From the NCBI RefSeq assembly GCF_014252955.1, contig NZ_JACMIA010000003.1, positions 1 through 64,000 on the forward strand: 64,000 nt of DNA. Reading direction: 5' to 3'. The DNA is from Stappia sp. 28M-7. GTDB taxonomy: Bacteria; Pseudomonadota; Alphaproteobacteria; Rhizobiales; Stappiaceae. This document shows, one piece after another, positions 1 through 64,000 of this stretch. Both the position numbers and the translations under genes were made by a program. Within the stretch, counting starts at the first letter, position 1, and every line of letters begins with the position of its first letter. The notes below the pieces were generated by a model. It was not told where the DNA came from. It did no database searches and saw only the letters and a list, made by a program, of their open reading frames with translations.

Positions 1-15
1 CGGCGGCGGGTGTCG

Positions 16-975
16 TCAGCCCTGCAGGGCTTCCCACATGTCCTTGTCGCGCTGGGCCGTCCAGATACGCGGGGTATCGATGCCGAGCGCCTCATCATAG
101 GCGCGCGCCACGTTGAACGGCAGGCAGTGCTCGTAGATGGCGTAGGACGAGAACTTCGGGTCGCAGGAAGCGCGGGCAGCGTCCCAGGCTTCCTTCAGCG
201 AGCCGCCGCGCGTTGCCACCTGCGCCACCGGACGGAAGGTCGAGGTGACAAAATCGGCGGTCGCGTCGAGCGCCGCATTGACCATCTCCTTGCCGACCAG
301 CGCATCGCCCCGGCCCGGCGCGATGGCATCGACGTCGAAGGCGCGGATGCGCTCGAGCGTGCCCGGCCAGTCGCGGAAATGCCCGTCGCCGCAATAGCAG
401 GCGGAGTGGTACTCGACGATATCGCCGGTGAACATGACGTTCTGGTCCGGCACGTGGATGACGATATCCCCGGCCGTATGGGCGCGGCCCAGGAAGCTGA
501 GGTCGACGCGGCGCTTGCCGAGGAAGACGCTCATCTTGTCGGTGAAGGTGGTCGTCGGCCAGGTCAGCGGCGGAATGTCGGCGACATTCTCGTAGCCCTG
601 GAACAGGCGCGGGAAGCGCATGAACTCGGACTCACGGTCCTCCGCGCCGCGCTCGGCGACCATCGAGCGGGCCTTGTCGCTCATGATGATCGTCGGCGCC
701 TGATAGGCGGCCGCACCCAGCACGCGCACGGCGTGGTAGTGGGTCAGCACCAGATGGCTGATCGGCTTGTCGGTGACCTCGCGCACCTTCTCGATCACCT
801 TGCCGGCAAGGCGCGGGGTGGCCTGCGCCTCGACGATCATGACGCTGTCATCGCCGATGATGACGCCGGTGTTCGGATCGCCTTCGGCGGTGAAGGCCCA
901 CAGGCCCTCGCCGATCTCGGTGAAGGAGATCTTCTTCTCGGCCATGTCGCCCTGGGAGGCGAATTTCTTGCTCAC
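16..975 (-). CDS. MBL-fold metallo-hydrolase-like protein with a degenerate metal site
   Basis: 319 residues. The metallo-beta-lactamase fold is recognisable, but several metal ligands are gone. The usual HxHxDH motif reads H79-Y-H81-A-V83-R84, so Asp and the third His are replaced. The late GH motif reads G221-R222-G223, so that His is also lost. His166 (AHTAGD) and Asp185 (FTGD) remain. The three ligands of the first metal (H79, H81, H166) are therefore kept and those of the second are lost. The GTG start at 975 has an AGAGGA upstream; an ATG at 945 is the alternative. It is the last gene of the minus-strand group led by hmgA, which suggests a link to aromatic catabolism, but no substrate can be named. 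Fold assignment is firm, hydrolytic activity doubtful. Confidence 0.85.
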   Translation of the reverse strand: MSKKFASQGDMAEKKISFTEIGEGLWAFTAEGDPNTGVIIGDDSVMIVEAQATPRLAGKVIEKVREVTDKPISHLVLTHYHAVRVLGAAAYQAPTIIMSDKARSMVAERGAEDRESEFMRFPRLFQGYENVADIPPLTWPTTTFTDKMSVFLGKRRVDLSFLGRAHTAGDIVIHVPDQNVMFTGDIVEYHSACYCGDGHFRDWPGTLERIRAFDVDAIAPGRGDALVGKEMVNAALDATADFVTSTFRPVAQVATRGGSLKEAWDAARASCDPKFSSYAIYEHCLPFNVARAYDEALGIDTPRIWTAQRDKDMWEALQG

Positions 976-1047
976 GGGAGATAATCCTCTTGGTTTGAAC
1001 GGGTTGGGTCGGCGGAAGCACGGCCGCTCCCGCCGAGGGAGCGGCTC

Positions 1048-1584
1048 TCAGCCGGCCTCCGCGGCGATGATGTCGAGCTGGTCCTTCAGCGACTGCGCCT
1101 CGCCGTCCATCGGCGTGACGATGTCGTCGATGACGGCACGCCCGCCTTCCTCGATGACGAGGAAATGCGCCTCCTGGAAGCCCTGGTACTCCGCCTCGGA
1201 GCCGAAGCAGGTCAGGGCACGGAAGCGGGCGACGACGCGCGTCGCCCCGTTTTCCTGACCGGCCGGCGCGATGGAGACGTCCTGCAGCGGGCAGCCGTCC
1301 TGCGCGTTGACGACGACATCCCAGTCGAGCGGGGTGCCCATCTCCTTTGCCGATGGCGTGTCCGCCGCCTTGCGGTAGCGGGCAGCCAGATCGGCGCTGT
1401 AGAGGCTCGCAAGGCGCTCCTCGGAGAAGTAGTCCTGGAAGTCCTGCGGCGGATCGGCCCAGTTGGCCTCCGCTGCCGCCATGACCGCGCGCACCGGCTC
1501 GGTCGCATCGGCGGCCAGCACCGGCGTTGCCGCCGTGCCAAGGGCTAGAGCGGCGATTGCCGCAAGCATCCGCACAGTCTTCAT
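1048..1584 (-). CDS. Small exported protein of unknown function
   Basis: 178 residues. Residues 1-25 form a Sec-type signal peptide (MKTVRML, an Ala/Leu core, then a PVLA-AD cleavage region). The mature part is acidic and has two cysteines, about residues 98 (DGCPL) and 126 (LTCFG), which could form a disulfide in the periplasm. The ATG at 1584 follows a strong GGGAGGGAG ribosome site; a longer open frame reaching 2400 is a shadow of the neighbouring gene. It lies between the fumarylacetoacetase and MBL genes on the same strand, so it is probably co-transcribed with them. I do not recognise the family. Confidence 0.8.
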   Translation of the reverse strand: MKTVRMLAAIAALALGTAATPVLAADATEPVRAVMAAAEANWADPPQDFQDYFSEERLASLYSADLAARYRKAADTPSAKEMGTPLDWDVVVNAQDGCPLQDVSIAPAGQENGATRVVARFRALTCFGSEAEYQGFQEAHFLVIEEGGRAVIDDIVTPMDGEAQSLKDQLDIIAAEAG

Positions 1585-1622
1585 CACGAACTCCCTCCCT
1601 CGATTGGCGCCCGTGCGGGGCC

Positions 1623-2639
1623 TCAGGCCTTCTCGTATTTCTCGACCGTCTGCTCGATGGCGCCGAAGACCGAATGGCCGTCCGCGTCCTGCATCTCGAT
1701 CCGCACCGTGTCGCCGAAGCGCATGAACGGCGTCTTGGGCGCGCCGTCCTCGATGGTCTCGATCATGCGGATCTCGGCGATGCAGGAATATCCGACGCCG
1801 CCTTCGGCAACCGGCTTGCCCGGACCGCCGTCCATCTTGTTCGACACTGTGCCCGAGCCGACGATGGCGCCGGCCGACAGCGGACGGGTCTTGGCTGCAT
1901 GGGCGATCAGGGTCGGGAAGTCGAAGGTCATGTCGACACCGGCATTGGCCCGGCCGAAGGGCTGACCGTTCAGGTCGACGCGCAGCGGCAGGTGCACCTT
2001 GCCGCCGTCCCAGGCCTCGCCCAGCTCGTCCGGCGTCACCGCGACCGGCGAGAAGGCGGAAGAGGGCTTGGACTGGAAGAAGCCGAAACCCTTGCCGAGT
2101 TCGGCCGGGATCAGGCCGCGCAGCGACACGTCGTTGACCAGCATGACCAGGCGGATGGCCGCGCGGGCCTCCTCGGGCGTGGCGCCCATCGGCACGTCGC
2201 CGGTGATGACGGCGACCTCGCCCTCCATGTCGATGCCGAAGGCCTCGTCGGCCATGCGGATCGGCTCGCGCGGGGCGAGGAAGGCGTCCGAGCCGCCCTG
2301 ATACATCAGCGGATCGGTCCAGAAGCTCGCCGGCATCTCGGCATTGCGCGCCTTGCGGACCAGCTCCACGTGATTGACGTAGGCCGAACCGTCCGCCCAC
2401 TGGTAGGCGCGCGGCAACGGCGACAGCGCGTCGTGCTCGTGGAAGCGCAGGCTCGGCACCGCGTCATGCTCGAGGCTCTCGGCGAGCGTCGCCAGCTTCG
2501 GTGCGACTTCGTCCCAGTTGTCGAGGGCGGCCTGCAGCGTCGGCGCGATGTGGCTGGCCTCGGTGCAGCGGGTCAGCGACGAGTTGACGACGACGAGCTT
2601 GCCGTCGCGGCTGCCGTCGCGAAGTGTAGCGAGTTTCAT
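1623..2639 (-). CDS. Fumarylacetoacetate hydrolase
   Basis: 338 residues, FAH family. The enzyme cleaves fumarylacetoacetate to fumarate and acetoacetate, the last step of tyrosine/phenylalanine degradation through homogentisate. The N-terminal region (KLATLRDGSRDG) and the acidic metal-site motif around residues 136-144 (IDMEGEVAV) are typical, as is the C-terminal GSGTVSNK stretch. It starts three bases after the hmgA stop codon, so the two are one transcript. The maleylacetoacetate isomerase that should act between HmgA and this enzyme is not in the window. Confidence 0.93.
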   Translation of the reverse strand: MKLATLRDGSRDGKLVVVNSSLTRCTEASHIAPTLQAALDNWDEVAPKLATLAESLEHDAVPSLRFHEHDALSPLPRAYQWADGSAYVNHVELVRKARNAEMPASFWTDPLMYQGGSDAFLAPREPIRMADEAFGIDMEGEVAVITGDVPMGATPEEARAAIRLVMLVNDVSLRGLIPAELGKGFGFFQSKPSSAFSPVAVTPDELGEAWDGGKVHLPLRVDLNGQPFGRANAGVDMTFDFPTLIAHAAKTRPLSAGAIVGSGTVSNKMDGGPGKPVAEGGVGYSCIAEIRMIETIEDGAPKTPFMRFGDTVRIEMQDADGHSVFGAIEQTVEKYEKA

Positions 2640-2642
2640 GGC

Positions 2643-3968
2643 TTAGTCCCAGTTGCCCTCGAGGGTGCCGTCGAAGCGCTTTTTCAGCTGCGACCAGCAG
2701 TCGAGGTAGTTGTCCTGCAGGGTGTCGAGTTCCGCCGCGAAGCGCGTGAGGTGCTGCGGGAAGCGGGTCTCGAACATGAACGCCATGGTGCCCGTCAGCT
2801 TCTGCGGCTTCAACTCGGCGCGGCTCGCCTTCTCGAAGCCGTCGGCATCGGGTCCGTGCGGCAGCATCATGTTGTGAAGGCTCATGCCGCCGGGCACGAA
2901 GCCTTCCTCCTTGGCGTCGTAGCGGCCGTAGATCAGCCCCATGAACTCCGACATGATGTTGCGATGGTACCACGGCGGGCGGAAGGAATGCTCCGCGACC
3001 ATCCAGCGCTCGGGGAAGATGACGAAGTCGATATTCGCCGTGCCTTCCTCGCCGGACGGGGCGGTCAGCACCGTGAAGATCGACGGATCGGGGTGATCGA
3101 ACAGGATCGCGCCGACCGGCGAGTAGGTGGTGAGGTCGTACTTGTAGGGCGCGTAGTTGCCGTGCCAGGCGACCACGTCGAGCGGCGAGGCGTCGAGCTT
3201 CGTCTCGTGGAAGCGGCCGCACCACTTCACCACCAGCCGGCACGGACCTTCCTTGTCCTCGAACCAGGCGACCGGCGTCTTGAAGTCGCGCGGGTTGGCA
3301 AGGCAGTTGGCGCCGATCGGGCCGCGGTCCGGCAGGGTGAACTTGGCGCCGTAGTTCTCGCAGGCATAGCCGCGCGCCTTGCCGTCCAGCAATTCGACGC
3401 GGAACACCATGCCGCGCGGGATCACGCAGATCTCCTTGGGCACCACATCCATCACGCCGAGCTCGGTGGCGATGCGCAGCCCGCCTTCCTGCGGCACGAT
3501 CAGCAGCTCGCCGTCGGCGTTGAAGAAATACTCGTCCACCATGTCGGTATTGGCGACATAGACATGGCTCGCCATGCCGGCCTGGCCGTTGACGTCGCCG
3601 GCCGTGGTCATGGTGCGCATGCCGGTGAGGAACGTCACCGGCGTCTCGGGGATCGGCACCGGGTCCCAGCGCAGCTGGCCGAGCGCCAGCGAATGGTCGT
3701 CGACCGCCGGCGCGCTCTTCCACTCGGGCAGGGAGACGGGCGAGAAACGGCCGGAATGCTTGACCGACGGGCGGATGCGATAGAGCCAGGACCGCTCGTT
3801 GGTACCGCGCGGGGCGGTGAACGGCGAGCCGGACAGCTGCTCGGCATAAAGACCGTAGGGTGCGCGCTGGGGCGAGTTCTGCCCCTGTGGCAGGGCACCG
3901 GGCAGGGCCTCGGTCTCGAAATCATTGCCGAAGCCCGGCATATAGGCCGGGGTGTTCGAAAGCGTCAT
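2643..3968 (-). CDS. hmgA: Homogentisate 1,2-dioxygenase
   Basis: 441 residues, the usual length. It opens the homogentisate ring to maleylacetoacetate with O2 and Fe(II). The iron ligands known in the human enzyme are all present and fall at the same numbers: His335 (PWYHRN), Glu341 (SEFMG) and His371 (LPHGP). I chose the ATG at 3968 because AGGAGGG lies just upstream; the frame runs open to 4034, but that extension crosses the palindromes of the hmgA/marR intergenic region. First gene of the minus-strand operon hmgA-fah-secreted protein-MBL protein, divergent from a MarR gene that probably controls it. Confidence 0.97.
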
Positions 3969-3993
3969 GCCTGATCCCTCCTGATCCAGACAG

Positions 3994-4034
3994 TTGATAG
4001 TTGCATGTGTAACTGTTTTGTCTGAAACTATCAA
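3994..4034. promoter_or_regulatory. Candidate MarR operator between hmgA and its regulator
   Basis: A perfect 9-base inverted repeat, TTGATAGTT at 3994-4002 and AACTATCAA at 4026-4034, flanks 23 bases. An imperfect palindrome, AGTTGCATGTGTAACT (3999-4014), overlaps the left arm. Both lie between the divergent starts of hmgA and the MarR gene, the expected place for a repressor site. Binding by this MarR protein is inferred. Confidence 0.6.
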
Positions 4035-4080
4035 TGTGCGAACAGCCTGTCGGCTGATTTTGTCCGAAAAGGGGGTCGCG

Positions 4081-4524
4081 ATGACCGGACGCCTGCTGCT
4101 CGACGAGTTTCTGCCCTACCGCCTGGTCAGGGCGTCCGAACTGGTCAGCCGGCGTTTCGCCGCCCGCTACCGGGCCACCTACGGCATCAGCCGGCCCGAA
4201 TGGCGTACTTTTGCCATCCTCGGTCAGCTCGGCAACACCACGGCGACCGAGATCGGCCGCCGCTCGACCATGCACAAGACCAAGGTGAGCCGCGCGGTGG
4301 CGGCGCTGGAAAAGCGCGGCTGGCTGTCGCGCGCCACCGACGAGGCCGACCGCCGCGCCGAGCAGCTGGAGCTGACGGAGGAAGGCGCCAAGGTCTATGG
4401 CGAGCTGGTGGCGCTTGCGCGCTCGTTCCAGGCCGAACTGCTGCGCGACCTCGGGTTCGAGGCCGCCGACCGGCTCGACGCCGGCCTTTCGGCGGTGGAG
4501 AAGCGGTTCATCCGCGAGGGGTGA
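4081..4524 (+). CDS. MarR-family regulator, probably of homogentisate catabolism (HmgR-like)
   Basis: 147 residues. A winged helix-turn-helix of MarR type: the recognition-helix region ([20 protein letters not shown]) is followed by a wing with [16 protein letters not shown], the normal MarR order. The ATG at 4081 is preceded by AAGGGGG; a TTG 87 bases upstream would make the protein cover the putative operator and is unlikely. It is divergent from hmgA with about 110 bases between starts. MarR proteins in this position usually repress the adjacent operon and are released by a pathway compound such as homogentisate; that part is inference. Confidence 0.88.
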
Positions 4525-4525
4525 G

Positions 4526-4548
4526 CCGCGCCCGCCGGGCGGGCGCGG
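4526..4548. terminator. Strong hairpin between convergent marR and polA
   Basis: Inverted repeat with 11-base arms around one central base (CCGCGCCCGCC and GGCGGGCGCGG) in the 33 bases between the two convergent stop codons. There is no T tract, so it is a hairpin in terminator position, not a textbook intrinsic terminator. Confidence 0.5.
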
Positions 4549-4557
4549 GCCTGGGCG

Positions 4558-7500
4558 TCAGTGCGCCTCGTCCCAGTTGTCCGCCGCGCGGGCGTCCACA
4601 TGCAGCGGCACGGACAGGGTGACCGCCGGCTCGGCCGCCGTCTCCATGACCTCGCGCACCAGGGCGATGGTGGGGTCCACCTCCGCTTCCGGCACCTCGA
4701 AGATCAGCTCGTCATGCACCTGCAGCAGCATGCGGGCGGCAAGCCTTGAGGCCGACAACCGGTCCTCCATCCGCACCATCGCCCGGCGCAGGATGTCGGC
4801 GGCAGACCCCTGGATCGGCGCGTTGATCGCCGCGCGCTCATAGAAGGCGCGGTGGTTCGGGTTGGAGGTGTTCACCTCCGGATAATGCGCCCGGCGGCCG
4901 AAGATCGTCGTCACGTAGCCATTGGCATGAACGAACTTCTTCGTCTCCTCCATGTAGTCGCGAATGCCCGGGAAGCGCTTGAAATAGGTCGAGATGTACT
5001 CCGCCGCCTCGCCGCGCGGGATGCCGAGCTGGGCGGCGAGACCGAAGGCGGAGATGCCGTAGATGATGCCGAAATTGATCGCCTTAGCACGGCGGCGAAC
5101 CATCGGGTCCATGCCCTCGATCGGCACGCCGAACATTTCCGAGGCGGTCATCGCGTGGATGTCCAACCCTTCGGAAAAGGCCTGCTTGAGCTGGGAGATG
5201 TCCGCCATGTGGGCAAGCACGCGCAGCTCGATCTGGCTGTAGTCGGCCGAGACCAGCTTCATGCCCTTTTCGGCAATGAAGGCCTTGCGGATCTTGCGGC
5301 CCGCTTCGGTGCGGACCGGGATGTTCTGCAGGTTCGGCTCGGACGAGGACAGGCGGCCGGTCGTCGTCGCCGCCAGCGCGTAGGACGTGTGCACGCGCCC
5401 GGTCTGCGGATTGACGAAACCGGGCAGCGCGTCCGAATAGGTGGACTTGAGCTTGGAAAGCTGCCGCCATTCGACGATGCGCGAGGGCAGCTCGTGCCCT
5501 TCGGCTGCCAGGTCGTCGAGCACGGAGACCGAGGTCGACCAGGCGCCGGTCTTGGTCTTCTTGCCGCCGGGCAGGCCCATCTTGCCGAACAGGATGTCGC
5601 CGAGCTGCTTCGGGCTGCCGATGTTGAAGCTTTCGCCGGCAAGCTCGTGGATCTCGGATTCCAGCGCCGCCATGCCTTGCGCGAAATCACCGGACAGGCG
5701 CGACAGCATCTGCCGGTCGATGGAGATGCCGCGCTCCTCCATGCGGGCAAGCACCGGCACCATCGGCCGCTCCAGCCGCTCGTAGACGCCGGCCATGTGC
5801 TCCGCCGCAAGCCGCGGCTTGAGCACCTGCCACAGGCGCAGGGTGACGTCCGCATCCTCCGCCGCATAGGCGGAGGCCTTGTCGAGCGGCACCTTGTCGA
5901 AGGTGGTCATCGACTTGCCCGAGCCGGCGACCTCCTTGAACGGGATCGGCGTATGGCCGAGCCAGCGCTCGGACAGCGCGTCCATGCCGTTGCCGCCCTT
6001 GCCCGCATCCAGCGCATAGGACAGCAGCATCGTGTCGTCGAAGGGAGCGACCTCGATGCCATGGCGCTTCAGCACCAGCCAGTCGTATTTGAGGTTCTGC
6101 GCGATCTTGAGGACGCCGGGGTCCTCCAGCAGCGGCTTGAGCACGGCGAGCGCCTCGCTCATCGGGATCTGGCCGGGGATCAGCCCGCCGCCGCCCAGGA
6201 GGTCGCCCTCGCCGTCCACATGGCCGAGCGGGATGTAGCAGGCGCGCCCGGGCTGCGTCGCCAGCGACACGCCGACGAGATCGGCCTGCATGGCATCGAG
6301 CGATGTGGTTTCCGTGTCGACCGCCACATGGCCGAGCTCGGTTGCTTCCGCCACCCAGGCCTTGAGCCGGTCGAGATCCATCACCGTCTCGTAGCCGGAC
6401 GGGTCGACCTTCTGGGTTACGGCCCGTTCGGCAGCGGTCTCGGCAACCGCCTGCGGGCGCCACAGCCCGCCCTCGCTTGCCGCGGCAGCAGCGGGTGCCG
6501 GCGCCGTGCCGACGGTCGGCGCTGCGCTGCCGGGAGCGGCGCTCTCCGGCTGGGCCCCGGGGCCGCCCTCCATCATCCGGCCCTTGCCGTCGGGCTCGTG
6601 CCAGCCGCGCACGACGAGGCTCGCCGGCTCGACGCCGGCAATGTCGAGGCCGGTGACCTCGCCGACCCGGCGGGTCAGGGTGGTGAACTCCATCGCCTTG
6701 AGGAAGGCGATGGCGCGGGCGCCGTCGAGTCCGTTGACGGTCAGCGCCTCGACCGGCTGCTCGACCGGCACGTCTTCCTTCAGCGTTACCAGCTGCTTGG
6801 AGATGCGCGCCTGGTCGGCGAAGGCGATAAGGTTCTCGCGGCGCTTGGCCTGCTTGATCGTGTCGGCCTTAGCCAGCAGGGCTTCCAGGTCGCCGAACTC
6901 GTTGACCAGCAGCGCGGCGGTCTTCAGGCCGATGCCAGGCACGCCGGGCACGTTGTCGACGCTGTCGCCCGCCAGCGCCTGCACCTCGATCACCTTGTCC
7001 GGACCGACGCCGAATTTCTCGAACACCTCGGCCTCGCCGAAGATCTTGTTCTTCATCGTGTCGATCATGCCGATGCGCGGACCGATCAGCTGCATCAGGT
7101 CCTTGTCGCCGGAGGCGATGGTGACGCGCGCGCCCGCCGCCGCCGCCGCACGGGCATAGGTGGCGATCAGGTCGTCGGCCTCGAAGCCTTCCTGCTCGAT
7201 GCAGTGGACCGAAAAGGCACGGGTGGCCTCGCGGATCAGCCCGAACTGCGGGATCAGGTCCTCCGGCGGCTCCGGGCGCTGGGCCTTGTACTGGGGATAG
7301 ATCTCGTTGCGGAACGTCTTCGCCGAATGGTCGAAGATCACCGCCATATGGGTCGGCTCATCGCCCTTCTCCGGCGTCAGCCCTTCCTGCAGCAGCTTCC
7401 ACAGCATGTTGCAGAAGCCGGAGACCGCGCCGACCGGTAGGCCGTCGGACTTGCGCGTCAGCGGCGGCAGCGCGTGATAGGCGCGGAAGATGAAGGTGGA

Positions 7501-7560
7501 GCCGTCGACCAGGATCAGGTGGTCGTCGGCGGTGAGGGCGGAGGCGGCTTCATTCGACAT
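4558..7560 (-). CDS. polA: DNA polymerase I
   Basis: 1000 residues. Three domains in order: 5'-nuclease (start to about 290, with LVDGSTFIFRAYHA and GDKDLMQL), a Pro/Ala-rich linker (about 330-380), 3'-5' exonuclease (about 400-580) and polymerase (about 620 to the end). The proofreading domain looks intact: DTET is present and YAAEDAD supplies the late Asp. Polymerase motifs A (SADYSQIELR), B (RRRAKAINFGIIYG) and C (QVHDELIFEV) are all there. It fills gaps in repair and removes Okazaki primers. The ATG at 7560 is preferred because the next residues match family N-termini; an in-frame ATG at 7572 is possible and neither has a clear ribosome site. Confidence 0.97.
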   Translation of the reverse strand: MSNEAASALTADDHLILVDGSTFIFRAYHALPPLTRKSDGLPVGAVSGFCNMLWKLLQEGLTPEKGDEPTHMAVIFDHSAKTFRNEIYPQYKAQRPEPPEDLIPQFGLIREATRAFSVHCIEQEGFEADDLIATYARAAAAAGARVTIASGDKDLMQLIGPRIGMIDTMKNKIFGEAEVFEKFGVGPDKVIEVQALAGDSVDNVPGVPGIGLKTAALLVNEFGDLEALLAKADTIKQAKRRENLIAFADQARISKQLVTLKEDVPVEQPVEALTVNGLDGARAIAFLKAMEFTTLTRRVGEVTGLDIAGVEPASLVVRGWHEPDGKGRMMEGGPGAQPESAAPGSAAPTVGTAPAPAAAAASEGGLWRPQAVAETAAERAVTQKVDPSGYETVMDLDRLKAWVAEATELGHVAVDTETTSLDAMQADLVGVSLATQPGRACYIPLGHVDGEGDLLGGGGLIPGQIPMSEALAVLKPLLEDPGVLKIAQNLKYDWLVLKRHGIEVAPFDDTMLLSYALDAGKGGNGMDALSERWLGHTPIPFKEVAGSGKSMTTFDKVPLDKASAYAAEDADVTLRLWQVLKPRLAAEHMAGVYERLERPMVPVLARMEERGISIDRQMLSRLSGDFAQGMAALESEIHELAGESFNIGSPKQLGDILFGKMGLPGGKKTKTGAWSTSVSVLDDLAAEGHELPSRIVEWRQLSKLKSTYSDALPGFVNPQTGRVHTSYALAATTTGRLSSSEPNLQNIPVRTEAGRKIRKAFIAEKGMKLVSADYSQIELRVLAHMADISQLKQAFSEGLDIHAMTASEMFGVPIEGMDPMVRRRAKAINFGIIYGISAFGLAAQLGIPRGEAAEYISTYFKRFPGIRDYMEETKKFVHANGYVTTIFGRRAHYPEVNTSNPNHRAFYERAAINAPIQGSAADILRRAMVRMEDRLSASRLAARMLLQVHDELIFEVPEAEVDPTIALVREVMETAAEPAVTLSVPLHVDARAADNWDEAH

Positions 7561-7635
7561 GGCGCGGATCATGCCCGCGTTGGCCGCGCGAGAAAAGCCT
7601 GCTTCTCGCGCCCTGCCCCGCTTATTTCACCTGTC

Positions 7636-8697
7636 TCATTCCGCCGCCTGGGCGACCGGGCGACGCGGCGGGTCGCGCTCCAGCCGTGCCCAGCCGGGCC
7701 GGCGGAACAGGAACCAGCCATAACCGGTGCGTTCGATCATCCACAGCAGCACCAGCGGGGCGATGACGCCGGCGGCGGTGACGATCACGGAGATCGTGCC
7801 GATATCGGGAATGATGCCTGTCTTCAGCAGCACGACGCGGGTAACCGCCATGGGGAAGAAGAAGGCGAGATAGATGACGATGGAGTTGCGCCCGCAATAG
7901 GCGAGCGGCGTGGACGCACCCGCCTGGGTCAGCAGCGCCGAGGTGACGATCACCGCCAGCGCGCCGGCGGTGCCGAGCGCCAGGCTGACCAGGGGCAGGT
8001 CGGCAAGGCCGTTGAACACCAGGAGGCCGTTTACGACGCCCCAGGCCAGCAGGCCGGCGATGCCCACGGTCATGTTGCGGCGGGCCCAGTCGGCCAGCGT
8101 GAAGGCCCGGGTGGCGAAGATGTAACCGGCGTAGAAATAGACGTAGCGCGAGCTGAACTCGTCGATCAGCACCGAGCCGGTCGAGATCGGGGCGACCTGC
8201 AGCAGGGCGGCTGCGGCCAGCACCAGCTGCCACGGTACGCCGCGGTCGTGCAGCACCTTGGTGACCACGAACATCACCGGCAGCATGTAGATGAACCACA
8301 GCGTGCCGAAGGGCTGCACATAGGCGAGAAGATATTCGCTGAAAACGCTGCCCCAGCCGGTTTCGGCGGCCATCGGCGGCGCCTTGACCACGAACTGGAT
8401 GGTCAGCCAGAGCACGTAGAAATAGGCGAAGTGGACGACCTTGCGGTCGAGATAGCGGCGCCAGGGCCGGTCGATAACCAGCGCCAGGAACAGGCCCGAG
8501 ATCATGAAGAAGTCCGGCATGCGGAACGGGCGGGCGAATTCCACCACAAGTCCCATCCAGCCTTCCAGGCCGGCGGATTTCTCGACGCCCAGCGTCGAAT
8601 GCATCATCACGACGAAGATGATGCAAAGCCCCTTGGCCGTGTCGACCCAGTCGACGCGCCCGCTGGCGGCGGCAATGTCCCTCTCCCGACCGGTCAT
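7636..8697 (-). CDS. Acyltransferase-3 family membrane protein
   Basis: 353 residues with about ten hydrophobic segments. The start (WVDTAKGLCIIFVVMMHS) is the signature of the acyltransferase-3 (OafA/OpgC) superfamily; the His in MMHS is the residue usually considered catalytic. A second hallmark, a short loop with MISGLFL, follows near residue 65. Such integral membrane proteins O-acylate periplasmic glucans, lipopolysaccharide or other sugars; the acceptor here is unknown. It lies between polA and fxsA on the same strand, with 75 bases before polA, and has no carbohydrate genes beside it. Confidence 0.85.
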   Translation of the reverse strand: MTGRERDIAAASGRVDWVDTAKGLCIIFVVMMHSTLGVEKSAGLEGWMGLVVEFARPFRMPDFFMISGLFLALVIDRPWRRYLDRKVVHFAYFYVLWLTIQFVVKAPPMAAETGWGSVFSEYLLAYVQPFGTLWFIYMLPVMFVVTKVLHDRGVPWQLVLAAAALLQVAPISTGSVLIDEFSSRYVYFYAGYIFATRAFTLADWARRNMTVGIAGLLAWGVVNGLLVFNGLADLPLVSLALGTAGALAVIVTSALLTQAGASTPLAYCGRNSIVIYLAFFFPMAVTRVVLLKTGIIPDIGTISVIVTAAGVIAPLVLLWMIERTGYGWFLFRRPGWARLERDPPRRPVAQAAE

Positions 8698-8802
8698 GTC
8701 GTCCAGCCTCCTGCTTGTCTTCCCCGAGCGGGCACCTTGCAGAAAGCGGGTATATCGCGGGTTAACCCGATCTCACGATTTGGTGAGGCGGCTCGCCGCG
8801 CG

Positions 8803-9324
8803 TCAGGAACGGTCGTTCCGGCCGTCGCCGATCTCTCCCCGCCACGGCGAGGAGCCGTTCGGTCCGCCCTTGCCGTTGTCGTCGAGGTCCGCCCAGTCGT
8901 CGCGGTCGAGATCGACCACGCCCTCGCCCTGGCTTTTCCGCCGGGCACCGGCCCGCACCACGGTCACCCGCGCGTTGCGCACCATGATCCGGGCGATGGC
9001 CGCCCGCAGCGGCGGCACGAAAAGGAGCAGGCCGAGCGCATCGGTAAGGAAGCCGGGGATCAGCAACAGCACGCTGGCGACGACGATCAGCGCGCCCTGC
9101 ATGATATCCTCGCCGGGCACCTGGCCGCGATCCATCTCGGCGCGCACGCGCCGCAGCAGCGACAGGCCCTGCAGTCGAAGCATCAAGCTGCCGGCGACCG
9201 CCGTCGCGATGGTCAGGAGCACCGTCGGCACCGCGCCGATTTCCGAGCCGACCTCGATGAAGACGAGGATCTCGAGAAGGGGGAGGCCGATGATGGCGAG
9301 AAGGATGAACAGTCCGATGGGCAT
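8803..9324 (-). CDS. fxsA: FxsA family membrane protein
   Basis: 173 residues. Two N-terminal membrane segments (FILLAIIGLPLLEILVF and TVLLTIATAVAGSLML) and a third around residues 80-105 (LIVVASVLLLIPGFLTDALG) match FxsA, an inner-membrane protein whose E. coli form relieves phage T7 exclusion by F plasmids; its normal role is unclear. The tail from about 115 is charged and cytoplasmic. It is divergent from the Tim44-like gene, an arrangement common in alphaproteobacteria, where secB is often nearby; secB is not visible here. Confidence 0.88.
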   Translation of the reverse strand: MPIGLFILLAIIGLPLLEILVFIEVGSEIGAVPTVLLTIATAVAGSLMLRLQGLSLLRRVRAEMDRGQVPGEDIMQGALIVVASVLLLIPGFLTDALGLLLFVPPLRAAIARIMVRNARVTVVRAGARRKSQGEGVVDLDRDDWADLDDNGKGGPNGSSPWRGEIGDGRNDRS

Positions 9325-9655
9325 GGCGTGCGTGACAGTGTCCCGTGGGGTTGCGCGTTCAGGTTCCGTATCCCGCGCACTCGCGATGCCGTCGCGGGAA
9401 CATTGCCCTCAGTTAGGGACCAAATGACGCGAATGCGAGCTTTATGTGCTATCGGACGACGAAAACTGCGTCCGACACTTGTGTTGGAGGCTGGATGTTG
9501 GTTCAAGGGGGCTTACATAAGCTACGATGGGCGATGCTGCGGCTTGCCCTGCGGGGCCGCCGGTATCGGCCCGCCGCGGATGCCGCAACAAGCCAGACGG
9601 GCGGAATGCCGTGACCGCGTCTGCGACGCACCCGGCCGGATGTGAAACGGATCAT
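9325..9655. other. Divergent intergenic region fxsA / Tim44-like gene
   Basis: 331 bases with no credible gene. It must hold the promoters for both directions, but I could not find a convincing -35/-10 pair. One structure stands out: a 7-base inverted repeat, TCGGACG (9452-9458) and CGTCCGA (9469-9475), around ten A-rich bases, followed by a small ACAC-TT-GTGT element. Confidence 0.4.
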
Positions 9656-10369
9656 ATGTTCAACGACATCACCACTATCATCTTTCTGGTCCTGGCGGTC
9701 GTGATCTTCTTCAGGCTGCGCAGCGTGCTTGGTCGGCGCACCGGCAACGAGCGCCCGCCCTTCGATCCCTATTCGGCGCCCGAGCGCGACAACCGCGCCG
9801 GTGCCCCGGCCCAGGACGACAACGTCATCCCCTTGCCCGGACAGACGGCCCCCCAGGGCGGCCCCTCCCAGGCGCCGGCGGCCGCGACCCTCGACAAGGT
9901 TGCGCCGGAGGGAAGTGCTCTCAACCAGGCGCTGCGGCAGATCCTGTCCGCCGACCGCTCGTTCGAGCCCCAGGGCTTCCTGCAGGGCGCCCGCGCGGCC
10001 TACGAGATGATTGTCACCGCCTTTGCCAATGGCGACCGCAAGATGCTCAAGAACCTTCTCTCCAAGGAGGTCTACGAGGGCTTTGTCGCGGCGATTTCCG
10101 ACCGGGAGTCGCGGGGCGAGACGATCGAGTCCACCTTCGTCGGCATCGAGAAGGCGGACATCGTCGAGGCGGCGCTGAAGGGCACGACCGCCCAGGTCAC
10201 CGTCAAGTTCCGTTCGGAGCTGATCTCCGCCACCCGCGACCGCAACGGCGCCATCGTCGACGGTGATCCCAACGCGGTCAGCGAAGTCACCGACATCTGG
10301 ACCTTCGCCCGCGATACCACGTCGCGCGATCCCAACTGGCGTCTGGTGGCGACCGAATCGGTCGAGTAA
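9656..10369 (+). CDS. Tim44/TimA-like membrane-anchored protein
   Basis: 237 residues. One N-terminal membrane helix (TTIIFLVLAVVIFFRL), then a Pro/Ala/Gln-rich linker (about 30-85), then a C-terminal Tim44-like domain from about 90 (FLQGARAAYEMIVTAFANGD through the WTFARD strand near the end). The mitochondrial relative tethers Hsp70 to the protein import channel; the bacterial protein is inner-membrane and of uncertain function. The ATG at 9656 is chosen because the membrane helix starts there. First gene of the operon Tim44-mltA-smr-xre. Confidence 0.88.
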   Translation: MFNDITTIIFLVLAVVIFFRLRSVLGRRTGNERPPFDPYSAPERDNRAGAPAQDDNVIPLPGQTAPQGGPSQAPAAATLDKVAPEGSALNQALRQILSADRSFEPQGFLQGARAAYEMIVTAFANGDRKMLKNLLSKEVYEGFVAAISDRESRGETIESTFVGIEKADIVEAALKGTTAQVTVKFRSELISATRDRNGAIVDGDPNAVSEVTDIWTFARDTTSRDPNWRLVATESVE

Positions 10370-10388
10370 CTTGCGTGCCGCCGGCCGG

Positions 10389-11534
10389 ATGGCCCGCGCT
10401 GCCGGCCTGGCGGCGGCACTGCTTGCCGGCATCGCTGCGGCGGGCCCGGCTCTGGCGCGCGGAAAACCCCTCATGCTGTCTGCGCCCCTGACTTTCGCGG
10501 AGCTTCCCGGCTGGGCCGGCGACGACCACCGCGCCGCCCTGGCTGCGTTCCTGCGCCATTGCCGGGACCGGGCGGCAGATCTCCCCGCGGATCTGGCGCG
10601 GCTGTGCGCGCCGGCACAGGCCGCCTTCGACAGCGGCGGGACGCAGGCGGCTCGCACCTTCCTGGAACAGCACTTCGAGCCGCGCCGCATCCTCGCCGAC
10701 GGCTTCGTCACCGGCTATTTCGAGCCCGAGTACAAGGGTTCGCGTCACCGGGGCGGCGGCTACGACACGCCGCTTCTGGTTCGGCCGCCGGAGCTTGTGC
10801 CCCTGGCCGGCCGGCCGGCGCCGGAGGGATTGCCCAAGGATGCGCCCTTTGCCTTTTCCAGCGGCAACGGCCACCTGGTCGCACCGCCCGACCGGGGGGC
10901 GATCATGGACGGGGCGCTGGCCGGCCGGGGCCTCGAACTTGTCTGGCTGGCCGACCCGGTCGATGCGTTCTACGTCCATGTGCAGGGCTCGGCCCGCATT
11001 CGCCTGCGCGAAGGCGGCAGCCTGCGTGTCGGCTATGCCGGCAAGACCGGGCACCCCTACAGCGCTATCGGCCGGGTTATGATCGAGCGCGGCCTTGCCG
11101 AGCCCGGCACCGTCACCATGCAGGTGCTGCGCAAGTGGCTGTCCGAAAACCCCGACGAGATCGACGGGGTCCTGCGCCGCAACCGCTCCTACATCTTCTT
11201 TCGCGAGGTAACGGAGGCGGGCGAGCACGAGGGACCGGTCGGGGCCGCCGGACTGCCGCTGCTGCCCGGCCGCAGCCTTGCCGTCGACGCCGCGCATCAC
11301 GCCTATGGGGCGCTGGTCTTCGTTTCCGCCGATCTTCCCTCCGGCCCGGAGGGCGCGCGCGAAGCTTTCCGCCGGCTGATGATCGCCGAAGACACCGGAT
11401 CGGCCATTGTCGGCCCGGCGCGGGGCGACATCTTCTTCGGCTCGGGCGAGGAAGCTGGAGAACAGGCCGGCCGCATCCAGCACCGGGCGGACATGGTGCT
11501 GCTCGTGCCGCGCGGGCGGGAGGCAAGGCCGTGA
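10389..11534 (+). CDS. mltA: Membrane-bound lytic murein transglycosylase A
   Basis: 381 residues. The signal sequence (MARAAGLAAALLAGIAAAGPALA) is followed by the MltA domain and a C-terminal 3D domain; VQGSARI, YAGKTGHPYSAIGR and the late GPARGDIFFGSG are hallmarks, the last containing the Asp region used for catalysis. It cleaves peptidoglycan glycan strands to 1,6-anhydromuropeptides in the periplasm. There is no lipobox Cys in the signal, so outer-membrane lipidation is not evident. The start is uncertain: ATG at 10389, or TTG at 10371 right after the upstream stop. The stop overlaps the next start. Confidence 0.93.
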   Translation: MARAAGLAAALLAGIAAAGPALARGKPLMLSAPLTFAELPGWAGDDHRAALAAFLRHCRDRAADLPADLARLCAPAQAAFDSGGTQAARTFLEQHFEPRRILADGFVTGYFEPEYKGSRHRGGGYDTPLLVRPPELVPLAGRPAPEGLPKDAPFAFSSGNGHLVAPPDRGAIMDGALAGRGLELVWLADPVDAFYVHVQGSARIRLREGGSLRVGYAGKTGHPYSAIGRVMIERGLAEPGTVTMQVLRKWLSENPDEIDGVLRRNRSYIFFREVTEAGEHEGPVGAAGLPLLPGRSLAVDAAHHAYGALVFVSADLPSGPEGAREAFRRLMIAEDTGSAIVGPARGDIFFGSGEEAGEQAGRIQHRADMVLLVPRGREARP

Positions 11535-12118
11535 GCCGGCGCCGTGGCCGCCAGCCGTCGCCCGAGGAACGGCGCCTGTGGGAGCAGGTGACGGCCGATG
11601 TCGATCCGATTGCCCCGCGAGGGCGTGCGCGCGCCGAGGCCCCCAGCGCCGAGCCGGACGAAACGCCTGCCCCGGTGCCGACAGCGGCCCTGCCGGCCGG
11701 CCCTGCCTCATCCGGCGCATCCGCGCTGCGCCCGCCCGCCCCGCCGTCTCCTCCGCCCCTGTCGCCGCTCGAGCCGCGCCAGCGCCGCCGCATCGCCCGA
11801 GGCACCCGCGCCATCGACATGCGCATCGACCTGCACGGCCTCACCCAGGCGGAGGCGCATGTGCGCTTGCGCGGTTTCCTGTCCTATGCCCAGTCGAGCG
11901 GCGCGGCCCTGGTTCTGGTGATCACCGGCAAGGGCGCGCCTGGCGGCAGCCCGGTGGCCGGCGAGCGCGGCATCCTGCGCCGCGTCGTGCCGCAATGGCT
12001 GTCCTTCCCCGAATTCCGCCCCTTGGTGGTGGGTTTCGAGGAGGCGCATGCCGCCCATGGCGGCGGCGGCGCGCTCTATGTCAGGATCCGCAAGAGCGGA
12101 AAGTGGGGGGGACGATGA
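11531..12118 (+). CDS. Smr/MutS2-domain protein
   Basis: 195 residues. The first 90 are charged and then Pro/Ala-rich and look disordered. The Smr domain follows from about 97 with DLHGLTQAEAH, the conserved nuclease-type motif, then VITGKGAPGG and a C-terminal GGGGALYVRIR stretch. Smr domains bind or nick nucleic acids; stand-alone forms in proteobacteria are poorly characterised. The GTG start overlaps the mltA stop by four bases (GTGA) and its own stop overlaps the next start (ATGA), so the operon is translationally coupled. Confidence 0.92.
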   Translation: MSRRRGRQPSPEERRLWEQVTADVDPIAPRGRARAEAPSAEPDETPAPVPTAALPAGPASSGASALRPPAPPSPPPLSPLEPRQRRRIARGTRAIDMRIDLHGLTQAEAHVRLRGFLSYAQSSGAALVLVITGKGAPGGSPVAGERGILRRVVPQWLSFPEFRPLVVGFEEAHAAHGGGGALYVRIRKSGKWGGR

Positions 12119-12486
12119 CGCCGTTCGGCGCGAAGCTGCGCGAGCTGCGCAAGAAGCGCGGCATCACCCTGTCGGAAATGGCCGAGGCGCTGGGCGTTTC
12201 GGCGGCCTATCTGTCGGCGCTCGAGCACGGTAAGCGTGGCCGCCCCACCTGGTACACGGTGCAGCGGATCATCGCTTTCTTCAACGTCATCTGGGACGAG
12301 GCGGAGGAGCTGCAGCGCCTCGCCGAGATCTCCGATCCGAAGGTGTCGATCGACACGGCCGGCCTCCAGCCCGAAGCGACGGAGCTGGCCAATTTGCTGG
12401 CGGCGAAGATTTCCGGCCTGTCGCGCGACAGTCTGGCCCATCTGTTGCATCAACTGCGCGTCGCGGCGGCGCGGGACCGGATCTAG
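12115..12486 (+). CDS. XRE-family helix-turn-helix regulator
   Basis: 123 residues. An N-terminal XRE HTH (residues 7-62: LRELRKKRGITLSEMAEALGVSAAYLSALEHGKRG) followed by an all-helical tail. Last gene of Tim44-mltA-smr-xre, started by ATGA overlap. In many Hyphomicrobiales an equivalent gene sits next to Smr and just before gyrB; here glnD follows instead. Target genes are unknown. Confidence 0.9.
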   Translation: MTPFGAKLRELRKKRGITLSEMAEALGVSAAYLSALEHGKRGRPTWYTVQRIIAFFNVIWDEAEELQRLAEISDPKVSIDTAGLQPEATELANLLAAKISGLSRDSLAHLLHQLRVAAARDRI

Positions 12487-12635
12487 GGTCCCGGGCACGG
12501 ACTTTCGTTCTCTTGCTGCGCCCCTTGAGCGGCGCGGGCGGCAGGCGTAGGGTCCGCAATCGCTGCCGCAGGCAAGGCGTCACGCCGGCATGGTGCCCGC
12601 GCGACGCTGCGGCAAGAAGGACTGCGCTGGAAGTG

Positions 12636-15464
12636 ATGACGCCGAAGACCCCCGTCCGTAACGCCGACCCGTTCGCCGATCTGATCGACGCCGATGCCCT
12701 GCGTCACCGGCTGACGGCGCTGACCGCGGCGAGCGACGGCGACGGCTCCGATCTCACCGTTCGCGGCCATGTCCTCAACGAGCTGAAGACGGCAATGCGC
12801 GATGCGCGCACCCGCGTGGAGGAACTGCTCTTCGCCGATGGCGGCGGCACGCTCTGCGCCCAGCGGCTGAGCCATGTGCAGGACGAGATCCTGCGGGTGA
12901 TCTTCGATTTCGCCATCCACCACGTCTACCGGGTCAAGAACCCGTCCGCGGCCGAACGCATGTCCATCGTCGCCGTCGGCGGCTATGGCCGGGGCACCCT
13001 GGCGCCGGGCTCGGACGTCGACCTATTGTTCCTGCTGCCCTACAAGCAGACGCCCTGGGGCGAGCAGATCGTCGAATACATTCTTTACATGTTGTGGGAT
13101 CTCGGCCTGAAGGTCGGCCACGCCACGCGCAACATCGACGAGTGCCTGCGCCTCGCCCGCACCGACATGACGATCCGCACCGCGCTGCTGGAGGCGCGCC
13201 ATGTGTGGGGCGAGGAGCCGCTGACCGACGAGCTGATCGAGCGGTTCGACAAGAGCGTCGTTGCCGGCAGCGGCCCGGAGTTCATTGCCGCCAAGCTCGC
13301 CGAGCGCGATGCCCGCCACACCCGGCAGGGCACCTCGCGCTATCTGGTCGAGCCCAACGTGAAGGAGGGCAAGGGCGGCCTGCGCGACCTCAACACCCTG
13401 TTCTGGATCTCCAAGTACTTCTACCGCGTGCGCTCCGGCTCGGGTCTGGTGAAGGCCGGGGTCTTCACCCGCTCCGACTTCCAGCGCTTCAAGAAGGGCG
13501 AGGACTTCCTCTGGGCGGTGCGCTGCCACCTGCATTTCCTCACCGGCAGGGCGGAGGAACGCCTGTCCTTCGACGTCCAGCGCGAGATCGCCGTGCGCCT
13601 CGGCTACACCCAGCATCCGGGGATGAAGGACGTCGAGCGCTTCATGAAGCACTATTTCCTGGTCGCCAAGGACGTGGGCGACCTGACCCGGATCTTCTGC
13701 GCAGCGCTGGAGGAGCAGCACGCCAAGGCGCCGCAGCCGCTATCCAAGCTGATCGACCGCATCGCCTCGCGCGCACGCCGCCAGATCCAGACCGGCACGC
13801 CCGACTTCGTCATCGACAAGGGGCGCCTGAACACCGTCTCGGACGCGGTGTTCGAGAAGGATCCGGTGAACCTGATCCGCCTCTTCGCCATTGCCGACCG
13901 TCATGCGGTGATGCTGCATCCGGAAATGCTGAAACTGGTGCGCCGGTCGCTGAAGCTCATCACGACCCAGGTGCGCGAGGACCCGGAGGCGAACCGGCTG
14001 TTCCTGCAGGTGCTGACCTCGCGCAACGATCCCGAGACCGTGCTGCGCAAGATGAACGAGACCGGCGTGCTCGGCCGCTTCGTGCCCGACTTCGGCAAGG
14101 TCGTGGCGATGATGCAGTTCTCCATGTACCACCACTACACGGTGGACGAGCATCTCATCCGCTCCATCGGTGTGCTGGGCGAGATCGAGCGCGGCGAGGC
14201 CGGCGAGGACCATCCGCTCTCCACCGATCTGATCAAGACGATCCAGAACCGCAAGGTCCTGTTCGTCGCCATGTTCCTGCACGACATCGCCAAGGGCCGA
14301 CCGGAGGATCACTCCATCGCCGGTGCGCGCATCGCCCGCCGCCTGTGTCCGCGCCTCGGTCTGACGCCATCGGAGACGGAAACCGTCGCCTGGCTGGTCG
14401 AGCATCACCTCGACATGAGCACGATCGCGCAGTCGCGCGACCTTGCGGACCGCAAGACGATCGAGGATTTCGCCCGCGAGGTGCAGAGCGTCGAGCGGCT
14501 GAAGCTTCTGCTGATACTCACCGTTGCCGACATCCGCGCCGTCGGGCCGAATGTCTTCAACGGCTGGAAGGGTCAGTTGCTGCGCACGCTCTACTACGAA
14601 TGCGAGCCCGTGCTGACCGGCGGCCACAGCCTGCTGCCGCACGACATGCGGGTCGAGGCGGCCAAGCGCGAACTGGCCGAGGCGCTGGGCGCCTGGCGCA
14701 AGGAAGAACTCGGCGCCTATCTGGAGCGGCATTACCCGGCCTATTGGCTGCGGGTGCCGCTGGAGCGCAAGATCGCCGACGCCGAGATGATCCTCGCCGC
14801 CGACCGGGCCGGAACCGGCTTTTCCTCGCGCGTCGTCACCCACGCCTTCGAGGGGGTGACCGAGATCACCGTGCTGGCGGCCGACCACCCGCGGCTGCTG
14901 TCGACCATTGCCGGGGCCTGTTTCGTCGCTGGCGCCAACATCGTCGATGCGCAGATCGACACCACGACCGACGGTTTCGCCCTCGACACGATCTACATTT
15001 CCCGCGAGCTGCCGGGAGATGACGACGAGATCCGCCGTGGCGAGCGCGTCTGCCGGCTGATCGAGAAGGCGCTGCGCGGTGAGGAGCGGCTGCCCGACAG
15101 CGTTGCCCGCAAGGCGGCATCGCGCGGCCGGGTGAAGGCGTTCCGCGTCGAGACCGAGGTGCTGGTCAACAATTCCTGGTCCAACCGCTACACGGTGCTG
15201 GAAATCTCGTGTCTCGACCGGCCCGGCTTGCTCTATGACCTGACGCGGGCGATCTCCGGCCTCAATCTCAACATCAATTCAGCTCATATCGCGACCTTCG
15301 GCGAGCGGGCGGTCGACGTGTTCTACGTCACCGACCTGACCGGCCAGAAGATCGGCAATATCGGCAGGCAGGACGCGATCCGCGAACGTCTGCGCGAGGC
15401 GGTCGAGGGGGAGGCGGTGGAAGAGCCGATCCGCCGCCGGCCGCGCCGCGCCGGCATTGCCTGA
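12636..15464 (+). CDS. glnD: Bifunctional PII uridylyltransferase / uridylyl-removing enzyme
   Basis: 942 residues. Domains in order: nucleotidyltransferase with GGYGRG and SDVD at about 115-129, HD phosphohydrolase with FLHDIAKG near 547, and two C-terminal ACT domains near 744 (ADHPRLLSTIAG) and 854 (CLDRPGLLYDLTRA) that sense glutamine. It uridylylates PII proteins under nitrogen limitation and reverses this when glutamine is high. The ATG at 12636 fits family N-termini (a GTG lies one codon earlier); the frame upstream is open but non-homologous. The glnD-murJ order is typical of Hyphomicrobiales. Confidence 0.97.
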   Translation: MTPKTPVRNADPFADLIDADALRHRLTALTAASDGDGSDLTVRGHVLNELKTAMRDARTRVEELLFADGGGTLCAQRLSHVQDEILRVIFDFAIHHVYRVKNPSAAERMSIVAVGGYGRGTLAPGSDVDLLFLLPYKQTPWGEQIVEYILYMLWDLGLKVGHATRNIDECLRLARTDMTIRTALLEARHVWGEEPLTDELIERFDKSVVAGSGPEFIAAKLAERDARHTRQGTSRYLVEPNVKEGKGGLRDLNTLFWISKYFYRVRSGSGLVKAGVFTRSDFQRFKKGEDFLWAVRCHLHFLTGRAEERLSFDVQREIAVRLGYTQHPGMKDVERFMKHYFLVAKDVGDLTRIFCAALEEQHAKAPQPLSKLIDRIASRARRQIQTGTPDFVIDKGRLNTVSDAVFEKDPVNLIRLFAIADRHAVMLHPEMLKLVRRSLKLITTQVREDPEANRLFLQVLTSRNDPETVLRKMNETGVLGRFVPDFGKVVAMMQFSMYHHYTVDEHLIRSIGVLGEIERGEAGEDHPLSTDLIKTIQNRKVLFVAMFLHDIAKGRPEDHSIAGARIARRLCPRLGLTPSETETVAWLVEHHLDMSTIAQSRDLADRKTIEDFAREVQSVERLKLLLILTVADIRAVGPNVFNGWKGQLLRTLYYECEPVLTGGHSLLPHDMRVEAAKRELAEALGAWRKEELGAYLERHYPAYWLRVPLERKIADAEMILAADRAGTGFSSRVVTHAFEGVTEITVLAADHPRLLSTIAGACFVAGANIVDAQIDTTTDGFALDTIYISRELPGDDDEIRRGERVCRLIEKALRGEERLPDSVARKAASRGRVKAFRVETEVLVNNSWSNRYTVLEISCLDRPGLLYDLTRAISGLNLNINSAHIATFGERAVDVFYVTDLTGQKIGNIGRQDAIRERLREAVEGEAVEEPIRRRPRRAGIA

Positions 15465-15531
15465 TGAGACTTCCGAACGACTGCCTGCGTTCGACATGCC
15501 TTCCCGTCCCCTTTGAACGGAACTTCCGCCC

Positions 15532-17154
15532 ATGGCCGGCTCGATGAGTCTCCTGCGCAACTTCGTCACCGTCGGCGGCGCCACGATGGCGAGCCGTGTC
15601 CTCGGCTTCGTCCGCGATGTGATGATCGCCGCCTTCGCCGGCGCCGGTCCGGTGGCGGATGCCTTCTTCGTCGCCTTTCGCCTGCCCAACCTGTTTCGCC
15701 GGCTGTTCGCGGAAGGGGCGTTCAACTCCGCCTTCGTGCCGCTGTTTGCAAGGGCGGTGGAGGAAGGGGGCGATGAGGGCGCGCGCCGCTTTGCCGGCGA
15801 GATCATGGCCGCGCTGCTTTGGACGCTGCTGGCGCTGACCGCCATCGCCTTCATTGCCATGCAGGGGCTCGTCTTCCTGCTCGCTCCCGGCTTTACCGAA
15901 GACCCGTCGAAGTTCGACCTTGCGGTGCTGCTCTCGCGCATCACCTTCCCGTATCTTTTGTGCATGTCGCTGGTCGCGTTCCTGTCCGGCATCCTCAACA
16001 CCTATCGGCGTTTCGCCGCCGCCGCGTTTGCCCCCGTGGTCCTCAACCTGGTGATGATCGCCGTCCTCACGGGCATCTGGTATGCGGGGCTGGAGCCGGG
16101 CACGACGCTCGGCGTGGTACTGGCCGGCGGTGTTGCGGTTGCAGGTTTCGCCCAGCTGGCGCTGCTTGTCGTTGCCGTGCGCCGCATGGGCTTTTCCGTG
16201 CCGTTCCGACGTCCGCGCCTGACCGCCGGCGTGCGCCGGCTGTGCAAGCTCGGCGTGCCGGGCGTGCTGGCCGGGGGCATTACCCAGATCAACATCGTTG
16301 TCGGCACCGTGATCGCCTCGGCCCAGGCCGGCGCCGTCTCCTATCTCTATTACGCCGACCGCATCTACCAGCTGCCGCTCGGTGTCGTCGGTATCGCCAT
16401 CGGCGTGGTGCTCCTGCCTGACCTGTCGCGCTCGCTGCGCGCTGGGGAGGACGGCGAGGCCAACGGCACGCTCAACCGGGCGATGGAATTCGCTCTCGCT
16501 CTGACCCTGCCGGCGACCGTTGCGCTGATCGCGGTGCCCGAGCCGATCGTCTCGGTGCTCTTCCAGCGCGGCGAGTTCGGCGCGGAGGCGGCGAGCGCGA
16601 CAACGGCCGCCCTGATCGCCTTTGCCTTCGGCCTGCCGGCCTTCGTGCTCAACAAGGTGTTCTCGCCGGGCTTCTTCGCTCGCGAGGACACGGTGACGCC
16701 GATGTGGTTCGCCGGCATTGGCATGGCGGTCAACGTGATCGGCGCACTGGCTCTGGCGCCGATCCTCGGCCATGTCGGCATTGCGCTGGCCACGTCGCTG
16801 GCCGGCTGGGTCAATGCCGGCCTGCTGGGTGCGGCCCTGTGGCGGCGCGGCCATTTCCGCATGGATCGGGGCGCGCGCCGAAGGCTGCCGCTGTTGGCGC
16901 TTGCCAGCCTTGCGATGGGCGTCGGCCTGCTGCTGGGCGACTGGCTGATGGCGCCGCTGATCGGCGCACCTTCTGTGCTGGTGCGCTTTGTCGCCCTCGG
17001 CCTGCTGGTGCTGGCCGGCATGGTGCTGTTTGCCGGCTTCGTGCAACTGACCGGCGCGGTCGATCTGAAGGGCTATGTTGCCCGCGCCAGGGCCGCCAGG
17101 GCCCGCCGCCGCGCGGCTCCCCCGCCGCAGGCGCCGGAAGACCCGCTCGGATAG
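15532..17154 (+). CDS. murJ: Lipid II flippase MurJ (MviN)
   Basis: 540 residues and about 14 membrane segments, MATE-like MOP fold. The N-terminus (LLRNFVTVGGATMASRVLGF, then VRDVMIAAFAGAG) and FRLPNLFRRLFAEGAFNSAF are diagnostic. It flips lipid II across the inner membrane for peptidoglycan synthesis and should be essential. The Arg/Ala/Pro-rich end is a cytoplasmic tail. ATG at 15532 chosen; a second in-frame ATG lies at 15544. It follows glnD by 67 bases. Confidence 0.96.
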   Translation: MAGSMSLLRNFVTVGGATMASRVLGFVRDVMIAAFAGAGPVADAFFVAFRLPNLFRRLFAEGAFNSAFVPLFARAVEEGGDEGARRFAGEIMAALLWTLLALTAIAFIAMQGLVFLLAPGFTEDPSKFDLAVLLSRITFPYLLCMSLVAFLSGILNTYRRFAAAAFAPVVLNLVMIAVLTGIWYAGLEPGTTLGVVLAGGVAVAGFAQLALLVVAVRRMGFSVPFRRPRLTAGVRRLCKLGVPGVLAGGITQINIVVGTVIASAQAGAVSYLYYADRIYQLPLGVVGIAIGVVLLPDLSRSLRAGEDGEANGTLNRAMEFALALTLPATVALIAVPEPIVSVLFQRGEFGAEAASATTAALIAFAFGLPAFVLNKVFSPGFFAREDTVTPMWFAGIGMAVNVIGALALAPILGHVGIALATSLAGWVNAGLLGAALWRRGHFRMDRGARRRLPLLALASLAMGVGLLLGDWLMAPLIGAPSVLVRFVALGLLVLAGMVLFAGFVQLTGAVDLKGYVARARAARARRRAAPPPQAPEDPLG

Positions 17155-17222
17155 GCTGCAGGGCGACCTGCAGTGCAAGGTCAGGGGGAGGCCGGTTGCC
17201 GCGCGAAAAAGCGAAGCCGGCT

Positions 17223-17250
17223 CAATTTTTGACCAAACGATCAAAATTTG
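17223..17250. promoter_or_regulatory. Candidate operator upstream of the BMP-type ABC importer
   Basis: Inverted repeat CAATTTTTGA (17223-17232) and TCAAAATTTG (17241-17250), 9 of 10 bases paired, around CCAAACGA. It is A/T-rich in an otherwise G/C-rich region and lies about 175 bases before the importer start codon. A further partial arm, TTTGTTCAAG, follows at 17256-17265. The regulator is unknown; no regulator gene is adjacent. Confidence 0.45.
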
Positions 17251-17423
17251 TCCATTTGTTCAAGAAAGCGCTGCGGCCGGCATCTGCCTCCATTGTGGGC
17301 GTGCCTGGAATGTGGTCCAATTTGCCCCGCCGCGCGAAGAGCCGCCCACGCGCCTTCGCCGGTCGATGCACACCGGCCCGTGCCTGTCGCGCATGAGCGC
17401 CGCATCCTGCGAGGGGGAGTCAG

Positions 17424-18428
17424 ATGACAATCAACGATCATTTCGCCTGGACGCGACGGGCCGTCCTCGGACTTGTCGCATCGCTTGCCGTCATGGCGGG
17501 CGGCCTGCCGGCAATGGCCAAGGACAAGCCGTTGAAGGTCGCGGCGATCTACACCGTGCCGGTCGAGCAGCAATGGGTCGGACGCATTCATCAGGCGCTG
17601 CAGGCGGCCCAGGCGCGCGGCGACGTGACCTATACCTACTCCGAGAACGTCGCCAACACGGACTATGAGCGCGTCATGCGCGAATACGCCGAAGGCGGTA
17701 TGGACCTGATCATCGGCGAGGCCTTCGCCGTGGAGCGCGCGGCCCGCAGCGTGGCGGCCGAGTATCCCGACATCGCCTTCCTGATGGGCTCGTCCTTCGG
17801 TCCGGCACAGCCGAACTTCGCCGTCTTCGACAACTGGATCCATGAGCCGAGCTACCTGACGGGCATGATCGCCGGCAAGGCGACCAAGTCGAACGTCATC
17901 GGCATGGTCGGCGGCTACGCGATCCCGGAGGTTAACCGCTTGATGAACGCCTTCATGGAAGGCGCGCTGGCGGTCAATCCGGACGTCAAGTTCCTCGTCA
18001 CCTTCATCAACTCCTGGTACGACCCGCCGAAGGCCAAGGAGTCGGCGTTCGCGATGATCGACAAGGGCGCGGACATTCTCTACGCCGAGCGCTTCGGCGT
18101 TTCTGACGCGGCCAAGGAGAAGGGCATCCTGGCCATCGGCAACGTCATCGACACGGCCGGCGACTATCCCGGCACGATCCTCGCCAGCGCCCTTTGGCAC
18201 ATGGAGCCGACCATCGACCGAGTGATCGAGGCCGTGGCCACCGACAGCTTCGAGCCTTCTGATTACGGCCAGTTCTCCTTCATGTCCTATGGGGGCGGCA
18301 GCTTCGTCGTCGACGAGAGCCTTGCCGATGCGGAGGCCGTCAAGGCTGCCCGCGAGAAGGAGAAGGAAATTCTCGACGGGCTGTTCCGCGTCAACGTCAA
18401 CGACGCCGAGCCCAAGTCGACGATGTGA
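17424..18428 (+). CDS. BMP-family ABC transporter substrate-binding protein
   Basis: 334 residues. Signal peptide at residues 1-32 (RRAVLGLVASLAVMAGGLPAMA), then a Bmp/PnrA-type type-1 periplasmic binding domain: VAAIYTVPVEQQW, MGSSFGPAQPNF, YLTGMIAGKATKSN. PnrA relatives bind purine nucleosides; others take riboflavin or related heterocycles. The start follows a GAGGGGGAG site. It heads an operon with a double-ATPase protein and two permeases, all of the same importer class. The ligand cannot be read from the sequence; nucleosides are the leading guess. Confidence 0.9.
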   Translation: MTINDHFAWTRRAVLGLVASLAVMAGGLPAMAKDKPLKVAAIYTVPVEQQWVGRIHQALQAAQARGDVTYTYSENVANTDYERVMREYAEGGMDLIIGEAFAVERAARSVAAEYPDIAFLMGSSFGPAQPNFAVFDNWIHEPSYLTGMIAGKATKSNVIGMVGGYAIPEVNRLMNAFMEGALAVNPDVKFLVTFINSWYDPPKAKESAFAMIDKGADILYAERFGVSDAAKEKGILAIGNVIDTAGDYPGTILASALWHMEPTIDRVIEAVATDSFEPSDYGQFSFMSYGGGSFVVDESLADAEAVKAAREKEKEILDGLFRVNVNDAEPKSTM

Positions 18429-18439
18429 TCATCTGATCG

Positions 18440-18490
18440 CGGCCCGCCCCCTGTTCTCGGCACGAGATCGGGGGTGGGCCGTCCTTTTGT
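18440..18490 (+). terminator. Hairpin with T tract between binding-protein and ATPase genes
   Basis: CGGCCCGCCCCC (18440-18451) pairs with GGGGGTGGGCCG (18470-18481) with one G-T wobble; the loop contains a nested CTCG/CGAG pair. TCCTTTTG follows. As a partial terminator or 3' stabiliser it would keep binding-protein mRNA above that of the ATPase and permeases. Confidence 0.6.
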
Positions 18491-18512
18491 CCTGCCCTGC
18501 CCCGGAGTGGAG

Positions 18513-20069
18513 ATGAGTGACCCGCTGCACGCACGGCCGCACGAGCGCAAGGTCGTGCTGTCGCTTGCCGGCATCACCAAGCGCTTCGGCGCGATGACCG
18601 CCAACGAGGCGGTCGATCTTGACCTGCATGCCGGCGAGATCGTCGCGCTGCTCGGCGAGAACGGCGCCGGCAAGACCACGCTAATGAACATCCTGTTCGG
18701 CCACTATGTCGCCGACGAGGGGGAGGTGTGCATCGCCGGGCCGGATGGCGGGCTCGTGCCGCTGGAGCCCGGCTCGCCCCATGCGGCGCTCAATGCCGGC
18801 ATCGGCATGGTGCACCAGCATTTCGCGCTGGCCGAGAATCTCACCGCCTTCGAAAACATCGTGCTCGGCACGAGACCGCTGCTGTCGCCCTCCACCTCCT
18901 CGCGCGCCGACCGGCAGCGGCTGGAGGCGTTGATGCGCGACAGCGGGCTGACGGTGGATCTCGACCTTCGCGTCTCGCGCCTGTCGGTCGGCGAGCAGCA
19001 GCGGGTGGAAATCCTCAAGGCACTCTATCGCGATGCCCGCGTGCTGGTTCTGGACGAGCCGACTGCCGTGTTGACGCCGCAGGAATCCGAAGGCCTGTTC
19101 GCCACCCTGCGACAGCTGGCCGGCAACGGCCTTGCCATCGTCTTCATCTCGCACAAGCTGGCCGAGGTGCTCAGTGCCTCCGACCGGGTGGCGGTGCTGC
19201 GCATGGGCCGCAAGGTCGCAGACCTGCCGACTGCCGAGTGCGACCGCCAGAAGCTCGCCGAGCTGATGGTCGGCCATTCGCTCTCCCAGAGCCGGCGAGA
19301 GCCGCGCGCCCCCGGCGATGTGCTTCTGGCGCTTGAGGGCGTCTCCGCCGGTACCGGCCGCGAGGCGGTCAGGGACCTGTCGCTGGCCCTGCGGTCGGGA
19401 GAAATCCTCGGTGTTGCCGGCGTCTCCGGCAATGGACAGGCGATGTTCGCGCGCCTCGTCTCGGGGCTGGAGCGGGCAACCTCCGGGCGCATCCTGCTCG
19501 CCGGAAACGACGTCACGGCACAGGACGCGCGCGCGATGATCGCCGCCGGCATCGCCCGGATTCCGGAGGACCGCCACCGCGATGGCATCGTCGGGGCGAT
19601 GAGCGTCGCTGAGAACCTGGTGATCGAGGAGATCCGGTCCGCCCGCTACCAACGCTTTGGCTTCCTCGATTTCTCCGCCATCGCCGCCCGCGCCCGCGAG
19701 GCGATCACCGCCCACGACATCCGCTGCCGGGGCGGTTCCGCGATCTCGCGGCTGCTGTCCGGCGGCAACATCCAGAAGATCGTGCTGGCCCGCACGCTGG
19801 ACGCCGAGCCGGCGGTTGTGCTGGCGGCGCAGCCCTCGCGCGGGCTCGACATCGGTGCCACCGGCGAAGTGCATCGCCGCCTGCTCGCCGCCCGCGCCCG
19901 CGGGGCCGGCGTCATCCTGATTTCCGAGGATCTCGACGAGCTCTTCGCCCTGTCCGACCGCATCGCGGTGATCCATCGCGGCCAGCTGAGCGCGGCACGC
20001 GATGCCGACGAGCTCGATCGCGCCACCGTCGGCCTGATGATGGCCGGCCACGCGGAGGAGGCCGCATGA
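18513..20069 (+). CDS. ABC transporter ATP-binding protein with two nucleotide-binding domains
   Basis: 518 residues. The first half is a full ABC ATPase: Walker A GENGAGKTT (about 49-57), signature LSVGEQQRVE, Walker B VLVLDEPTAVL. The second half is degenerate in the way usual for this class: GVSGNGQ replaces Walker A and LLSGGNIQK is the signature. The YufO/RbsA-like architecture serves BMP-type nucleoside and sugar importers. ATG at 18513 follows CCGGAGTGGAG. Its last four bases overlap the next gene start. Confidence 0.94.
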   Translation: MSDPLHARPHERKVVLSLAGITKRFGAMTANEAVDLDLHAGEIVALLGENGAGKTTLMNILFGHYVADEGEVCIAGPDGGLVPLEPGSPHAALNAGIGMVHQHFALAENLTAFENIVLGTRPLLSPSTSSRADRQRLEALMRDSGLTVDLDLRVSRLSVGEQQRVEILKALYRDARVLVLDEPTAVLTPQESEGLFATLRQLAGNGLAIVFISHKLAEVLSASDRVAVLRMGRKVADLPTAECDRQKLAELMVGHSLSQSRREPRAPGDVLLALEGVSAGTGREAVRDLSLALRSGEILGVAGVSGNGQAMFARLVSGLERATSGRILLAGNDVTAQDARAMIAAGIARIPEDRHRDGIVGAMSVAENLVIEEIRSARYQRFGFLDFSAIAARAREAITAHDIRCRGGSAISRLLSGGNIQKIVLARTLDAEPAVVLAAQPSRGLDIGATGEVHRRLLAARARGAGVILISEDLDELFALSDRIAVIHRGQLSAARDADELDRATVGLMMAGHAEEAA

Positions 20070-21160
20070 TCCGCTTCGAACCGCGCGAGACCGTCTCGCC
20101 TGTCCTGCGCGCCGGCGTACCGGTTGCCGCGGCGCTGGCCGCCCTGGCGCTGGCGGCCCTGCCGATCATGGCGGCCGGCGCGCCTGTGCTGCAGGCCTAT
20201 GTGCTGATGGCAAAAGGCGCCTTCGGGTCGTTCTTCGCCGTTTCCGAGTTGCTGTCGCGGGCGACCCCGCTGATTCTGACCGGCCTGGCCGCTGCCCTCG
20301 CCTTCCGGGCGCGGCTGTGGAACATCGGTGGCGAAGGGCAGCTCTATGCCGGCGCGCTGGCGGCCGTTGCCGTCGGCTCCGGCGCGATCTCCGCTCCGCC
20401 GGCGGTGATGATCCCGCTTGTGCTGCTGGCCGGTGCGATGGCCGGGGCGATGATGATGCTGGTCCCGGCTCTGTTGAAGTTAAGGCTCGGCGCCGACGAG
20501 GTGGTCACCACCCTGCTGCTCAACTTCGTTGTGGTGCTCTTCGTCCAGATGATGCTGGAAGGGCCAATGAAGGATCCGATGGGCATGGGCTGGCCGCAAT
20601 CCGAGCCGATGGCGGACGCGGCGATGCTGCCCAAGCTGTTCGACCGCATGCGCGTCCATGCCGGACTGATCGTCGCGCTCGTTGCCGCACTGCTGGCCCA
20701 TATCCTGCTGGCGCGCACGGTCTGGGGCTTCGAGATCCGTGCCGTCGGCGAAAACCAGGAAGCAGCCCGCCATGCCGGCATCCCGGTCACCGCGACCTTC
20801 GTCCGCGTCGCTCTCCTCAGCGGCGCGCTTGCCGGGCTTGCCGGCGTCGGCGAGGTGGCCGGCCTCAAGGGCTATCTCACCGCCGACCTGTCGCCCGGCT
20901 TCGGCTATGCCGGCATTGTCGTTGCCATGCTGGCCGGCCTGTCGCCGCTCGGCGTCGTGGTCGCGGCGCTGTTCATCGCCGGCGTCTTCGTCGGTGCCGA
21001 CAGCATGAGCCGGGCCATCGGCGTTTCCAACTATCTGGCCGACCTGGTGGTCGCCACATCGCTGATCGCGGTGCTCGTCTCCGGCCTCTTCGTGCGCTTC
21101 CGCGTGCGGCTGGTCGGACCGGGGCGCAAGGCATCCGCCGGCAAGGACACCGGGGCATGA
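20066..21160 (+). CDS. ABC transporter permease (BPD_transp_2 type), first subunit
   Basis: 364 residues and about nine hydrophobic segments. FRARLWNIGGEGQLYAGAL and VGENQEAARHAGIP are the conserved motifs of the permease pair that works with BMP binding proteins (YufP-like). It overlaps the ATPase gene by four bases (ATGA) and the next permease gene by four, so the three are co-translated. It forms one half of the transmembrane channel. Confidence 0.93.
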   Translation: MIRFEPRETVSPVLRAGVPVAAALAALALAALPIMAAGAPVLQAYVLMAKGAFGSFFAVSELLSRATPLILTGLAAALAFRARLWNIGGEGQLYAGALAAVAVGSGAISAPPAVMIPLVLLAGAMAGAMMMLVPALLKLRLGADEVVTTLLLNFVVVLFVQMMLEGPMKDPMGMGWPQSEPMADAAMLPKLFDRMRVHAGLIVALVAALLAHILLARTVWGFEIRAVGENQEAARHAGIPVTATFVRVALLSGALAGLAGVGEVAGLKGYLTADLSPGFGYAGIVVAMLAGLSPLGVVVAALFIAGVFVGADSMSRAIGVSNYLADLVVATSLIAVLVSGLFVRFRVRLVGPGRKASAGKDTGA

Positions 21161-22101
21161 TGGAAATCCTCGACATCCTCGTTTCGGCGAATTTCTGGGC
21201 GGCGGCGCTGCGGATCGCCACGCCGCTGATCTTCGGTGTGCTCGGCGCGCTCCTGTGCGAGCGTGCCGGCGTCCTCAATCTCGGCATCGAGGGCATCTTC
21301 ACTGCCGGGGCCATGGCCGGCTGGATGGCCGCCTGGCTCGGTGCCGGCCTGTGGGGCGGCGTGCTGGTTGCCGCGCTCGCCGGTGCCAGCTTCGGCCTGC
21401 TGCATGCAGTGCTCACCGTGCCGCTGGGCCTGTCCCAGCACGTCTCGGGCATCGGAGTGACGCTGTTCGCCACCAGTCTCAGCTATTACGCCTATCGCAC
21501 GGCGCTGCCGGACGTCACCTCGCCGCCGCGCATCACCGCCTTCCAGCCGCTCGATATCCCGGTCCTGTCCGACCTGCCCTTCCTCGGTACGGTGCTGTTC
21601 CAGCAGACGGCGCTGACCATGCTGGCGCTGGCGATGGTCGTGGTGGTCGGCTTCGTGCTCTACCGCACGCCGCTCGGCCTTGCGATCCGCGCTGTCGGCG
21701 ACAATCCGGCGGCGGTGGAGGCGCAGGGCCTGTCGGTGATGGTGCTGCGCATGGGCACGGTGGTCGCCGGCTCCGCGCTGATGGCGCTGGGCGGGGCGTT
21801 CCTGACCATGTCCGCCTTCGACGCGTTCTTCTTCGGCATGGTCAACGGGCGCGGCTGGATCTGCATCGCGCTCACCGTCTTCGCCTCCTGGCGCCCCGGC
21901 AAGGCGCTGATCGGCGCGCTGCTGTTCGGTGCGTTCGACGCCTTCCAGGTGCGGCTGCAGACCGAGGTCGGTGCCTTCGTGCCCGGTCAGGTGTTCCTGA
22001 TGCTGCCCTACCTGCTGTCGATCCTGGCGCTGGTCATGGTCGCCCGCAAGGCGGACTACCCGCGCGCGATGCTGAAGCCCTATTTCAAGGGCCAGCGCTA
22101 G
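21157..22101 (+). CDS. ABC transporter permease (BPD_transp_2 type), second subunit
   Basis: 314 residues, hydrophobic throughout. CERAGVLNLGIEGIFTAGAM and VGDNPAAVEAQG are the YufQ-like motifs that pair with the preceding permease. ATG at 21157 overlaps the upstream stop; the ATG right after it (21160) is equally possible. Last gene of the importer operon; nine bases separate its stop from convergent pcaB. Confidence 0.93.
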   Translation: MMEILDILVSANFWAAALRIATPLIFGVLGALLCERAGVLNLGIEGIFTAGAMAGWMAAWLGAGLWGGVLVAALAGASFGLLHAVLTVPLGLSQHVSGIGVTLFATSLSYYAYRTALPDVTSPPRITAFQPLDIPVLSDLPFLGTVLFQQTALTMLALAMVVVVGFVLYRTPLGLAIRAVGDNPAAVEAQGLSVMVLRMGTVVAGSALMALGGAFLTMSAFDAFFFGMVNGRGWICIALTVFASWRPGKALIGALLFGAFDAFQVRLQTEVGAFVPGQVFLMLPYLLSILALVMVARKADYPRAMLKPYFKGQR

Positions 22102-22110
22102 GCGAGACCG

Positions 22111-23454
22111 TCAGTCGCCGTGCGCGAGCGCGGCGATCTCGGCCAGCATCTCGTCGGTCATCGCCGCGGCCGCGCCCGAAATGGACGACGGGTCGGCCAG
22201 CGCCTGCCAGTCGAGCGGCGCATCGCTCAGCTTCGACAGCGCCTCTGCCAGCGTGCCGCCCTCGGCGCGCACCAGGCCGGCAGCCTTCTTCACCAGATCC
22301 TGCGCAGCCGCGCGGCCGACATGGGCCAGCAGGGCGAAGGAAAAGCGCTCGGCGAGCGACAGCCCGCCGCCGCCGGTGGCGGTCGCCGCCATCCGCGTGG
22401 CATCGGCCTCCATGCCGGGGGCAAGCGCGCATGCATGGCGCAGAGCCGCCCCGGTTGCCAGCATCACCTGGGGCAGAACCAGCCACTCGCCCATCCAGGC
22501 GGCGCCGTCCCGCTCCTCGCGGTGCAGGGCATCGGCGGAAAGCGCGGCCGCCTGTGCTGCGGCAAAGCGTGCGAGCGCCACCAGCGCCTCGGCCCGGACC
22601 GGGTTCTGCTTCTGCGGCATGGTCGAGGAACCGCCGGCCTCGGCAAGCCGGATCTCGCCGACTTCCGAACGGGCGAGCAGGATCACGTCCTCGCCGATCT
22701 TGCCGAGCGCCAGCGCGATCTCGCTCGCCTCCCGGGCGATCCGGCGCAGCGGCTCGCGATCGGTCATCCAGGGAAGGGAGGGCACAAGGCCGAGCTCGCG
22801 GGCAAGGGCACCGGCCAGCTCCGCGGCGCGTCCCGGCACGTCCATCGCGCCGAGATCGCCGGAGGCTCCGCCGAGCTGCACGACCAGCGCCTCGCGCCGC
22901 AGCCGGGCAAGGCGCCGCCGCGCCTTTGCCAGCGGCAGGGTCCAGATCGCGACCCGCAGGCCGAAGCTGACGGGCGTCGCGATCTGGCCGCGCGTGCGGC
23001 CGGCCATCGGCGTTGCCCGGTGCCGGGTAGCCAGCGCGGAAAGCTGCGCCACGATGTCTGCAAGCCGCGCCTCGAACAGCGCAAGCGTGCGGGCGAGACG
23101 CAGCATCAGGCCGGTATCGACGATGTCCTGCGAGGTCGCGCCGAAATGCAGGTAGTCGGCCGCCGGCCGCGACAGCTTCTGCCGCAGGGCCGCCACCAGC
23201 GCGGGTACCGGGACGCCGGCCGCGGCCGTTCCGGCGGCAAGCTCCGCAGATGTCGGCAGGAGGCCGGAGAGCTCCCGGTCGATGGCGTCGGCTGCGGCTT
23301 GGGGGATCAGGCCGGCGCTTCCCTGAAGGCGGGCGAGCGCCCGCTCCACCTCCACCATCGCGGCGATCTCCGCCTCGGCCGAGAACAGGGCTGCGGTTTC
23401 GTCGTCGCCGAACAAGCCGGCAAGGAGCGGCGAAACGAGGGGGATGTCGGCCAT
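22111..23454 (-). CDS. pcaB: 3-carboxy-cis,cis-muconate cycloisomerase
   Basis: 447 residues, fumarase/argininosuccinate-lyase superfamily. The signature GGSSTMPQKQNP (about residues 275-286) is present and HFGATSQDIVDTG fits the PcaB subgroup. It converts 3-carboxy-cis,cis-muconate to gamma-carboxymuconolactone in the protocatechuate branch of the beta-ketoadipate pathway. It is the last gene of pcaD-C-H-G-B, 36 bases after pcaG. The long Ala-rich C-terminus is normal for alphaproteobacterial PcaB. Confidence 0.93.
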   Translation of the reverse strand: MADIPLVSPLLAGLFGDDETAALFSAEAEIAAMVEVERALARLQGSAGLIPQAAADAIDRELSGLLPTSAELAAGTAAAGVPVPALVAALRQKLSRPAADYLHFGATSQDIVDTGLMLRLARTLALFEARLADIVAQLSALATRHRATPMAGRTRGQIATPVSFGLRVAIWTLPLAKARRRLARLRREALVVQLGGASGDLGAMDVPGRAAELAGALARELGLVPSLPWMTDREPLRRIAREASEIALALGKIGEDVILLARSEVGEIRLAEAGGSSTMPQKQNPVRAEALVALARFAAAQAAALSADALHREERDGAAWMGEWLVLPQVMLATGAALRHACALAPGMEADATRMAATATGGGGLSLAERFSFALLAHVGRAAAQDLVKKAAGLVRAEGGTLAEALSKLSDAPLDWQALADPSSISGAAAAMTDEMLAEIAALAHGD

Positions 23455-23490
23455 GATACGCCTGTCCTGTCGCCCGGTGGCTGCCGGGGC

Positions 23491-24057
23491 TCAGATGTCG
23501 AAGAACACCGTTTCGTTTTCGCCCTGCAGGCGGATGTCGAAGCGGTAGAGCGGCAGTCCGTCCTGGGTCTTGCCGTCCTCGGTGGCGATCAGCGTTGCCA
23601 CCGCCTCCGGCTCGAGACGGCGCATGTCGGGATCCTTGGCCAGCGCCTCGCGATCTTCCGGAAAATACATGCGCGTGTGCAGGTGGATGTTGATGCCGCG
23701 GGCGAAGATCAGCACGGCCACATGCGGGGCGTGGCCCTCGGCATGCCGGCCCGGCCGCACGGTCCTGAATCGGAAGGTGCCGGTATCGAAATCCGTCGTC
23801 GCGCGGGCGAAGAGGCCATATTCGCCGATCCGGCCCATGCCGTCCGCCTGCCAGATCTCCAGCATCGCATCGCGCACCGGAGCGCCCGAGCCGTCGCGCA
23901 CCAGCCCCTCGATGACGATGGCCTCGCCGGTGTTGCTCTCGATCACCGGCCCGGGCTGGTTCGGCAGCGCCGGTCGGCCGATCGCCTGGGGCGCGGTGCC
24001 GATATGGACGTAAGGTCCTGCCGTCTGGGAGGGGGTTTCCTTCAGCCGGTCGTTCAT
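23491..24057 (-). CDS. pcaG: Protocatechuate 3,4-dioxygenase alpha subunit
   Basis: 188 residues. It has the intradiol dioxygenase fold (SQTAGPYVHIG, LEIWQADGMG, RTVRPG, LIFARGINIHLHTRMYF) and, as in alpha subunits generally, does not carry the iron ligand set held by the beta subunit. With PcaH it cleaves protocatechuate to 3-carboxy-cis,cis-muconate. The ATG at 24057 overlaps the pcaH stop by one base; the open frame upstream is the shadow of pcaH. Confidence 0.95.
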   Translation of the reverse strand: MNDRLKETPSQTAGPYVHIGTAPQAIGRPALPNQPGPVIESNTGEAIVIEGLVRDGSGAPVRDAMLEIWQADGMGRIGEYGLFARATTDFDTGTFRFRTVRPGRHAEGHAPHVAVLIFARGINIHLHTRMYFPEDREALAKDPDMRRLEPEAVATLIATEDGKTQDGLPLYRFDIRLQGENETVFFDI

Positions 24058-24776
24058 CACAGGCCCTCCGTCCGGTTCTCGAAATGGGTTTGCCGCCGTC
24101 CGCGCAGCACGATGTCGAACCGGTAGGCGAGGCAGTCGAACGGCTCCTGGTTGCGCAGGTCGAGCCGCGCCACCAGTCGGTCGACCGCGTCTTTGTCCGG
24201 GATCGTGTTGACGATCGGGCACAGCGGGATCAGCGGGTCGCCTTCGAAATAGAGCTGGGTGATCAGCCGCTGGCTGAAGGCCTCGCCGAACACCGAAAGG
24301 TGGATATGCGCGGGCCGCCAGTCGGAGCCGTTGTTCGGCCACGGATAGGGGCCCGGCTTGATGGTGCGGAACAGGTAGCGCCCGTCGGCATCGCTGACGC
24401 AGCGCCCGCAGCCGGAGAAATTCGGGTCGAGCGGCGCCAGGTAGCCGTCGCGCACATGGGCGTAGCGGCCGGCCGCATTGGCCTGCCAGACTTCGATCAG
24501 CGCGTTCGGCACCGGTCGGGCGTTCTCGTCGAGCACCCGTCCGAAGACGTAGATGCGCTCTCCGAGCGCGTCGCCGGTGGTTGCCGCATTGCGGATCAGG
24601 TCATGGTCGTGCGGCCCCAGCGGCGTATGGCCGAGCGCCGGCCCGGTCTGCTCCAGGCTGGTCTGCTCGAGTGCATGCAGTGGGCGGACCGGCGCGCGCA
24701 GGACGGTGCTCTTGTAGCCCGGCGACAGCGGCAGCGGTTGCTGCGAGCGGTCGCGCCGGTAGAAGGCGGTGGTCAC
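24057..24776 (-). CDS. pcaH: Protocatechuate 3,4-dioxygenase beta subunit
   Basis: 239 residues. The catalytic Fe(III) subunit: IEVWQANAAGRYAHVRDGYLAP holds the first Tyr region, and FRTIKPGPYPW and RPAHIHLSVFG give the second Tyr and the His pair expected for intradiol enzymes. GTG at 24776 is chosen: GGAGGAGA sits just upstream and the first residues (TTAFYRRDRS) match other PcaH N-termini. The start overlaps the pcaC stop by four bases. Confidence 0.95.
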   Translation of the reverse strand: MTTAFYRRDRSQQPLPLSPGYKSTVLRAPVRPLHALEQTSLEQTGPALGHTPLGPHDHDLIRNAATTGDALGERIYVFGRVLDENARPVPNALIEVWQANAAGRYAHVRDGYLAPLDPNFSGCGRCVSDADGRYLFRTIKPGPYPWPNNGSDWRPAHIHLSVFGEAFSQRLITQLYFEGDPLIPLCPIVNTIPDKDAVDRLVARLDLRNQEPFDCLAYRFDIVLRGRRQTHFENRTEGL

Positions 24777-25183
24777 GGCTTGTCTCCTCCCGGCCCGTCT
24801 TGGGGCGTCTCGATTTCGGCGAAGGCGGCACGGGCGATGCGGATCGCCCGGTTTGCGGCCGGTACGCCGGCATAGATTGCCACATGCAGCAAGGCTTCGC
24901 AGATATCTTCGCGGCTTGCGCCGGTGCGTGCGGTGGCCCGGCAATGCATCGCCAGTTCCTCGTCATGGCCGAGCGCGGCGAGCAGCGCGATGGTGATCAT
25001 CGAGCGCTCCCGCCGGCTGATCGTGTCGCGCGCCCAGACCCCGCCCCAGGCGCCCCGGGTGATCAGGTCCTGGAACGGTCCGTCGAACGCATCGCGGGCG
25101 GCCTCGGCGCGCGCCACATGCGCCTCGCCCAGAACGGCCTTGCGAGTCGCCATGCCCGCCTCGAAGGGATCCTGTCCGCTCAT
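24773..25183 (-). CDS. pcaC: 4-carboxymuconolactone decarboxylase
   Basis: 136 residues, carboxymuconolactone decarboxylase fold. RGAWGGVWARDTISRRERSM and the helix GHDEELAMHCRATARTGAS are characteristic; the His is the proposed catalytic residue. It decarboxylates gamma-carboxymuconolactone to beta-ketoadipate enol-lactone, the substrate of the adjacent pcaD product. ATG at 25183 lies four bases inside pcaD, so the genes are coupled. Confidence 0.95.
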   Translation of the reverse strand: MSGQDPFEAGMATRKAVLGEAHVARAEAARDAFDGPFQDLITRGAWGGVWARDTISRRERSMITIALLAALGHDEELAMHCRATARTGASREDICEALLHVAIYAGVPAANRAIRIARAAFAEIETPQDGPGGDKP

Positions 25184-25971
25184 GCTGTCACGCGCTCCAC
25201 CAGAGTGCTGATCAGGTCCGCCACTCTGTCCGGCACCTCGATGCAGGGCAGGTGGCCGACGCCGGCGATTTCCTCGCATGTTGCGCCGGGAATCGTGGCG
25301 GCAAGCGCACGCAGAGTCTCGGGCGGCGTCGCGCTGTCCTCGCTGCCGGCGATGCACAGGGTCGGGACCGCGATGCTGCCCGCGCGGTCGCGGTAGTCGG
25401 CATCGCGAATGGCGCTGCCGAGCGCGATGTAGCTGTCGGCCGGCGTGTGCACGAGCATCGTCCGCCAGCGCAGCAGCTCGGCCGGGCGCCCCTCGCGGAA
25501 GGCGCGGGAGAACCAGCGCTCCATCGTCGCATCGCCGATGGCATCCATGCCGCCTGCGCGGATCGCCTCGGCGCGGCCGTTCCAGATCTCGGGCGTACCG
25601 ATCTTCATGCCGGTATTGGACAGGACCAGTCCGGCGACGCGGTCGCCGTGGCGGATCGCCACCGACTGCGCGATCAGCCCGCCGACCGACAGGCCGACGA
25701 TCACCGCCTTTTCGATGCCGTAGCTGTCGAGCAGCGCGACCAGATCGTCGCCATGGTCGTCGATGCTCATGCCGATGCCGCCCGGCGACAGTCCGTGCCC
25801 GGCCGTGTCGTAGCGCAGCAGGCCCCAATCGTCCGGCAGACGCGCGAGGAGATCGTCCCAGATGCGGAAGTCGGTTCCGAGCGAATTGGAAAAGGCAAGG
25901 ACGGGAGCTGTCCCGCGTCCCGGCCGGAAGGCCGCGTTGAGAATGCGCCCGTGTCGTGAGACCGCCTGCAC
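25180..25971 (-). CDS. pcaD: 3-oxoadipate enol-lactonase
   Basis: 263 residues, alpha/beta hydrolase. Nucleophile elbow GLSVGG near residues 93-98 and catalytic His in AGVGHLPCIE near 240. It hydrolyses beta-ketoadipate enol-lactone to beta-ketoadipate. The start is the GTG at 25971, which has GGAGGACGG before it; a longer frame to 26187 would run through the pcaQ promoter region and is not credible. First gene of the minus-strand pca operon, 97 bases from divergent pcaQ. Confidence 0.93.
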   Translation of the reverse strand: MQAVSRHGRILNAAFRPGRGTAPVLAFSNSLGTDFRIWDDLLARLPDDWGLLRYDTAGHGLSPGGIGMSIDDHGDDLVALLDSYGIEKAVIVGLSVGGLIAQSVAIRHGDRVAGLVLSNTGMKIGTPEIWNGRAEAIRAGGMDAIGDATMERWFSRAFREGRPAELLRWRTMLVHTPADSYIALGSAIRDADYRDRAGSIAVPTLCIAGSEDSATPPETLRALAATIPGATCEEIAGVGHLPCIEVPDRVADLISTLVERVTA

Positions 25972-26019
25972 GATCCGTCCTCCCTGGCTCTGTGGAGCTT
26001 CAGGATGGACGCGGCAATT

Positions 26020-26057
26020 GGTAATGTAAAATGAGAATTTTGCCGTTTTGTATAACC
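26020..26057. promoter_or_regulatory. Candidate PcaQ-control region
   Basis: GGTAATGTAAAA (26020-26031) and TTTTGTATAACC (26046-26057) form an imperfect inverted repeat, 9 of 12 bases. The ATAACC half matches half of the PcaQ box described in rhizobia (ATAACC-N4-GGTTAA), but the second half is missing. Position between divergent pcaD and pcaQ fits a LysR site. Confidence 0.4.
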
Positions 26058-26068
26058 GGAGATGCGAA

Positions 26069-26995
26069 ATGCCAGTCGGAGCAGGGATCAAGCTGCGCCA
26101 TCTGCAGGCCTTTCTGGAGGTGGCACGGCTGCGCAGCCTGACGGAGGCGGCGAGCGCCCTGAACGTGACCCAGCCGGCCGTTTCCAAGACGCTGAAGGAG
26201 CTGGAGGCGCTCGTCGGCGTCAGCCTGATGGAGCGGGGGCGTTCGGGGGTGACGCTGACGGCGGAAGGCGAGATCTTCCGCCACTATGCCGGCCTGTCGG
26301 TCGCCGCGCTGGGCGAAGGGCTCGACGGCATCGACCAAGTGCGCATGGGCTCGGAGCGGCAGCTGCGCATCGGCGCCCTGCCGAGCGTTGCGGCCAGCAT
26401 CGTGCCGCTGGCTGCCGGGCGCTACCTGGAGCGTGGGCGCGGGGCCACGCTCGATATCGTCACCGGGCCGAACGGCCATCTCCTCGACCAGCTGCGGACC
26501 GGGGCGCTGGACGTGGTGATCGGGCGGCTCGGCCAGCCGGACGCCATGCAGGGGCTTGCCTTCCAGCAGCTCTACAGCGAGCAGGTGGTGCTGGCCGTGC
26601 GTCCCGGCCATCCGTTGATCAGCGACCCGGACCTTGCCCGCCTGCCCGAGTTTCCGGTGCTCTATCCGAACCGCAGCGCGGCGATCCGGCCGTTGGTGGA
26701 ACGGTTGATGGTGGCCAACGGCATTGGCCGCCTGCCCCGCCGGATCGAGACGGTGTCGAACGCCTTCGGCCGGGCCTTCACCCGTTCCAGCGAGGCGGTA
26801 TGGATCATCTCCAACGGCGTCGTCGCCAACGACCTTGCCGAGGGGCAGTTGGTGGCCCTTGCCGTCGATACCCGGATCACGCTGGGGCCGGTCGGCATCT
26901 CGACCCGCGCCGCGGAGGCGCATACGCCCGACCTGCTCCTGTTCATGGCCGCCATGCGCGAGGCGGTCGACCAGCGCGGCCTTGCGCGGGGCTGA
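26069..26995 (+). CDS. pcaQ: LysR-family activator of the pca operon
   Basis: 308 residues. N-terminal HTH (LRHLQAFLEVARLRSLTEAA, then LNVTQPAVSKTLKELE) and a C-terminal substrate-binding domain typical of PcaQ/GbpR regulators. Divergent from pcaD, the standard pcaQ position; it should activate pcaDCHGB in response to the pathway intermediate gamma-carboxymuconolactone. ATG at 26069 has CGGAGA upstream; an in-frame TTG at 26048 is less likely because it falls inside the candidate operator. Confidence 0.93.
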   Translation: MPVGAGIKLRHLQAFLEVARLRSLTEAASALNVTQPAVSKTLKELEALVGVSLMERGRSGVTLTAEGEIFRHYAGLSVAALGEGLDGIDQVRMGSERQLRIGALPSVAASIVPLAAGRYLERGRGATLDIVTGPNGHLLDQLRTGALDVVIGRLGQPDAMQGLAFQQLYSEQVVLAVRPGHPLISDPDLARLPEFPVLYPNRSAAIRPLVERLMVANGIGRLPRRIETVSNAFGRAFTRSSEAVWIISNGVVANDLAEGQLVALAVDTRITLGPVGISTRAAEAHTPDLLLFMAAMREAVDQRGLARG

Positions 26996-27006
26996 TCCGC
27001 AGCCTG

Positions 27007-27900
27007 TCAGCCGGCCGTCGGCGGCTCGTTCTTGGGCGGGCCGGCCCGCTTGCCGTCTTCCTCGTCGCGATAGGCCTCCAGCGCCGACATGCGCCGTTCG
27101 CTGCGCTCGGGATCGCGCGCGGTGACGCCGGCAACCAGCGTTTCGGCGATCACCATCAGGGCGGCGGAGGAATCCCAGGGCGAGGGCACGGAGATGCGGG
27201 CGGGCAGCACATGGGTCGCGACGCTGGCGATCGGCGACAGCCAGCTGTCCGTGATCAGCACCACCGTTGCCCCGCGCTTGGCCGCCGCCGTGGCCATGCG
27301 GACCAGGTCGGCCTGATAGCGGCGGATGTCGAAGACCACCAGCACGTCGCGCCGTCCGATATCCAGCAGGGCATCACGCCAGTTACCCTCCTGACCGGCC
27401 ATGTGCATGACGCCGGAGCGCAGGATCCGCAGATGCGCGGCCATGTAGCGGGCCAGCGCGTCGGTGAAGCGGCCGCCCAGCAGGTAGATTGTGCGGCGCT
27501 CGTCGGACAGGAGCGAGACGACGGCCTCCAGCTCGGCCGCCGGCAGATGGCGGAAGGTCTCGCCGATATTGGCGCGAACCGCCTCCGCCACGGCGCCGAT
27601 GCCGGCTGCGGTGGCCGCGCCGCCCGCCTGGGTGCCGTCCTTGGCCTTGGCCAGCGGCGATTTCAGCTGGTCCTCCAGCTCCGTGCGCAGCCTGGTCTGG
27701 AGCGCCGCATAGGTGCCGCAGCCCATCCGCGCGGCAAAGCGCAGGATCGTCGGCGAGCTGACGCCGGCCGCGCTGGCGAACTGCGCGACGGTGCCCAGTC
27801 CCAGCACCGGGTAGTTGGCGAGCAGGGCGAGAGCTGCGCGGCGCTCCGTCGCAGTGCACTCGCCGAGTCTTTCGCGGATTTCTTCGGCAAGGGATGTCAT
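27007..27900 (-). CDS. RpiR-family transcriptional regulator
   Basis: 297 residues. N-terminal RpiR-type HTH (about 1-80, with TVAQFASAAGVSSPTILRFAARMGCGTYAALQ) and a SIS domain (about 125-265: RRTIYLLGGRFTDALARYMA, DVLVVFDIRRY, VVLITDSW). SIS domains usually bind sugar phosphates, though RpiR proteins beside amino-acid or TRAP genes sense other ligands. ATG at 27900 chosen by the HTH start; the frame is open to 27990. It is divergent from the FGase-TRAP-GS-ALDH-ADH cluster and is the obvious candidate regulator. Confidence 0.92.
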   Translation of the reverse strand: MTSLAEEIRERLGECTATERRAALALLANYPVLGLGTVAQFASAAGVSSPTILRFAARMGCGTYAALQTRLRTELEDQLKSPLAKAKDGTQAGGAATAAGIGAVAEAVRANIGETFRHLPAAELEAVVSLLSDERRTIYLLGGRFTDALARYMAAHLRILRSGVMHMAGQEGNWRDALLDIGRRDVLVVFDIRRYQADLVRMATAAAKRGATVVLITDSWLSPIASVATHVLPARISVPSPWDSSAALMVIAETLVAGVTARDPERSERRMSALEAYRDEEDGKRAGPPKNEPPTAG

Positions 27901-27982
27901 GGTCTTGAGGCCGCCTCCCCGGCCGGGTTCCGCGTCGCCGGGCGGACGCTTTCGCAAACCCGATTGACATCGGTCTCGCGCA

Positions 27983-28038
27983 TGTATCAAATCATACAGA
28001 AGGCGGGATTAAACGCAATTTTGTAACAAATAAAACAG
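27983..28038. promoter_or_regulatory. Pair of 17-base direct repeats, candidate RpiR operator
   Basis: TGTATCAAATCATACAG (27983-27999) recurs as TGTAACAAATAAAACAG (28022-28038), 14 of 17 identical, starts 39 bases apart. The first copy also contains a perfect inverted repeat TGTAT/ATACA. A TTGACA at 27964-27969 could serve as a -35 element for the plus-strand cluster, which would put the first repeat over the core promoter. Confidence 0.55.
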
Positions 28039-28080
28039 CGTTTGCGACTTTCCGCCAAGGCAACCGGCTGGGGGACAGGG

Positions 28081-28893
28081 ATGGAGCCGACAGCGGCACG
28101 CGACGGCGAGCTATTACCCGGCGACATGTCGCAGGCGGAAACGGTCGTGGTCGCGGAAAATGCCGGCGGCCGCGGCAAGATCGTCCTTCTATGCGACCAC
28201 GCCTCGCGGCGGCTGCCGCCCGAATACGGCGATCTCGGCCTGGACGAGGCGGCGCGGCGCGCCCACATCGCCTGGGATCCCGGTGCGCTCGGTGTCTCGC
28301 GACATCTGTCGCGGCGGTTCGATGCGCCTCTCGTCTATCCCGACCTGTCGCGGCTTGTTCTCGACTGCAACCGCGATATCGCAGCCCACGACCTGATTCC
28401 GGCGATCAGCGAGACGACCGAGATCCCCGGCAATCGCGACCTGGGCGCGGCCGAGCGGGCCCGTCGCATCGCCCTTGCCCACACGCCTTTCCATTCCCGT
28501 ATCGAAACGCTGCTCGACGCGCGCGCGGCCGCCGGCCTCGACAGCATCGTCGTCTCGGTTCACAGCTTCACGCCGCTCTACAAGGGCTTCGACCGCCCCT
28601 GGCCCGTCGGCATCCTGTCCAATCGCGACCGCAGGGTCGCCGAGGCGATGCTGGCCGATCTTGCGGCACAGGGCATCGTCGATCTCGGCGACAACGAGCC
28701 CTATGCGCCGGGCGACGGGGTCTACTACACGGTCGGCCGCCACGGCGAGGCGCGGGGCCTGCCCTGCGTGATGATCGAGGTGCGCAACGACGAGATCGCG
28801 GACGACGCCGGCGAAAGCCTGTGGGCCGACCGGCTCGGCCGTGCGCTCGATGCCGCGCTGGCGCAGCTCGCGGCGGAAGGGAGGTCCGGATGA
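28081..28893 (+). CDS. N-formylglutamate amidohydrolase-family protein
   Basis: 270 residues, FGase superfamily. Conserved elements: LLCDHASRRLP near 40 (metal-binding His region), RDLSRL-like PDLSRLVLDCNRD with the Arg/Asn pair, VSVHSFTPLY near 160 (second His) and MIEVRNDEI near 240. Members hydrolyse an amide on glutamate or act on formyl or related N-acyl groups. ATG at 28081 follows GGGGGACAGGG. It leads an operon with a TRAP transporter and a glutamine-synthetase-like ligase, so I infer it removes the glutamyl cap at the end of that pathway; histidine degradation, the textbook role, has no genes here. Confidence 0.9.
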   Translation: MEPTAARDGELLPGDMSQAETVVVAENAGGRGKIVLLCDHASRRLPPEYGDLGLDEAARRAHIAWDPGALGVSRHLSRRFDAPLVYPDLSRLVLDCNRDIAAHDLIPAISETTEIPGNRDLGAAERARRIALAHTPFHSRIETLLDARAAAGLDSIVVSVHSFTPLYKGFDRPWPVGILSNRDRRVAEAMLADLAAQGIVDLGDNEPYAPGDGVYYTVGRHGEARGLPCVMIEVRNDEIADDAGESLWADRLGRALDAALAQLAAEGRSG

Positions 28894-29489
28894 TGACCTC
28901 CCTGATGCGCGGCTATGTGAGGGTCGTCGACGCGATCAACTACCGCCTTGGGCGGGTGGTGATGTACGGCCTCTTCGTCATGGTCGCCGTGCTGTTGTGG
29001 TCGTCGATCTCCAAGACCTTCTTCCTGCCGTCCCTGTGGACGCTGGAGGTCGCCCAGTTCGCGATGGTCGCCTACTACATTCTCGGCGGGCCCTATTCGA
29101 TCCAGCTCGGCTCGAACGTGCGCATGGACCTCTTCTATGCCGGCTGGTCCGTGAAGAAGAAGGCCTGGTTCGACGCGTTCACGGTGCTGGTTCTGATCTT
29201 CTATCTCGGCGTCCTGCTTTATGGCGGCGTCGGATCGACCGCCTATTCTCTGGGCCATTTCGGTACCGAGCCCTTCGTCTTCCTGAAGGATCTGGCCGTC
29301 GCCTTCATCACCGGCGGCCCTGACGCTGCGGCCGAGGTGATCGGCCATGTCGAGCGCAGCCCGACCGCCTGGCGGCCGGTGATCTGGCCGATCAAGGCGA
29401 TCATGTGCCTGGGCTTCCTCTTGATGCTGCTGCAGGCCGTCTCCGAGCTCATCAAGGACATCGCGCGCATCCGCGGAGAGGAAATCTGA
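28890..29489 (+). CDS. TRAP transporter small permease (DctQ family)
   Basis: 199 residues and four membrane segments (about 28-48, 60-80, 95-118 and 165-185), the DctQ layout. GSNVRMDLFYAGWS is the conserved loop. The ATG overlaps the amidohydrolase stop by four bases behind GGGAGG. It forms the membrane part of a sodium-driven TRAP importer with the next gene. Confidence 0.9.
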   Translation: MMTSLMRGYVRVVDAINYRLGRVVMYGLFVMVAVLLWSSISKTFFLPSLWTLEVAQFAMVAYYILGGPYSIQLGSNVRMDLFYAGWSVKKKAWFDAFTVLVLIFYLGVLLYGGVGSTAYSLGHFGTEPFVFLKDLAVAFITGGPDAAAEVIGHVERSPTAWRPVIWPIKAIMCLGFLLMLLQAVSELIKDIARIRGEEI

Positions 29490-30811
29490 TGTCCTATGAG
29501 ATGATCGCGCTGCTGATGTTCTCGTCGATGATGCTGATGCTGCTGACCGGTCAGCGCGTTTTCGGTGCCATCGGCGGCGTGGCGGCCGTCGCGGCGCTGG
29601 CGCTGTGGGGCACCGGCGGGTCCGACATTCCCTTCGCCTCGGCCATGAAGCTGATGAAGTGGTACCCGCTTCTCACCCTGCCGATGTTCATCTTCATGGG
29701 CTATGTCCTGTCGGAATCGAAGATCGCCGACGACCTCTACAAGATGTTCCATGTGTGGATGGGGCCGGTCTCCGGCGGTCTCGCCATCGGCACGATCGGA
29801 CTGATGGTGCTGGTCTCGGCGATGAACGGCCTGTCCGTCGCCGGCATGGCCATCGGCGCCACCATCGCCCTGCCCGAGCTGCTGCGCCGCGGCTACGACA
29901 AGCGCATGGTCACCGGCGTCATCCAGGCCGGATCCTCGCTCGGCATTTTGGTGCCGCCGTCGGTGGTGCTGGTGCTGTACGCAATGATTGCGCGCCAGCC
30001 GGTCGGCCAGCTCTGGCTCGCCGGTGTGGTGCCGGGTCTGATGATGGCGACGATGTTCGTCGTCTACATCTATGTCCGCTGCCGTATCACGCCCTCGCTC
30101 GGCCCGGTCCTGCCGGTGGACGAGCGCAACGTGTCGGGTGCTGAAAAGATGCGCCTGCTCGGCGCCGGCATCCTGCCGCTGGTGATCTTCGCGGCGATGA
30201 TGGTGCCCTTCGTCAACGGCTGGACCTCGCTGGTCGAGAGCTCCGCGATCGGCGCCATGACCGCGTTCGTCGCCGCCGTGCTCAAGCGCCGGATGACCTG
30301 GAAGGTGTTCGAGACCTGCCTGCGCCAGACGCTCGCGATCTCCTGCATGTTCATGTGGATCATTCTTGCCGCGCTCGGCTTCGGCGCCGTGTTCGACGGT
30401 CTCGGCGCGGTCAAGGCGATCGAGACCCTCTTCACCGAAAGGCTCGGCCTGTCGCCCTGGATGATCCTGATCCTGATGCAGGTGTCCTTCCTGGTGATGG
30501 GCACCTTCCTCGACGACACGGCGATGCTGGTGATCGTCGCGCCGCTCTACGTGCCGCTGGTCGCCGCGCTCGGCTTCGACCTCGTGTGGTACGGCGTGCT
30601 CTACACGGTCACCACCCAGATCGCCTACATGACCCCGCCCTTCGGCTACAATCTGTTCCTGATGCGGGCGATGGCGCCTCCGGAAATCACCATGCGGGAC
30701 ATCTACGGCTCGATCGCGCCCTTCGTGCTGGTCATGATCCTCGCATTGGCATTGATAATGGTCTTCCCGCAGATCGCCCTGTGGCTGCCCGACTACATCT
30801 ACGGCCGCTGA
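29489..30811 (+). CDS. TRAP transporter large permease (DctM family)
   Basis: 440 residues and about twelve membrane segments. Typical motifs: PMFIFMGYVL near 65, AMNGLSVAGMAIGATIALPEL near 115, GSSLGILVPPS and MGTFLDDTAMLVIVAPL. It is the ion-coupled channel subunit. Its start overlaps the DctQ stop by one base (TGATG) with GGAGAGG upstream. The gene order here is Q-M-P, with the binding protein last and after a 136-base gap. Confidence 0.95.
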   Translation: MSYEMIALLMFSSMMLMLLTGQRVFGAIGGVAAVAALALWGTGGSDIPFASAMKLMKWYPLLTLPMFIFMGYVLSESKIADDLYKMFHVWMGPVSGGLAIGTIGLMVLVSAMNGLSVAGMAIGATIALPELLRRGYDKRMVTGVIQAGSSLGILVPPSVVLVLYAMIARQPVGQLWLAGVVPGLMMATMFVVYIYVRCRITPSLGPVLPVDERNVSGAEKMRLLGAGILPLVIFAAMMVPFVNGWTSLVESSAIGAMTAFVAAVLKRRMTWKVFETCLRQTLAISCMFMWIILAALGFGAVFDGLGAVKAIETLFTERLGLSPWMILILMQVSFLVMGTFLDDTAMLVIVAPLYVPLVAALGFDLVWYGVLYTVTTQIAYMTPPFGYNLFLMRAMAPPEITMRDIYGSIAPFVLVMILALALIMVFPQIALWLPDYIYGR

Positions 30812-30947
30812 TCCGGAAGATCAGACGAAATCCCTCACCACCGCAACACAAGGAGCTTCACCACCGGACACCGAACGCCGCGCCACCACAACAATCAGAA
30901 AGGGCGCGCTCTTGCATCTCTTCAACGAATCCAAAGGGGAATGAGAC
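30812..30947 (+). promoter_or_regulatory. C/A-rich, G-poor leader before the TRAP binding-protein gene
   Basis: 136 bases between dctM and dctP. Most of it (about 30825-30900) is C and A with few G, with repeats of CACCACC and CAACA, unlike the rest of the window. Such single-stranded C-rich RNA is what Rho loading sites look like and also suits Hfq or sRNA binding. AAAGGGGAA before the next ATG is a good ribosome site. Confidence 0.4.
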
Positions 30948-31997
30948 ATGACCAACAGACGCGACTTTCTGAAGAAGGCAGGCCTTGGCACCGTCGCCGC
31001 TGCCGGCGCCTCGACGCTGGCCGCTCCTGCCGTGCTCGGCCAGGCGCCGATCAAGTGGCGGTTGCAGACCTATGCGGGCGCCGCGCTCGCCGAGCACGTG
31101 ATCAAGCCGCATATCGACGCCTTCAACAAGGCGGCCAACGGCCAGATGGAGATCGAGCTGTTCTTCGCCGATCAGCTGGTGCCGACGGGCGAGCTGTTCC
31201 GCGCCATGCAGCGCGGCACCATCGACGCGGTGCAGTCGGATGACGATTCCATGGCCTCGCCGACGGAAGTGACCGTGTTCGGCGGCTACTTCCCCTTCGC
31301 CAGCCGCTACTCGCTGGATGTGCCGGTGCTGTTCAACCAGTACGGCCTGAAGGAGATCTGGGAAGAGGAATACGCCAAGGTCGGCGTCAAGCACATCTCC
31401 GCTGGCGCCTGGGATCCGTGCCACTTCGCCACCAAGGACCCGATCCGCAGCCTTGCCGACCTGAAGGGCAAGCGCGTCTTCACCTTCCCGACCGCGGGCC
31501 GCTTCCTGGCCCAGTTCGGCGTGGTGCCGGTGACGCTGCCCTGGGAGGATATCGAGGTCGCGGTGCAGACCGGCGAACTCGACGGCGTCGCCTGGTCGGG
31601 CATCACCGAGGACTACACGGTCGGCTGGGCCGACGTGACCAACTACTTCCTGACCAACAACATCTCCGGCGCCTGGGCCGGCTCGTTCTTTGCCAACATG
31701 GACAAGTGGAATGAGCTGCCGGACCATCTCAAGACCATGCTGCAGCTGGCCATGGATGCGTCCCACTATTACCGCCAGTGGTGGTACTGGGGCGGCGAGG
31801 CGAGCCTTCGCGTCAACGGCACCAAGATGGAGCTGACCTCGATTCCGGACGCCGAGTGGGCTACCGTCGAGGAGGCTGCCGTCAAGTTCTGGGACGAGAT
31901 TGCGGCAGAGTCCGAGATCAAGGCGAAGGTCGTGGAGATCTTCAAGAAGTACAATTCCGACATGCAGAAGGCCGGGCGGCCCTACCGCTACACCTGA
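30948..31997 (+). CDS. TRAP transporter substrate-binding protein (DctP family), Tat-type signal
   Basis: 349 residues. The N-terminus RRDFLKKAG with an Ala-rich core ending LAAPAVLGQ is a twin-arginine signal. DctP features follow: MQRGTIDAVQSDD, LADLKGKRVFTFPTAGR and VQTGELDGVAWSG. In many DctP proteins the segment after LKG carries an Arg that clamps the ligand carboxylate; by eye that position is Thr here (FTFP), which may mean a ligand that is not a plain carboxylate. Followed by a terminator hairpin before the ligase gene. Confidence 0.93.
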   Translation: MTNRRDFLKKAGLGTVAAAGASTLAAPAVLGQAPIKWRLQTYAGAALAEHVIKPHIDAFNKAANGQMEIELFFADQLVPTGELFRAMQRGTIDAVQSDDDSMASPTEVTVFGGYFPFASRYSLDVPVLFNQYGLKEIWEEEYAKVGVKHISAGAWDPCHFATKDPIRSLADLKGKRVFTFPTAGRFLAQFGVVPVTLPWEDIEVAVQTGELDGVAWSGITEDYTVGWADVTNYFLTNNISGAWAGSFFANMDKWNELPDHLKTMLQLAMDASHYYRQWWYWGGEASLRVNGTKMELTSIPDAEWATVEEAAVKFWDEIAAESEIKAKVVEIFKKYNSDMQKAGRPYRYT

Positions 31998-32005
31998 TGC
32001 CGGCG

Positions 32006-32040
32006 GGCCGGGGCGGCGTTGGTCGCCCCGGCCTTCCTTT
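32006..32040 (+). terminator. Hairpin after the TRAP binding-protein gene
   Basis: Perfect 10-base stem GGCCGGGGCG (32006-32015) and CGCCCCGGCC (32024-32033), 8-base loop, then TTCCTTTC. It lies nine bases after the stop codon. Probably a partial terminator, giving extra binding-protein mRNA relative to the downstream enzymes. Confidence 0.65.
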
Positions 32041-32090
32041 CCCGACCGCGCCCGCGCTTTCGCCCCGCTTAACCGACAATGATGGTTCCA

Positions 32091-33458
32091 ATGGCTGGCA
32101 ATCTTTCTTTCGACGCTCTCAAGGCCGCCGTCGCCGACGGCGCCATCGACACGGTGCTGGTCTGCGCCGTCGACATGCAGGGCCGCCTGATGGGCAAGCG
32201 CTTTCATGCGCGCAACTTCATCGAGCATTCCTTCGAGGAGACCCATTGCTGCAACTACCTGCTGGCGACGGACCTCGAGATGTACACTGTCGAAGGCTAT
32301 GCATCGACCAGCTGGGCCGGCGGCTACGGCGACTATGTGATGAAGCCGGACCTGTCGACCCTGCGTCCCGTGCCCTGGCTGGACGGCACGGCGATGGTAC
32401 TGTGCGATGTTCTCGACCATCACCATCACGAGGCGGTGCCGCATTCGCCGCGCGCGCTGCTGAAGGGCCAGATCGCCCGTCTCGATGCCATGGGCCTCGA
32501 GGCCAAGATGGCGACGGAGCTGGAGTTCTTCCTGTTCGAGAAGAGCTTCGACGATATCCGCCGCTCGGGCTTCCGCGATCTGGAACCGATCTCGGCCTAT
32601 AACGAGGACTACCACATCCTCCAGACCACCAAGGAAGAGGAGGTGATGCGCCCGATCCGCAATCACCTTTATGCCGCGGGCATTCCGGTGGAGAATTCCA
32701 AGGGCGAGGCCGAGGCCGGCCAGGAGGAGCTGAACATCCGCTATGCGGATCCGCTCGGCTGCGCCGATCACCACACCATAGCCAAGCATGCCACCAAGGA
32801 GATCGCCTGGCAGCACGGCCGCGCGGTGACCTTCATGCCGAAATGGCATCATGCCCGCGTCGGTTCCTCGTCCCATGTGCATCAGTCGCTGTGGAACAAG
32901 GACGGCTCCAGCGCCTTTTTCGATCCGGATGCGCAGCACGGCATGTCCCAGCTGATGCATCACTACATGGCCGGCCTGATCCGGTACGCTTCGGATTACA
33001 CCTGGTTCCTGGCGCCCTATGTGAACAGCTACAAGCGCTTCCAGAAGGGCACCTTCGCGCCGACCAAGACCGCATGGTCGGTCGACAACCGCACCGCCGG
33101 CTTCCGGTTGTGCGGCGAGGGCACGAAGGGTGTGCGCGTCGAATGCCGCATCGGCGGCTCGGACCTCAACCCTTATCTGGCCCTGGCCGCGCAGCTTGCG
33201 GCCGGCATTCGGGGCATCGAGGAGAAACTGGAGCTTGAGGCGCCGGTGACCGGCGATCTCTACCAGTCGCGGAGGCTGAAGGAGATCCCGCGCACCCTGC
33301 GCGCGGCGACCGAGACCCTGCGCAAGTCGAAGATGCTGCGCGAGGCCTTCGGCGATGCGGTGATCGACCACTACGTCCGCGCGGCGGAATGGGAGCAGGA
33401 AGAATTCGACCGCGTGGTCACCGACTACGAACTGGCCCGCGGCTTCGAGCGCAGTTGA
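32091..33458 (+). CDS. Glutamine-synthetase-family ligase (PuuA/GlnT-like, gamma-glutamyl-amide synthetase)
   Basis: 455 residues, glutamine synthetase fold. N-terminal beta-grasp with VDMQGRLMGKRF (the Asp that binds the amine), catalytic-domain motifs ATELEFFLFE, AGQEELNI, SSHVHQSLW, NSYKRF and ECRIGGSDLNPYLALAA. Length and motifs fit the PuuA/GlnT group, which joins glutamate through its gamma-carboxyl to amines using ATP, not housekeeping GlnA. ATG at 32091 (MAGNLSF) preferred; ATG at 32079 is possible; neither has a clear ribosome site. Next to an aldehyde dehydrogenase and an alcohol dehydrogenase, it probably starts a glutamylated pathway. Confidence 0.9.
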   Translation: MAGNLSFDALKAAVADGAIDTVLVCAVDMQGRLMGKRFHARNFIEHSFEETHCCNYLLATDLEMYTVEGYASTSWAGGYGDYVMKPDLSTLRPVPWLDGTAMVLCDVLDHHHHEAVPHSPRALLKGQIARLDAMGLEAKMATELEFFLFEKSFDDIRRSGFRDLEPISAYNEDYHILQTTKEEEVMRPIRNHLYAAGIPVENSKGEAEAGQEELNIRYADPLGCADHHTIAKHATKEIAWQHGRAVTFMPKWHHARVGSSSHVHQSLWNKDGSSAFFDPDAQHGMSQLMHHYMAGLIRYASDYTWFLAPYVNSYKRFQKGTFAPTKTAWSVDNRTAGFRLCGEGTKGVRVECRIGGSDLNPYLALAAQLAAGIRGIEEKLELEAPVTGDLYQSRRLKEIPRTLRAATETLRKSKMLREAFGDAVIDHYVRAAEWEQEEFDRVVTDYELARGFERS

Positions 33459-33465
33459 GGATTTC

Positions 33466-33483
33466 GGCCCGCCGCAGCGGGCC
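33466..33483 (+). other. Small hairpin after the ligase gene
   Basis: GGCCCGC (33466-33472) and GCGGGCC (33477-33483) around CGCA, eight bases after the stop codon. There is no T tract, so it may protect or attenuate the transcript instead of ending it. Confidence 0.4.
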
Positions 33484-33554
33484 GGATCCACTTGGAATAT
33501 CTTGCAAACATGCAGAGGCAGGCCGCCAGCGCGGACCTGCCCGAAAGGTGTGAC

Positions 33555-34943
33555 ATGTCCGACGTGATCAAGCTGATTTCCCCGGTCGACGGCTCCGTCT
33601 ATGCCGAGCGTCCCGTGGCGAGTGCTGCCGAGATCGACCAGGCTGTGGCCGAGGCCCGCGCCGCGCAGGCCGCCTGGGCGGCCACCCCGCTGTCCGAGCG
33701 CTGCTCGGCTGTGCTGGCCGCCGTTGCCGCGCTCGAGGCGATGAACGACGAGATCGTGCCCGAGCTGGCCTGGCAGATGGGCCGGCCGGTGCGCTATGGC
33801 GGCGAGAAGGGCGGCACGCGCGAGCGCACCGACTACATGGTCAAGATCGCCGAGGAGTCGCTCCGGGCCCGCCACCACACGGACCGTCCGGGCTTCACCC
33901 GCTACGTGCGGCCGGAGCCGCTCGGCATCGTCATGGTCATCGCACCGTGGAACTACCCGTTCATGACCGCGATCAACACCATCGTCCCGGCGCTGATCGC
34001 CGGCAATGTGGTGATCCTCAAGCACGCGGCGCAGACGCTGCTGGTCGGCGAGCGGCTCGACAAGGCGTTCAAGGCGGCGGGCCTGCCCAAGGGCGTCTTC
34101 CGCAACATCGTGCTGAACCACGGCCAGACCGAGGCGCTGCTCGGTTCGGGCCGCATCGACCATATCAACTTCACCGGCTCGGTCGCCGGCGGCCGCGCCA
34201 TCGAGAAGGCGGCGGCCGGAACCTTCGCCACGCTCGGCCTGGAGCTCGGCGGCAAGGACCCGGCCTATGTCCGCGAGGACGCCGACGTCGCCTTCGCGGT
34301 CGAGAACCTGGCCGATGGCGCCTTCTACAATTCCGGTCAGTGCTGCTGCGGTATCGAGCGCGTCTATGTGCACGAGAAGCACTATGACGCGGTGGTCGAG
34401 GGTCTGGCGGCAGCAGCCTCCGCCTACACGCTCGGCAATCCGCTCGACGAGGCGACGACGCTCGGCCCGATGGCGCAGGCGCGCTTTGCCGCCCATGTGC
34501 GCGAGCAGACCGCCGAGGCCCTGCGCAAGGGCGCCAAGGCCCTGGTCGACCGCGCCCGCTTCCCTCAGGACAAGGAAGGCACGCCCTACCTGATGCCGCA
34601 GGTGCTGGTCGACGTCGATCACCAGATGTCGGTGATGCGCGAGGAGAGCTTCGGCCCGGTTGTCGGCGTGATGAAGGTGCGCTCCGACGAGGAGGCCATC
34701 GCGCTGATGAACGACAGCCCCTACGGCTTGACCGCCTCGATCTGGACCGCCGACGAGGAGGCCGCCATCGCCATCGGCGACCGCGTGGAGACCGGTACGA
34801 TCTTCATGAACCGCTGCGACTATCTCGACCCGGCGCTGGTGTGGACCGGCGTCAAGGACACCGGCAAGGGCGCGGCCCTGTCGGAAATCGGATACCTGTC
34901 GCTGACGCGGCCGAAGTCCTTCCACCTGCGCGCCCGCTCGTAA
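33555..34943 (+). CDS. NAD(P)-dependent aldehyde dehydrogenase
   Basis: 462 residues, aldehyde dehydrogenase superfamily. Conserved positions: APWNYPF near 134 (oxyanion Asn), GLELGGKDP near 234 (general base Glu), NSGQCCCG near 260 (catalytic Cys) and EESFGPVVGV near 365. ATG at 33555 follows GAAAGG. It oxidises an aldehyde to the acid; its place after a glutamyl ligase and before an iron alcohol dehydrogenase suggests a gamma-glutamyl-amino-aldehyde, as PuuC does in putrescine breakdown, but the substrate is inferred. Confidence 0.94.
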   Translation: MSDVIKLISPVDGSVYAERPVASAAEIDQAVAEARAAQAAWAATPLSERCSAVLAAVAALEAMNDEIVPELAWQMGRPVRYGGEKGGTRERTDYMVKIAEESLRARHHTDRPGFTRYVRPEPLGIVMVIAPWNYPFMTAINTIVPALIAGNVVILKHAAQTLLVGERLDKAFKAAGLPKGVFRNIVLNHGQTEALLGSGRIDHINFTGSVAGGRAIEKAAAGTFATLGLELGGKDPAYVREDADVAFAVENLADGAFYNSGQCCCGIERVYVHEKHYDAVVEGLAAAASAYTLGNPLDEATTLGPMAQARFAAHVREQTAEALRKGAKALVDRARFPQDKEGTPYLMPQVLVDVDHQMSVMREESFGPVVGVMKVRSDEEAIALMNDSPYGLTASIWTADEEAAIAIGDRVETGTIFMNRCDYLDPALVWTGVKDTGKGAALSEIGYLSLTRPKSFHLRARS

Positions 34944-34994
34944 CGGCGCGCAGCCATCTCCGCTTCGCATTCCTTCCTGTCAGGATCTGAGGAC

Positions 34995-36158
34995 ATGACC
35001 ACCACCCCGTCCGCCAACTGGAACTATCCGACCTCCGTGCGCTTCGGCGCCGGGCGCATCAAGGAGCTCGGCAAATGTGCCGCCCTGCTCGGCATGAAGC
35101 GGCCGCTCCTCGTCACGGACCCGGGCCTTGCCCGCCTGCCGATGACCGCCAACGCACTGGAACTGCTGCGCCAGGCCGGCCTGGAGCCGGACATCTTCAG
35201 CGACATCAAGCCGAACCCGACCGCGTCCAATGTCGAAGCGGGCGTTGCCGCCTACCGCGCCGGCGGTCATGACGGCGTCATCGCCTTCGGCGGCGGCTCC
35301 GGTCTCGATGCGGGCAAGGTCATCGCCTTCATGGCCGGCCAGACCCGGCCGATGTGGGATTTCGAGGATATCGGCGACTGGTGGACCCGCGCCGATCCGG
35401 ACGGCATCGCGCCGATCCTCGCCGTCCCGACCACGGCCGGCACCGGTTCCGAGGTTGGGCGCGCCGGCGTCATCACCAACGAGGAAACCCACACCAAGAA
35501 GGTCATCTTCCATCCGAAGATGCTGCCGGGCATCGTCATCTGCGATCCCGAGCTGACCGTGGGCATGCCGCGCTACTTCACCGTCGGCACCGGCATGGAC
35601 GCCCTCGCCCACTGCCTGGAGGCCTATTCCTCCACCTTCTACCACCCGATGGGCGATGGCATTGCGGTCGAGGGCATGCGCCTCGTCTTCGAGAACCTGA
35701 AGCGCGTCGCCGAAACGCCGGATGATCTCGTTGCGCGCGGCCACATGATGTCGGCCGCCGCAATGGGCGCGGTCGCCTTCCAGAAGGGCCTCGGCGCCAT
35801 CCATGCGCTTTCCCATCCGGTCGGCGCCCTCTACGACACCCATCATGGCATGACCAACGCGGTCTTCATGCCCTATGTGCTCGACTTCAACCGCTCGGCC
35901 ATCGCCACCAAGATCGACCGGCTCGCCGGTTATCTCGGTATCTCCGGCGGCTTCGACGGCTTCCTGCAGGCGGTGCTCGACCTGCGCACTGCGCTCGATG
36001 TGCCGCATACGCTGGACGGTCTGAAGGTCGACGGCGCCAAGGCCGCGAAGATCGCCGAAATGGCCATCGTCGATCCGACCGCCGGCGGCAATCCGATCGA
36101 GCTGACCCTCGAGGGTGCAGCCGAGATCTTCGACGCGGCACTCACCGGCCGCCTCTGA
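34995..36158 (+). CDS. Iron-containing alcohol dehydrogenase
   Basis: 387 residues, group III Fe-dependent ADH. NAD-binding GGGSGLDAGK near 97, then metal ligands: CDPELTV (Asp near 190), MDALAHCLEAY (His near 206), ALSHPVGALYDTHHG (two His near 272 and 286). It interconverts an alcohol and an aldehyde. Last gene of the RpiR-controlled cluster, 51 bases after the aldehyde dehydrogenase. Acting in the oxidative direction it would feed that enzyme. trpA follows after 168 bases and is unrelated. Confidence 0.94.
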   Translation: MTTTPSANWNYPTSVRFGAGRIKELGKCAALLGMKRPLLVTDPGLARLPMTANALELLRQAGLEPDIFSDIKPNPTASNVEAGVAAYRAGGHDGVIAFGGGSGLDAGKVIAFMAGQTRPMWDFEDIGDWWTRADPDGIAPILAVPTTAGTGSEVGRAGVITNEETHTKKVIFHPKMLPGIVICDPELTVGMPRYFTVGTGMDALAHCLEAYSSTFYHPMGDGIAVEGMRLVFENLKRVAETPDDLVARGHMMSAAAMGAVAFQKGLGAIHALSHPVGALYDTHHGMTNAVFMPYVLDFNRSAIATKIDRLAGYLGISGGFDGFLQAVLDLRTALDVPHTLDGLKVDGAKAAKIAEMAIVDPTAGGNPIELTLEGAAEIFDAALTGRL

Positions 36159-36191
36159 GGCAGGCGTCGGCGGTTGCCGACGCTTCGCCAA

Positions 36192-36260
36192 TTGACAGGG
36201 GGGTACTCCGCCCCCTACATCCCCACTGGCTTTCGCGGGCAGGAATGGCCTGCGAAAGCC
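36192..36260 (+). promoter_or_regulatory. Candidate promoter and stem-loops upstream of trpA
   Basis: A consensus TTGACA (36192-36197) is followed 18 bases later by TACATC, a weak -10. A G-run and C-run (36198-36203 and 36211-36215) can pair between them. A second stem follows at 36228-36260: GGCTTTC plus GCAGG against CCTGC plus GAAAGCC, with a 4-base bulge. The stems are in the presumed leader; function unknown. Confidence 0.45.
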
Positions 36261-36326
36261 GCGAGCGGCCGGCCTCGACGGCAGGCCGACGCCGGCAGGA
36301 CAGATGACAGGGTGGGACCGGGCAAG

Positions 36327-37157
36327 ATGAGTGACACGCGGATCGACCGCCGCTTCGCGGCATTGCAGGCGGCGAACCGTCCGGCGCTGGTGACCTTCGT
36401 TACCGCTGGCGACCCGGACCTTGCCACCTCCCAGGCGATCCTCGATGCGCTGCCGGCCGCGGGCGCCGACGTCATCGAGCTCGGCATGCCCTTCTCCGAT
36501 CCCATGGCCGAAGGCATTCCCGTGCAGCTCGCCAACCAGCGCGCGCTGGCTGCCGGGCAGACCATGGACAAGACGCTGGACATGGTGCGTGCCTTCCGCC
36601 GCCACGACCAGGACACGCCCATCGTGCTGATGGGCTACTACAATCCGATCTACGTGCGTGATCCCGCCGTTTTCGTCAAAACGGCGGTCGAGGCGGGCGT
36701 CGACGGGCTGATCATCGTCGATATCCCGCCGGAGGCCGACGACGAGCTCTGCCTGCCGGCCATGGCCGCCGGCCTCAATTTCATCCGCCTGACCACGCCG
36801 ACGACTGACGACAAGCGGCTGCCGGCCGTTCTCGCCAACACGTCGGGTTTCGTTTATTACGTATCGGTGACCGGCATCACCGGTGCCACCATCGCCAACC
36901 GCGATCGGGTGACCGAGGCGGTCCGCCGCATCAAGCGCCATACCGCGCTGCCCGTGGCGGTCGGCTTCGGCGTCAAGACGGTGGAGGATGCCGAGGTGAT
37001 CGGTCGCGACGCCGATGGCGTCGTCGTCGGATCGGTGCTGGTGGAAGCGGTGCGCACGAGCCTCGACGGCGAGGGCCGGGCGACGGATGCGACGGTCGAG
37101 GCTGTGGCCTCGGTGGTGCGTTCGCTCGCCGAGGGTGTTGCCCGGGCCCGCGGCTGA
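36327..37157 (+). CDS. trpA: Tryptophan synthase alpha chain
   Basis: 276 residues, TIM barrel. [12 protein letters not shown] near 18 and [13 protein letters not shown] near 50 carry the catalytic Glu and the Asp at position about 59; [10 protein letters not shown] near 175 and VGFGVKT near 212 bind the phosphate. It releases indole from indole-glycerol phosphate for TrpB. Unusually trpB and trpF are not upstream; a catabolic cluster is. trpA, accD and folC are codirectional. Confidence 0.96.
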
Positions 37158-37212
37158 GCCGCATCGGCCGCATGACGGCCGGGAACATGCAAGACAACGG
37201 ACGGTATCTGCC

Positions 37213-38205
37213 TTGAACTGGATCAACAACGTCGTTCGCCCGAAGATTCGTGGCCTGCTGCAGAAGCGGGACGTGCCGGAGAACCTCTGGATCAAGTGCC
37301 CCGAGACCGGCGAGATGGTCTTCCATCGCGATCTCGAGGCGAACCAGTGGGTGGTGCCGAATTCCGGCCACCACATGCGGATTTCCGGCACCCGGCGGCT
37401 CGAGCTGTTTTTCGACGGCGGCACCTTCGAGAAAGTGAAGACGCCCGAGGTCGTGGCCGACCCGCTGAAGTTCCGCGACGAGAAGCGTTATACCGACCGC
37501 CTGCGCGATGCGCGGGCCAAGACCGGGCTCGACGACGCCGTGACGGTTGCGACCGGCAAGCTGCGCGGCATGGACATGACCGCCGCCGTGCAGGACTTCG
37601 CCTTCATGGGCGGCTCGCTGGGCATGGCCGCCGGCGAGGCGGTGCTGACCGGCATGCAGACGGCCGTTGCGCGCAAAACGCCCTTCGTGCTCTTCGTCGC
37701 CTCGGGCGGTGCGCGCATGCAGGAAGGCATCCTGTCCTTGATGCAGATGCCGCGCACCACCGTCGGCGTGCAGATGCTGCGGGATGCGGGCCTGCCCTAC
37801 ATCGTCGTCTTCACCAATCCGACGACCGGCGGCGTGACCGCGTCCTACGCGATGCTGGGCGATGTGCACATGGCCGAGCCGGGTGCGCTGATCGGCTTTG
37901 CCGGTCCCCGCGTCATCGAGCAGACCATCCGCGAGAAGCTCCCCGAGGGCTTCCAGCGCTCCGAGTACCTGCTCGAGCACGGCATGGTCGACATGGTCGT
38001 GCATCGCCACAAGCTGCCGGAGACCATCGCCCGCGTCTGCTCGATTCTGATGAAGGCCGAGGTCAGCCTGCCGGACGAGGAAGAGCTGATGACGCCGCCG
38101 CGCGAAGCCGACGAGGCCAAGGTCTCGCCGGAGCTCGCCCAGGGCCGGGAAACCTCTGCGGTCGCCGACAGCGGCAGCCGCGAGGCCGACGGCGAGAGCC
38201 GCTGA
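37213..38205 (+). CDS. accD: Acetyl-CoA carboxylase carboxyltransferase subunit beta
   Basis: 330 residues. The TTG start at 37213 gives [12 protein letters not shown], the usual alphaproteobacterial N-terminus. The four-Cys zinc ribbon of other AccD proteins is reduced to one Cys: CPETGEM in place of CPSCGEM and VPNSGHHM in place of CPKCGHHM. The crotonase-fold core is intact ([36 protein letters not shown]). With AccA it transfers carboxyl from biotin to acetyl-CoA for fatty acid synthesis. The acidic tail after 290 is low-complexity. Confidence 0.96.
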
Positions 38206-38230
38206 CGGGGCTGTCGCAGGCGCGACACGG

Positions 38231-38259
38231 GCGGACGCAGCAACGCTTGCCGCGTCCGC
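38231..38259 (+). other. Hairpin between accD and folC
   Basis: GCGGACGC (38231-38238) and GCGTCCGC (38252-38259) around 13 bases, in the 120-base gap between the two genes. No T tract; it may be a processing or partial stop site. Confidence 0.4.
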
Positions 38260-38325
38260 GCATGATCCCGTAACCATGATGGCTGCTGCAGCCGCGGACC
38301 TTCCCGCGGCAGGACGGGCAGGACA

Positions 38326-39636
38326 ATGGACCAGGTAACAGCGATCCTCGACCGACTTCTGGCGCTGCACCCGCGCGAGATCGACCTGTCGCTCGGCCGC
38401 ATGGAGCGTCTGCTCGATGCGCTGGGGCGGCCGCAGGACCGTCTGCCGCCGCTCGTCCACATTGCCGGCACCAACGGCAAGGGCTCTACCACCGCCTTCA
38501 TGCGAGCGATCCTGGAGGCCGCGGGCCTCAAGGTCCATGTCTACACCTCCCCGCATCTGGTGTCCTTCAACGAGCGCATCCGCCTTGCCGGCCGCATCGT
38601 TTCCGACGCGCGGCTGATCGAGGCGCTGGACACCTGCGAGCAGGCCAATGCGGGTGCGGAGATAACCTTCTTCGAGGTCACCACTGCCGCAGCCCTGCTG
38701 CTCTTTGCCGAGGAGCCGGCGGATGTGCTGCTGCTCGAGGTCGGCCTTGGCGGCCGGCTCGACGCCACGAATGTCGTCGATGCCCCGCTGGCCGCCACGA
38801 TCACGCCGCTGTCGATGGATCATGAGCGCTATCTCGGCGAGACGCTGGCGGACATCGCGGCGGAAAAGGCCGGTATCCTCAAGCGCGGCTGCCCGGCGGT
38901 GATCGCCCAGCAGCCGGACGACGCGCTGGACGTGATTTCGCGCATTGCCGCCCGCCTGGGGGCCCCGCTCCAGGTCTTCGGGCAGGATTTCACTGCCTTT
39001 GAGGAAAACGGCCGTCTCGTCTACCAGGACGAGGAGGGGTTGATGGACCTGCCGCTGCCGCGACTGTTCGGCCGGCACCAGATCGTCAACGCGGCCATGG
39101 CCATCGCCTCGCTGCGTGCCGCCGGCCGCTTGCCGGCGCCCGAGGCCATCGAGGCCGGGCTCCTGTCGGTCGACTGGCCGGGCCGCATGCAGCCGCTGAC
39201 GGAAGGTCCGCTCCTCGAGCTGTGCCCGCCGGGCAGCGAGCTCTGGCTCGACGGCGGCCATAATCCGGGGGCCGGCATCACCATCGCGGAAGTGATGGCG
39301 GAGCAGGAAGAGCGCCGGCCGCGGCCGCTCTATCTCGTCTCGGGCATGCTCAAGACCAAGGATCCGGTTGGCTTCTTCCGCCCGTTTGCAGGGCTTGCGC
39401 GCGAGGTCGCCTGCGTGCCGCTGACCACCACCGATGCCGGGCGCGACCCGTCCTGCCTTGCGGGCTCCGCGCGCGAGGCCGGTCTTGCGGCCGAGGCCTA
39501 TGCCTCGCTTGTCGACGCGCTTGCCCATGTGCGAAAGCAGGCTGCCGCCGACGACGTGCCGCCGCGCATCCTGATCTGCGGGTCGCTCTATCTCGCCGGA
39601 GAGGTCCTGGCCCGCAACGGCATGAAGCCGGTCTAG
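38326..39636 (+). CDS. folC: Dihydrofolate synthase / folylpolyglutamate synthase
   Basis: 436 residues, Mur-ligase family. P-loop GTNGKGSTTAF near 49, TSPHLVSFNERIR, FFEVTTAAALLLFAEE and LLEVGLGGRLDATNV are FolC hallmarks; a C-terminal domain with WLDGGHNPGAG follows. It adds glutamate to dihydropteroate and lengthens the polyglutamate tail. The frame is continuous and normal in length. It ends nine bases from the convergent TetR gene. Confidence 0.96.
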   Translation: MDQVTAILDRLLALHPREIDLSLGRMERLLDALGRPQDRLPPLVHIAGTNGKGSTTAFMRAILEAAGLKVHVYTSPHLVSFNERIRLAGRIVSDARLIEALDTCEQANAGAEITFFEVTTAAALLLFAEEPADVLLLEVGLGGRLDATNVVDAPLAATITPLSMDHERYLGETLADIAAEKAGILKRGCPAVIAQQPDDALDVISRIAARLGAPLQVFGQDFTAFEENGRLVYQDEEGLMDLPLPRLFGRHQIVNAAMAIASLRAAGRLPAPEAIEAGLLSVDWPGRMQPLTEGPLLELCPPGSELWLDGGHNPGAGITIAEVMAEQEERRPRPLYLVSGMLKTKDPVGFFRPFAGLAREVACVPLTTTDAGRDPSCLAGSAREAGLAAEAYASLVDALAHVRKQAAADDVPPRILICGSLYLAGEVLARNGMKPV

Positions 39637-39645
39637 GGTTTTCAG

Positions 39646-40260
39646 CTAGTTCCCGGATCCTGCGGTCGCCAACCGGGCAAGGTTGGCCATCGCTGCGTCG
39701 CGCGCGCCTTCCATCCGCTCGCGCCCCGCTCCGCTGCGCGCCATGACCCGCAGTCCCACATAGACCGACAGCAGCATCGTCGCCGTCGACTGGATCTCCG
39801 GCGGCGCAAGCTGTGGTGCGAGTGCCGCGACCGCCTCCGCAAGTGCCCGTTCCAGCTTGTCGAAGCCGCGCGACACCATCGCCTGTGTTTCGGCGTCCTC
39901 GCTCGCCTTGTCTGCCGAGGCGTTGCAGAGAAAGCAGCCGCGCCGGTCTCCCTGGCTCCAGGCCGCATCGATCGGGACGGAGAGGAAGGCAGAGACTCCC
40001 TCCATCGGCGCGACCGCCCGCAGATCGTCTGCCGCGCCATCGACAACCAGGGCTTCGTAGCGGGCAATTGCCTTCAGATACATGGCGTGCTTGTCGCCGA
40101 AAGCGGCGTAGAGGCTGCCCTTTCGCAGGTCGGTTGCCTGCATGATGTCGCGCAGGGATGTCCCTTCGTAACCATGCTCCCAGAACAGCGACATGATCTT
40201 CAGCAGGATTTCGTCCTCGTCGAACTCCCGGGGTCTGCCCATCGCGGTGGTGTCGCGCAT
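39646..40260 (-). CDS. TetR-family repressor
   Basis: 204-205 residues. TetR HTH at about 20-60 (IMSLFWEHGYEGTSLRDIMQATDLRKGSLYAAFGDKHAMYLKA), then a helical ligand domain with one Cys pair (GCFLCNA). The ATG at 40260 is set by the AGGAA upstream and because a longer GTG start at 40293 would translate the operator palindrome. Divergent from a DUF417 membrane protein gene; each side of the gap has a matching palindrome, so it likely represses both. Confidence 0.9.
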   Translation of the reverse strand: MRDTTAMGRPREFDEDEILLKIMSLFWEHGYEGTSLRDIMQATDLRKGSLYAAFGDKHAMYLKAIARYEALVVDGAADDLRAVAPMEGVSAFLSVPIDAAWSQGDRRGCFLCNASADKASEDAETQAMVSRGFDKLERALAEAVAALAPQLAPPEIQSTATMLLSVYVGLRVMARSGAGRERMEGARDAAMANLARLATAGSGN

Positions 40261-40278
40261 TCGTGATTTCCTGTTTGT

Positions 40279-40360
40279 TGACCGATTGGTCACAAAGTCA
40301 CATGTTCACCGCAGCCGACCCGCGTCGCAGTTTCGCGGCCATAAAATGACCTATCGGTCA
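40279..40360. promoter_or_regulatory. Two matching TetR operators
   Basis: TGACCGATTGGTCA (40279-40292) and TGACCTATCGGTCA (40347-40360) are two copies of TGACC-N-AT-N-GGTCA, each with perfect 5-base arms. The first is 18 bases upstream of the TetR start, the second 23 bases before the DUF417 start. The arrangement is what a TetR repressor controlling both divergent genes would need. Confidence 0.8.
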
Positions 40361-40382
40361 AAAAATAGAAAGGAACGACGAG

Positions 40383-40910
40383 ATGTCCAACAGCACTTTA
40401 TCCCATGAGACGGTTCCCGGCGCTGCCGGAGCGGGCGAAACGATCGGCCGCATCGGCCATGCCGGACTTCGGGTCTCCCTGGTGCTGGTCCTCGGCTGGA
40501 TCGGCGCGATGAAGTTCACTGCCTACGAAGCGGGTGCCATCCAGGGGCTGGTGTCGTCGAGCCCCTTCATCAGCTGGCTGAACAGCATTCTCGGTGTCCA
40601 GGGCGTGTCGAACCTGATCGGAACGATCGAGATTCTGACCGCATTGGCGCTGGTTCTCGGCATCTGGTCCGCCCGCATCGGCGCGCTTGGGGCCCTGATG
40701 GCTGCCTCAACCTTCGCGCTGACGCTGACTTTCCTGTTCAGCGCGCCCGGCTGGGAGCCGAGCCTTGGCGGCTTTCCCGCCCTGTCGGTCGTGCCGGGCC
40801 AGTTTCTGCTGAAGGACGCGGTCTTGCTGGCCGGCGCCCTGGTTCTGCTGGGTGAAGCGCTGCAGCGTCTGGCCTGGACCGGTGCGGCCGGTCCGCTTGC
40901 GAGGACCTGA
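40383..40910 (+). CDS. DUF417 (YkgB) family membrane protein
   Basis: 175 residues and four to five membrane segments. VSLVLVLGWIGAMKFTAYEA near 30, then SPFISWL and the PGQFLLKDAVLL stretch are YkgB features. These inner-membrane proteins are linked to stress by oxidants or chlorine compounds in E. coli relatives, without a known activity. AAAGGAACGACG precedes the ATG. Under the divergent TetR repressor; a glutaredoxin gene follows three bases later, so both may be induced together. Confidence 0.85.
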   Translation: MSNSTLSHETVPGAAGAGETIGRIGHAGLRVSLVLVLGWIGAMKFTAYEAGAIQGLVSSSPFISWLNSILGVQGVSNLIGTIEILTALALVLGIWSARIGALGALMAASTFALTLTFLFSAPGWEPSLGGFPALSVVPGQFLLKDAVLLAGALVLLGEALQRLAWTGAAGPLART

Positions 40911-40913
40911 TCC

Positions 40914-41183
40914 ATGGCCGATATCACGATCTACACCAAGAGCTACTGCCCCTATTGCCGGGCCGCCAAGGCCCTGCTTCGGGAGCAAGGCGCCCGTTTC
41001 AAGGAAATCGAGATCTCCGACGAGGAGGCTTTGCGCCGTGAGATGATCGCCCGGTCCGGACGCCACACCGTGCCGCAGATCTTCATAGGCCGGCGACATG
41101 TCGGCGGTCATGACGACCTCGTCGCGCTGCATCGCCGCGGCGGCCTGAAGCCCCTGCTCCTGCAGGCGCAGGCGGCGGGCTGA
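40914..41183 (+). CDS. grxC: Glutaredoxin 3
   Basis: 89 residues, thioredoxin fold with dithiol active site CPYC near residues 12-15, TVPQIFIG near 52 (cis-Pro) and GGHDDLVALH near 64. GrxC-type proteins reduce disulfides with glutathione. The start is three bases after the DUF417 stop, so it is likely in the same TetR-controlled transcript, an unusual setting for a housekeeping glutaredoxin. Confidence 0.92.
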   Translation: MADITIYTKSYCPYCRAAKALLREQGARFKEIEISDEEALRREMIARSGRHTVPQIFIGRRHVGGHDDLVALHRRGGLKPLLLQAQAAG

Positions 41184-41191
41184 ACAAGGTT

Positions 41192-41221
41192 CCGGAGCGG
41201 CCCTTTGCCGGGCGGCTCCGG
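41192..41221. terminator. Hairpin between convergent grxC and coaA
   Basis: CCGGAGC (41192-41198) and GCTCCGG (41215-41221), with an inner GCCC/GGGC extension across one mismatch. In the 41 bases between two convergent stops; no T tract. Confidence 0.5.
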
Positions 41222-41224
41222 CCC

Positions 41225-42199
41225 CTAGAGCTTGCGCAGCCGCACCTCGTTGATCGCGTGGGTATCGGCCTTGCGCAGGATCAGGTCGGCGCGCGGTCGC
41301 GTCGGCAGGATGTTTTCCCGCAGGTTCACGAGGTTGATCTCGTTCCACAGGCCTTCGGCGATGGCCAGCGCCTCGTTGTCGCCCACCTTGGAATACTTGT
41401 TGAAGTAGGAGCCGGGATCGCGGAAGGCGGTCTCGCGCAGCCGCATGAAGCGCGACACGTACCACTCGTGCAGCACGTCCTCCTCCGCGTCGATATAGAT
41501 CGAGAAGTCGAAGAAGTCGGAGACGAAGGGCACTTCCTTGCCGTCGCGCGGCAGGTTGGTCGTCTGCAGGACGTTCAGCCCCTCGAGGATCAGGATGTCC
41601 GGGCGGTCGACCGTGACGAACTGCCCCGGCATCACGTCGTAGTAGAAGTGGGAATAGACCGGTGCGCGCACATGCCGCCGCCCCGCCTTCAGATCCGACA
41701 GGAACTTCAGCAGCGTCGCGCGGTCGTAGCTTTCTGGAAAGCCCTTGCGCCGCATCAGGCCTTCCGCTTCCAGCACGGCGTTGGGATAGAGAAAGCCGTC
41801 GGTGGTGACGAGATCGACCTTCGGGCTTGCCGGCCAGCGGGCCAGCAGCGCCTGCAACAGGCGCGCCGTCGTCGACTTGCCGACCGCGACCGAGCCGGCG
41901 ATGCCGATGACGAAGGGGTTCTTGACGTCGTTTCGACCGAGAAAGCGCGAGGTGGCGCGGTGCAGCTGCTGGGTCGCCTCCACGTAATAGGCAAGCAGCC
42001 GCGACAGCGGCAGCAGGATCGATTCCACCTGGCCGATGGAGACCGGGTCGTTGAGCGACTGCAGGCGCCGGACCTCCGTCGCCGTCAGCGTCATCGGGGT
42101 GTCGGCCCTGAGCTTTGCCCATTCTGCCTCGGTAAAGACCCGGTAGGGCGACAGATCGTCCTCAGTGAACCTGTTGAGGCTGTGTTCCATGGCGACCAT
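41225..42199 (-). CDS. coaA: Pantothenate kinase, type I
   Basis: 324 residues. P-loop [15 protein letters not shown] near 102, TTDGFLYPN near 134 (Asp of the catalytic loop), YDVMPGQFV and [11 protein letters not shown] are typical of prokaryotic CoaA. It phosphorylates pantothenate, the first and feedback-controlled step of CoA synthesis. ATG at 42199 has GAGGA five bases before; an ATG at 42190 is the alternative. Downstream of hisE as in other Hyphomicrobiales. Confidence 0.95.
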
Positions 42200-42297
42200 G
42201 CAATCCTCGATCCCGCCGGATGTCCGGCCGTTCGCTCGGGAGGCCCGGGGATGATCCCGCGGGTCGCGCCGGGCAGTCCGTCGCAAGGCCCGTCCCG

Positions 42298-42621
42298 TCA
42301 GTCGGGCTTCCGCGACGCCTTCTCCTCCAGGCCCGTCTGCGCCGTGCGGCGCTCCAGCTCTGCCATCACGTCGGCCAGCGGCACGTCGCGCGCCTTGAGC
42401 AGCACCAGGAGGTGGTAGAGCAGGTCGGCGGCCTCGCCGGTCAGCTCGCGCGCATCGCCTGCCACGGCCGCGATCGCGGTTTCCACCGCCTCCTCGCCCA
42501 CCTTCTGGGCGATCTTCGCCGTGCCCTTGCCCATCAGCTTGCGGGTGTAGGAGCTCTCGTCCTCGCTCCGGGCACGCGCCGCGATGATGCGGTCAAGGTC
42601 GGTCAGTGTGAAGCCGGTCAT
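42298..42621 (-). CDS. hisE: Phosphoribosyl-ATP pyrophosphatase
   Basis: 107 residues, all-alpha NTP pyrophosphatase. [24 protein letters not shown] holds the metal-binding Glu pair; [13 protein letters not shown] follows. Second step of histidine synthesis. In the run hisB-DUF2628-hisH-hisA-hisF-hisE-coaA, all minus strand. Confidence 0.95.
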
Positions 42622-42696
42622 TGGTCGGACGTCTCCTGCGGCCCTGCGCCGCCCGGCTGGGGCTTTGCATGCGGGCCGGTGTGGCGGGCCAGGGTA

Positions 42697-43476
42697 TCAG
42701 GCCGCGTCGAGCCGCATGGGGATGCCGGCCCGGGCCATGTGTTCCTTGGCCTCGCGGATCGTGTGGGTTCCGAAATGGAAGATCGAAGCGGCGAGCACCG
42801 CCGTCGCATGTCCGTCTCGCACGCCCTCGACCAGATGGTCGAGCGTGCCGACGCCGCCGGACGCGATCACCGGCACCGGCACCGCATCGGCGATGGCGCG
42901 GGTCAGCGCCAGGTTGAAGCCTGTCCGGGTGCCGTCGCGGTCCATCGAGGTGACCAGCAGCTCGCCGGCGCCCAGCTCCACCGCCTTGCGGGCGAACTCG
43001 ACGGCGTCGATGCCGGTCGGCTCGCGCCCGCCATGGGTAAAGATCTCGAAGCGCTCAGCCTCTCCGGGCGCGTTGACCTGCTTGGCGTCGATGGACACGA
43101 CAATGCACTGGGCGCCGAACTTTTCGGCCGCCTCGCGGATGAAATCGGGGTTCTTCACCGCCGCCGTGTTGATCGACACCTTGTCGGCGCCGGCCACCAG
43201 CAGCTTGCGGATGTCCTCGACCCGGCGCACGCCGCCGCCCACGGTCAGCGGCATGAAACAGGCCTCGGCCGTCCGCCGCACCACGTCGAAGATCGTGTCG
43301 CGGTTCTCGTGACTTGCGGTGATGTCGAGGAAACAGAGCTCGTCCGCGCCGGCCGCATCATAGGCCTTCGCAGCCTCCACCGGATCGCCGGCATCGACCA
43401 GATTGACGAAGTTCACGCCCTTGACGACGCGGCCGTCCTTGACGTCCAGACAGGGAATGACACGTGCTTTCAGCAT
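42697..43476 (-). CDS. hisF: Imidazole glycerol phosphate synthase, cyclase subunit
   Basis: 259 residues, TIM barrel. Catalytic Asp in [13 protein letters not shown] near 11 and Asp in VVSIDAK near 130. With HisH it makes imidazole-glycerol phosphate and AICAR from PRFAR and ammonia. Separated from hisA by 99 bases. Confidence 0.96.
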
Positions 43477-43575
43477 GTTAGGCGATTACCCGACGTATTT
43501 CGCGGTCGCAGCATACAGCTCCCGTACCGCCCTGCAAAGCCGGGAAAGCTTGCAAGGGTGCCGGGATCCGGCGGC

Positions 43576-44307
43576 TTACCCAGCGGCAAGGACCTTGAGG
43601 GCTTCGGTGGGATCGAGACGGCCGTCATAGAGCGCCCGGCCCGAGATCGCGCCTTCCAGCACCGCGCAATCGGGTGCGGCGAGGCGCTTCACGTCCTCGA
43701 TGGAGGCAAGACCGCCCGAGGCGATCACCGGGATCGAGGTCGCGCCGGCCAGCTCCAGCGTGCCGTCCCAGTTGATGCCGGCGAGCACGCCGTCGCGGTC
43801 GATGTCGGTATAGATGATCGCGGCAACGCCCGCGTCCTCGAAGCGGCGGGCGAGCTCGATGGCCGACAGTTCGGACGTCTCCGCCCAGCCCTCGACCGCC
43901 ACCTTGCCGCCGCGTGCGTCGATGCCGACGGCAACCCGGCCCGGGAAGGCCTTGCAGGCGGCCTTGACGAGATCGGGATCGCGCACCGCCACCGTGCCGA
44001 GGATCACTCGGGCGATACCCTTGGCGAGCCAGGCTTCCACATGGGCAAGGGTGCGGATGCCGCCGCCCAGCTGCACCGGATTGGTCGTCGCCTTCAGGAT
44101 CGCGTCGACCGCCGCGCCGTTGCGGCTCTCGCCGGCGAAGGCGCCGTCGAGGTCGACCACATGCAAGTAGCTGAAGCCCTGCGTCTGGAAGCTGAGGGCC
44201 TGTGCGGCCGGGTCGTCGTTGAAGACAGTGGCCTGCGCCATGTCGCCGAGCTTCAGGCGGACGCACTGGCCGCCCTTCAGGTCGATGGCGGGAAACAGGA
44301 TGGGCAT
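43576..44307 (-). CDS. hisA: ProFAR isomerase
   Basis: 243 residues, TIM barrel. [14 protein letters not shown] near 5 with the catalytic Asp, [11 protein letters not shown] near 125 with the second Asp, and the phosphate loops GGIRT and ASGGLAS. It isomerises ProFAR to PRFAR. Between hisH and hisF; the start is 31 bases after the hisH stop. Confidence 0.96.
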
Positions 44308-44338
44308 GGGTGGTGTTCCGTGTCGTGATGTCGGCCGC

Positions 44339-44989
44339 TTACGGCGCCCACTCGATGAAATTGGCGATCAGCGCAAGGCCGAGCCGCTGGCTCTTTTCCG
44401 GGTGGAACTGGGTGCCCACCATCGTGTCGCGCCCGACGATCGCGGTGATCGACCCGCCGTAGTCGGCCGTCGCGATGACATGCGCCGGGTCCGCCGCCTG
44501 CAAGTGGAAGGAGTGGACGAAATAGGCGTGGAGGCCCTTCTCGCCCGTCTCGATTCCGGCGAGCAGCGGATGATCGGCGAGCTTGCGCACCGTGTTCCAG
44601 CCCATATGCGGGATTTTCAGCTCCGGATCGTCCGGCGTGATCGCGGTGACGTCGCCGGGGATCCAGCCGAAACCCTCGGTCGTCTCGAACTCCAGGCCGC
44701 GGCTCGCCATCAGCTGCATGCCGACGCAAATGCCGAGGAACGGGCGCCCCTTTGCCTCCACCGCCTCGACGAGTGCGGCCTCCATGCCGTCGACCGCGCG
44801 GATGCCACGCCGGCAATCGGCAAAGGCGCCGACGCCCGGCAGCACGATCCGGTCGGCGCGTGCGACCACGTCCGGATCGGCGGTCACCCGGATGGTCGCA
44901 CCGCGGCCATGGGCATGCGCTGCCCGCTCGAAGGCCTTTTCGGCCGAGCGCAGGTTGCCGGAGCCGTAGTCGATGATGGCGATCAGCAT
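44339..44989 (-). CDS. hisH: Imidazole glycerol phosphate synthase, glutaminase subunit
   Basis: 216 residues, class I glutamine amidotransferase. Nucleophile Cys in FLGICVGMQ near 84 and the His/Glu pair in GTQFHPEKS near 197. It delivers ammonia to HisF. N-terminus [17 protein letters not shown] is typical. Follows the DUF2628 gene by 64 bases. Confidence 0.96.
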
Positions 44990-45053
44990 GGGGTCGTTCC
45001 GTCAGGCAGAAATGCGGGAAATTCGAAAGATGCGGCGCCGCCTCGGCGATGGG

Positions 45054-45578
45054 TCAGCTTCGATGCGGGGCAACGCTCAGGCCCACGACCCGCTCGGCGC
45101 CGATCCGCGGTATGGGGTAGCCGGGTCGATGCGGTGGCGGAGCGTCCGGTTGCGGAGCGCTGCCGCCGGCCTGCAGGTCCTGTGCCTGGCGCTGATGGGC
45201 GGCGAGCCGTGCGAAGAAGCGGCGCTCCGCCTCTTCGCGACCCTGCGCCTCGACGACGGCGACGAAGCGCCAGCCGCGCCGCTCCAGCGTCCAGCGCCAC
45301 AACCCGCGCGCCTCGAAGGCGAAGAGGATCGACAGCCCCGCCATGGCGATGCCGGGCATCGGTCCGCCGATGAACCGCGAGGCGAGCTCCAGGGCGAGGC
45401 CGGCAACCAGATAGACGAGCAAAACCAGCCAGAGCCGCTTCACCAGCAGCCAGGGGAGGGTGAAGAGCAGCGCCAGCCAGCTGAAGCCGTCGCGGATGAA
45501 GACCGTGCGCTGCGCCTCGGCCTCGCCCATCGTCTCGGGCGAGGAACCGGGCGGGATCAGCACCATGTAGATCGCCAT
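45054..45578 (-). CDS. DUF2628 membrane protein in the his cluster
   Basis: 174 residues. N-terminal soluble part, three hydrophobic segments (about 33-52, 54-75, 78-95), a DUF2628 core (RDGFSWLALLFTLPWLLVKRLW) and a Pro-rich tail. Function unknown. The gene sits between hisB and hisH, a place it also holds in other Hyphomicrobiales, so it travels with the histidine operon without a known part in it. Confidence 0.85.
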   Translation of the reverse strand: MAIYMVLIPPGSSPETMGEAEAQRTVFIRDGFSWLALLFTLPWLLVKRLWLVLLVYLVAGLALELASRFIGGPMPGIAMAGLSILFAFEARGLWRWTLERRGWRFVAVVEAQGREEAERRFFARLAAHQRQAQDLQAGGSAPQPDAPPPHRPGYPIPRIGAERVVGLSVAPHRS

Positions 45579-45599
45579 CTGTCCCTCCGTCCGGCGGCC

Positions 45600-46193
45600 T
45601 CAGCCGCCGAGCTGGCCCTTGGTCGAGGGCACGCGCCCGGCCTGCCGCGGGTCCGGCTCGATCGCCTTGCGCAGCGACCGTGCCACGGCCTTGAAGCAGG
45701 TCTCGGCGATGTGGTGGCAGTTGCTGCCCGTCAGGTTGGCGATATGCAGCGTGATGCCGGCATTCATCGCGAAGGCGCGGAAGAACTCCTCGAAGAGCTC
45801 CGTGTCGAAATCGCCGACCTTGTCGCGCGGGAAGGTTACGTCCCAGACGAGAAAGGGGCGGCCCGACACATCGAGGGCGCAGCGGGTCAGCGCCTCGTCC
45901 ATGGCCAGGTGGCAGTCGGCGTAGCGGGTGATGCCGGTCATGTCGCCGAGCGACTGGCGCAGGGCCTGTCCGAGCGCGATGCCGACATCCTCGGCCGTGT
46001 GATGGAAGTCGATATGGGTGTCGCCGCTGGCACGGATCGTCATGTCGATCAGCGAATGCCGGGACAGCTGTTCCAGCATGTGGTCGAGAAAGCCGACTCC
46101 GGTCTGCACCGAATAGGCGCCGGTCCCGTCGAGGACGATCTCGACGTCGATGTCGGTTTCCTTCGTCTTGCGCGAGATCTTCGCGGTGCGCAT
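45600..46193 (-). CDS. hisB: Imidazoleglycerol-phosphate dehydratase
   Basis: 197 residues, dehydratase only (no phosphatase domain). The metal-binding motifs [12 protein letters not shown] near 64 and the later NCHHIAE near 158 are intact; [12 protein letters not shown] is the third. ATG at 46193 chosen from family length; the frame upstream is open but unrelated. First gene of the his operon, divergent from pyrF. Confidence 0.96.
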
Positions 46194-46359
46194 GGGCGAG
46201 CCTGTCCTTCTGTGGCCGGCCTGCTGCCGGCTGCGAAGCCTTGTAACAGGACGCTTGCCGCAATGAAATACCTGCGCGCGCGGCGCCGCGATCTGGTCAA
46301 GATCGCCCTGCACGGGTAAGACGGAAATTCGACACTTGCAACGTTCCGGAGACCTGCCG
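46194..46359. promoter_or_regulatory. Divergent hisB / pyrF promoter region
   Basis: 166 bases with no recognised gene. It contains an 18-codon open frame at 46264-46320 ([11 protein letters not shown]...) on the plus strand with one His near its end, too few to be a his leader peptide. TCCGGAGA before pyrF is a good ribosome site. Confidence 0.4.
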
Positions 46360-47109
46360 ATGCAAAGCGCTGCCCTTCCGCTGGACGAGGACCCGTCCCC
46401 TTTCGCGCCGGCGAGCGCCCGCGACCGCCTGATTGTCGGCCTTGACGTGCCGACGGTGGAGGAGGCACGCGCCATCGTGCGCGAGACCGCGGGTGCCGTC
46501 GGCACCTACAAGATCGGCATGCAGCTGCAGTTCGCCGGCGGCCTGGAACTGGCCGCGGAACTGGCTCGCGATGGCCACAGCATCTTTCTCGACGTCAAGC
46601 TTCTCGACATCGACAACACGGTGATGAAGGCGGTGGAGAACATCGCCCGCATGGGTGTGCGCTTCGTCACCATTCACGCCTATCCCAAGGCGATGCGCGC
46701 GGCCGTTGCCGGGCTTGCCGCGGCCGGCGGCGATGTCTGCCTGCTCGGTGTTACCGTGCTGACCTCGATGGACGAGGACGATCTGCATGATGCCGGCTAT
46801 GCCGGTGGCGTCGACGAGTTGGTGATTGCCCGCGCGGCGGATGCGCGCGCCGCCAACATGGGCGGTATCGTCTGCTCGCCGCTGGAGGTCGCCTCGCTGC
46901 GGAACGTGGTCGGACCGCGCCTCGTCACCGTGACCCCGGGCATCCGTCCGGCAGGGTCCGAGGCGGGCGATCAGAAGCGCATCATGACACCGGCCGACGC
47001 GATCTCGGCCGGCGCCGACTATCTGGTGGTCGCACGCCCGGTGATCATGGCCCCCAACCGCCGCGCCGCGGCGGAGGCCATCGTCGAGGAAATCGGTCGG
47101 GCGCTCTAA
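46360..47109 (+). CDS. pyrF: Orotidine 5'-phosphate decarboxylase
   Basis: 249 residues, type 1 TIM barrel. The catalytic array appears as [11 protein letters not shown] near 79 (Asp-x-Lys-x-x-Asp), with the phosphate loop [14 protein letters not shown] near 195 and ARPV near 226. Last step of UMP synthesis. ATG at 46360 follows GGAGA; an upstream in-frame start at 46336 lacks support. Convergent with the aminotransferase gene. Confidence 0.95.
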
Positions 47110-47119
47110 AATCGGCCTG

Positions 47120-48310
47120 TCAGCGGGGCTCTGTGAGCCCTGCCGACAGGCACTCGACTGCGGCCTGAACGCCGCCCGCGCCATGCGGTACGGCGAGCGC
47201 CTTCAGCGCCAGCTCCAGCACCCCGAGCGTGCCCAGCACGGTCGGGGCGTTGACATGGCCCATATGGCCGATGCGGATGCCCTTGCCGGCGATCTCGCCG
47301 ATGGTGCCGCCGATGGTGACGTTGCAGGTCTCCTGGCACCAGCGCCGCAGCGCGGCCGGGTCGAGCCCGGGTGTCAGCACCACGGTGACCGAGTTGGAGC
47401 GCTGGGCGTCCTCCAGGATGTTCAGTTCCATCGCGCCGCCTTCCGCCCATTTGGCGACGCAGGCGCGCACGGCGGCGGCCAGCATTGCGTGGCGGCGATG
47501 GGCGGCGTCCAGCCCTTCCCCCAGCAGCAGGTCGAGAGCCTGGCGGAAGGCGAAGAGCAGGTGCTCCGGCGGCGTGCCGCAATATTTCTGGTAGTGCTCG
47601 CTGCCCTGTCGGAACGTCCAGTCCCAGTAGAATGTCTTCAGGTCGGCCGTCTCGTGCGCGGCGAGCGCTCGGGCATTGGCAGCGACAAAGGCGAGGCCCG
47701 GCGGGGTCATCAGCCCTTTTTGCGCGCCGGTGACGGTCACGTCGACGCCCCACTCGTCCATCTTGTAGGGCACGCAGCCGAGCGAGGCGATGGTGTCGAC
47801 CATGAACAGCGCCGGATGGCCTGCCGCATCGATGGCCTTGCGCAGGGCGGCGATGTCGTTGAGCACGCCCGAGGCCGTGTCCACCTGCACCACCAGCACC
47901 GCCTTGATCTCATGCGCGGTGTCCGCGGCAAGACGGGCGGTTACCGCCGTCGGATCGACGGCGCGGCGCCAGTCGCCCGGCAGCACCTCGACCTCGAGGC
48001 CGGTCATCGTCGCCATTTCGCCCCAGCCGCGGGCAAAGCGGCCGGAGTCCAGCACCAGCACCCGGTCGCCGCGCGACAGCGTGTTGGTGACCGCCGCTTC
48101 CCAGGCGCCATGTCCGTTGGCAGCGTAAAGGAACGCCTTTCCCGTGGTGCCGAAGACCTTCGGCAGGTCGGCGAGCAGGCTGTCCGTCAGCCCGACCAGC
48201 GAGCCGGTGTAGATGTCGATTGCCGGGCGGTGCATGGCCCTGAGCACTTCGTCCGGCACGGTGGTCGGTCCGGGGATCATCAGGAATTCGCGGCCGCTGG
48301 CGAGCGTCAT
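47120..48310 (-). CDS. Class V aminotransferase, alanine/serine-glyoxylate type
   Basis: 396 residues, PLP fold type I. FLMIPGPTTVPDEVLRAM at the N-terminus, FMVDTIASLG with the PLP Asp near 170, and TGAQKGLMTPPGLAF with the Schiff-base Lys near 195 are AGT/SPT hallmarks. It moves an amino group between alanine or serine and glyoxylate or pyruvate; the exact pair is unknown. ATG at 48310 follows CCGGAG; the longer frame to 48517 is not homologous. Codirectional with an FAD oxidase gene. Confidence 0.92.
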   Translation of the reverse strand: MTLASGREFLMIPGPTTVPDEVLRAMHRPAIDIYTGSLVGLTDSLLADLPKVFGTTGKAFLYAANGHGAWEAAVTNTLSRGDRVLVLDSGRFARGWGEMATMTGLEVEVLPGDWRRAVDPTAVTARLAADTAHEIKAVLVVQVDTASGVLNDIAALRKAIDAAGHPALFMVDTIASLGCVPYKMDEWGVDVTVTGAQKGLMTPPGLAFVAANARALAAHETADLKTFYWDWTFRQGSEHYQKYCGTPPEHLLFAFRQALDLLLGEGLDAAHRRHAMLAAAVRACVAKWAEGGAMELNILEDAQRSNSVTVVLTPGLDPAALRRWCQETCNVTIGGTIGEIAGKGIRIGHMGHVNAPTVLGTLGVLELALKALAVPHGAGGVQAAVECLSAGLTEPR

Positions 48311-48428
48311 GGCAGGCTCCGGAGAGGTTGCGCGGCTGGGCAGCCCGGAATGTGAGGGCGAGCCCGCCGCGCTGGCGGGTGGGATCGATCCTTCCCGGCC
48401 GCGCATGACAGGTGCGGCCCGGCGAGGA

Positions 48429-49610
48429 TCAGACCACGTTCTTTTCCAACACCGGGCGCCCTTGTGCAATCCGCTCGTGCGACAGCGCACCAAGATCGAG
48501 GCTGCGCCAGGCGCCATGGAGGATCAGTTCGGCAATGCCGCGGCCGACCGCCGGCGACTGCTGCAGCCCGTGGCCGGAAAAGCCTGTGGCAAGATAAAGG
48601 CCCGGATGGCCGTCGACCGTGCCGAGAATGGCGTTGTGATCGAACAGGTTCATGTCGTAGTGGCCGGCCCAGGCCTGTCCTGGCCGGATCGCCTCGAAGG
48701 CCGGAACGCGCGTAGCGAGCACCGGCCACAGGTACTCGTCGAAGAAATCGTGCTCGACGTCGAAGTCGCGGGTGTCCGGATCGCGCTCCTGTGGCGGGGC
48801 GGAGCCGCACAGGAAACCGGTGCCTTCGGGCCGGACATAGGTGCCGGTCGGGTCGATCATCAACGGACAGCCGGCAACGGGTTCGCGGCAGTCGAAGGTG
48901 AAGATCATCCGCTTGCGGCTTTCCACCGGCAGGTCAATGCCGAGCTGGCGGGAAAGGCGGGCAGCTCCTTCTGCCCCGGCGGCATTGACCAGCTGTCCGG
49001 CCGAGATGGTGCTGCCGTCCGACAGCTGCAGGCGGAACCCCTGGCCTTCGCGCGCAGCGTCCAGCACCTCGGCCGCCAGATAGGGCACGCCGAGCGCGCG
49101 TGCCTTCTTGCGGAAGGCCTGCATCAGGCCGTAGCCGTCGAACCAGCCTTCGCCTGTTCTGCCCCAGCAGCCGGCGGCGATGTCCTCGACATTGAGCCAG
49201 GGAAAGCGGGCGAGAAGCTCGTTCGGCTCCAGGAAGGCGATATCCGCGCCCATGCGGGTCTGCAGGGCGTGGTTTTCCTCCAGGATATGCCGCTTGTCGG
49301 CGGTCGCCAGGAACAGGTAGCCGCCTTCGTGCAGATCGATTGCAGGCCGCTCGTCGCCGACGGCCAGCCGGGTGCCGATCTCGCGCAGGAACTCGATGCC
49401 GTAGAGCGAGATGGCGATATTGGTCGGCTCGGAAAACTGCTGGCGGATCGAGGCCGCCGACAGCGCCGAGGCGCAGGTCCGGTAGGACGGATCCTTCTCG
49501 ATGACGACGACCCGGCCAGTGAAGTCCGGGTCCATGGCAAGGTGGCAGGCGATGGAGGAACCCATCACCGCACCGCCGACGATCGCGACGTCGAAAGTCT
49601 CAGCGCTCAC
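48429..49610 (-). CDS. FAD-dependent oxidoreductase (DAO/glycine oxidase family)
   Basis: 393 residues. Rossmann motif FDVAIVGGAVMGSSIACHLA near 5-25, the DAO domain, and the late FAD-binding GLYLATGFSGHGLQQSPAVG near 350. The family oxidises the C-N bond of glycine, sarcosine, D-amino acids or related imino acids. GTG at 49610 chosen: the frame is open to 49664, but that stretch is inside the terminator of the preceding gene. Lies between gcdH and an aminotransferase, which suggests amino-acid catabolism. Confidence 0.9.
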   Translation of the reverse strand: MSAETFDVAIVGGAVMGSSIACHLAMDPDFTGRVVVIEKDPSYRTCASALSAASIRQQFSEPTNIAISLYGIEFLREIGTRLAVGDERPAIDLHEGGYLFLATADKRHILEENHALQTRMGADIAFLEPNELLARFPWLNVEDIAAGCWGRTGEGWFDGYGLMQAFRKKARALGVPYLAAEVLDAAREGQGFRLQLSDGSTISAGQLVNAAGAEGAARLSRQLGIDLPVESRKRMIFTFDCREPVAGCPLMIDPTGTYVRPEGTGFLCGSAPPQERDPDTRDFDVEHDFFDEYLWPVLATRVPAFEAIRPGQAWAGHYDMNLFDHNAILGTVDGHPGLYLATGFSGHGLQQSPAVGRGIAELILHGAWRSLDLGALSHERIAQGRPVLEKNVV

Positions 49611-49644
49611 GTCGATGCCCGTCCTGTGGCAAGCGGTTGGCTCT

Positions 49645-49681
49645 AAAAAGAGGGCGGGAGCCATCGGCCCCCGCCCTTTTT
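49645..49681 (-). terminator. Intrinsic terminator of gcdH
   Basis: Read on the minus strand: GGGCGGG and CCCGCCC arms (plus coordinates 49670-49676 and 49652-49658), then TCTTTTT. A-rich bases on the other side make a weaker signal in the plus direction too. It ends the gcdH transcript before the oxidase gene. Confidence 0.8.
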
Positions 49682-49688
49682 GGACTGA

Positions 49689-50909
49689 TCAGAAGAACGC
49701 CTGCAGGCCGGTCTGGGCGCGGCCGAGGATCAGGGCATGGACGTCATGCGTGCCCTCGTAGGTGTTCACCGTCTCCAGGTTCTGGGCGTGCCGCATGACG
49801 TGGTACTCCTCCTGGATGCCGTTGCCGCCGTGCATGTCGCGGGCCTGGCGGGCGATGTCCAGCGCCTTGCCGCAATTGTTGCGCTTGACGATGGAGATCA
49901 TCTCCGGCGCGACGCGGCCCTCGTCGAACAGGCGGCCGACGCGCAGGGAGGCCTGAAGGCCGAGCGCGATCTCGGTCTGCATGTCGGCGAGCTTCTTCTG
50001 GAAGAGCTGGGTCTGGGCCAGCGGCTTGTTGAACTGCTTGCGCTCCAGGCCGTAGTTGCGGGCCCGGTGCCAGCAGTCCTCGGCCGCACCCAGCGCGCCC
50101 CAGGAAATGCCGTAGCGCGCGCGGTTGAGGCAGCCGAACGGGCCCTTCAGGCCGGCGACGTTCGGCAGCAGCGCGTCCTCGCCGACCTCGACATTGTCCA
50201 TGACGATCTCGCCGGTGATCGAGGCGCGCAAGGACAGCTTGCCGCCGATCTTCGGCGCGGACAGGCCCTTCATGCCCTTGTCGAGAACGAAGCCGCGGAT
50301 TGCCCCGTCATGGGCGTCGGACTTGGCCCACACGACGAAGACGTCGGCGATCGGGGCGTTGGAGATCCACATCTTGGAGCCCTTCAGCCGGTAGCCGCCG
50401 TCGATCTTCTCGGCGCGAGTGCGCATGCCGGCCGGATCGGAACCGGCATCCGGCTCGGTCAGGCCGAAGCAGCCGACGAATTCGCCGCTGGCGAGCTTCG
50501 GCAGGTACTTCTTGCGCTGCTCCTCGCTGCCATAGGCGTAGATCGGGTACATCACCAGCGAGGACTGGACCGAGTTCATCGAGCGGTAGCCGCTATCGAC
50601 CCGCTCGATCTCGCGTGCCACCAGGCCGTAGGCGACATAGGAAGCGTTGGCGCAGCCATATTCTTCCGGCAGGGTGATGCCGAGCAGGCCGAGCTCGCCC
50701 ATCTCGTTGAAGATCTCGCGGTCGGTCTTCTCCTGCGAGTAGGCCTCCAGCACGCGCGGCATCAGCTTGTCCTGCGCATAGGCGCGGGCCGTCTCCATGA
50801 TCAGGATCTCGTCCTCGTTCAGCTGGTCGCGCAGCAGGAACGGGTCTTCCCAGGCGAAGCGGCCGCCGCCGGTCGGGTCGGACTTGTGAACGGATGCGTG
50901 TGCGGTCAT
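49689..50909 (-). CDS. gcdH: Glutaryl-CoA dehydrogenase
   Basis: 406 residues, acyl-CoA dehydrogenase family. [14 protein letters not shown] near 158 binds [11 protein letters not shown] follows, and the catalytic Glu lies in [17 protein letters not shown] near 380. The combination is typical of GcdH, which oxidises and decarboxylates glutaryl-CoA to crotonyl-CoA in lysine and tryptophan breakdown. Divergent from a LysR gene, the normal control arrangement; ends at its own terminator. Confidence 0.95.
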
Positions 50910-51100
50910 GGGTCTGGTCTCCTCCGGTCCGCCTGCGGTCCGTACCGCCGGCGGAGAGCGTCTTGTCGTCGGGGGCCGGCACCGGTTTGCGGCGACCGGA
51001 CCCCAGGAAAGGGGTGAATGTCAGGGCGCGAGTGTCCGGTCTGTCGCTGCCGGCGAAAAGTGATATGTTGTCCCAAGTTCATGAGCGAATGGAATAGGGT

Positions 51101-52024
51101 TTGAAACGAGGCTTCGTTCCACATGCCGACAGCCTGATCGCATTCGAGTGCGCGGCGCGGCACGGCAGCTTCACCCGCGCGGCGGAGGAGCTGCATCTCA
51201 CCCAGGGTGCGGTCTCCAAGCAGGTGCGCCATCTGGAGGCCCGGCTGGGCGTCGAGCTGTTCAAGCGCGTGCGCCAGCGTATCGTGCTGACCGATGCCGG
51301 CCGGCTCTATCTCCACGACGTGCGCGGCGCGCTGGAAAGCCTGACCGCCGCCACACGGCAGGTCATGTCCTTTGCCGGCAACGAGGACGTGCTGAACCTC
51401 GCCACCCTGCCCTCCTTCGGCACCCGCTGGCTGGCGCCGCGCCTTGCCGGTTTCATCGCGGCTCACCCTACCGCCAGCCTCAACGTGACGGTGCGGCTGC
51501 GGCCCTTCGACTTCGCCAAGGAGCCGTTCGACGTGGCGATCCATTACGGCGATCCGGTCTGGGCGGGGGCGGTCGCCGAACCGCTGTTCCGCGAGGATGT
51601 GATCGCGGTCGCCTCGCCGGCCTTCCGGGCGCGCCATCGCATCCGCCGGCCGCAGGACCTTGCCCCGCTCCTTCGCCTGCACCAGTCGACGCGTCCGCTC
51701 GCCTGGCGGCAGTGGTTCGAATGCGCCGGAGTTGAAACGGAGCTTGCCTTCCAGGGGCCGCGCTTCGAACAGTTCGTGATGATGGCGGAAGCCGCCGCCA
51801 ACGATCTCGGCGCAGCGCTTGTTCCGCGCTTCTTCGTTGCCGAGGAGCTGGCGTCCGGGCGGTTGGTCCAGCTGTTCGACACGGTGTTGCGGCTGCCGTC
51901 CGCCTATCACCTCGTCTACCCGGAAGACCGCTCGTTGCGGCCCGTTGCCGCCCGCTTCCGCGACTGGCTGATGGGGGAGGTCGCGGCCGCCGGCGGCGGC
52001 GACAGGCCGGTGTTGCCGGGCTGA
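51101..52024 (+). CDS. LysR-family regulator, GcvA-like, probably of gcdH
   Basis: 307 residues. HTH ADSLIAFECAARHGSFTRAA with LTQGAVSKQVRHLEARLG, then a GcvA-type effector domain (FGTRWLAPRLAGFIAAHP). The TTG at 51101 is the only start available: an in-frame TAG lies two codons upstream. Divergent from gcdH with 191 bases between, so it probably activates that gene when glutarate or glutaryl-CoA is present; the effector is inferred. Confidence 0.9.
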   Translation: MKRGFVPHADSLIAFECAARHGSFTRAAEELHLTQGAVSKQVRHLEARLGVELFKRVRQRIVLTDAGRLYLHDVRGALESLTAATRQVMSFAGNEDVLNLATLPSFGTRWLAPRLAGFIAAHPTASLNVTVRLRPFDFAKEPFDVAIHYGDPVWAGAVAEPLFREDVIAVASPAFRARHRIRRPQDLAPLLRLHQSTRPLAWRQWFECAGVETELAFQGPRFEQFVMMAEAAANDLGAALVPRFFVAEELASGRLVQLFDTVLRLPSAYHLVYPEDRSLRPVAARFRDWLMGEVAAAGGGDRPVLPG

Positions 52025-52188
52025 AGAGCCGGTGCGCGTCAGGCGGTGCGCCGGCCCATGTCGTTTGCCATGAGGCGCGCAAAGCCTGCGGATGTCGGGG
52101 CTACGAGGAAGCCACTACGCCAAATTTCGTATTTGCATAGTGCGCGAATCCTGTTGGTATCAGGCTGTCTTCGTCAAGGAGATGCGGC

Positions 52189-52240
52189 GGTCCTGGCCGT
52201 GGGGTTCCCCCCTCCCTCCTCACGGTCAGGACCATTTTTC
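52189..52240 (+). terminator. Strong intrinsic terminator, 165 bases after the LysR gene
   Basis: GGTCCTGGCCGTG (52189-52201) pairs with CACGGTCAGGACC (52221-52233), 13 pairs with one wobble, followed by ATTTTTCC. T tract only in the plus direction. The distance from the LysR stop (52024) is long for a 3' end and leaves room for a small RNA. Confidence 0.85.
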
Positions 52241-52292
52241 CTGCCGCTTCGGACCAGCTCTTCCACGCTTTGCCGGACTGTACCGCGCGGCC

Positions 52293-52664
52293 TCAGCCGC
52301 AGGACGCCTCGGCTCGCCCGGCGACCGTCACCCGCACCCGCGTCACCCCCTTGTTGATGAACTTCAGCTCGCGCGCCGCGCGCCGCGAAACGTCGATCAC
52401 CCGGCCGCGCACAAAGGGCCCGCGGTCGACGATGGTCAGGGTCACCTTGCGGCCGTTCGACAGGTTTTCCACCTGCACCCGGGTGCCGAAGGGCAGCTTG
52501 CGATGGGCCGCCGTCAGGGCTTCCGGGTTGGCGCGCGTGCCGCTGGCGGTTCGTCCTGTCAGCTCGTACCAGGAGGCCCGGCCGCATTCGGCGACCGCTG
52601 GCGAGGCACCCAGACCGGCGCAGGCGAGCGCGACTAGAAGATGGGTCCGAGGCTTGCGAATCAT
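52293..52664 (-). CDS. RlpA-like double-psi beta-barrel protein
   Basis: 123 residues. A signal peptide (MIRKPRTHLLVALACAGLGASPAVA) is followed by one DPBB domain: ASWYELTGRTASG, MTAAH-type LTAAHRKLPFGT, IVDRGPFVRGRVIDVSRRAARELKF. The catalytic Asp and the GPF motif of RlpA are present. There is no SPOR domain, so this is a short secreted form, perhaps cutting peptidoglycan. ATG at 52664 fits the signal peptide; a TTG at 52685 is possible. Confidence 0.88.
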   Translation of the reverse strand: MIRKPRTHLLVALACAGLGASPAVAECGRASWYELTGRTASGTRANPEALTAAHRKLPFGTRVQVENLSNGRKVTLTIVDRGPFVRGRVIDVSRRAARELKFINKGVTRVRVTVAGRAEASCG

Positions 52665-52847
52665 TTCCGGCGGTCCATATTTCAACCTTGAAGTTTTTAC
52701 GGGGGCTCAAGGCCTCCAGACAGTTTTTCAACGAGTATGTTCGGCAATGGCCATTTTTCGTGACTTTGTTGTGGCAAGCACCGACAATTGGACGCATTGC
52801 CGTTACGGATTCTGCGATGGCGGAGCAACGGCGTGGGGGCGGACCGG

Positions 52848-54905
52848 ATGACGGCAGGCGACGCGGCACGACCGGGGATGACATGGCCGATGGAGGGGCT
52901 GCATGCTGCGATCATCGCCGCGTCCAAGGATCCCATCTATTTCTGCACTCCCGACTACATCATCCGCGAGGCCAACGAGCCTTACGTCGCGATCGGCGGC
53001 CTGACCCGCGAACAGGCCATCGGCCGCACGGTGCAGGAGGTCGCAGGCCCGGGCGCCTTCCCCCGTCGCGCCCCCTATCTCGAGTCGGCTCTGTCCGGCC
53101 GCGTTGCCGTGCTGCAGGACTGGGTGATGGTGCCCGGCCAGGGCCGCCGCTTCTTCGATGTGCGCTATCAGCCGGTGCACGATGCGGCGGGACGGCTGCT
53201 TGGCGTTGCCGCCTATGGCCGCGACATCACCGACCTGAAGATGGCCGAGCAGGTCCTGCGCCTCTACGAAAGCGCGGTCACGCAGATGTCGGACCGCCTG
53301 TCGGTGGTCGACCGCAACTACCGCTACATCCTCACCAACGAGAGCAATGCGCGCTGGCATGGCTCCACCGCGGAGAGCTTCCGCGGCCGCTCGGTCGTCG
53401 AGGTCGTTGGCGAGGAGCGTTTCGCCGCGGAGATTCAGCCCTGGCTCGACCGCTGTCTTGCTGGCGAGACGGTGGAATACGACTTTCAGGACTTGGCTCC
53501 GGACGGCGCGCCGGTCGTCATGGATGCGCGTCTTCAGCCTTTCCGCAACGGCGACGGCGAGATCGAGGCGGCCGTCGTCACCCTGCGCGACGTCACCGAG
53601 ACCCGCCGCCTGTCGGAGCGGCTCGAACGTCTGGCGCTGCAGGACGATCTCACCGGGATCGCCAATCGCCGGTCCTTCGAGACCGGACTGGAGCGACGGG
53701 TCGCGGCCTATCGCAAGGGCGGCGACGGGTTCAGCGTCGTGTTCATCGACCTCGACGGGTTCAAGCTGGTCAACGATACCGCCGGCCATGGTGCCGGCGA
53801 CCGGTTCCTGCAGGATATCGCCCGGCTGCTGCGCCAGTCGGCCGGCGAAGGGGTCGAGGTTGCCCGCATCGGCGGCGACGAGTTCGGTCTGATCATCGAC
53901 ACGGGCGAGACGGTCGCCGCCCATGCGATCTGCAGCCGCCTCCTGTCCGCCTTCGAGGGCTATCGGCTTGCCTGGGAAGACATGCAGTTTCGCAGCAGCG
54001 CCAGCATCGGCATCGCCTCTGTCGAGTCGGAAGACGACGACGCCACGCGCCAGGCCGTAACCGTCGGCCGAGTGCTGCAATGGGCGGACTTTGCCTGCAT
54101 GCAGGCCAAGGCGGCCGGCGGCCACCGCATTGTCGCGCATGACCGGGCGGAGAAGACCGGCGACGACCGCAAGGTGGAGATCCATCATCTCCTCGCGGTG
54201 GAGCGGGCGATTGCCGAGAACGGTTTCCTGCTGCACGCCATGACGATCGTCGATCTGGCCAGCGGCGCGCCGGCGATGCAGGAGGTGCTGCCGCGGGTCG
54301 CCACCGGCAATGGCGACCTGCACGGCCCCTCGATGATCCGCGCCACCGCCGAGCGCCACGGATTGATGCGGGCCGTGGACCGGCTGGTGCTCAATGCAGT
54401 GCTTGCCCGTCTGGAGGCGGGTGATACGGACGGGCTTCCCATCGCTGTCGATCTGTCGGCGGAAACGCTGCACAGTCCGGTCTTCGCCTGTCAGATCATC
54501 GGCCGGCTGGAGCGCGCGCCGGGGGTGTCGCAATCCCTGGTATTCGAGGTTTCGGAAGCGGCGCTTGCGCGCATGAAGCCGGAGGCGTGGAACCTGATGG
54601 CAGACCTGAGGGCCATCGGCTGCCGTATCGCGCTGGACCATTTCGGCCGCGGCGTTGCCGGGTTCACCCAGCTGCGTGCCAATGCGTTCGACCTGATCAA
54701 GATCGACCGGCTGCTGACCGCCGGGCTTGCCGGCGACCCGGTCAAGCGCGCTGCCGTCTCGGGGGTCGTCGGCCTGGCGGAGGCGCTGAGCCTGCCGACG
54801 GTCGCCGAATACGTCAACGAACCGCTGCACCTCGACATTCTGAAGGGGCTCGGCGTTACCTATGCGCAGGGCCGGGCAGTCTCGCGGCCCGCGGCCTGGT
54901 CCTGA
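52848..54905 (+). CDS. PAS-PAS-GGDEF-EAL protein with degenerate EAL domain
   Basis: 685 residues and no membrane segment. Two PAS domains (about 20-140 and 145-265), a GGDEF domain (about 275-435, active site RIGGDEFGLI intact) and an EAL domain (about 455-680). The EAL motif reads QEVL, DDFG reads DHFG and AEGVE reads AEYVN, so phosphodiesterase residues are lost while FDLIKIDR and QGRAVSRP remain. The inhibitory RxxD site before GGDEF is not visible. Probable c-di-GMP synthase with a regulatory EAL remnant. ATG at 52848 has GGGGGCGG upstream; the frame is open to 52788. Confidence 0.92.
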   Translation: MTAGDAARPGMTWPMEGLHAAIIAASKDPIYFCTPDYIIREANEPYVAIGGLTREQAIGRTVQEVAGPGAFPRRAPYLESALSGRVAVLQDWVMVPGQGRRFFDVRYQPVHDAAGRLLGVAAYGRDITDLKMAEQVLRLYESAVTQMSDRLSVVDRNYRYILTNESNARWHGSTAESFRGRSVVEVVGEERFAAEIQPWLDRCLAGETVEYDFQDLAPDGAPVVMDARLQPFRNGDGEIEAAVVTLRDVTETRRLSERLERLALQDDLTGIANRRSFETGLERRVAAYRKGGDGFSVVFIDLDGFKLVNDTAGHGAGDRFLQDIARLLRQSAGEGVEVARIGGDEFGLIIDTGETVAAHAICSRLLSAFEGYRLAWEDMQFRSSASIGIASVESEDDDATRQAVTVGRVLQWADFACMQAKAAGGHRIVAHDRAEKTGDDRKVEIHHLLAVERAIAENGFLLHAMTIVDLASGAPAMQEVLPRVATGNGDLHGPSMIRATAERHGLMRAVDRLVLNAVLARLEAGDTDGLPIAVDLSAETLHSPVFACQIIGRLERAPGVSQSLVFEVSEAALARMKPEAWNLMADLRAIGCRIALDHFGRGVAGFTQLRANAFDLIKIDRLLTAGLAGDPVKRAAVSGVVGLAEALSLPTVAEYVNEPLHLDILKGLGVTYAQGRAVSRPAAWS

Positions 54906-54912
54906 TCCCTCA

Positions 54913-55998
54913 TCACACCGGCCCGCCCTCCTCGAAGGTCTCGCCGGGGAACCGCGCCTGCGCCCTGGCCAGCAGCACCGCGCGCGCCTCTCCCTCAAGG
55001 GCGGAAAGCCGCGCCCGCCACACCGTCTTCAGCCAGCGTTTCGGCAAGCTGCCGGCCCCCGGCATCGCGTCGATCCGCTCCTGTACCGAACCGAGCCAGC
55101 CGGCTGCCTCCCCGCGCCGCCGGAGGCGCAGAAGCGCCTGTGCGACCGCAAGTCCGTAGCCCGGGTTGAGGCGCGCGTAAGGGTCGGCAAGGGCGCTGGC
55201 GACCGCCTCTGCCACGGCCGTTTCCGTTCCTGCGCCCTGTTCCGCGGTCTCGGCCATCGATGCGGCAAAGTCCGCGAAACGGGCAAGATCGGTGGGGGCA
55301 TCGTCTGCGATCAGCCCGCGTTCGGCGCAAAGCGCGGCGAGATCGCGGGTGAAGCCTGCAATCAGCTTGCGGGCGATGTTCAGCGTGTAGAGATGGTCGT
55401 GACTGGCGTGGGACGAGGCGAGCGTGAGCACGCGCACCCGCTCCGGCAGGTCGCGGCTGCTCAGCGCCACCGCACCGGCCGTATCCGTCGCATCGAAAAT
55501 GCCGAAGACCAGCGTCAGCTCGGGGCCTGCCCCGGCGCATTGCAGGTGCTCGGCCATGTCGGGCGCGTTCGCCATGGCCGGATGCCGCACGGCGCCGCTT
55601 TGGCTGCCCGGCCGGCCGAGCACCAGTTCGGGCCCGAAGGCGAAGGCCCGCCCATCGCCGCGTCGCAGCGCCGCGGCAACCGCGCCATAGGCTCCTTTCG
55701 AGGCGCCGTAATGGATGATCCGTGCCGCGCCCGAGGCTTTTGCGGCCTGATCGATCGCACGGTCCATGGCCGCCTCGCAGCCGAGATACCAGACGGGATC
55801 GGGGCAGTTGAGAAACAGGCAGGCATGGCGGGTGTTGGCGAACAGCCGCTCGAGGCCGAAGCGGCCCGCCGGCACGCGCACCTGCGAATAGACCACCGCA
55901 AGGCAGTCGTTGCCGCCGTTCGGCGCCGGGAGATAGCGCCAGACGAGGCCGCTTTGCGCATCGAACCCGTCCTGGCCGGGCGGGATGGTCTCGTCCAT
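54913..55998 (-). CDS. Alpha/beta-hydrolase-like protein of unknown function
   Basis: 361 residues. HYGASKGAYGAVAAALRRG near 96 looks like an alpha/beta-hydrolase nucleophile elbow (G-x-S-x-G), and ASSHASHDHLYTLNIARKL near 197 could hold the His. The rest is Ala/Arg-rich, helical and TPR-like at the C-terminus. No signal or membrane segment. I do not recognise a family. Eight bases separate its stop from the SulP start, on the same strand; its end is convergent with the GGDEF protein. Confidence 0.75.
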   Translation of the reverse strand: MDETIPPGQDGFDAQSGLVWRYLPAPNGGNDCLAVVYSQVRVPAGRFGLERLFANTRHACLFLNCPDPVWYLGCEAAMDRAIDQAAKASGAARIIHYGASKGAYGAVAAALRRGDGRAFAFGPELVLGRPGSQSGAVRHPAMANAPDMAEHLQCAGAGPELTLVFGIFDATDTAGAVALSSRDLPERVRVLTLASSHASHDHLYTLNIARKLIAGFTRDLAALCAERGLIADDAPTDLARFADFAASMAETAEQGAGTETAVAEAVASALADPYARLNPGYGLAVAQALLRLRRRGEAAGWLGSVQERIDAMPGAGSLPKRWLKTVWRARLSALEGEARAVLLARAQARFPGETFEEGGPV

Positions 55999-56005
55999 CG
56001 CTGCC

Positions 56006-57790
56006 TCAGATCTCCGGACCGATCCAGAAGTCGGCCTTGGTCGCCTTGCGCGGCTTTCGCGCCTCGGCGATATGCGCGGTGCGCGGATCGAGCGTGGCGA
56101 AGGCCTCGTACTGGGTCAGGAACACCTTGCCGTTGAGGTGGGTGAGGAAGTCGGTCCGTTGCAGCCGGTCCATCACCGGCCCCTTCACCTCCGACAGGTG
56201 GAAGCCGACCCCGGCGCCGGCGAGCCGGCGGCTGATCTCCTCCAGGCTTTCCAGCGCGGAGGCGTCGATCTCGTTGACCGCCGTGCACATCAGCACCACG
56301 TGCCGCAGCTGTGGCCGCTCGGCCACCAGCTCGGTCAGCCGGTCTTCCAGGAACCGGCTGTTGGCGAAGAACAGGCTCTCGTCGACCCGCAAGGTGAGCA
56401 CGGTCTCGCCGGTGATCACCTTGTGCCGGTTGATGTTGCGGAAATGCTCGGTGCCCGGGACGATGCCGACGATGGCCATGTGCGGCCGGGCGCTGCGATA
56501 AAGATGCAGCGCCAGCGATACGCCGACGCCGACGGTCACGCCGGTCTCCACGCCGAGGGCGAGCGTTGCCAGGATGGTTGCCGCCATCGCCGCGAAGTCG
56601 CTGCGCGAATAGGCCCAGACCCGCCCGAGAGCCTTCAGGTCGACCAGCGACAGCACGGCGACGATGATCGTCGCCGCCAGTGTCGCCTGCGGCAGTTCGG
56701 AGATCAGCGGCGTCAGGAACAAGGTGGCCAGCGCGATGCCGATGGCGGTGAAGGCGCCGGCGGCCGGCGTTGCCGCGCCCGCATCGAAATTCACCACAGA
56801 ACGGGCAAAGCCGCCGGTGACCGGATAGCCGCCGGAAATGCCGGAGGCGATATTGGCCGCACCGAGCCCGATCAGCTCCTGGTCCGGGACGATGCGCTGG
56901 CGCTTCTTGGCGGCCAGCGTCTGTGCGACGGACACCGATTCCACGAAGCCGATCACCGAGATCAGCAGCGCGGGCACCACCAGCTGGCCCCAAAGCTGCG
57001 GGTCGAGCGACGGCAGCGCGGGCGCCGGTAGGCCGGAGGGAATGTGCCCGACCAGCTTCACGCCCTTGTCGCCGAGAGAAAAGGCATGGGCCGCCAGCGT
57101 CGTCGCGGCCACCGCCGCCACCGGGCCGGACTTGGCGATGATGTCGGCAAGCCGGGGCCGCAGGCCCATCCGGATCAGCGCAGGCTTCAGCCCGCTGCGC
57201 ACCCAGAACAGGAACAGCGTGACCGGCACGCCGACGGCCAGCGCATAGGGGTTCACATTGGCGAGATTGGCGGCGAGCCCGCCGACGATCTCCACCATCG
57301 TGCTGCCTGAGCCGCTGATGCCCAGGATGTGCTTGAGCTGTCCGGCGGCGATGATCAGCCCGCTCGCCGTGATGAAGCCGGAAATCACCGGGTGGCTCAG
57401 CAGATTGGCGAGGAAGCCGAGGCGGAACAGGCCCATGGCGATCAGCATCGCCCCGGACAGCATCGCCAGCACGATGGCCGCACCGAGATATTCGGCCGTG
57501 CCTTGCGCTGCGATCTCGCCCACCGCCGAGGCGGTCATCAAGGACACCACCGCCACCGGCCCGACCGCCAGCGCCCGGCTGGTTCCGAACAGCGCATAGG
57601 CAACGAGCGGCAGGATCGAGGCGTAAAGGCCCACTTCCGGCGGCAATCCAGCGAGCAGCGCGTAGGCGAGCGACTGCGGGATCAGCATGATCGTCACGAT
57701 CAGCGCGGCGATCAGATCGTCAGTCGCCGTGTCGCGGTTATAGGCGCGTCCCCAGTCGAGGATCGGCAGGTAGGAGGCAAGGCGTGTCAT
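56006..57790 (-). CDS. SulP-family anion transporter with STAS domain
   Basis: 594 residues. About 12-14 membrane segments (Sulfate_transp domain, LAYALLAGLPPEVGLY near 40, FGTSRALAVGPVAVVSL near 67) and a C-terminal STAS domain from about 440 (NEIDASALESLEEI). The family takes up sulfate or bicarbonate. It is the last gene of the group YeeE/YedE-YeeE/YedE-MBL-DUF442-SulP, separated from the DUF442 gene by 145 bases with two hairpins, so a sulfur role is likely but not proven. Confidence 0.9.
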   Translation of the reverse strand: MTRLASYLPILDWGRAYNRDTATDDLIAALIVTIMLIPQSLAYALLAGLPPEVGLYASILPLVAYALFGTSRALAVGPVAVVSLMTASAVGEIAAQGTAEYLGAAIVLAMLSGAMLIAMGLFRLGFLANLLSHPVISGFITASGLIIAAGQLKHILGISGSGSTMVEIVGGLAANLANVNPYALAVGVPVTLFLFWVRSGLKPALIRMGLRPRLADIIAKSGPVAAVAATTLAAHAFSLGDKGVKLVGHIPSGLPAPALPSLDPQLWGQLVVPALLISVIGFVESVSVAQTLAAKKRQRIVPDQELIGLGAANIASGISGGYPVTGGFARSVVNFDAGAATPAAGAFTAIGIALATLFLTPLISELPQATLAATIIVAVLSLVDLKALGRVWAYSRSDFAAMAATILATLALGVETGVTVGVGVSLALHLYRSARPHMAIVGIVPGTEHFRNINRHKVITGETVLTLRVDESLFFANSRFLEDRLTELVAERPQLRHVVLMCTAVNEIDASALESLEEISRRLAGAGVGFHLSEVKGPVMDRLQRTDFLTHLNGKVFLTQYEAFATLDPRTAHIAEARKPRKATKADFWIGPEI

Positions 57791-57825
57791 GTCGAAGCCG
57801 GAACCGCGTGTCGCAACAGGAAAGC

Positions 57826-57877
57826 GCGCCGCCCGCTGGCGGGCGGCGCAACCATGAAACCCCGCTCGGCGAGCGGG
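57826..57877 (-). other. Two adjacent hairpins between DUF442 and SulP genes
   Basis: GCGCCGCCC (57826-57834) and GGGCGGCGC (57841-57849); then CCCGCTC (57861-57867) and GAGCGGG (57871-57877). They lie in the 145-base gap; a weak T run follows on neither strand. Possibly attenuation between the persulfide enzymes and the transporter. Confidence 0.5.
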
Positions 57878-57935
57878 CGAAAGGCGTTTGTCCGGCTGGC
57901 CGTGGGGCCGACCGCTGTCTCAGCCGGCCGACGTT

Positions 57936-58376
57936 TTAACCGGGAAGACCGTGATCGGCGATCTGGCGCAGGGCCGGGGCAAGACCGGACAGGTCGTAGC
58001 CGGCATCGCCGGCCATGCGCACCAGCTCGGCGGCATCGCGCTCGCCCGCCTGGGACAGGGCCCACAGGTTGATCGAGCGTGTGCCGGTACGGCAGAAGGC
58101 GAAGACCGGGCCGCTGGCCGCCTCGAGCACCTCGTGGAAGGCGCGGATCGTGTCGGGCGTGATGCCCTCGCGCCCCGTGACCGGCAGGGCCGTGTAGGCA
58201 AGGCCGGCCTCGGCGGCGGCGCGGGCGATCTCCGCCCCGTCCGGCTGGTCGGGGGCCTCGCCGTCGGGACGATTGTTGATGATCGCGACGAAGCCCGCGT
58301 CGCGGATCGCGGCGACATCCTCCGGCTGGATCTGGAACGATACGGTGAGGGTGTCGTCGACCCGGGCGCTTTGCAT
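57936..58376 (-). CDS. DUF442 (TIGR01244) phosphatase-like sulfur protein
   Basis: 146 residues, DSP/rhodanese-like fold. FCRTGTRSINLWA near 95 is the Cys-X5-Arg signature of the family (Cys nucleophile), preceded by IINNRPDGEAPDQP near 33. In other bacteria this domain is fused before an MBL domain in the BigR-regulated Blh protein; here it is a separate gene placed after the MBL gene. It likely handles sulfane sulfur. Confidence 0.88.
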   Translation of the reverse strand: MQSARVDDTLTVSFQIQPEDVAAIRDAGFVAIINNRPDGEAPDQPDGAEIARAAAEAGLAYTALPVTGREGITPDTIRAFHEVLEAASGPVFAFCRTGTRSINLWALSQAGERDAAELVRMAGDAGYDLSGLAPALRQIADHGLPG

Positions 58377-58387
58377 TCTTCCTGTCC

Positions 58388-59281
58388 TTACAATCCGTTG
58401 ACCGGCACCTTGAGGAAGGTCCGGCCACTGTCATCCTTGGGCGGCAGTTTGCCGGCGCGCATGTTTACCTGTATCGAGGGAATGATCAATTTCGGCATGT
58501 CGAGCGTGGCATCGCGTGCCTGGCGCATCGCGACGAATTCCTCCTCGGTGACGCCGTCGCGCACATGGATGTTGTGCTTGCGCTCCTCGCCCACCGTGGT
58601 CTCCCAGCGGATCTCTCGGCCGTTCGGGCCATAGTCGTGGCACATGAACAGGCGCGTTTCCTCGGGCAGCGACAGCACCTTGCGGATCGAGTGGTAGAGC
58701 TCGTGCGCATCGCCGCCTGGAAAGTCGGCCCGCGCCGTGCCGCCGTCGGGCATGAACAGCGTGTCGCCGACAAAGGCAGCATTGCCCATCACATGGGTCA
58801 TGCAGGCCGGGGTGTGGCCGGGTGTGTGCATGGCAAAGCAGGTCATGCCGCCGACCGTGTAGGTGTCGCCGTCGCGGAACAGATGGTCGAACTGCGAGCC
58901 GTCGCGCTGGAACTCGGTGCCCTCGTTGAACACCTTGCCGAACGTGTCCTGCACGAGCCTGATGTTCTCGCCGATGCCGATGCGCCCGCCCAGCTTCTCC
59001 TGGATATAGGGCGCGCCCGACAGGTGGTCGGCATGGACGTGGGTCTCGATCAGCCAGTCGACCGTCAGCCCGTTTTCGCGGACGAAGTCGATGATCCGGT
59101 CTGCGGATTCATAGGAGATGCGGCCTGCCGCATAGTCGATGTCCATCACGCTGTCGACGACGGCGCAGGCCTTGGACCCCGGGTCCTGGACCACATAGGA
59201 GATCGTGTTGGTCTGCGGGTCGAAGAAGGCGGTGACCTCGGGGCGGGTCGCCGGGTCGAGCGGATAGGTCGTCTCGGTCAT
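58388..59281 (-). CDS. MBL-fold persulfide dioxygenase-like enzyme (Blh/ETHE1 group)
   Basis: 297 residues. Complete metal motif HVHADHLSGAPYIQEKLG near 81, HTPGHTPACM near 152, GDTLFMPDGGTARADFPGGDA near 172. The DFPGGDA element and the preceding Asp are typical of persulfide dioxygenases, which oxidise glutathione persulfide to sulfite. ATG at 59281 matches family length; the frame upstream is open but comes from a neighbouring gene. Central enzyme of the sulfane-sulfur cluster. Confidence 0.9.
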   Translation of the reverse strand: MTETTYPLDPATRPEVTAFFDPQTNTISYVVQDPGSKACAVVDSVMDIDYAAGRISYESADRIIDFVRENGLTVDWLIETHVHADHLSGAPYIQEKLGGRIGIGENIRLVQDTFGKVFNEGTEFQRDGSQFDHLFRDGDTYTVGGMTCFAMHTPGHTPACMTHVMGNAAFVGDTLFMPDGGTARADFPGGDAHELYHSIRKVLSLPEETRLFMCHDYGPNGREIRWETTVGEERKHNIHVRDGVTEEEFVAMRQARDATLDMPKLIIPSIQVNMRAGKLPPKDDSGRTFLKVPVNGL

Positions 59282-59337
59282 GTGTCGTGCTCCATCGGTC
59301 GCGGATCGTTCCTGACGGGAGAGGAAAACAGGGTGGT

Positions 59338-59775
59338 TCAGGCCGGCAGCGGCGTGTGGGTGCGGCGGGCCTCGAAAAGGCGCACGGCGCCGATTGCCGC
59401 CACCAGGGCGCCGGCGAAGGCGAAGGGCTCGATCCTGCCGAGGCCGAGCGCCGGCATCACGCCGCCCGGGCAGAAGCCGGCGATGCCCCAGCCGATGCCG
59501 AACAGGGCCGCGCCGCCCAGAAGCCGGGCGTCGAGCGTGGTGCGGAGCGGCAATGCGAAGGCGGATGCCAGCACCGGCGCCGGACGGGTGAGGACCAGCC
59601 GGTAGCCGAGCATGGTGACCACCAGCGCGCCGCCCATCACGAAGGCCAGCGAAGGATCCCAGCTGCCGGCGAAGTCGAAGAAGTTCAGGACCTTGGCCGG
59701 GTTGGCCATGCCGGACAGCAGGAGCCCGGTACCGAAGACGAGGCCGATGAGGAAAGCGGAAACGATGCGGATCAT
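59338..59775 (-). CDS. YeeE/YedE family transporter subunit (PmpB-like)
   Basis: 145 residues and four membrane segments. [13 protein letters not shown] near 22 and [15 protein letters not shown] near 99 are the conserved Cys-containing motifs of YeeE/YedE half-proteins that pass thiosulfate or related sulfur species across the membrane. Pairs with the next gene upstream (59779-60222), as in PmpA/PmpB. Confidence 0.9.
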
Positions 59776-59778
59776 CGG

Positions 59779-60222
59779 TCAGGCTCCGAACACGTGGCGG
59801 ACGAGAAAGACGGTGATGGCGGTGGTCGCCATGAAGGTCAGAGTGGCGGCGATCGAGCGCACCGAGAAGCGCGCCATGCCGCATACGCCATGGCCGGACG
59901 GGCAGCCGTTGGCATAGGACACGCCGACGCCGGCAATCAGGCCGCCGGCCACCAGCATCGGCAGCGACACGGGCACCTCGATCTCCGGCAGGCTGCCGGT
60001 GGCGGCGAAAAGGACCAGCGGCGAGGCGATCATGCCTGCAAGAAACGCCAGGCGCCAGCCGCGCTCGCCGAGCGCCGCCATGCCGCCGGCATAGGGCGGA
60101 AGCAGCCCGCCGATCATGCCGCTGATGCCCGCGATGCGTCCCAGCAGCGCCATGGTCAGCACGGCGGCGAGGCCGATCAGCATGCCGCCCAGGGCCGAGG
60201 TAAGGGGAGTGAACTCGCTCAT
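59779..60222 (-). CDS. YeeE/YedE family transporter subunit (PmpA-like)
   Basis: 147 residues and four membrane segments. [11 protein letters not shown] near 30 and [19 protein letters not shown] near 100 are the first-half YeeE/YedE motifs, with the essential Cys. ATG at 60222; the frame is open to 60309, over the regulator's promoter. First gene of the sulfur group, divergent from the ArsR gene with 149 bases between starts. Confidence 0.9.
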
Positions 60223-60336
60223 GTCGACGTCTCGCCAAACGGTGATTTTCAGGATCTTCCGAGGATGTGAGTCGCGACTTCTGTCAATGGCACTTTGGCA
60301 CAGTTGCACTCACTCACCCATACGGGCTTCCTCGGA

Positions 60337-60383
60337 TTGAAAATATATGCGAGCCAAATAAATTAGCAAGCATGAATATTCAA
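60337..60383. promoter_or_regulatory. Candidate operator of the ArsR (BigR/SqrR-like) regulator
   Basis: TTGAAAATATATGC (60337-60350) and GCATGAATATTCAA (60370-60383) form a 14-base inverted repeat, 11 positions paired, with an A/T-rich core. The right arm covers the regulator's start codon, which would allow autorepression. A/T-rich palindromes are typical of this regulator group; binding is inferred. Confidence 0.55.
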
Positions 60384-60701
60384 GATATGGAAAGTAAGGC
60401 TGACGAGGCCGCTGCCTTGCTCGCCTCCATGGCCAACAGCCGCCGGCTTCTGGTCTTGTGCCACCTCGTGCGCGGGGAATACAGCGTCGGCGCGCTGGCC
60501 GAACGGGTCGGCCTCAGCCAGTCGGCCCTGTCGCAACACCTTGCGAAGATGCGGGTTCAGGGCCTGGTCGAGGCCCGGCGCGAGGGCCAGACGGTCTATT
60601 ACCGTCTGGCCGGCCAGGAGGTCCTGGCCGTGCTCGAGGCGCTTTACGGCATCTATTGCGGTGTGGACGCGGCACCCGAAGACGGTTCCGGCGGCGCCTG
60701 A
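60372..60701 (+). CDS. ArsR-family sulfane-sulfur sensor (BigR/SqrR type)
   Basis: 109 residues, winged HTH (SVGALAERVGLSQSALSQHLAKMRVQGLVE near 38-67). Cys30 (LVLCHLV) and Cys96 (GIYCGV) match the two cysteines that form a polysulfide bridge in BigR/SqrR; no metal-site CxC is present. The target is the divergent YeeE/YedE-MBL-DUF442-SulP group. The start at 60372 has no good ribosome site and is leaderless-like; ATG at 60387 is the alternative. Its 3' end overlaps the convergent DedA gene by 49 bases. Confidence 0.9.
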   Translation: MNIQDMESKADEAAALLASMANSRRLLVLCHLVRGEYSVGALAERVGLSQSALSQHLAKMRVQGLVEARREGQTVYYRLAGQEVLAVLEALYGIYCGVDAAPEDGSGGA

Positions 60702-62746
60702 CCCGGGCGCGGCAGGTCCACGGCCTCGCCGCCCAGTGCCACCGTCGAACCGTCGCTGCGCATCTTCAGCACGACCCCCGGCAGCCCGTTCAGCGGGTTC
60801 TCGTCCGCCTGCGGCAGGTCGCGGTCGGCGCGCGGCGCCGACAGCTCGTTGAGCGGGCGCAGGATGCGTTCGTGGATCAGCGAGCCGACCCGCAGCGGCA
60901 GCCTTTCGCCGGTCTCCGTCACGATCTCGAAGCGCGTCTGCCAAAGCCGCAGGACCCAGCGCCCGCCATCCGCGCTTCCCTCCGTGCCGCTGGCCTCCTC
61001 GTCCTCGTCGCGCCGCACCAGCACCAGGTCGGCGCCGCGTCCGTTCTGGATGCGCGGCAGCGCGGGCAGGTCTTCCGGTGCGGTCTGCCCGGTCAGGAAG
61101 CCGGCAAAGGTGGTGAGCGACCAGCCCGGCGCGGGCCGGTAGCCGTCCTGCGCCAGCGCTTCGGCCAGCGCCTCAGGATCGCCGCTCCATTGCAGGATCA
61201 GCGGTTCCTCGCGCTCGCCGCTCAGTTCGATCCGGTGTGCCGGGATCTTTTCCCAGCCTCCGGACAGCCACTCCTGGCTTGTCAGGGTCTCGACCGGCTT
61301 GGTCGGGCGGTACATTTCCCGTGCCCGGTCGAAATCGCGCGAGACATGGACGCCGCCGACCACCGCCAGCGTCACGACGGTCAGGGCCGCCAGCGACCAG
61401 CGGCCGATCTTCTCGTTGTGCACCGATCCGAAGACGAAGGCGAAGGTCGCGACCATCGCCGTGCCGAAGGTGATGCCGCCGACCACGTCGCTCATCCAGT
61501 GGGCGCCGAGATAGATCCGCGAGAAGGCGACCGCGCCGATCAGCGGCACGGCCAGCGAGAAGATGCCGGCCTTGATCAGGGGCGAGCGGTCATGGGCGAC
61601 CAGCACCGCGATGATGCCGAACAGCACCGCCGTCAGCGTCGCGTGACCGGAGGGGAAGGACAGCGCGTCGGCGCCGGTATAGATCTCGATCGGCCGTTCG
61701 CGCTGGAACAGCATCTTGAACAGCGGCACGAAAACCGCCGCGCTGGCGATCGCGATCATCAGGCCGGTGGCCCGTCGCCAGGCCTTGCGTGCGAATAGAT
61801 AGGCGATGACCACCGCTGCCACGGCCGCGATCACCACCCCGTCGCCGAGCATGGTGATGAAGGTCATGATGTCGTCGCCGACTGGCGTGCGCAGGTCCTG
61901 GAACAGGTTGCGGATCGATATGTCGGCGCGGTTCAACCCGTTGTCGGGCGAGATTGCCGCCGCCAGCGCCACGAACAGCGGCACGGTGACGATCAGCAGC
62001 AGCGCCGAGACGATCATGCCGGCCGAGCGCGGATGCGCCGGATCCAGCATCTGCGCGAGCCAGAGGCTGAAGCGGTCGCGCCGCGAGCCCAGCCATTCGA
62101 CCACCTTCAGCCGGCTGCCGGCATAGAGCGGCAGCACGATCAGGATCAGCCAGCGGGCGATCATCACCGCGACGAACAGCAGCACCAGGAGCACGCCGAG
62201 CACGGTCGCAAGCCGACCGCTGATCTCGCCCAGCGCGCTGAAGGCGGTGCCGGCGATGACGCCGGGGCCCAGATGCACGATGGCCCAGACGATGGCCGAG
62301 GTGACGTTGATGAAGGTGAAGCGGCCGACCGGCATGCCGACCATGCCGGCAATCCCCGGCACGATGGCCTTCACGCCCGGCACGAAGCGGCCGATGAACA
62401 CGCTCTTGCCGCCATGCAGCAGGAAATAGGCCTCTCCCCGCTCCACCAGCGTCCGGTAGCGGTTGAACGGCCAGACCGACTTGATCCGGTGCTTGTAGAC
62501 ATGTCCGACCCAGTAGGAGATCGCGTCGCCCGCAATGGCGCCGAGCGTCGTCCAGAGCAGGATCGGCCAGGGATCGAGCTTGCCGAGCCCGACCAGCGTT
62601 CCCGCGCCCACCAGAACCACGGTCGAGGGCACGAACATGCCGATGATGAACAGCGCCTCGCCCATGGCGATCGTGAACACGACCACGTTGGCAAGAAGCG
62701 GATTCTCGCCGATGAAGGCGACAAGCTGATTGAGAAGGTCGGTCAC
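60653..62746 (-). CDS. DedA-PAP2-LssY tri-domain membrane protein
   Basis: 697 residues. DedA/SNARE-associated domain (about 1-200, FIIGMFVPST and GRFVPGVKAIVPGIAGM), PAP2 phosphatase (about 230-450, with KMLFQRERP, SFPSGHA and SRIYLGAHWMSDVVGG, the full catalytic triad) and a LssY C-terminal domain (about 480-660). About 12 membrane segments. It probably dephosphorylates a lipid, perhaps undecaprenyl pyrophosphate, while its DedA part moves lipids. The last 49 bases overlap the ArsR gene tail to tail. Confidence 0.92.
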   Translation of the reverse strand: MTDLLNQLVAFIGENPLLANVVVFTIAMGEALFIIGMFVPSTVVLVGAGTLVGLGKLDPWPILLWTTLGAIAGDAISYWVGHVYKHRIKSVWPFNRYRTLVERGEAYFLLHGGKSVFIGRFVPGVKAIVPGIAGMVGMPVGRFTFINVTSAIVWAIVHLGPGVIAGTAFSALGEISGRLATVLGVLLVLLFVAVMIARWLILIVLPLYAGSRLKVVEWLGSRRDRFSLWLAQMLDPAHPRSAGMIVSALLLIVTVPLFVALAAAISPDNGLNRADISIRNLFQDLRTPVGDDIMTFITMLGDGVVIAAVAAVVIAYLFARKAWRRATGLMIAIASAAVFVPLFKMLFQRERPIEIYTGADALSFPSGHATLTAVLFGIIAVLVAHDRSPLIKAGIFSLAVPLIGAVAFSRIYLGAHWMSDVVGGITFGTAMVATFAFVFGSVHNEKIGRWSLAALTVVTLAVVGGVHVSRDFDRAREMYRPTKPVETLTSQEWLSGGWEKIPAHRIELSGEREEPLILQWSGDPEALAEALAQDGYRPAPGWSLTTFAGFLTGQTAPEDLPALPRIQNGRGADLVLVRRDEDEEASGTEGSADGGRWVLRLWQTRFEIVTETGERLPLRVGSLIHERILRPLNELSAPRADRDLPQADENPLNGLPGVVLKMRSDGSTVALGGEAVDLPRPGQAPPEPSSGAASTPQ

Positions 62747-63044
62747 GAGACGCGGCCCGGCATGAACTGTTTCCTGGCTGGCGCGGGCGGAATTCCCCGG
62801 CGCGGCCCGCTACATGTACGTCCTGCGGCCGGGTTCGCCAATCCTCGGAAGGAGCATTTTTCCCGTTCCGCTCCGCAGCTTGGCGCACAGCATATGACAG
62901 GCGCCATCCCTGCGACTATATGAGGCGCCCGTTCGCCGCGTGCCGGGACGGACCGCCGGCCATTGCATCGCGGCGGCATGCGCGGCACCTTGATGGCCGC
63001 ATGCGGCACGCGCCCGGCGGCATGACAGCAGGAGAGCAGCGCCC

Positions 63045-64000
63045 GTGTTCCAGTCGGCTTCCCTTCCCCTCGATCTCTCCCGAACCGATTTCGACGCGCT
63101 CGAGCCGAAGCTTCGCACCGAACTTCTGGCCGCCCAGCGCGAGGTGATCGAGAAGAAGCCCTTCTCCGTGCTGGTGGTGATCGCCGGCGTCGACGGCGCC
63201 GGCAAGAACGACGCCATCGCCCGCCTGCACGAATGGCTCGACGTGCGCTACGTCACCTGCAACGCCTATGACGAGGAGACCGAAGAGGAGCGCGGCCGCC
63301 CGGACCTGTGGCGCTACTGGCGCGACCTGCCGGCGCTGGGCGAGACCTCCGTCGTCGTCTCCTCCTGGTACAACGAACCGCTGCGCTGCTTCGTGCAGGG
63401 CGAGATCGGCGAGGCTGAGTTCGAGCGGCGGCTCGCCCGGATCAACCGGTTCGAGGGACTGCTGGCCAGCGAGAACGTGCTGGTGCTGAAATTCTGGTTC
63501 TCGCTCACCGCGGAGGCGCAAAAGCGCCGGCTCAAGGGGCTGGGCCGCAAGGACCGGGCCCGCCGCATCCTGGCCGAATGGGCCGATATCGCCCATGCCA
63601 GCGGCGCCCAGGCCGCGTTCGAGCGTGCCGCCCTTGCCACCTCCACTCCGGCCGCGCCGTGGATCGTCATTCCCAGCGACGATGCGCGGGCCCGCGATCT
63701 TGCGCTCGGCCGGTGCGTCGAGATGGCGATCCGCCGCCGGCTGGAGGCGGCGCCGAGCGATCCGCTGGCCCTGCCCGCCGTCGTCGCCCGGATCGAGCGG
63801 CGCAGCGCGGTCGAGGCGGTCGACCTGTCCTCGCGCCTGTCGAAGCACCGCTATCGCACCGAACTCGACCGCCTGCAGGGCGAGCTGGCCCGCCTCGTCG
63901 ACCGCAAGGCATTCCGCGACCGCTCGCTGGTCGTCGCCTTCGAGGGCAACGATGCCGCCGGCAAGGGCGGCGCGATCCGCCGGGTGATTCGCCCGCTCGA
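63045..64000 (+). CDS. Polyphosphate:AMP phosphotransferase (two PPK2 domains), cut by window end
   Basis: Partial, 318 codons. GTG start at 63045 behind AGGAGAGC. The first PPK2 domain has P-loop VIAGVDGAGKND near 46 and WYNEPLRCFV near 107; the second begins near 300 with VVAFEGNDAAGKGGAIRRV, the canonical PPK2 loop, and the gene runs off the window. Two-domain PPK2 proteins transfer phosphate from polyphosphate to AMP. In the known enzyme the second domain is active, in line with its better P-loop here. Confidence 0.93.
   Translation, partial: MFQSASLPLDLSRTDFDALEPKLRTELLAAQREVIEKKPFSVLVVIAGVDGAGKNDAIARLHEWLDVRYVTCNAYDEETEEERGRPDLWRYWRDLPALGETSVVVSSWYNEPLRCFVQGEIGEAEFERRLARINRFEGLLASENVLVLKFWFSLTAEAQKRRLKGLGRKDRARRILAEWADIAHASGAQAAFERAALATSTPAAPWIVIPSDDARARDLALGRCVEMAIRRRLEAAPSDPLALPAVVARIERRSAVEAVDLSSRLSKHRYRTELDRLQGELARLVDRKAFRDRSLVVAFEGNDAAGKGGAIRRVIRPL

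Follow-up and report, generated by a model that had tools for sequence, protein, structure and literature searches.

The analysed sequence (the window) comprises positions 1-64,000 of the forward strand of contig NZ_JACMIA010000003.1, assembly GCF_014252955.1, from the marine bacterium Stappia sp. 28M-7 (GTDB lineage Alphaproteobacteria; Rhizobiales; Stappiaceae). Positions 27007-36158 are occupied by eight genes: rpiR, transcribed divergently, and a codirectional series of seven in the order FGase, DctQ, DctM, DctP, glutamine synthetase (GS)-like ligase, aldehyde dehydrogenase (ALDH) and iron-type alcohol dehydrogenase (Fe-ADH) (Table 1). This layout, with its gene families and coordinates, had been proposed in a first-pass annotation of the DNA and stands as proposed: all eight reading frames are open and the main domain of each gene product passes the Pfam cut-off; the GS beta-grasp N-domain of the ligase scores 21.1 bits, below its cut-off of 33.4. 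For rpiR, FGase and ALDH, the start was set at an ATG within a longer open reading frame. FGase and dctQ overlap by 4 bp and dctQ and dctM by 1 bp, and the remaining gaps measure 51-136 bp.

Table 1. Features of the eight-gene locus of Stappia sp. 28M-7
Feature	Coordinates	Strand	Evidence
rpiR, RpiR-family regulator (HTH_6 + SIS)	27007..27900	-	Pfam HTH_6 33.2 bits, SIS 66.8 bits; position matches MED193_10021 RpiR
Operator-like palindrome 1, TGTATCAAATCATACA	27983..27998	.	Candidate; RpiR binding predicted
Operator-like site 2, TGTAACAAATAAAACA	28022..28037	.	Candidate, 39 bp from site 1; RpiR binding predicted
FGase-family amidohydrolase, GGAH	28081..28893	+	PF05013 143 bits; PDB 2odf (Atu2144) 205 bits; position matches MED193_10026 GGAH
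TRAP small permease DctQ, EtoV	28890..29489	+	PF04290 57.5 bits
TRAP large permease DctM, EtoW	29489..30811	+	PF06808 222 bits
TRAP binding protein DctP, EtoX; Tat-type signal; Phe178 replacing carboxylate Arg	30948..31997	+	79% identity to Csal_0678 (4uab/4xf5); 615.7 bits
GS-like ligase, ETAGA	32079..33458	+	PF00120 332 bits; PDB 5dm3 755 bits, 11zs 625 bits; without DGSS
Aldehyde dehydrogenase, GAADDH	33555..34943	+	PF00171 402 bits; GQCC at residues 261-264
Iron-type alcohol dehydrogenase, GETADH (Fe-ADH)	34995..36158	+	PF00465 171 bits; DALAH 202, HALSH 270, THHG 282

The flanking genes are unrelated to the cluster. Protocatechuate-dioxygenase-type genes and pcaQ lie upstream, and trpA, accD (labelled from the sequence, without a domain scan) and a folC-like Mur ligase gene lie downstream. 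Among the homologous loci described below, matches to pcaQ, trpA and accD at the thresholds used occur only in the four nearest Stappia loci (L005-L008).

Conservation of the cluster

Of 588 ligase relatives, the best 80 were kept as homologous loci. In 62 of these 80 the full set of eight genes recurs with order and strands unchanged, so their grouping is not a matter of chance. Conservation of the gene neighbourhood, suggested as a check in the first-pass annotation, is borne out by the 67 loci whose DNA spans the whole cluster: 58 are complete at the same thresholds, with gene order and the strand of rpiR checked; the other four complete loci have shorter flanks than the spanning ones. The nearest named loci, those of Stappia indica SBBC 49 and Stappia sp. 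WLB 29, carry a ligase that is 98% identical.

Nine spanning loci are incomplete. Three lack an rpiR and a TRAP transporter of this type (L042, L045, L066), two lack these and the FGase (L076, L084), and one lacks the ALDH as well (L083); L044 is without the ALDH, and L046 and L061 are without the ADH. A different TRAP set, with a DctP scoring 176 bits, lies some kilobases upstream in L066. Among the eight genes, conservation is lowest for RpiR (median identity 36%) and the FGase (43%). This low conservation and the nine incomplete loci count against reading the cluster as an ethanolamine operon.

Matches to the binding protein EtoX were obtained at E 1e-100 in 46 of 61 searched genomes related to that of Stappia sp. 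28M-7; one of the 46 has an internal stop and one covers 260 of 349 residues only. By rank, EtoX occurs in 14/14 genomes of the genus (its own genome counted), in 22/23 others of the family and in 10/24 others of the order, which gives 36/37 for the family with the Stappia sp. 28M-7 genome included. These counts confirm the ethanolamine importer, and hence the corresponding branch of phospholipid degradation, as a common trait of the family.

The binding protein and the substrate

The best PDB match of DctP, 4uab (Table 1), stands far above the next structure, at 61 bits. A predicted model of EtoX of middling quality (mean pLDDT 76.7) likewise ranks 4uab/4xf5 at the top, in agreement with the sequence search; both entries are titled Csal_0678 of Chromohalobacter salexigens. 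A Tat domain was detected in the protein. Carboxylates are the typical ligands of TRAP transporters, and Csal_0678, which lacks the conserved arginine that selects for them, binds ethanolamine (PMC4646407). The DctP of Stappia is orthologous to an ethanolamine-binding protein and, like it, is without the carboxylate arginine. This comparison with the C. salexigens system covers the binding protein.

Position 178 of EtoX, a phenylalanine, falls in the column of that arginine, which all 30 DctP paralogues tested from this genome possess. The genome holds 37 places of the DctP family: the 30 tested, six left out and EtoX itself. Reading frames of the paralogues were picked with a profile to which 11 of the 30 contributed, and the choice of frames leans on those 11. 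Across 67 EtoX orthologues, namely those loci among the best 80 of 588 in which more than 90% of the protein is covered, the column holds Phe in 52 and Tyr in 15, and thus an aromatic residue of one of these two kinds in 67/67.

The first-pass annotation had named amino alcohols as a class; the closeness of EtoX to Csal_0678 and the missing carboxylate arginine narrow that class to ethanolamine. The same chemistry might instead be tuned in Stappia to another small amino alcohol, such as 3-aminopropanol, alaninol or serinol, since the enzymes by themselves leave the chain length undefined. This is very improbable, given 79% identity of EtoX to a protein that binds ethanolamine and 138 residues invariant in the 67 aligned orthologues, a figure for the whole protein in which the pocket is not distinguished.

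The ligase and the other enzymes

The ligase matches PDB entry 5dm3, which we take to be a structure from C. salexigens, ahead of 11zs (Table 1). The latter carries only the name glutamine synthetase, catalytic domain; after it, the best score among structures named plainly glutamine synthetase, and the next overall, is 183 bits. The best NCBIfam model is GlnA (TIGR00653), at 250.2 bits and under its cut-off of 429. The second-place score of 11zs and the rank of GlnA among the models count against an ethanolamine pathway.

They invite the alternative of an additional glutamine synthetase in an operon that serves a sugar or a plain carboxylate. RpiR-family regulators often sense phosphosugars, via the SIS domain, and carboxylates are usual for TRAP transporters, both of which would suit such a role. 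However, FDGSS is present in a GlnA encoded separately in the genome (L001), and the cluster ligase lacks DGSS, presumably the ammonium-site motif of true glutamine synthetase. With the carboxylate arginine absent from DctP and no sugar-enzyme family matched by any cluster gene in the Pfam scan, an extra glutamine synthetase is a highly implausible explanation.

The pathways PuuABCD (for putrescine) and Ipu (for isopropylamine) cap their substrate with glutamate, oxidise the amine and uncap the product. The Stappia operon appears to share the logic of capping and uncapping, but it would oxidise an alcohol rather than an amine and would use an FGase-family enzyme for release. That the cluster is itself a gamma-glutamyl polyamine or isopropylamine pathway, as its ligase of the GS/PuuA superfamily and its ALDH could suggest, can be set aside almost entirely, because the Pfam scan of the cluster finds no amine oxidase, whose lack had been pointed out in the first-pass annotation, and no PuuD-type family, because the ligase, at 204.6 bits, falls short of the 650 required by the gamma-glutamylputrescine synthetase (PuuA) model NF045547, and because the genome carries a further pair of adjacent GS-like genes outside the cluster. 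Sugars, carboxylates and putrescine were rejected as substrates on the DctP arginine column, the ligase motifs and the NCBIfam cut-offs.

The FGase matches only 2odf (Atu2144) in the PDB, and it scores weakest of the five FGase-family places in the genome. No PDB match at E 1e-80 was obtained for the ALDH. The PDB search with the Fe-ADH yielded methanol dehydrogenases along with further enzymes of the Fe-ADH type, no hit being named for this pathway. The three histidine-containing motifs of the Stappia enzyme (Table 1) presumably form the expected metal-ligand pattern.

Relation to known ethanolamine operons and predicted pathway

In Phaeobacter sp. MED193, genes MED193_10021-10056 encode RpiR, GGAH, EtoV, EtoW, EtoX, ETAGA, GAADDH and GETADH (PMC10132767, 2023). 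Compared by these published names, the Phaeobacter and Stappia operons contain the same eight families in the same order; they differ in sequence (the MED193 genes being unaligned here) and in flanking genes. Five MED193 operon proteins are higher on phosphorylethanolamine, and MED193 EtoX binds ethanolamine with a Kd of 7.9 uM and shows no binding of phosphorylethanolamine or phosphocholine, as described in PMC10132767. The route put forward in the first-pass annotation, in which the capped alcohol becomes an aldehyde and then an acid, is the published assignment for the MED193 operon; release by an FGase-type enzyme in place of PuuD also agrees with that assignment, and the same chain has been proposed for Streptomyces (PMC6529630). 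The novelty that the annotation implied is not supported, as the same operon is already in print (PMC10132767).

The Stappia cluster thus very probably represents the ethanolamine gamma-glutamylation operon already known from other bacteria. The system has been published, and no new pathway is added here.

The pathway figure of PMC10132767 (Fig. 5) is titled 'Predicted ... pathways', and the enzyme steps in it are predictions. The same paper, citing Vetting 2015, describes the C. salexigens and Agrobacterium tumefaciens genes as demonstrated to form an ethanolamine pathway; PMC6529630 describes the C. salexigens pathway as predicted in silico. The predicted status of the enzyme steps in TRAP-type operons and the disagreement of these sources over the founding work count against the ethanolamine reading.

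The proposed GlnA4 pathway of Streptomyces coelicolor resembles that predicted for Stappia in having a ligase, a dehydrogenase, an ALDH and release by a predicted member of the formylglutamate amidohydrolase family, but it lists a short-chain dehydrogenase where Stappia has the Fe-ADH, and it includes a different type of putative ethanolamine transporter and the regulator EtuRI (PMC6529630). In one of that paper's figure legends, the gene for the release step is labelled as a glutamine amidotransferase.

The canonical Eut pathway (EutBC) is not supported for Stappia sp. 28M-7, as no match to EutB, the large subunit of ethanolamine ammonia-lyase (PF06751), was found anywhere in the 5.13-Mb genome, which is 99.98% complete; the same search gave a match in E. 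coli among 14 controls. Given the match to the MED193 operon, the relation of EtoX to Csal_0678, Phe178, the lack of an EutB match and the synteny, ethanolamine is most likely the substrate and glycine the product, as judged from the sequence. Seven GCV_T matches in the genome are to glycine-cleavage-T-type proteins, counted at the level of the family.

The orthology, synteny and site residues observed in Stappia are consistent with the following route, each enzyme step of which is predicted. EtoXVW would import ethanolamine, and ETAGA would join it, with use of ATP, to the gamma-carboxyl of glutamate, giving gamma-glutamylethanolamide. GETADH would oxidise the alcohol of the capped substrate to an aldehyde, which GAADDH would convert to gamma-glutamylglycine. 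GGAH would then release glycine and the glutamate, which would be recycled. Capping may serve to keep the reactive aminoaldehyde tied up throughout.

Candidate operators in the rpiR-FGase gap

The gap between rpiR and FGase contains two operator-like sites of 16 bp (Table 1). Their joint pattern has no other match with up to one mismatch in the 5.13-Mb genome, and 0.01 matches with up to two mismatches would be expected in the 64-kb window, the pattern being derived from the sites themselves. Corresponding gaps were compared for Stappia sp. 28M-7 and 66 other loci (from the best 80 of 588). TGT-N10-ACA occurs in 30 of these 67 gaps and is absent from 37, against a mean of 3.4 and a maximum of 7 in 30 shuffles; the N12 form is found in 17/67 (2.7 in shuffles) and the N8 form in 6/67 (3.1 in shuffles). 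These counts are biased, because the TGT-N-ACA pattern was derived from the very gaps in which it was then counted. A scan of 27000-36400 gave no sigma-70-type promoter, a result that also weighs against the ethanolamine reading, and the available text of PMC10132767 mentions no operator sites for the MED193 operon.

The two 16-bp sites are probably RpiR operators, and the divergently encoded RpiR would most likely repress the operon through them in the shared promoter region. That such repression through the tandem sites is relieved by ethanolamine or by a gamma-glutamyl intermediate is a tentative suggestion, on the whole rather doubtful; if true, it would make the RpiR of this locus a regulator of one target only that responds to a novel type of effector. 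The candidate operator pair is the small, testable addition of this analysis. In 10 of the 66 other loci, from Stappia, Pannonibacter, Roseibium and one further alphaproteobacterium, TGT-N10-ACA sites again occur as a pair spaced by 39 bp.

Variant loci in relatives and other GS-like genes

At the locus in an uncultured Amylibacter assembly, two HAD hydrolase genes precede those of an ABC transporter of the phosphonate type, which comprise a binding-protein gene, phnC and two phnE genes. A third HAD hydrolase gene comes next, and then the ligase, aldehyde dehydrogenase (ALDH) and iron alcohol dehydrogenase (Fe-ADH) genes. The ABC binding protein scores below the PhnD cut-off and above the cut-off of the wider subfamily. 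Neither the TRAP binding protein EtoX (threshold 1e-60) nor an FGase of the operon's kind (threshold 1e-15) was found in this 1.9-Mb assembly, which is possibly incomplete. With this layout, a phosphorylated form, for example phosphoethanolamine, could be imported and then dephosphorylated inside, before capping.

Two Litoreibacter loci (L042 and L045) contain FGase, ligase, ALDH and Fe-ADH genes and lack adjoining TRAP genes; both genomes encode an EtoX relative (66%) at a separate place. The regulator of L042, the one of the two loci covered by the scan, is of the DeoR type.

At two further loci (L083 and L044), no match to ALDH was obtained at the thresholds used within the available locus DNA; if the route operates there, a different ALDH would be needed.

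The Stappia sp. 28M-7 genome contains, outside the operon, a pair of GS-like genes sharing 28.6% and 29.8% identity with the operon ligase, possibly of the polyamine type.

Coordinates of the variant loci and the GS-like pair
Locus	Position	Feature
Amylibacter	L076:1756-11898	Locus with ABC transporter
Litoreibacter	L042:6453-11910	FGase to Fe-ADH genes
Litoreibacter	L045	FGase to Fe-ADH genes
Relative	L083:8001-10633	Fe-ADH after ligase
Relative	L044:8001-10606	Fe-ADH after ligase
Stappia sp. 28M-7	G000:C1:779237-782934	Adjacent, divergent GS-like pair
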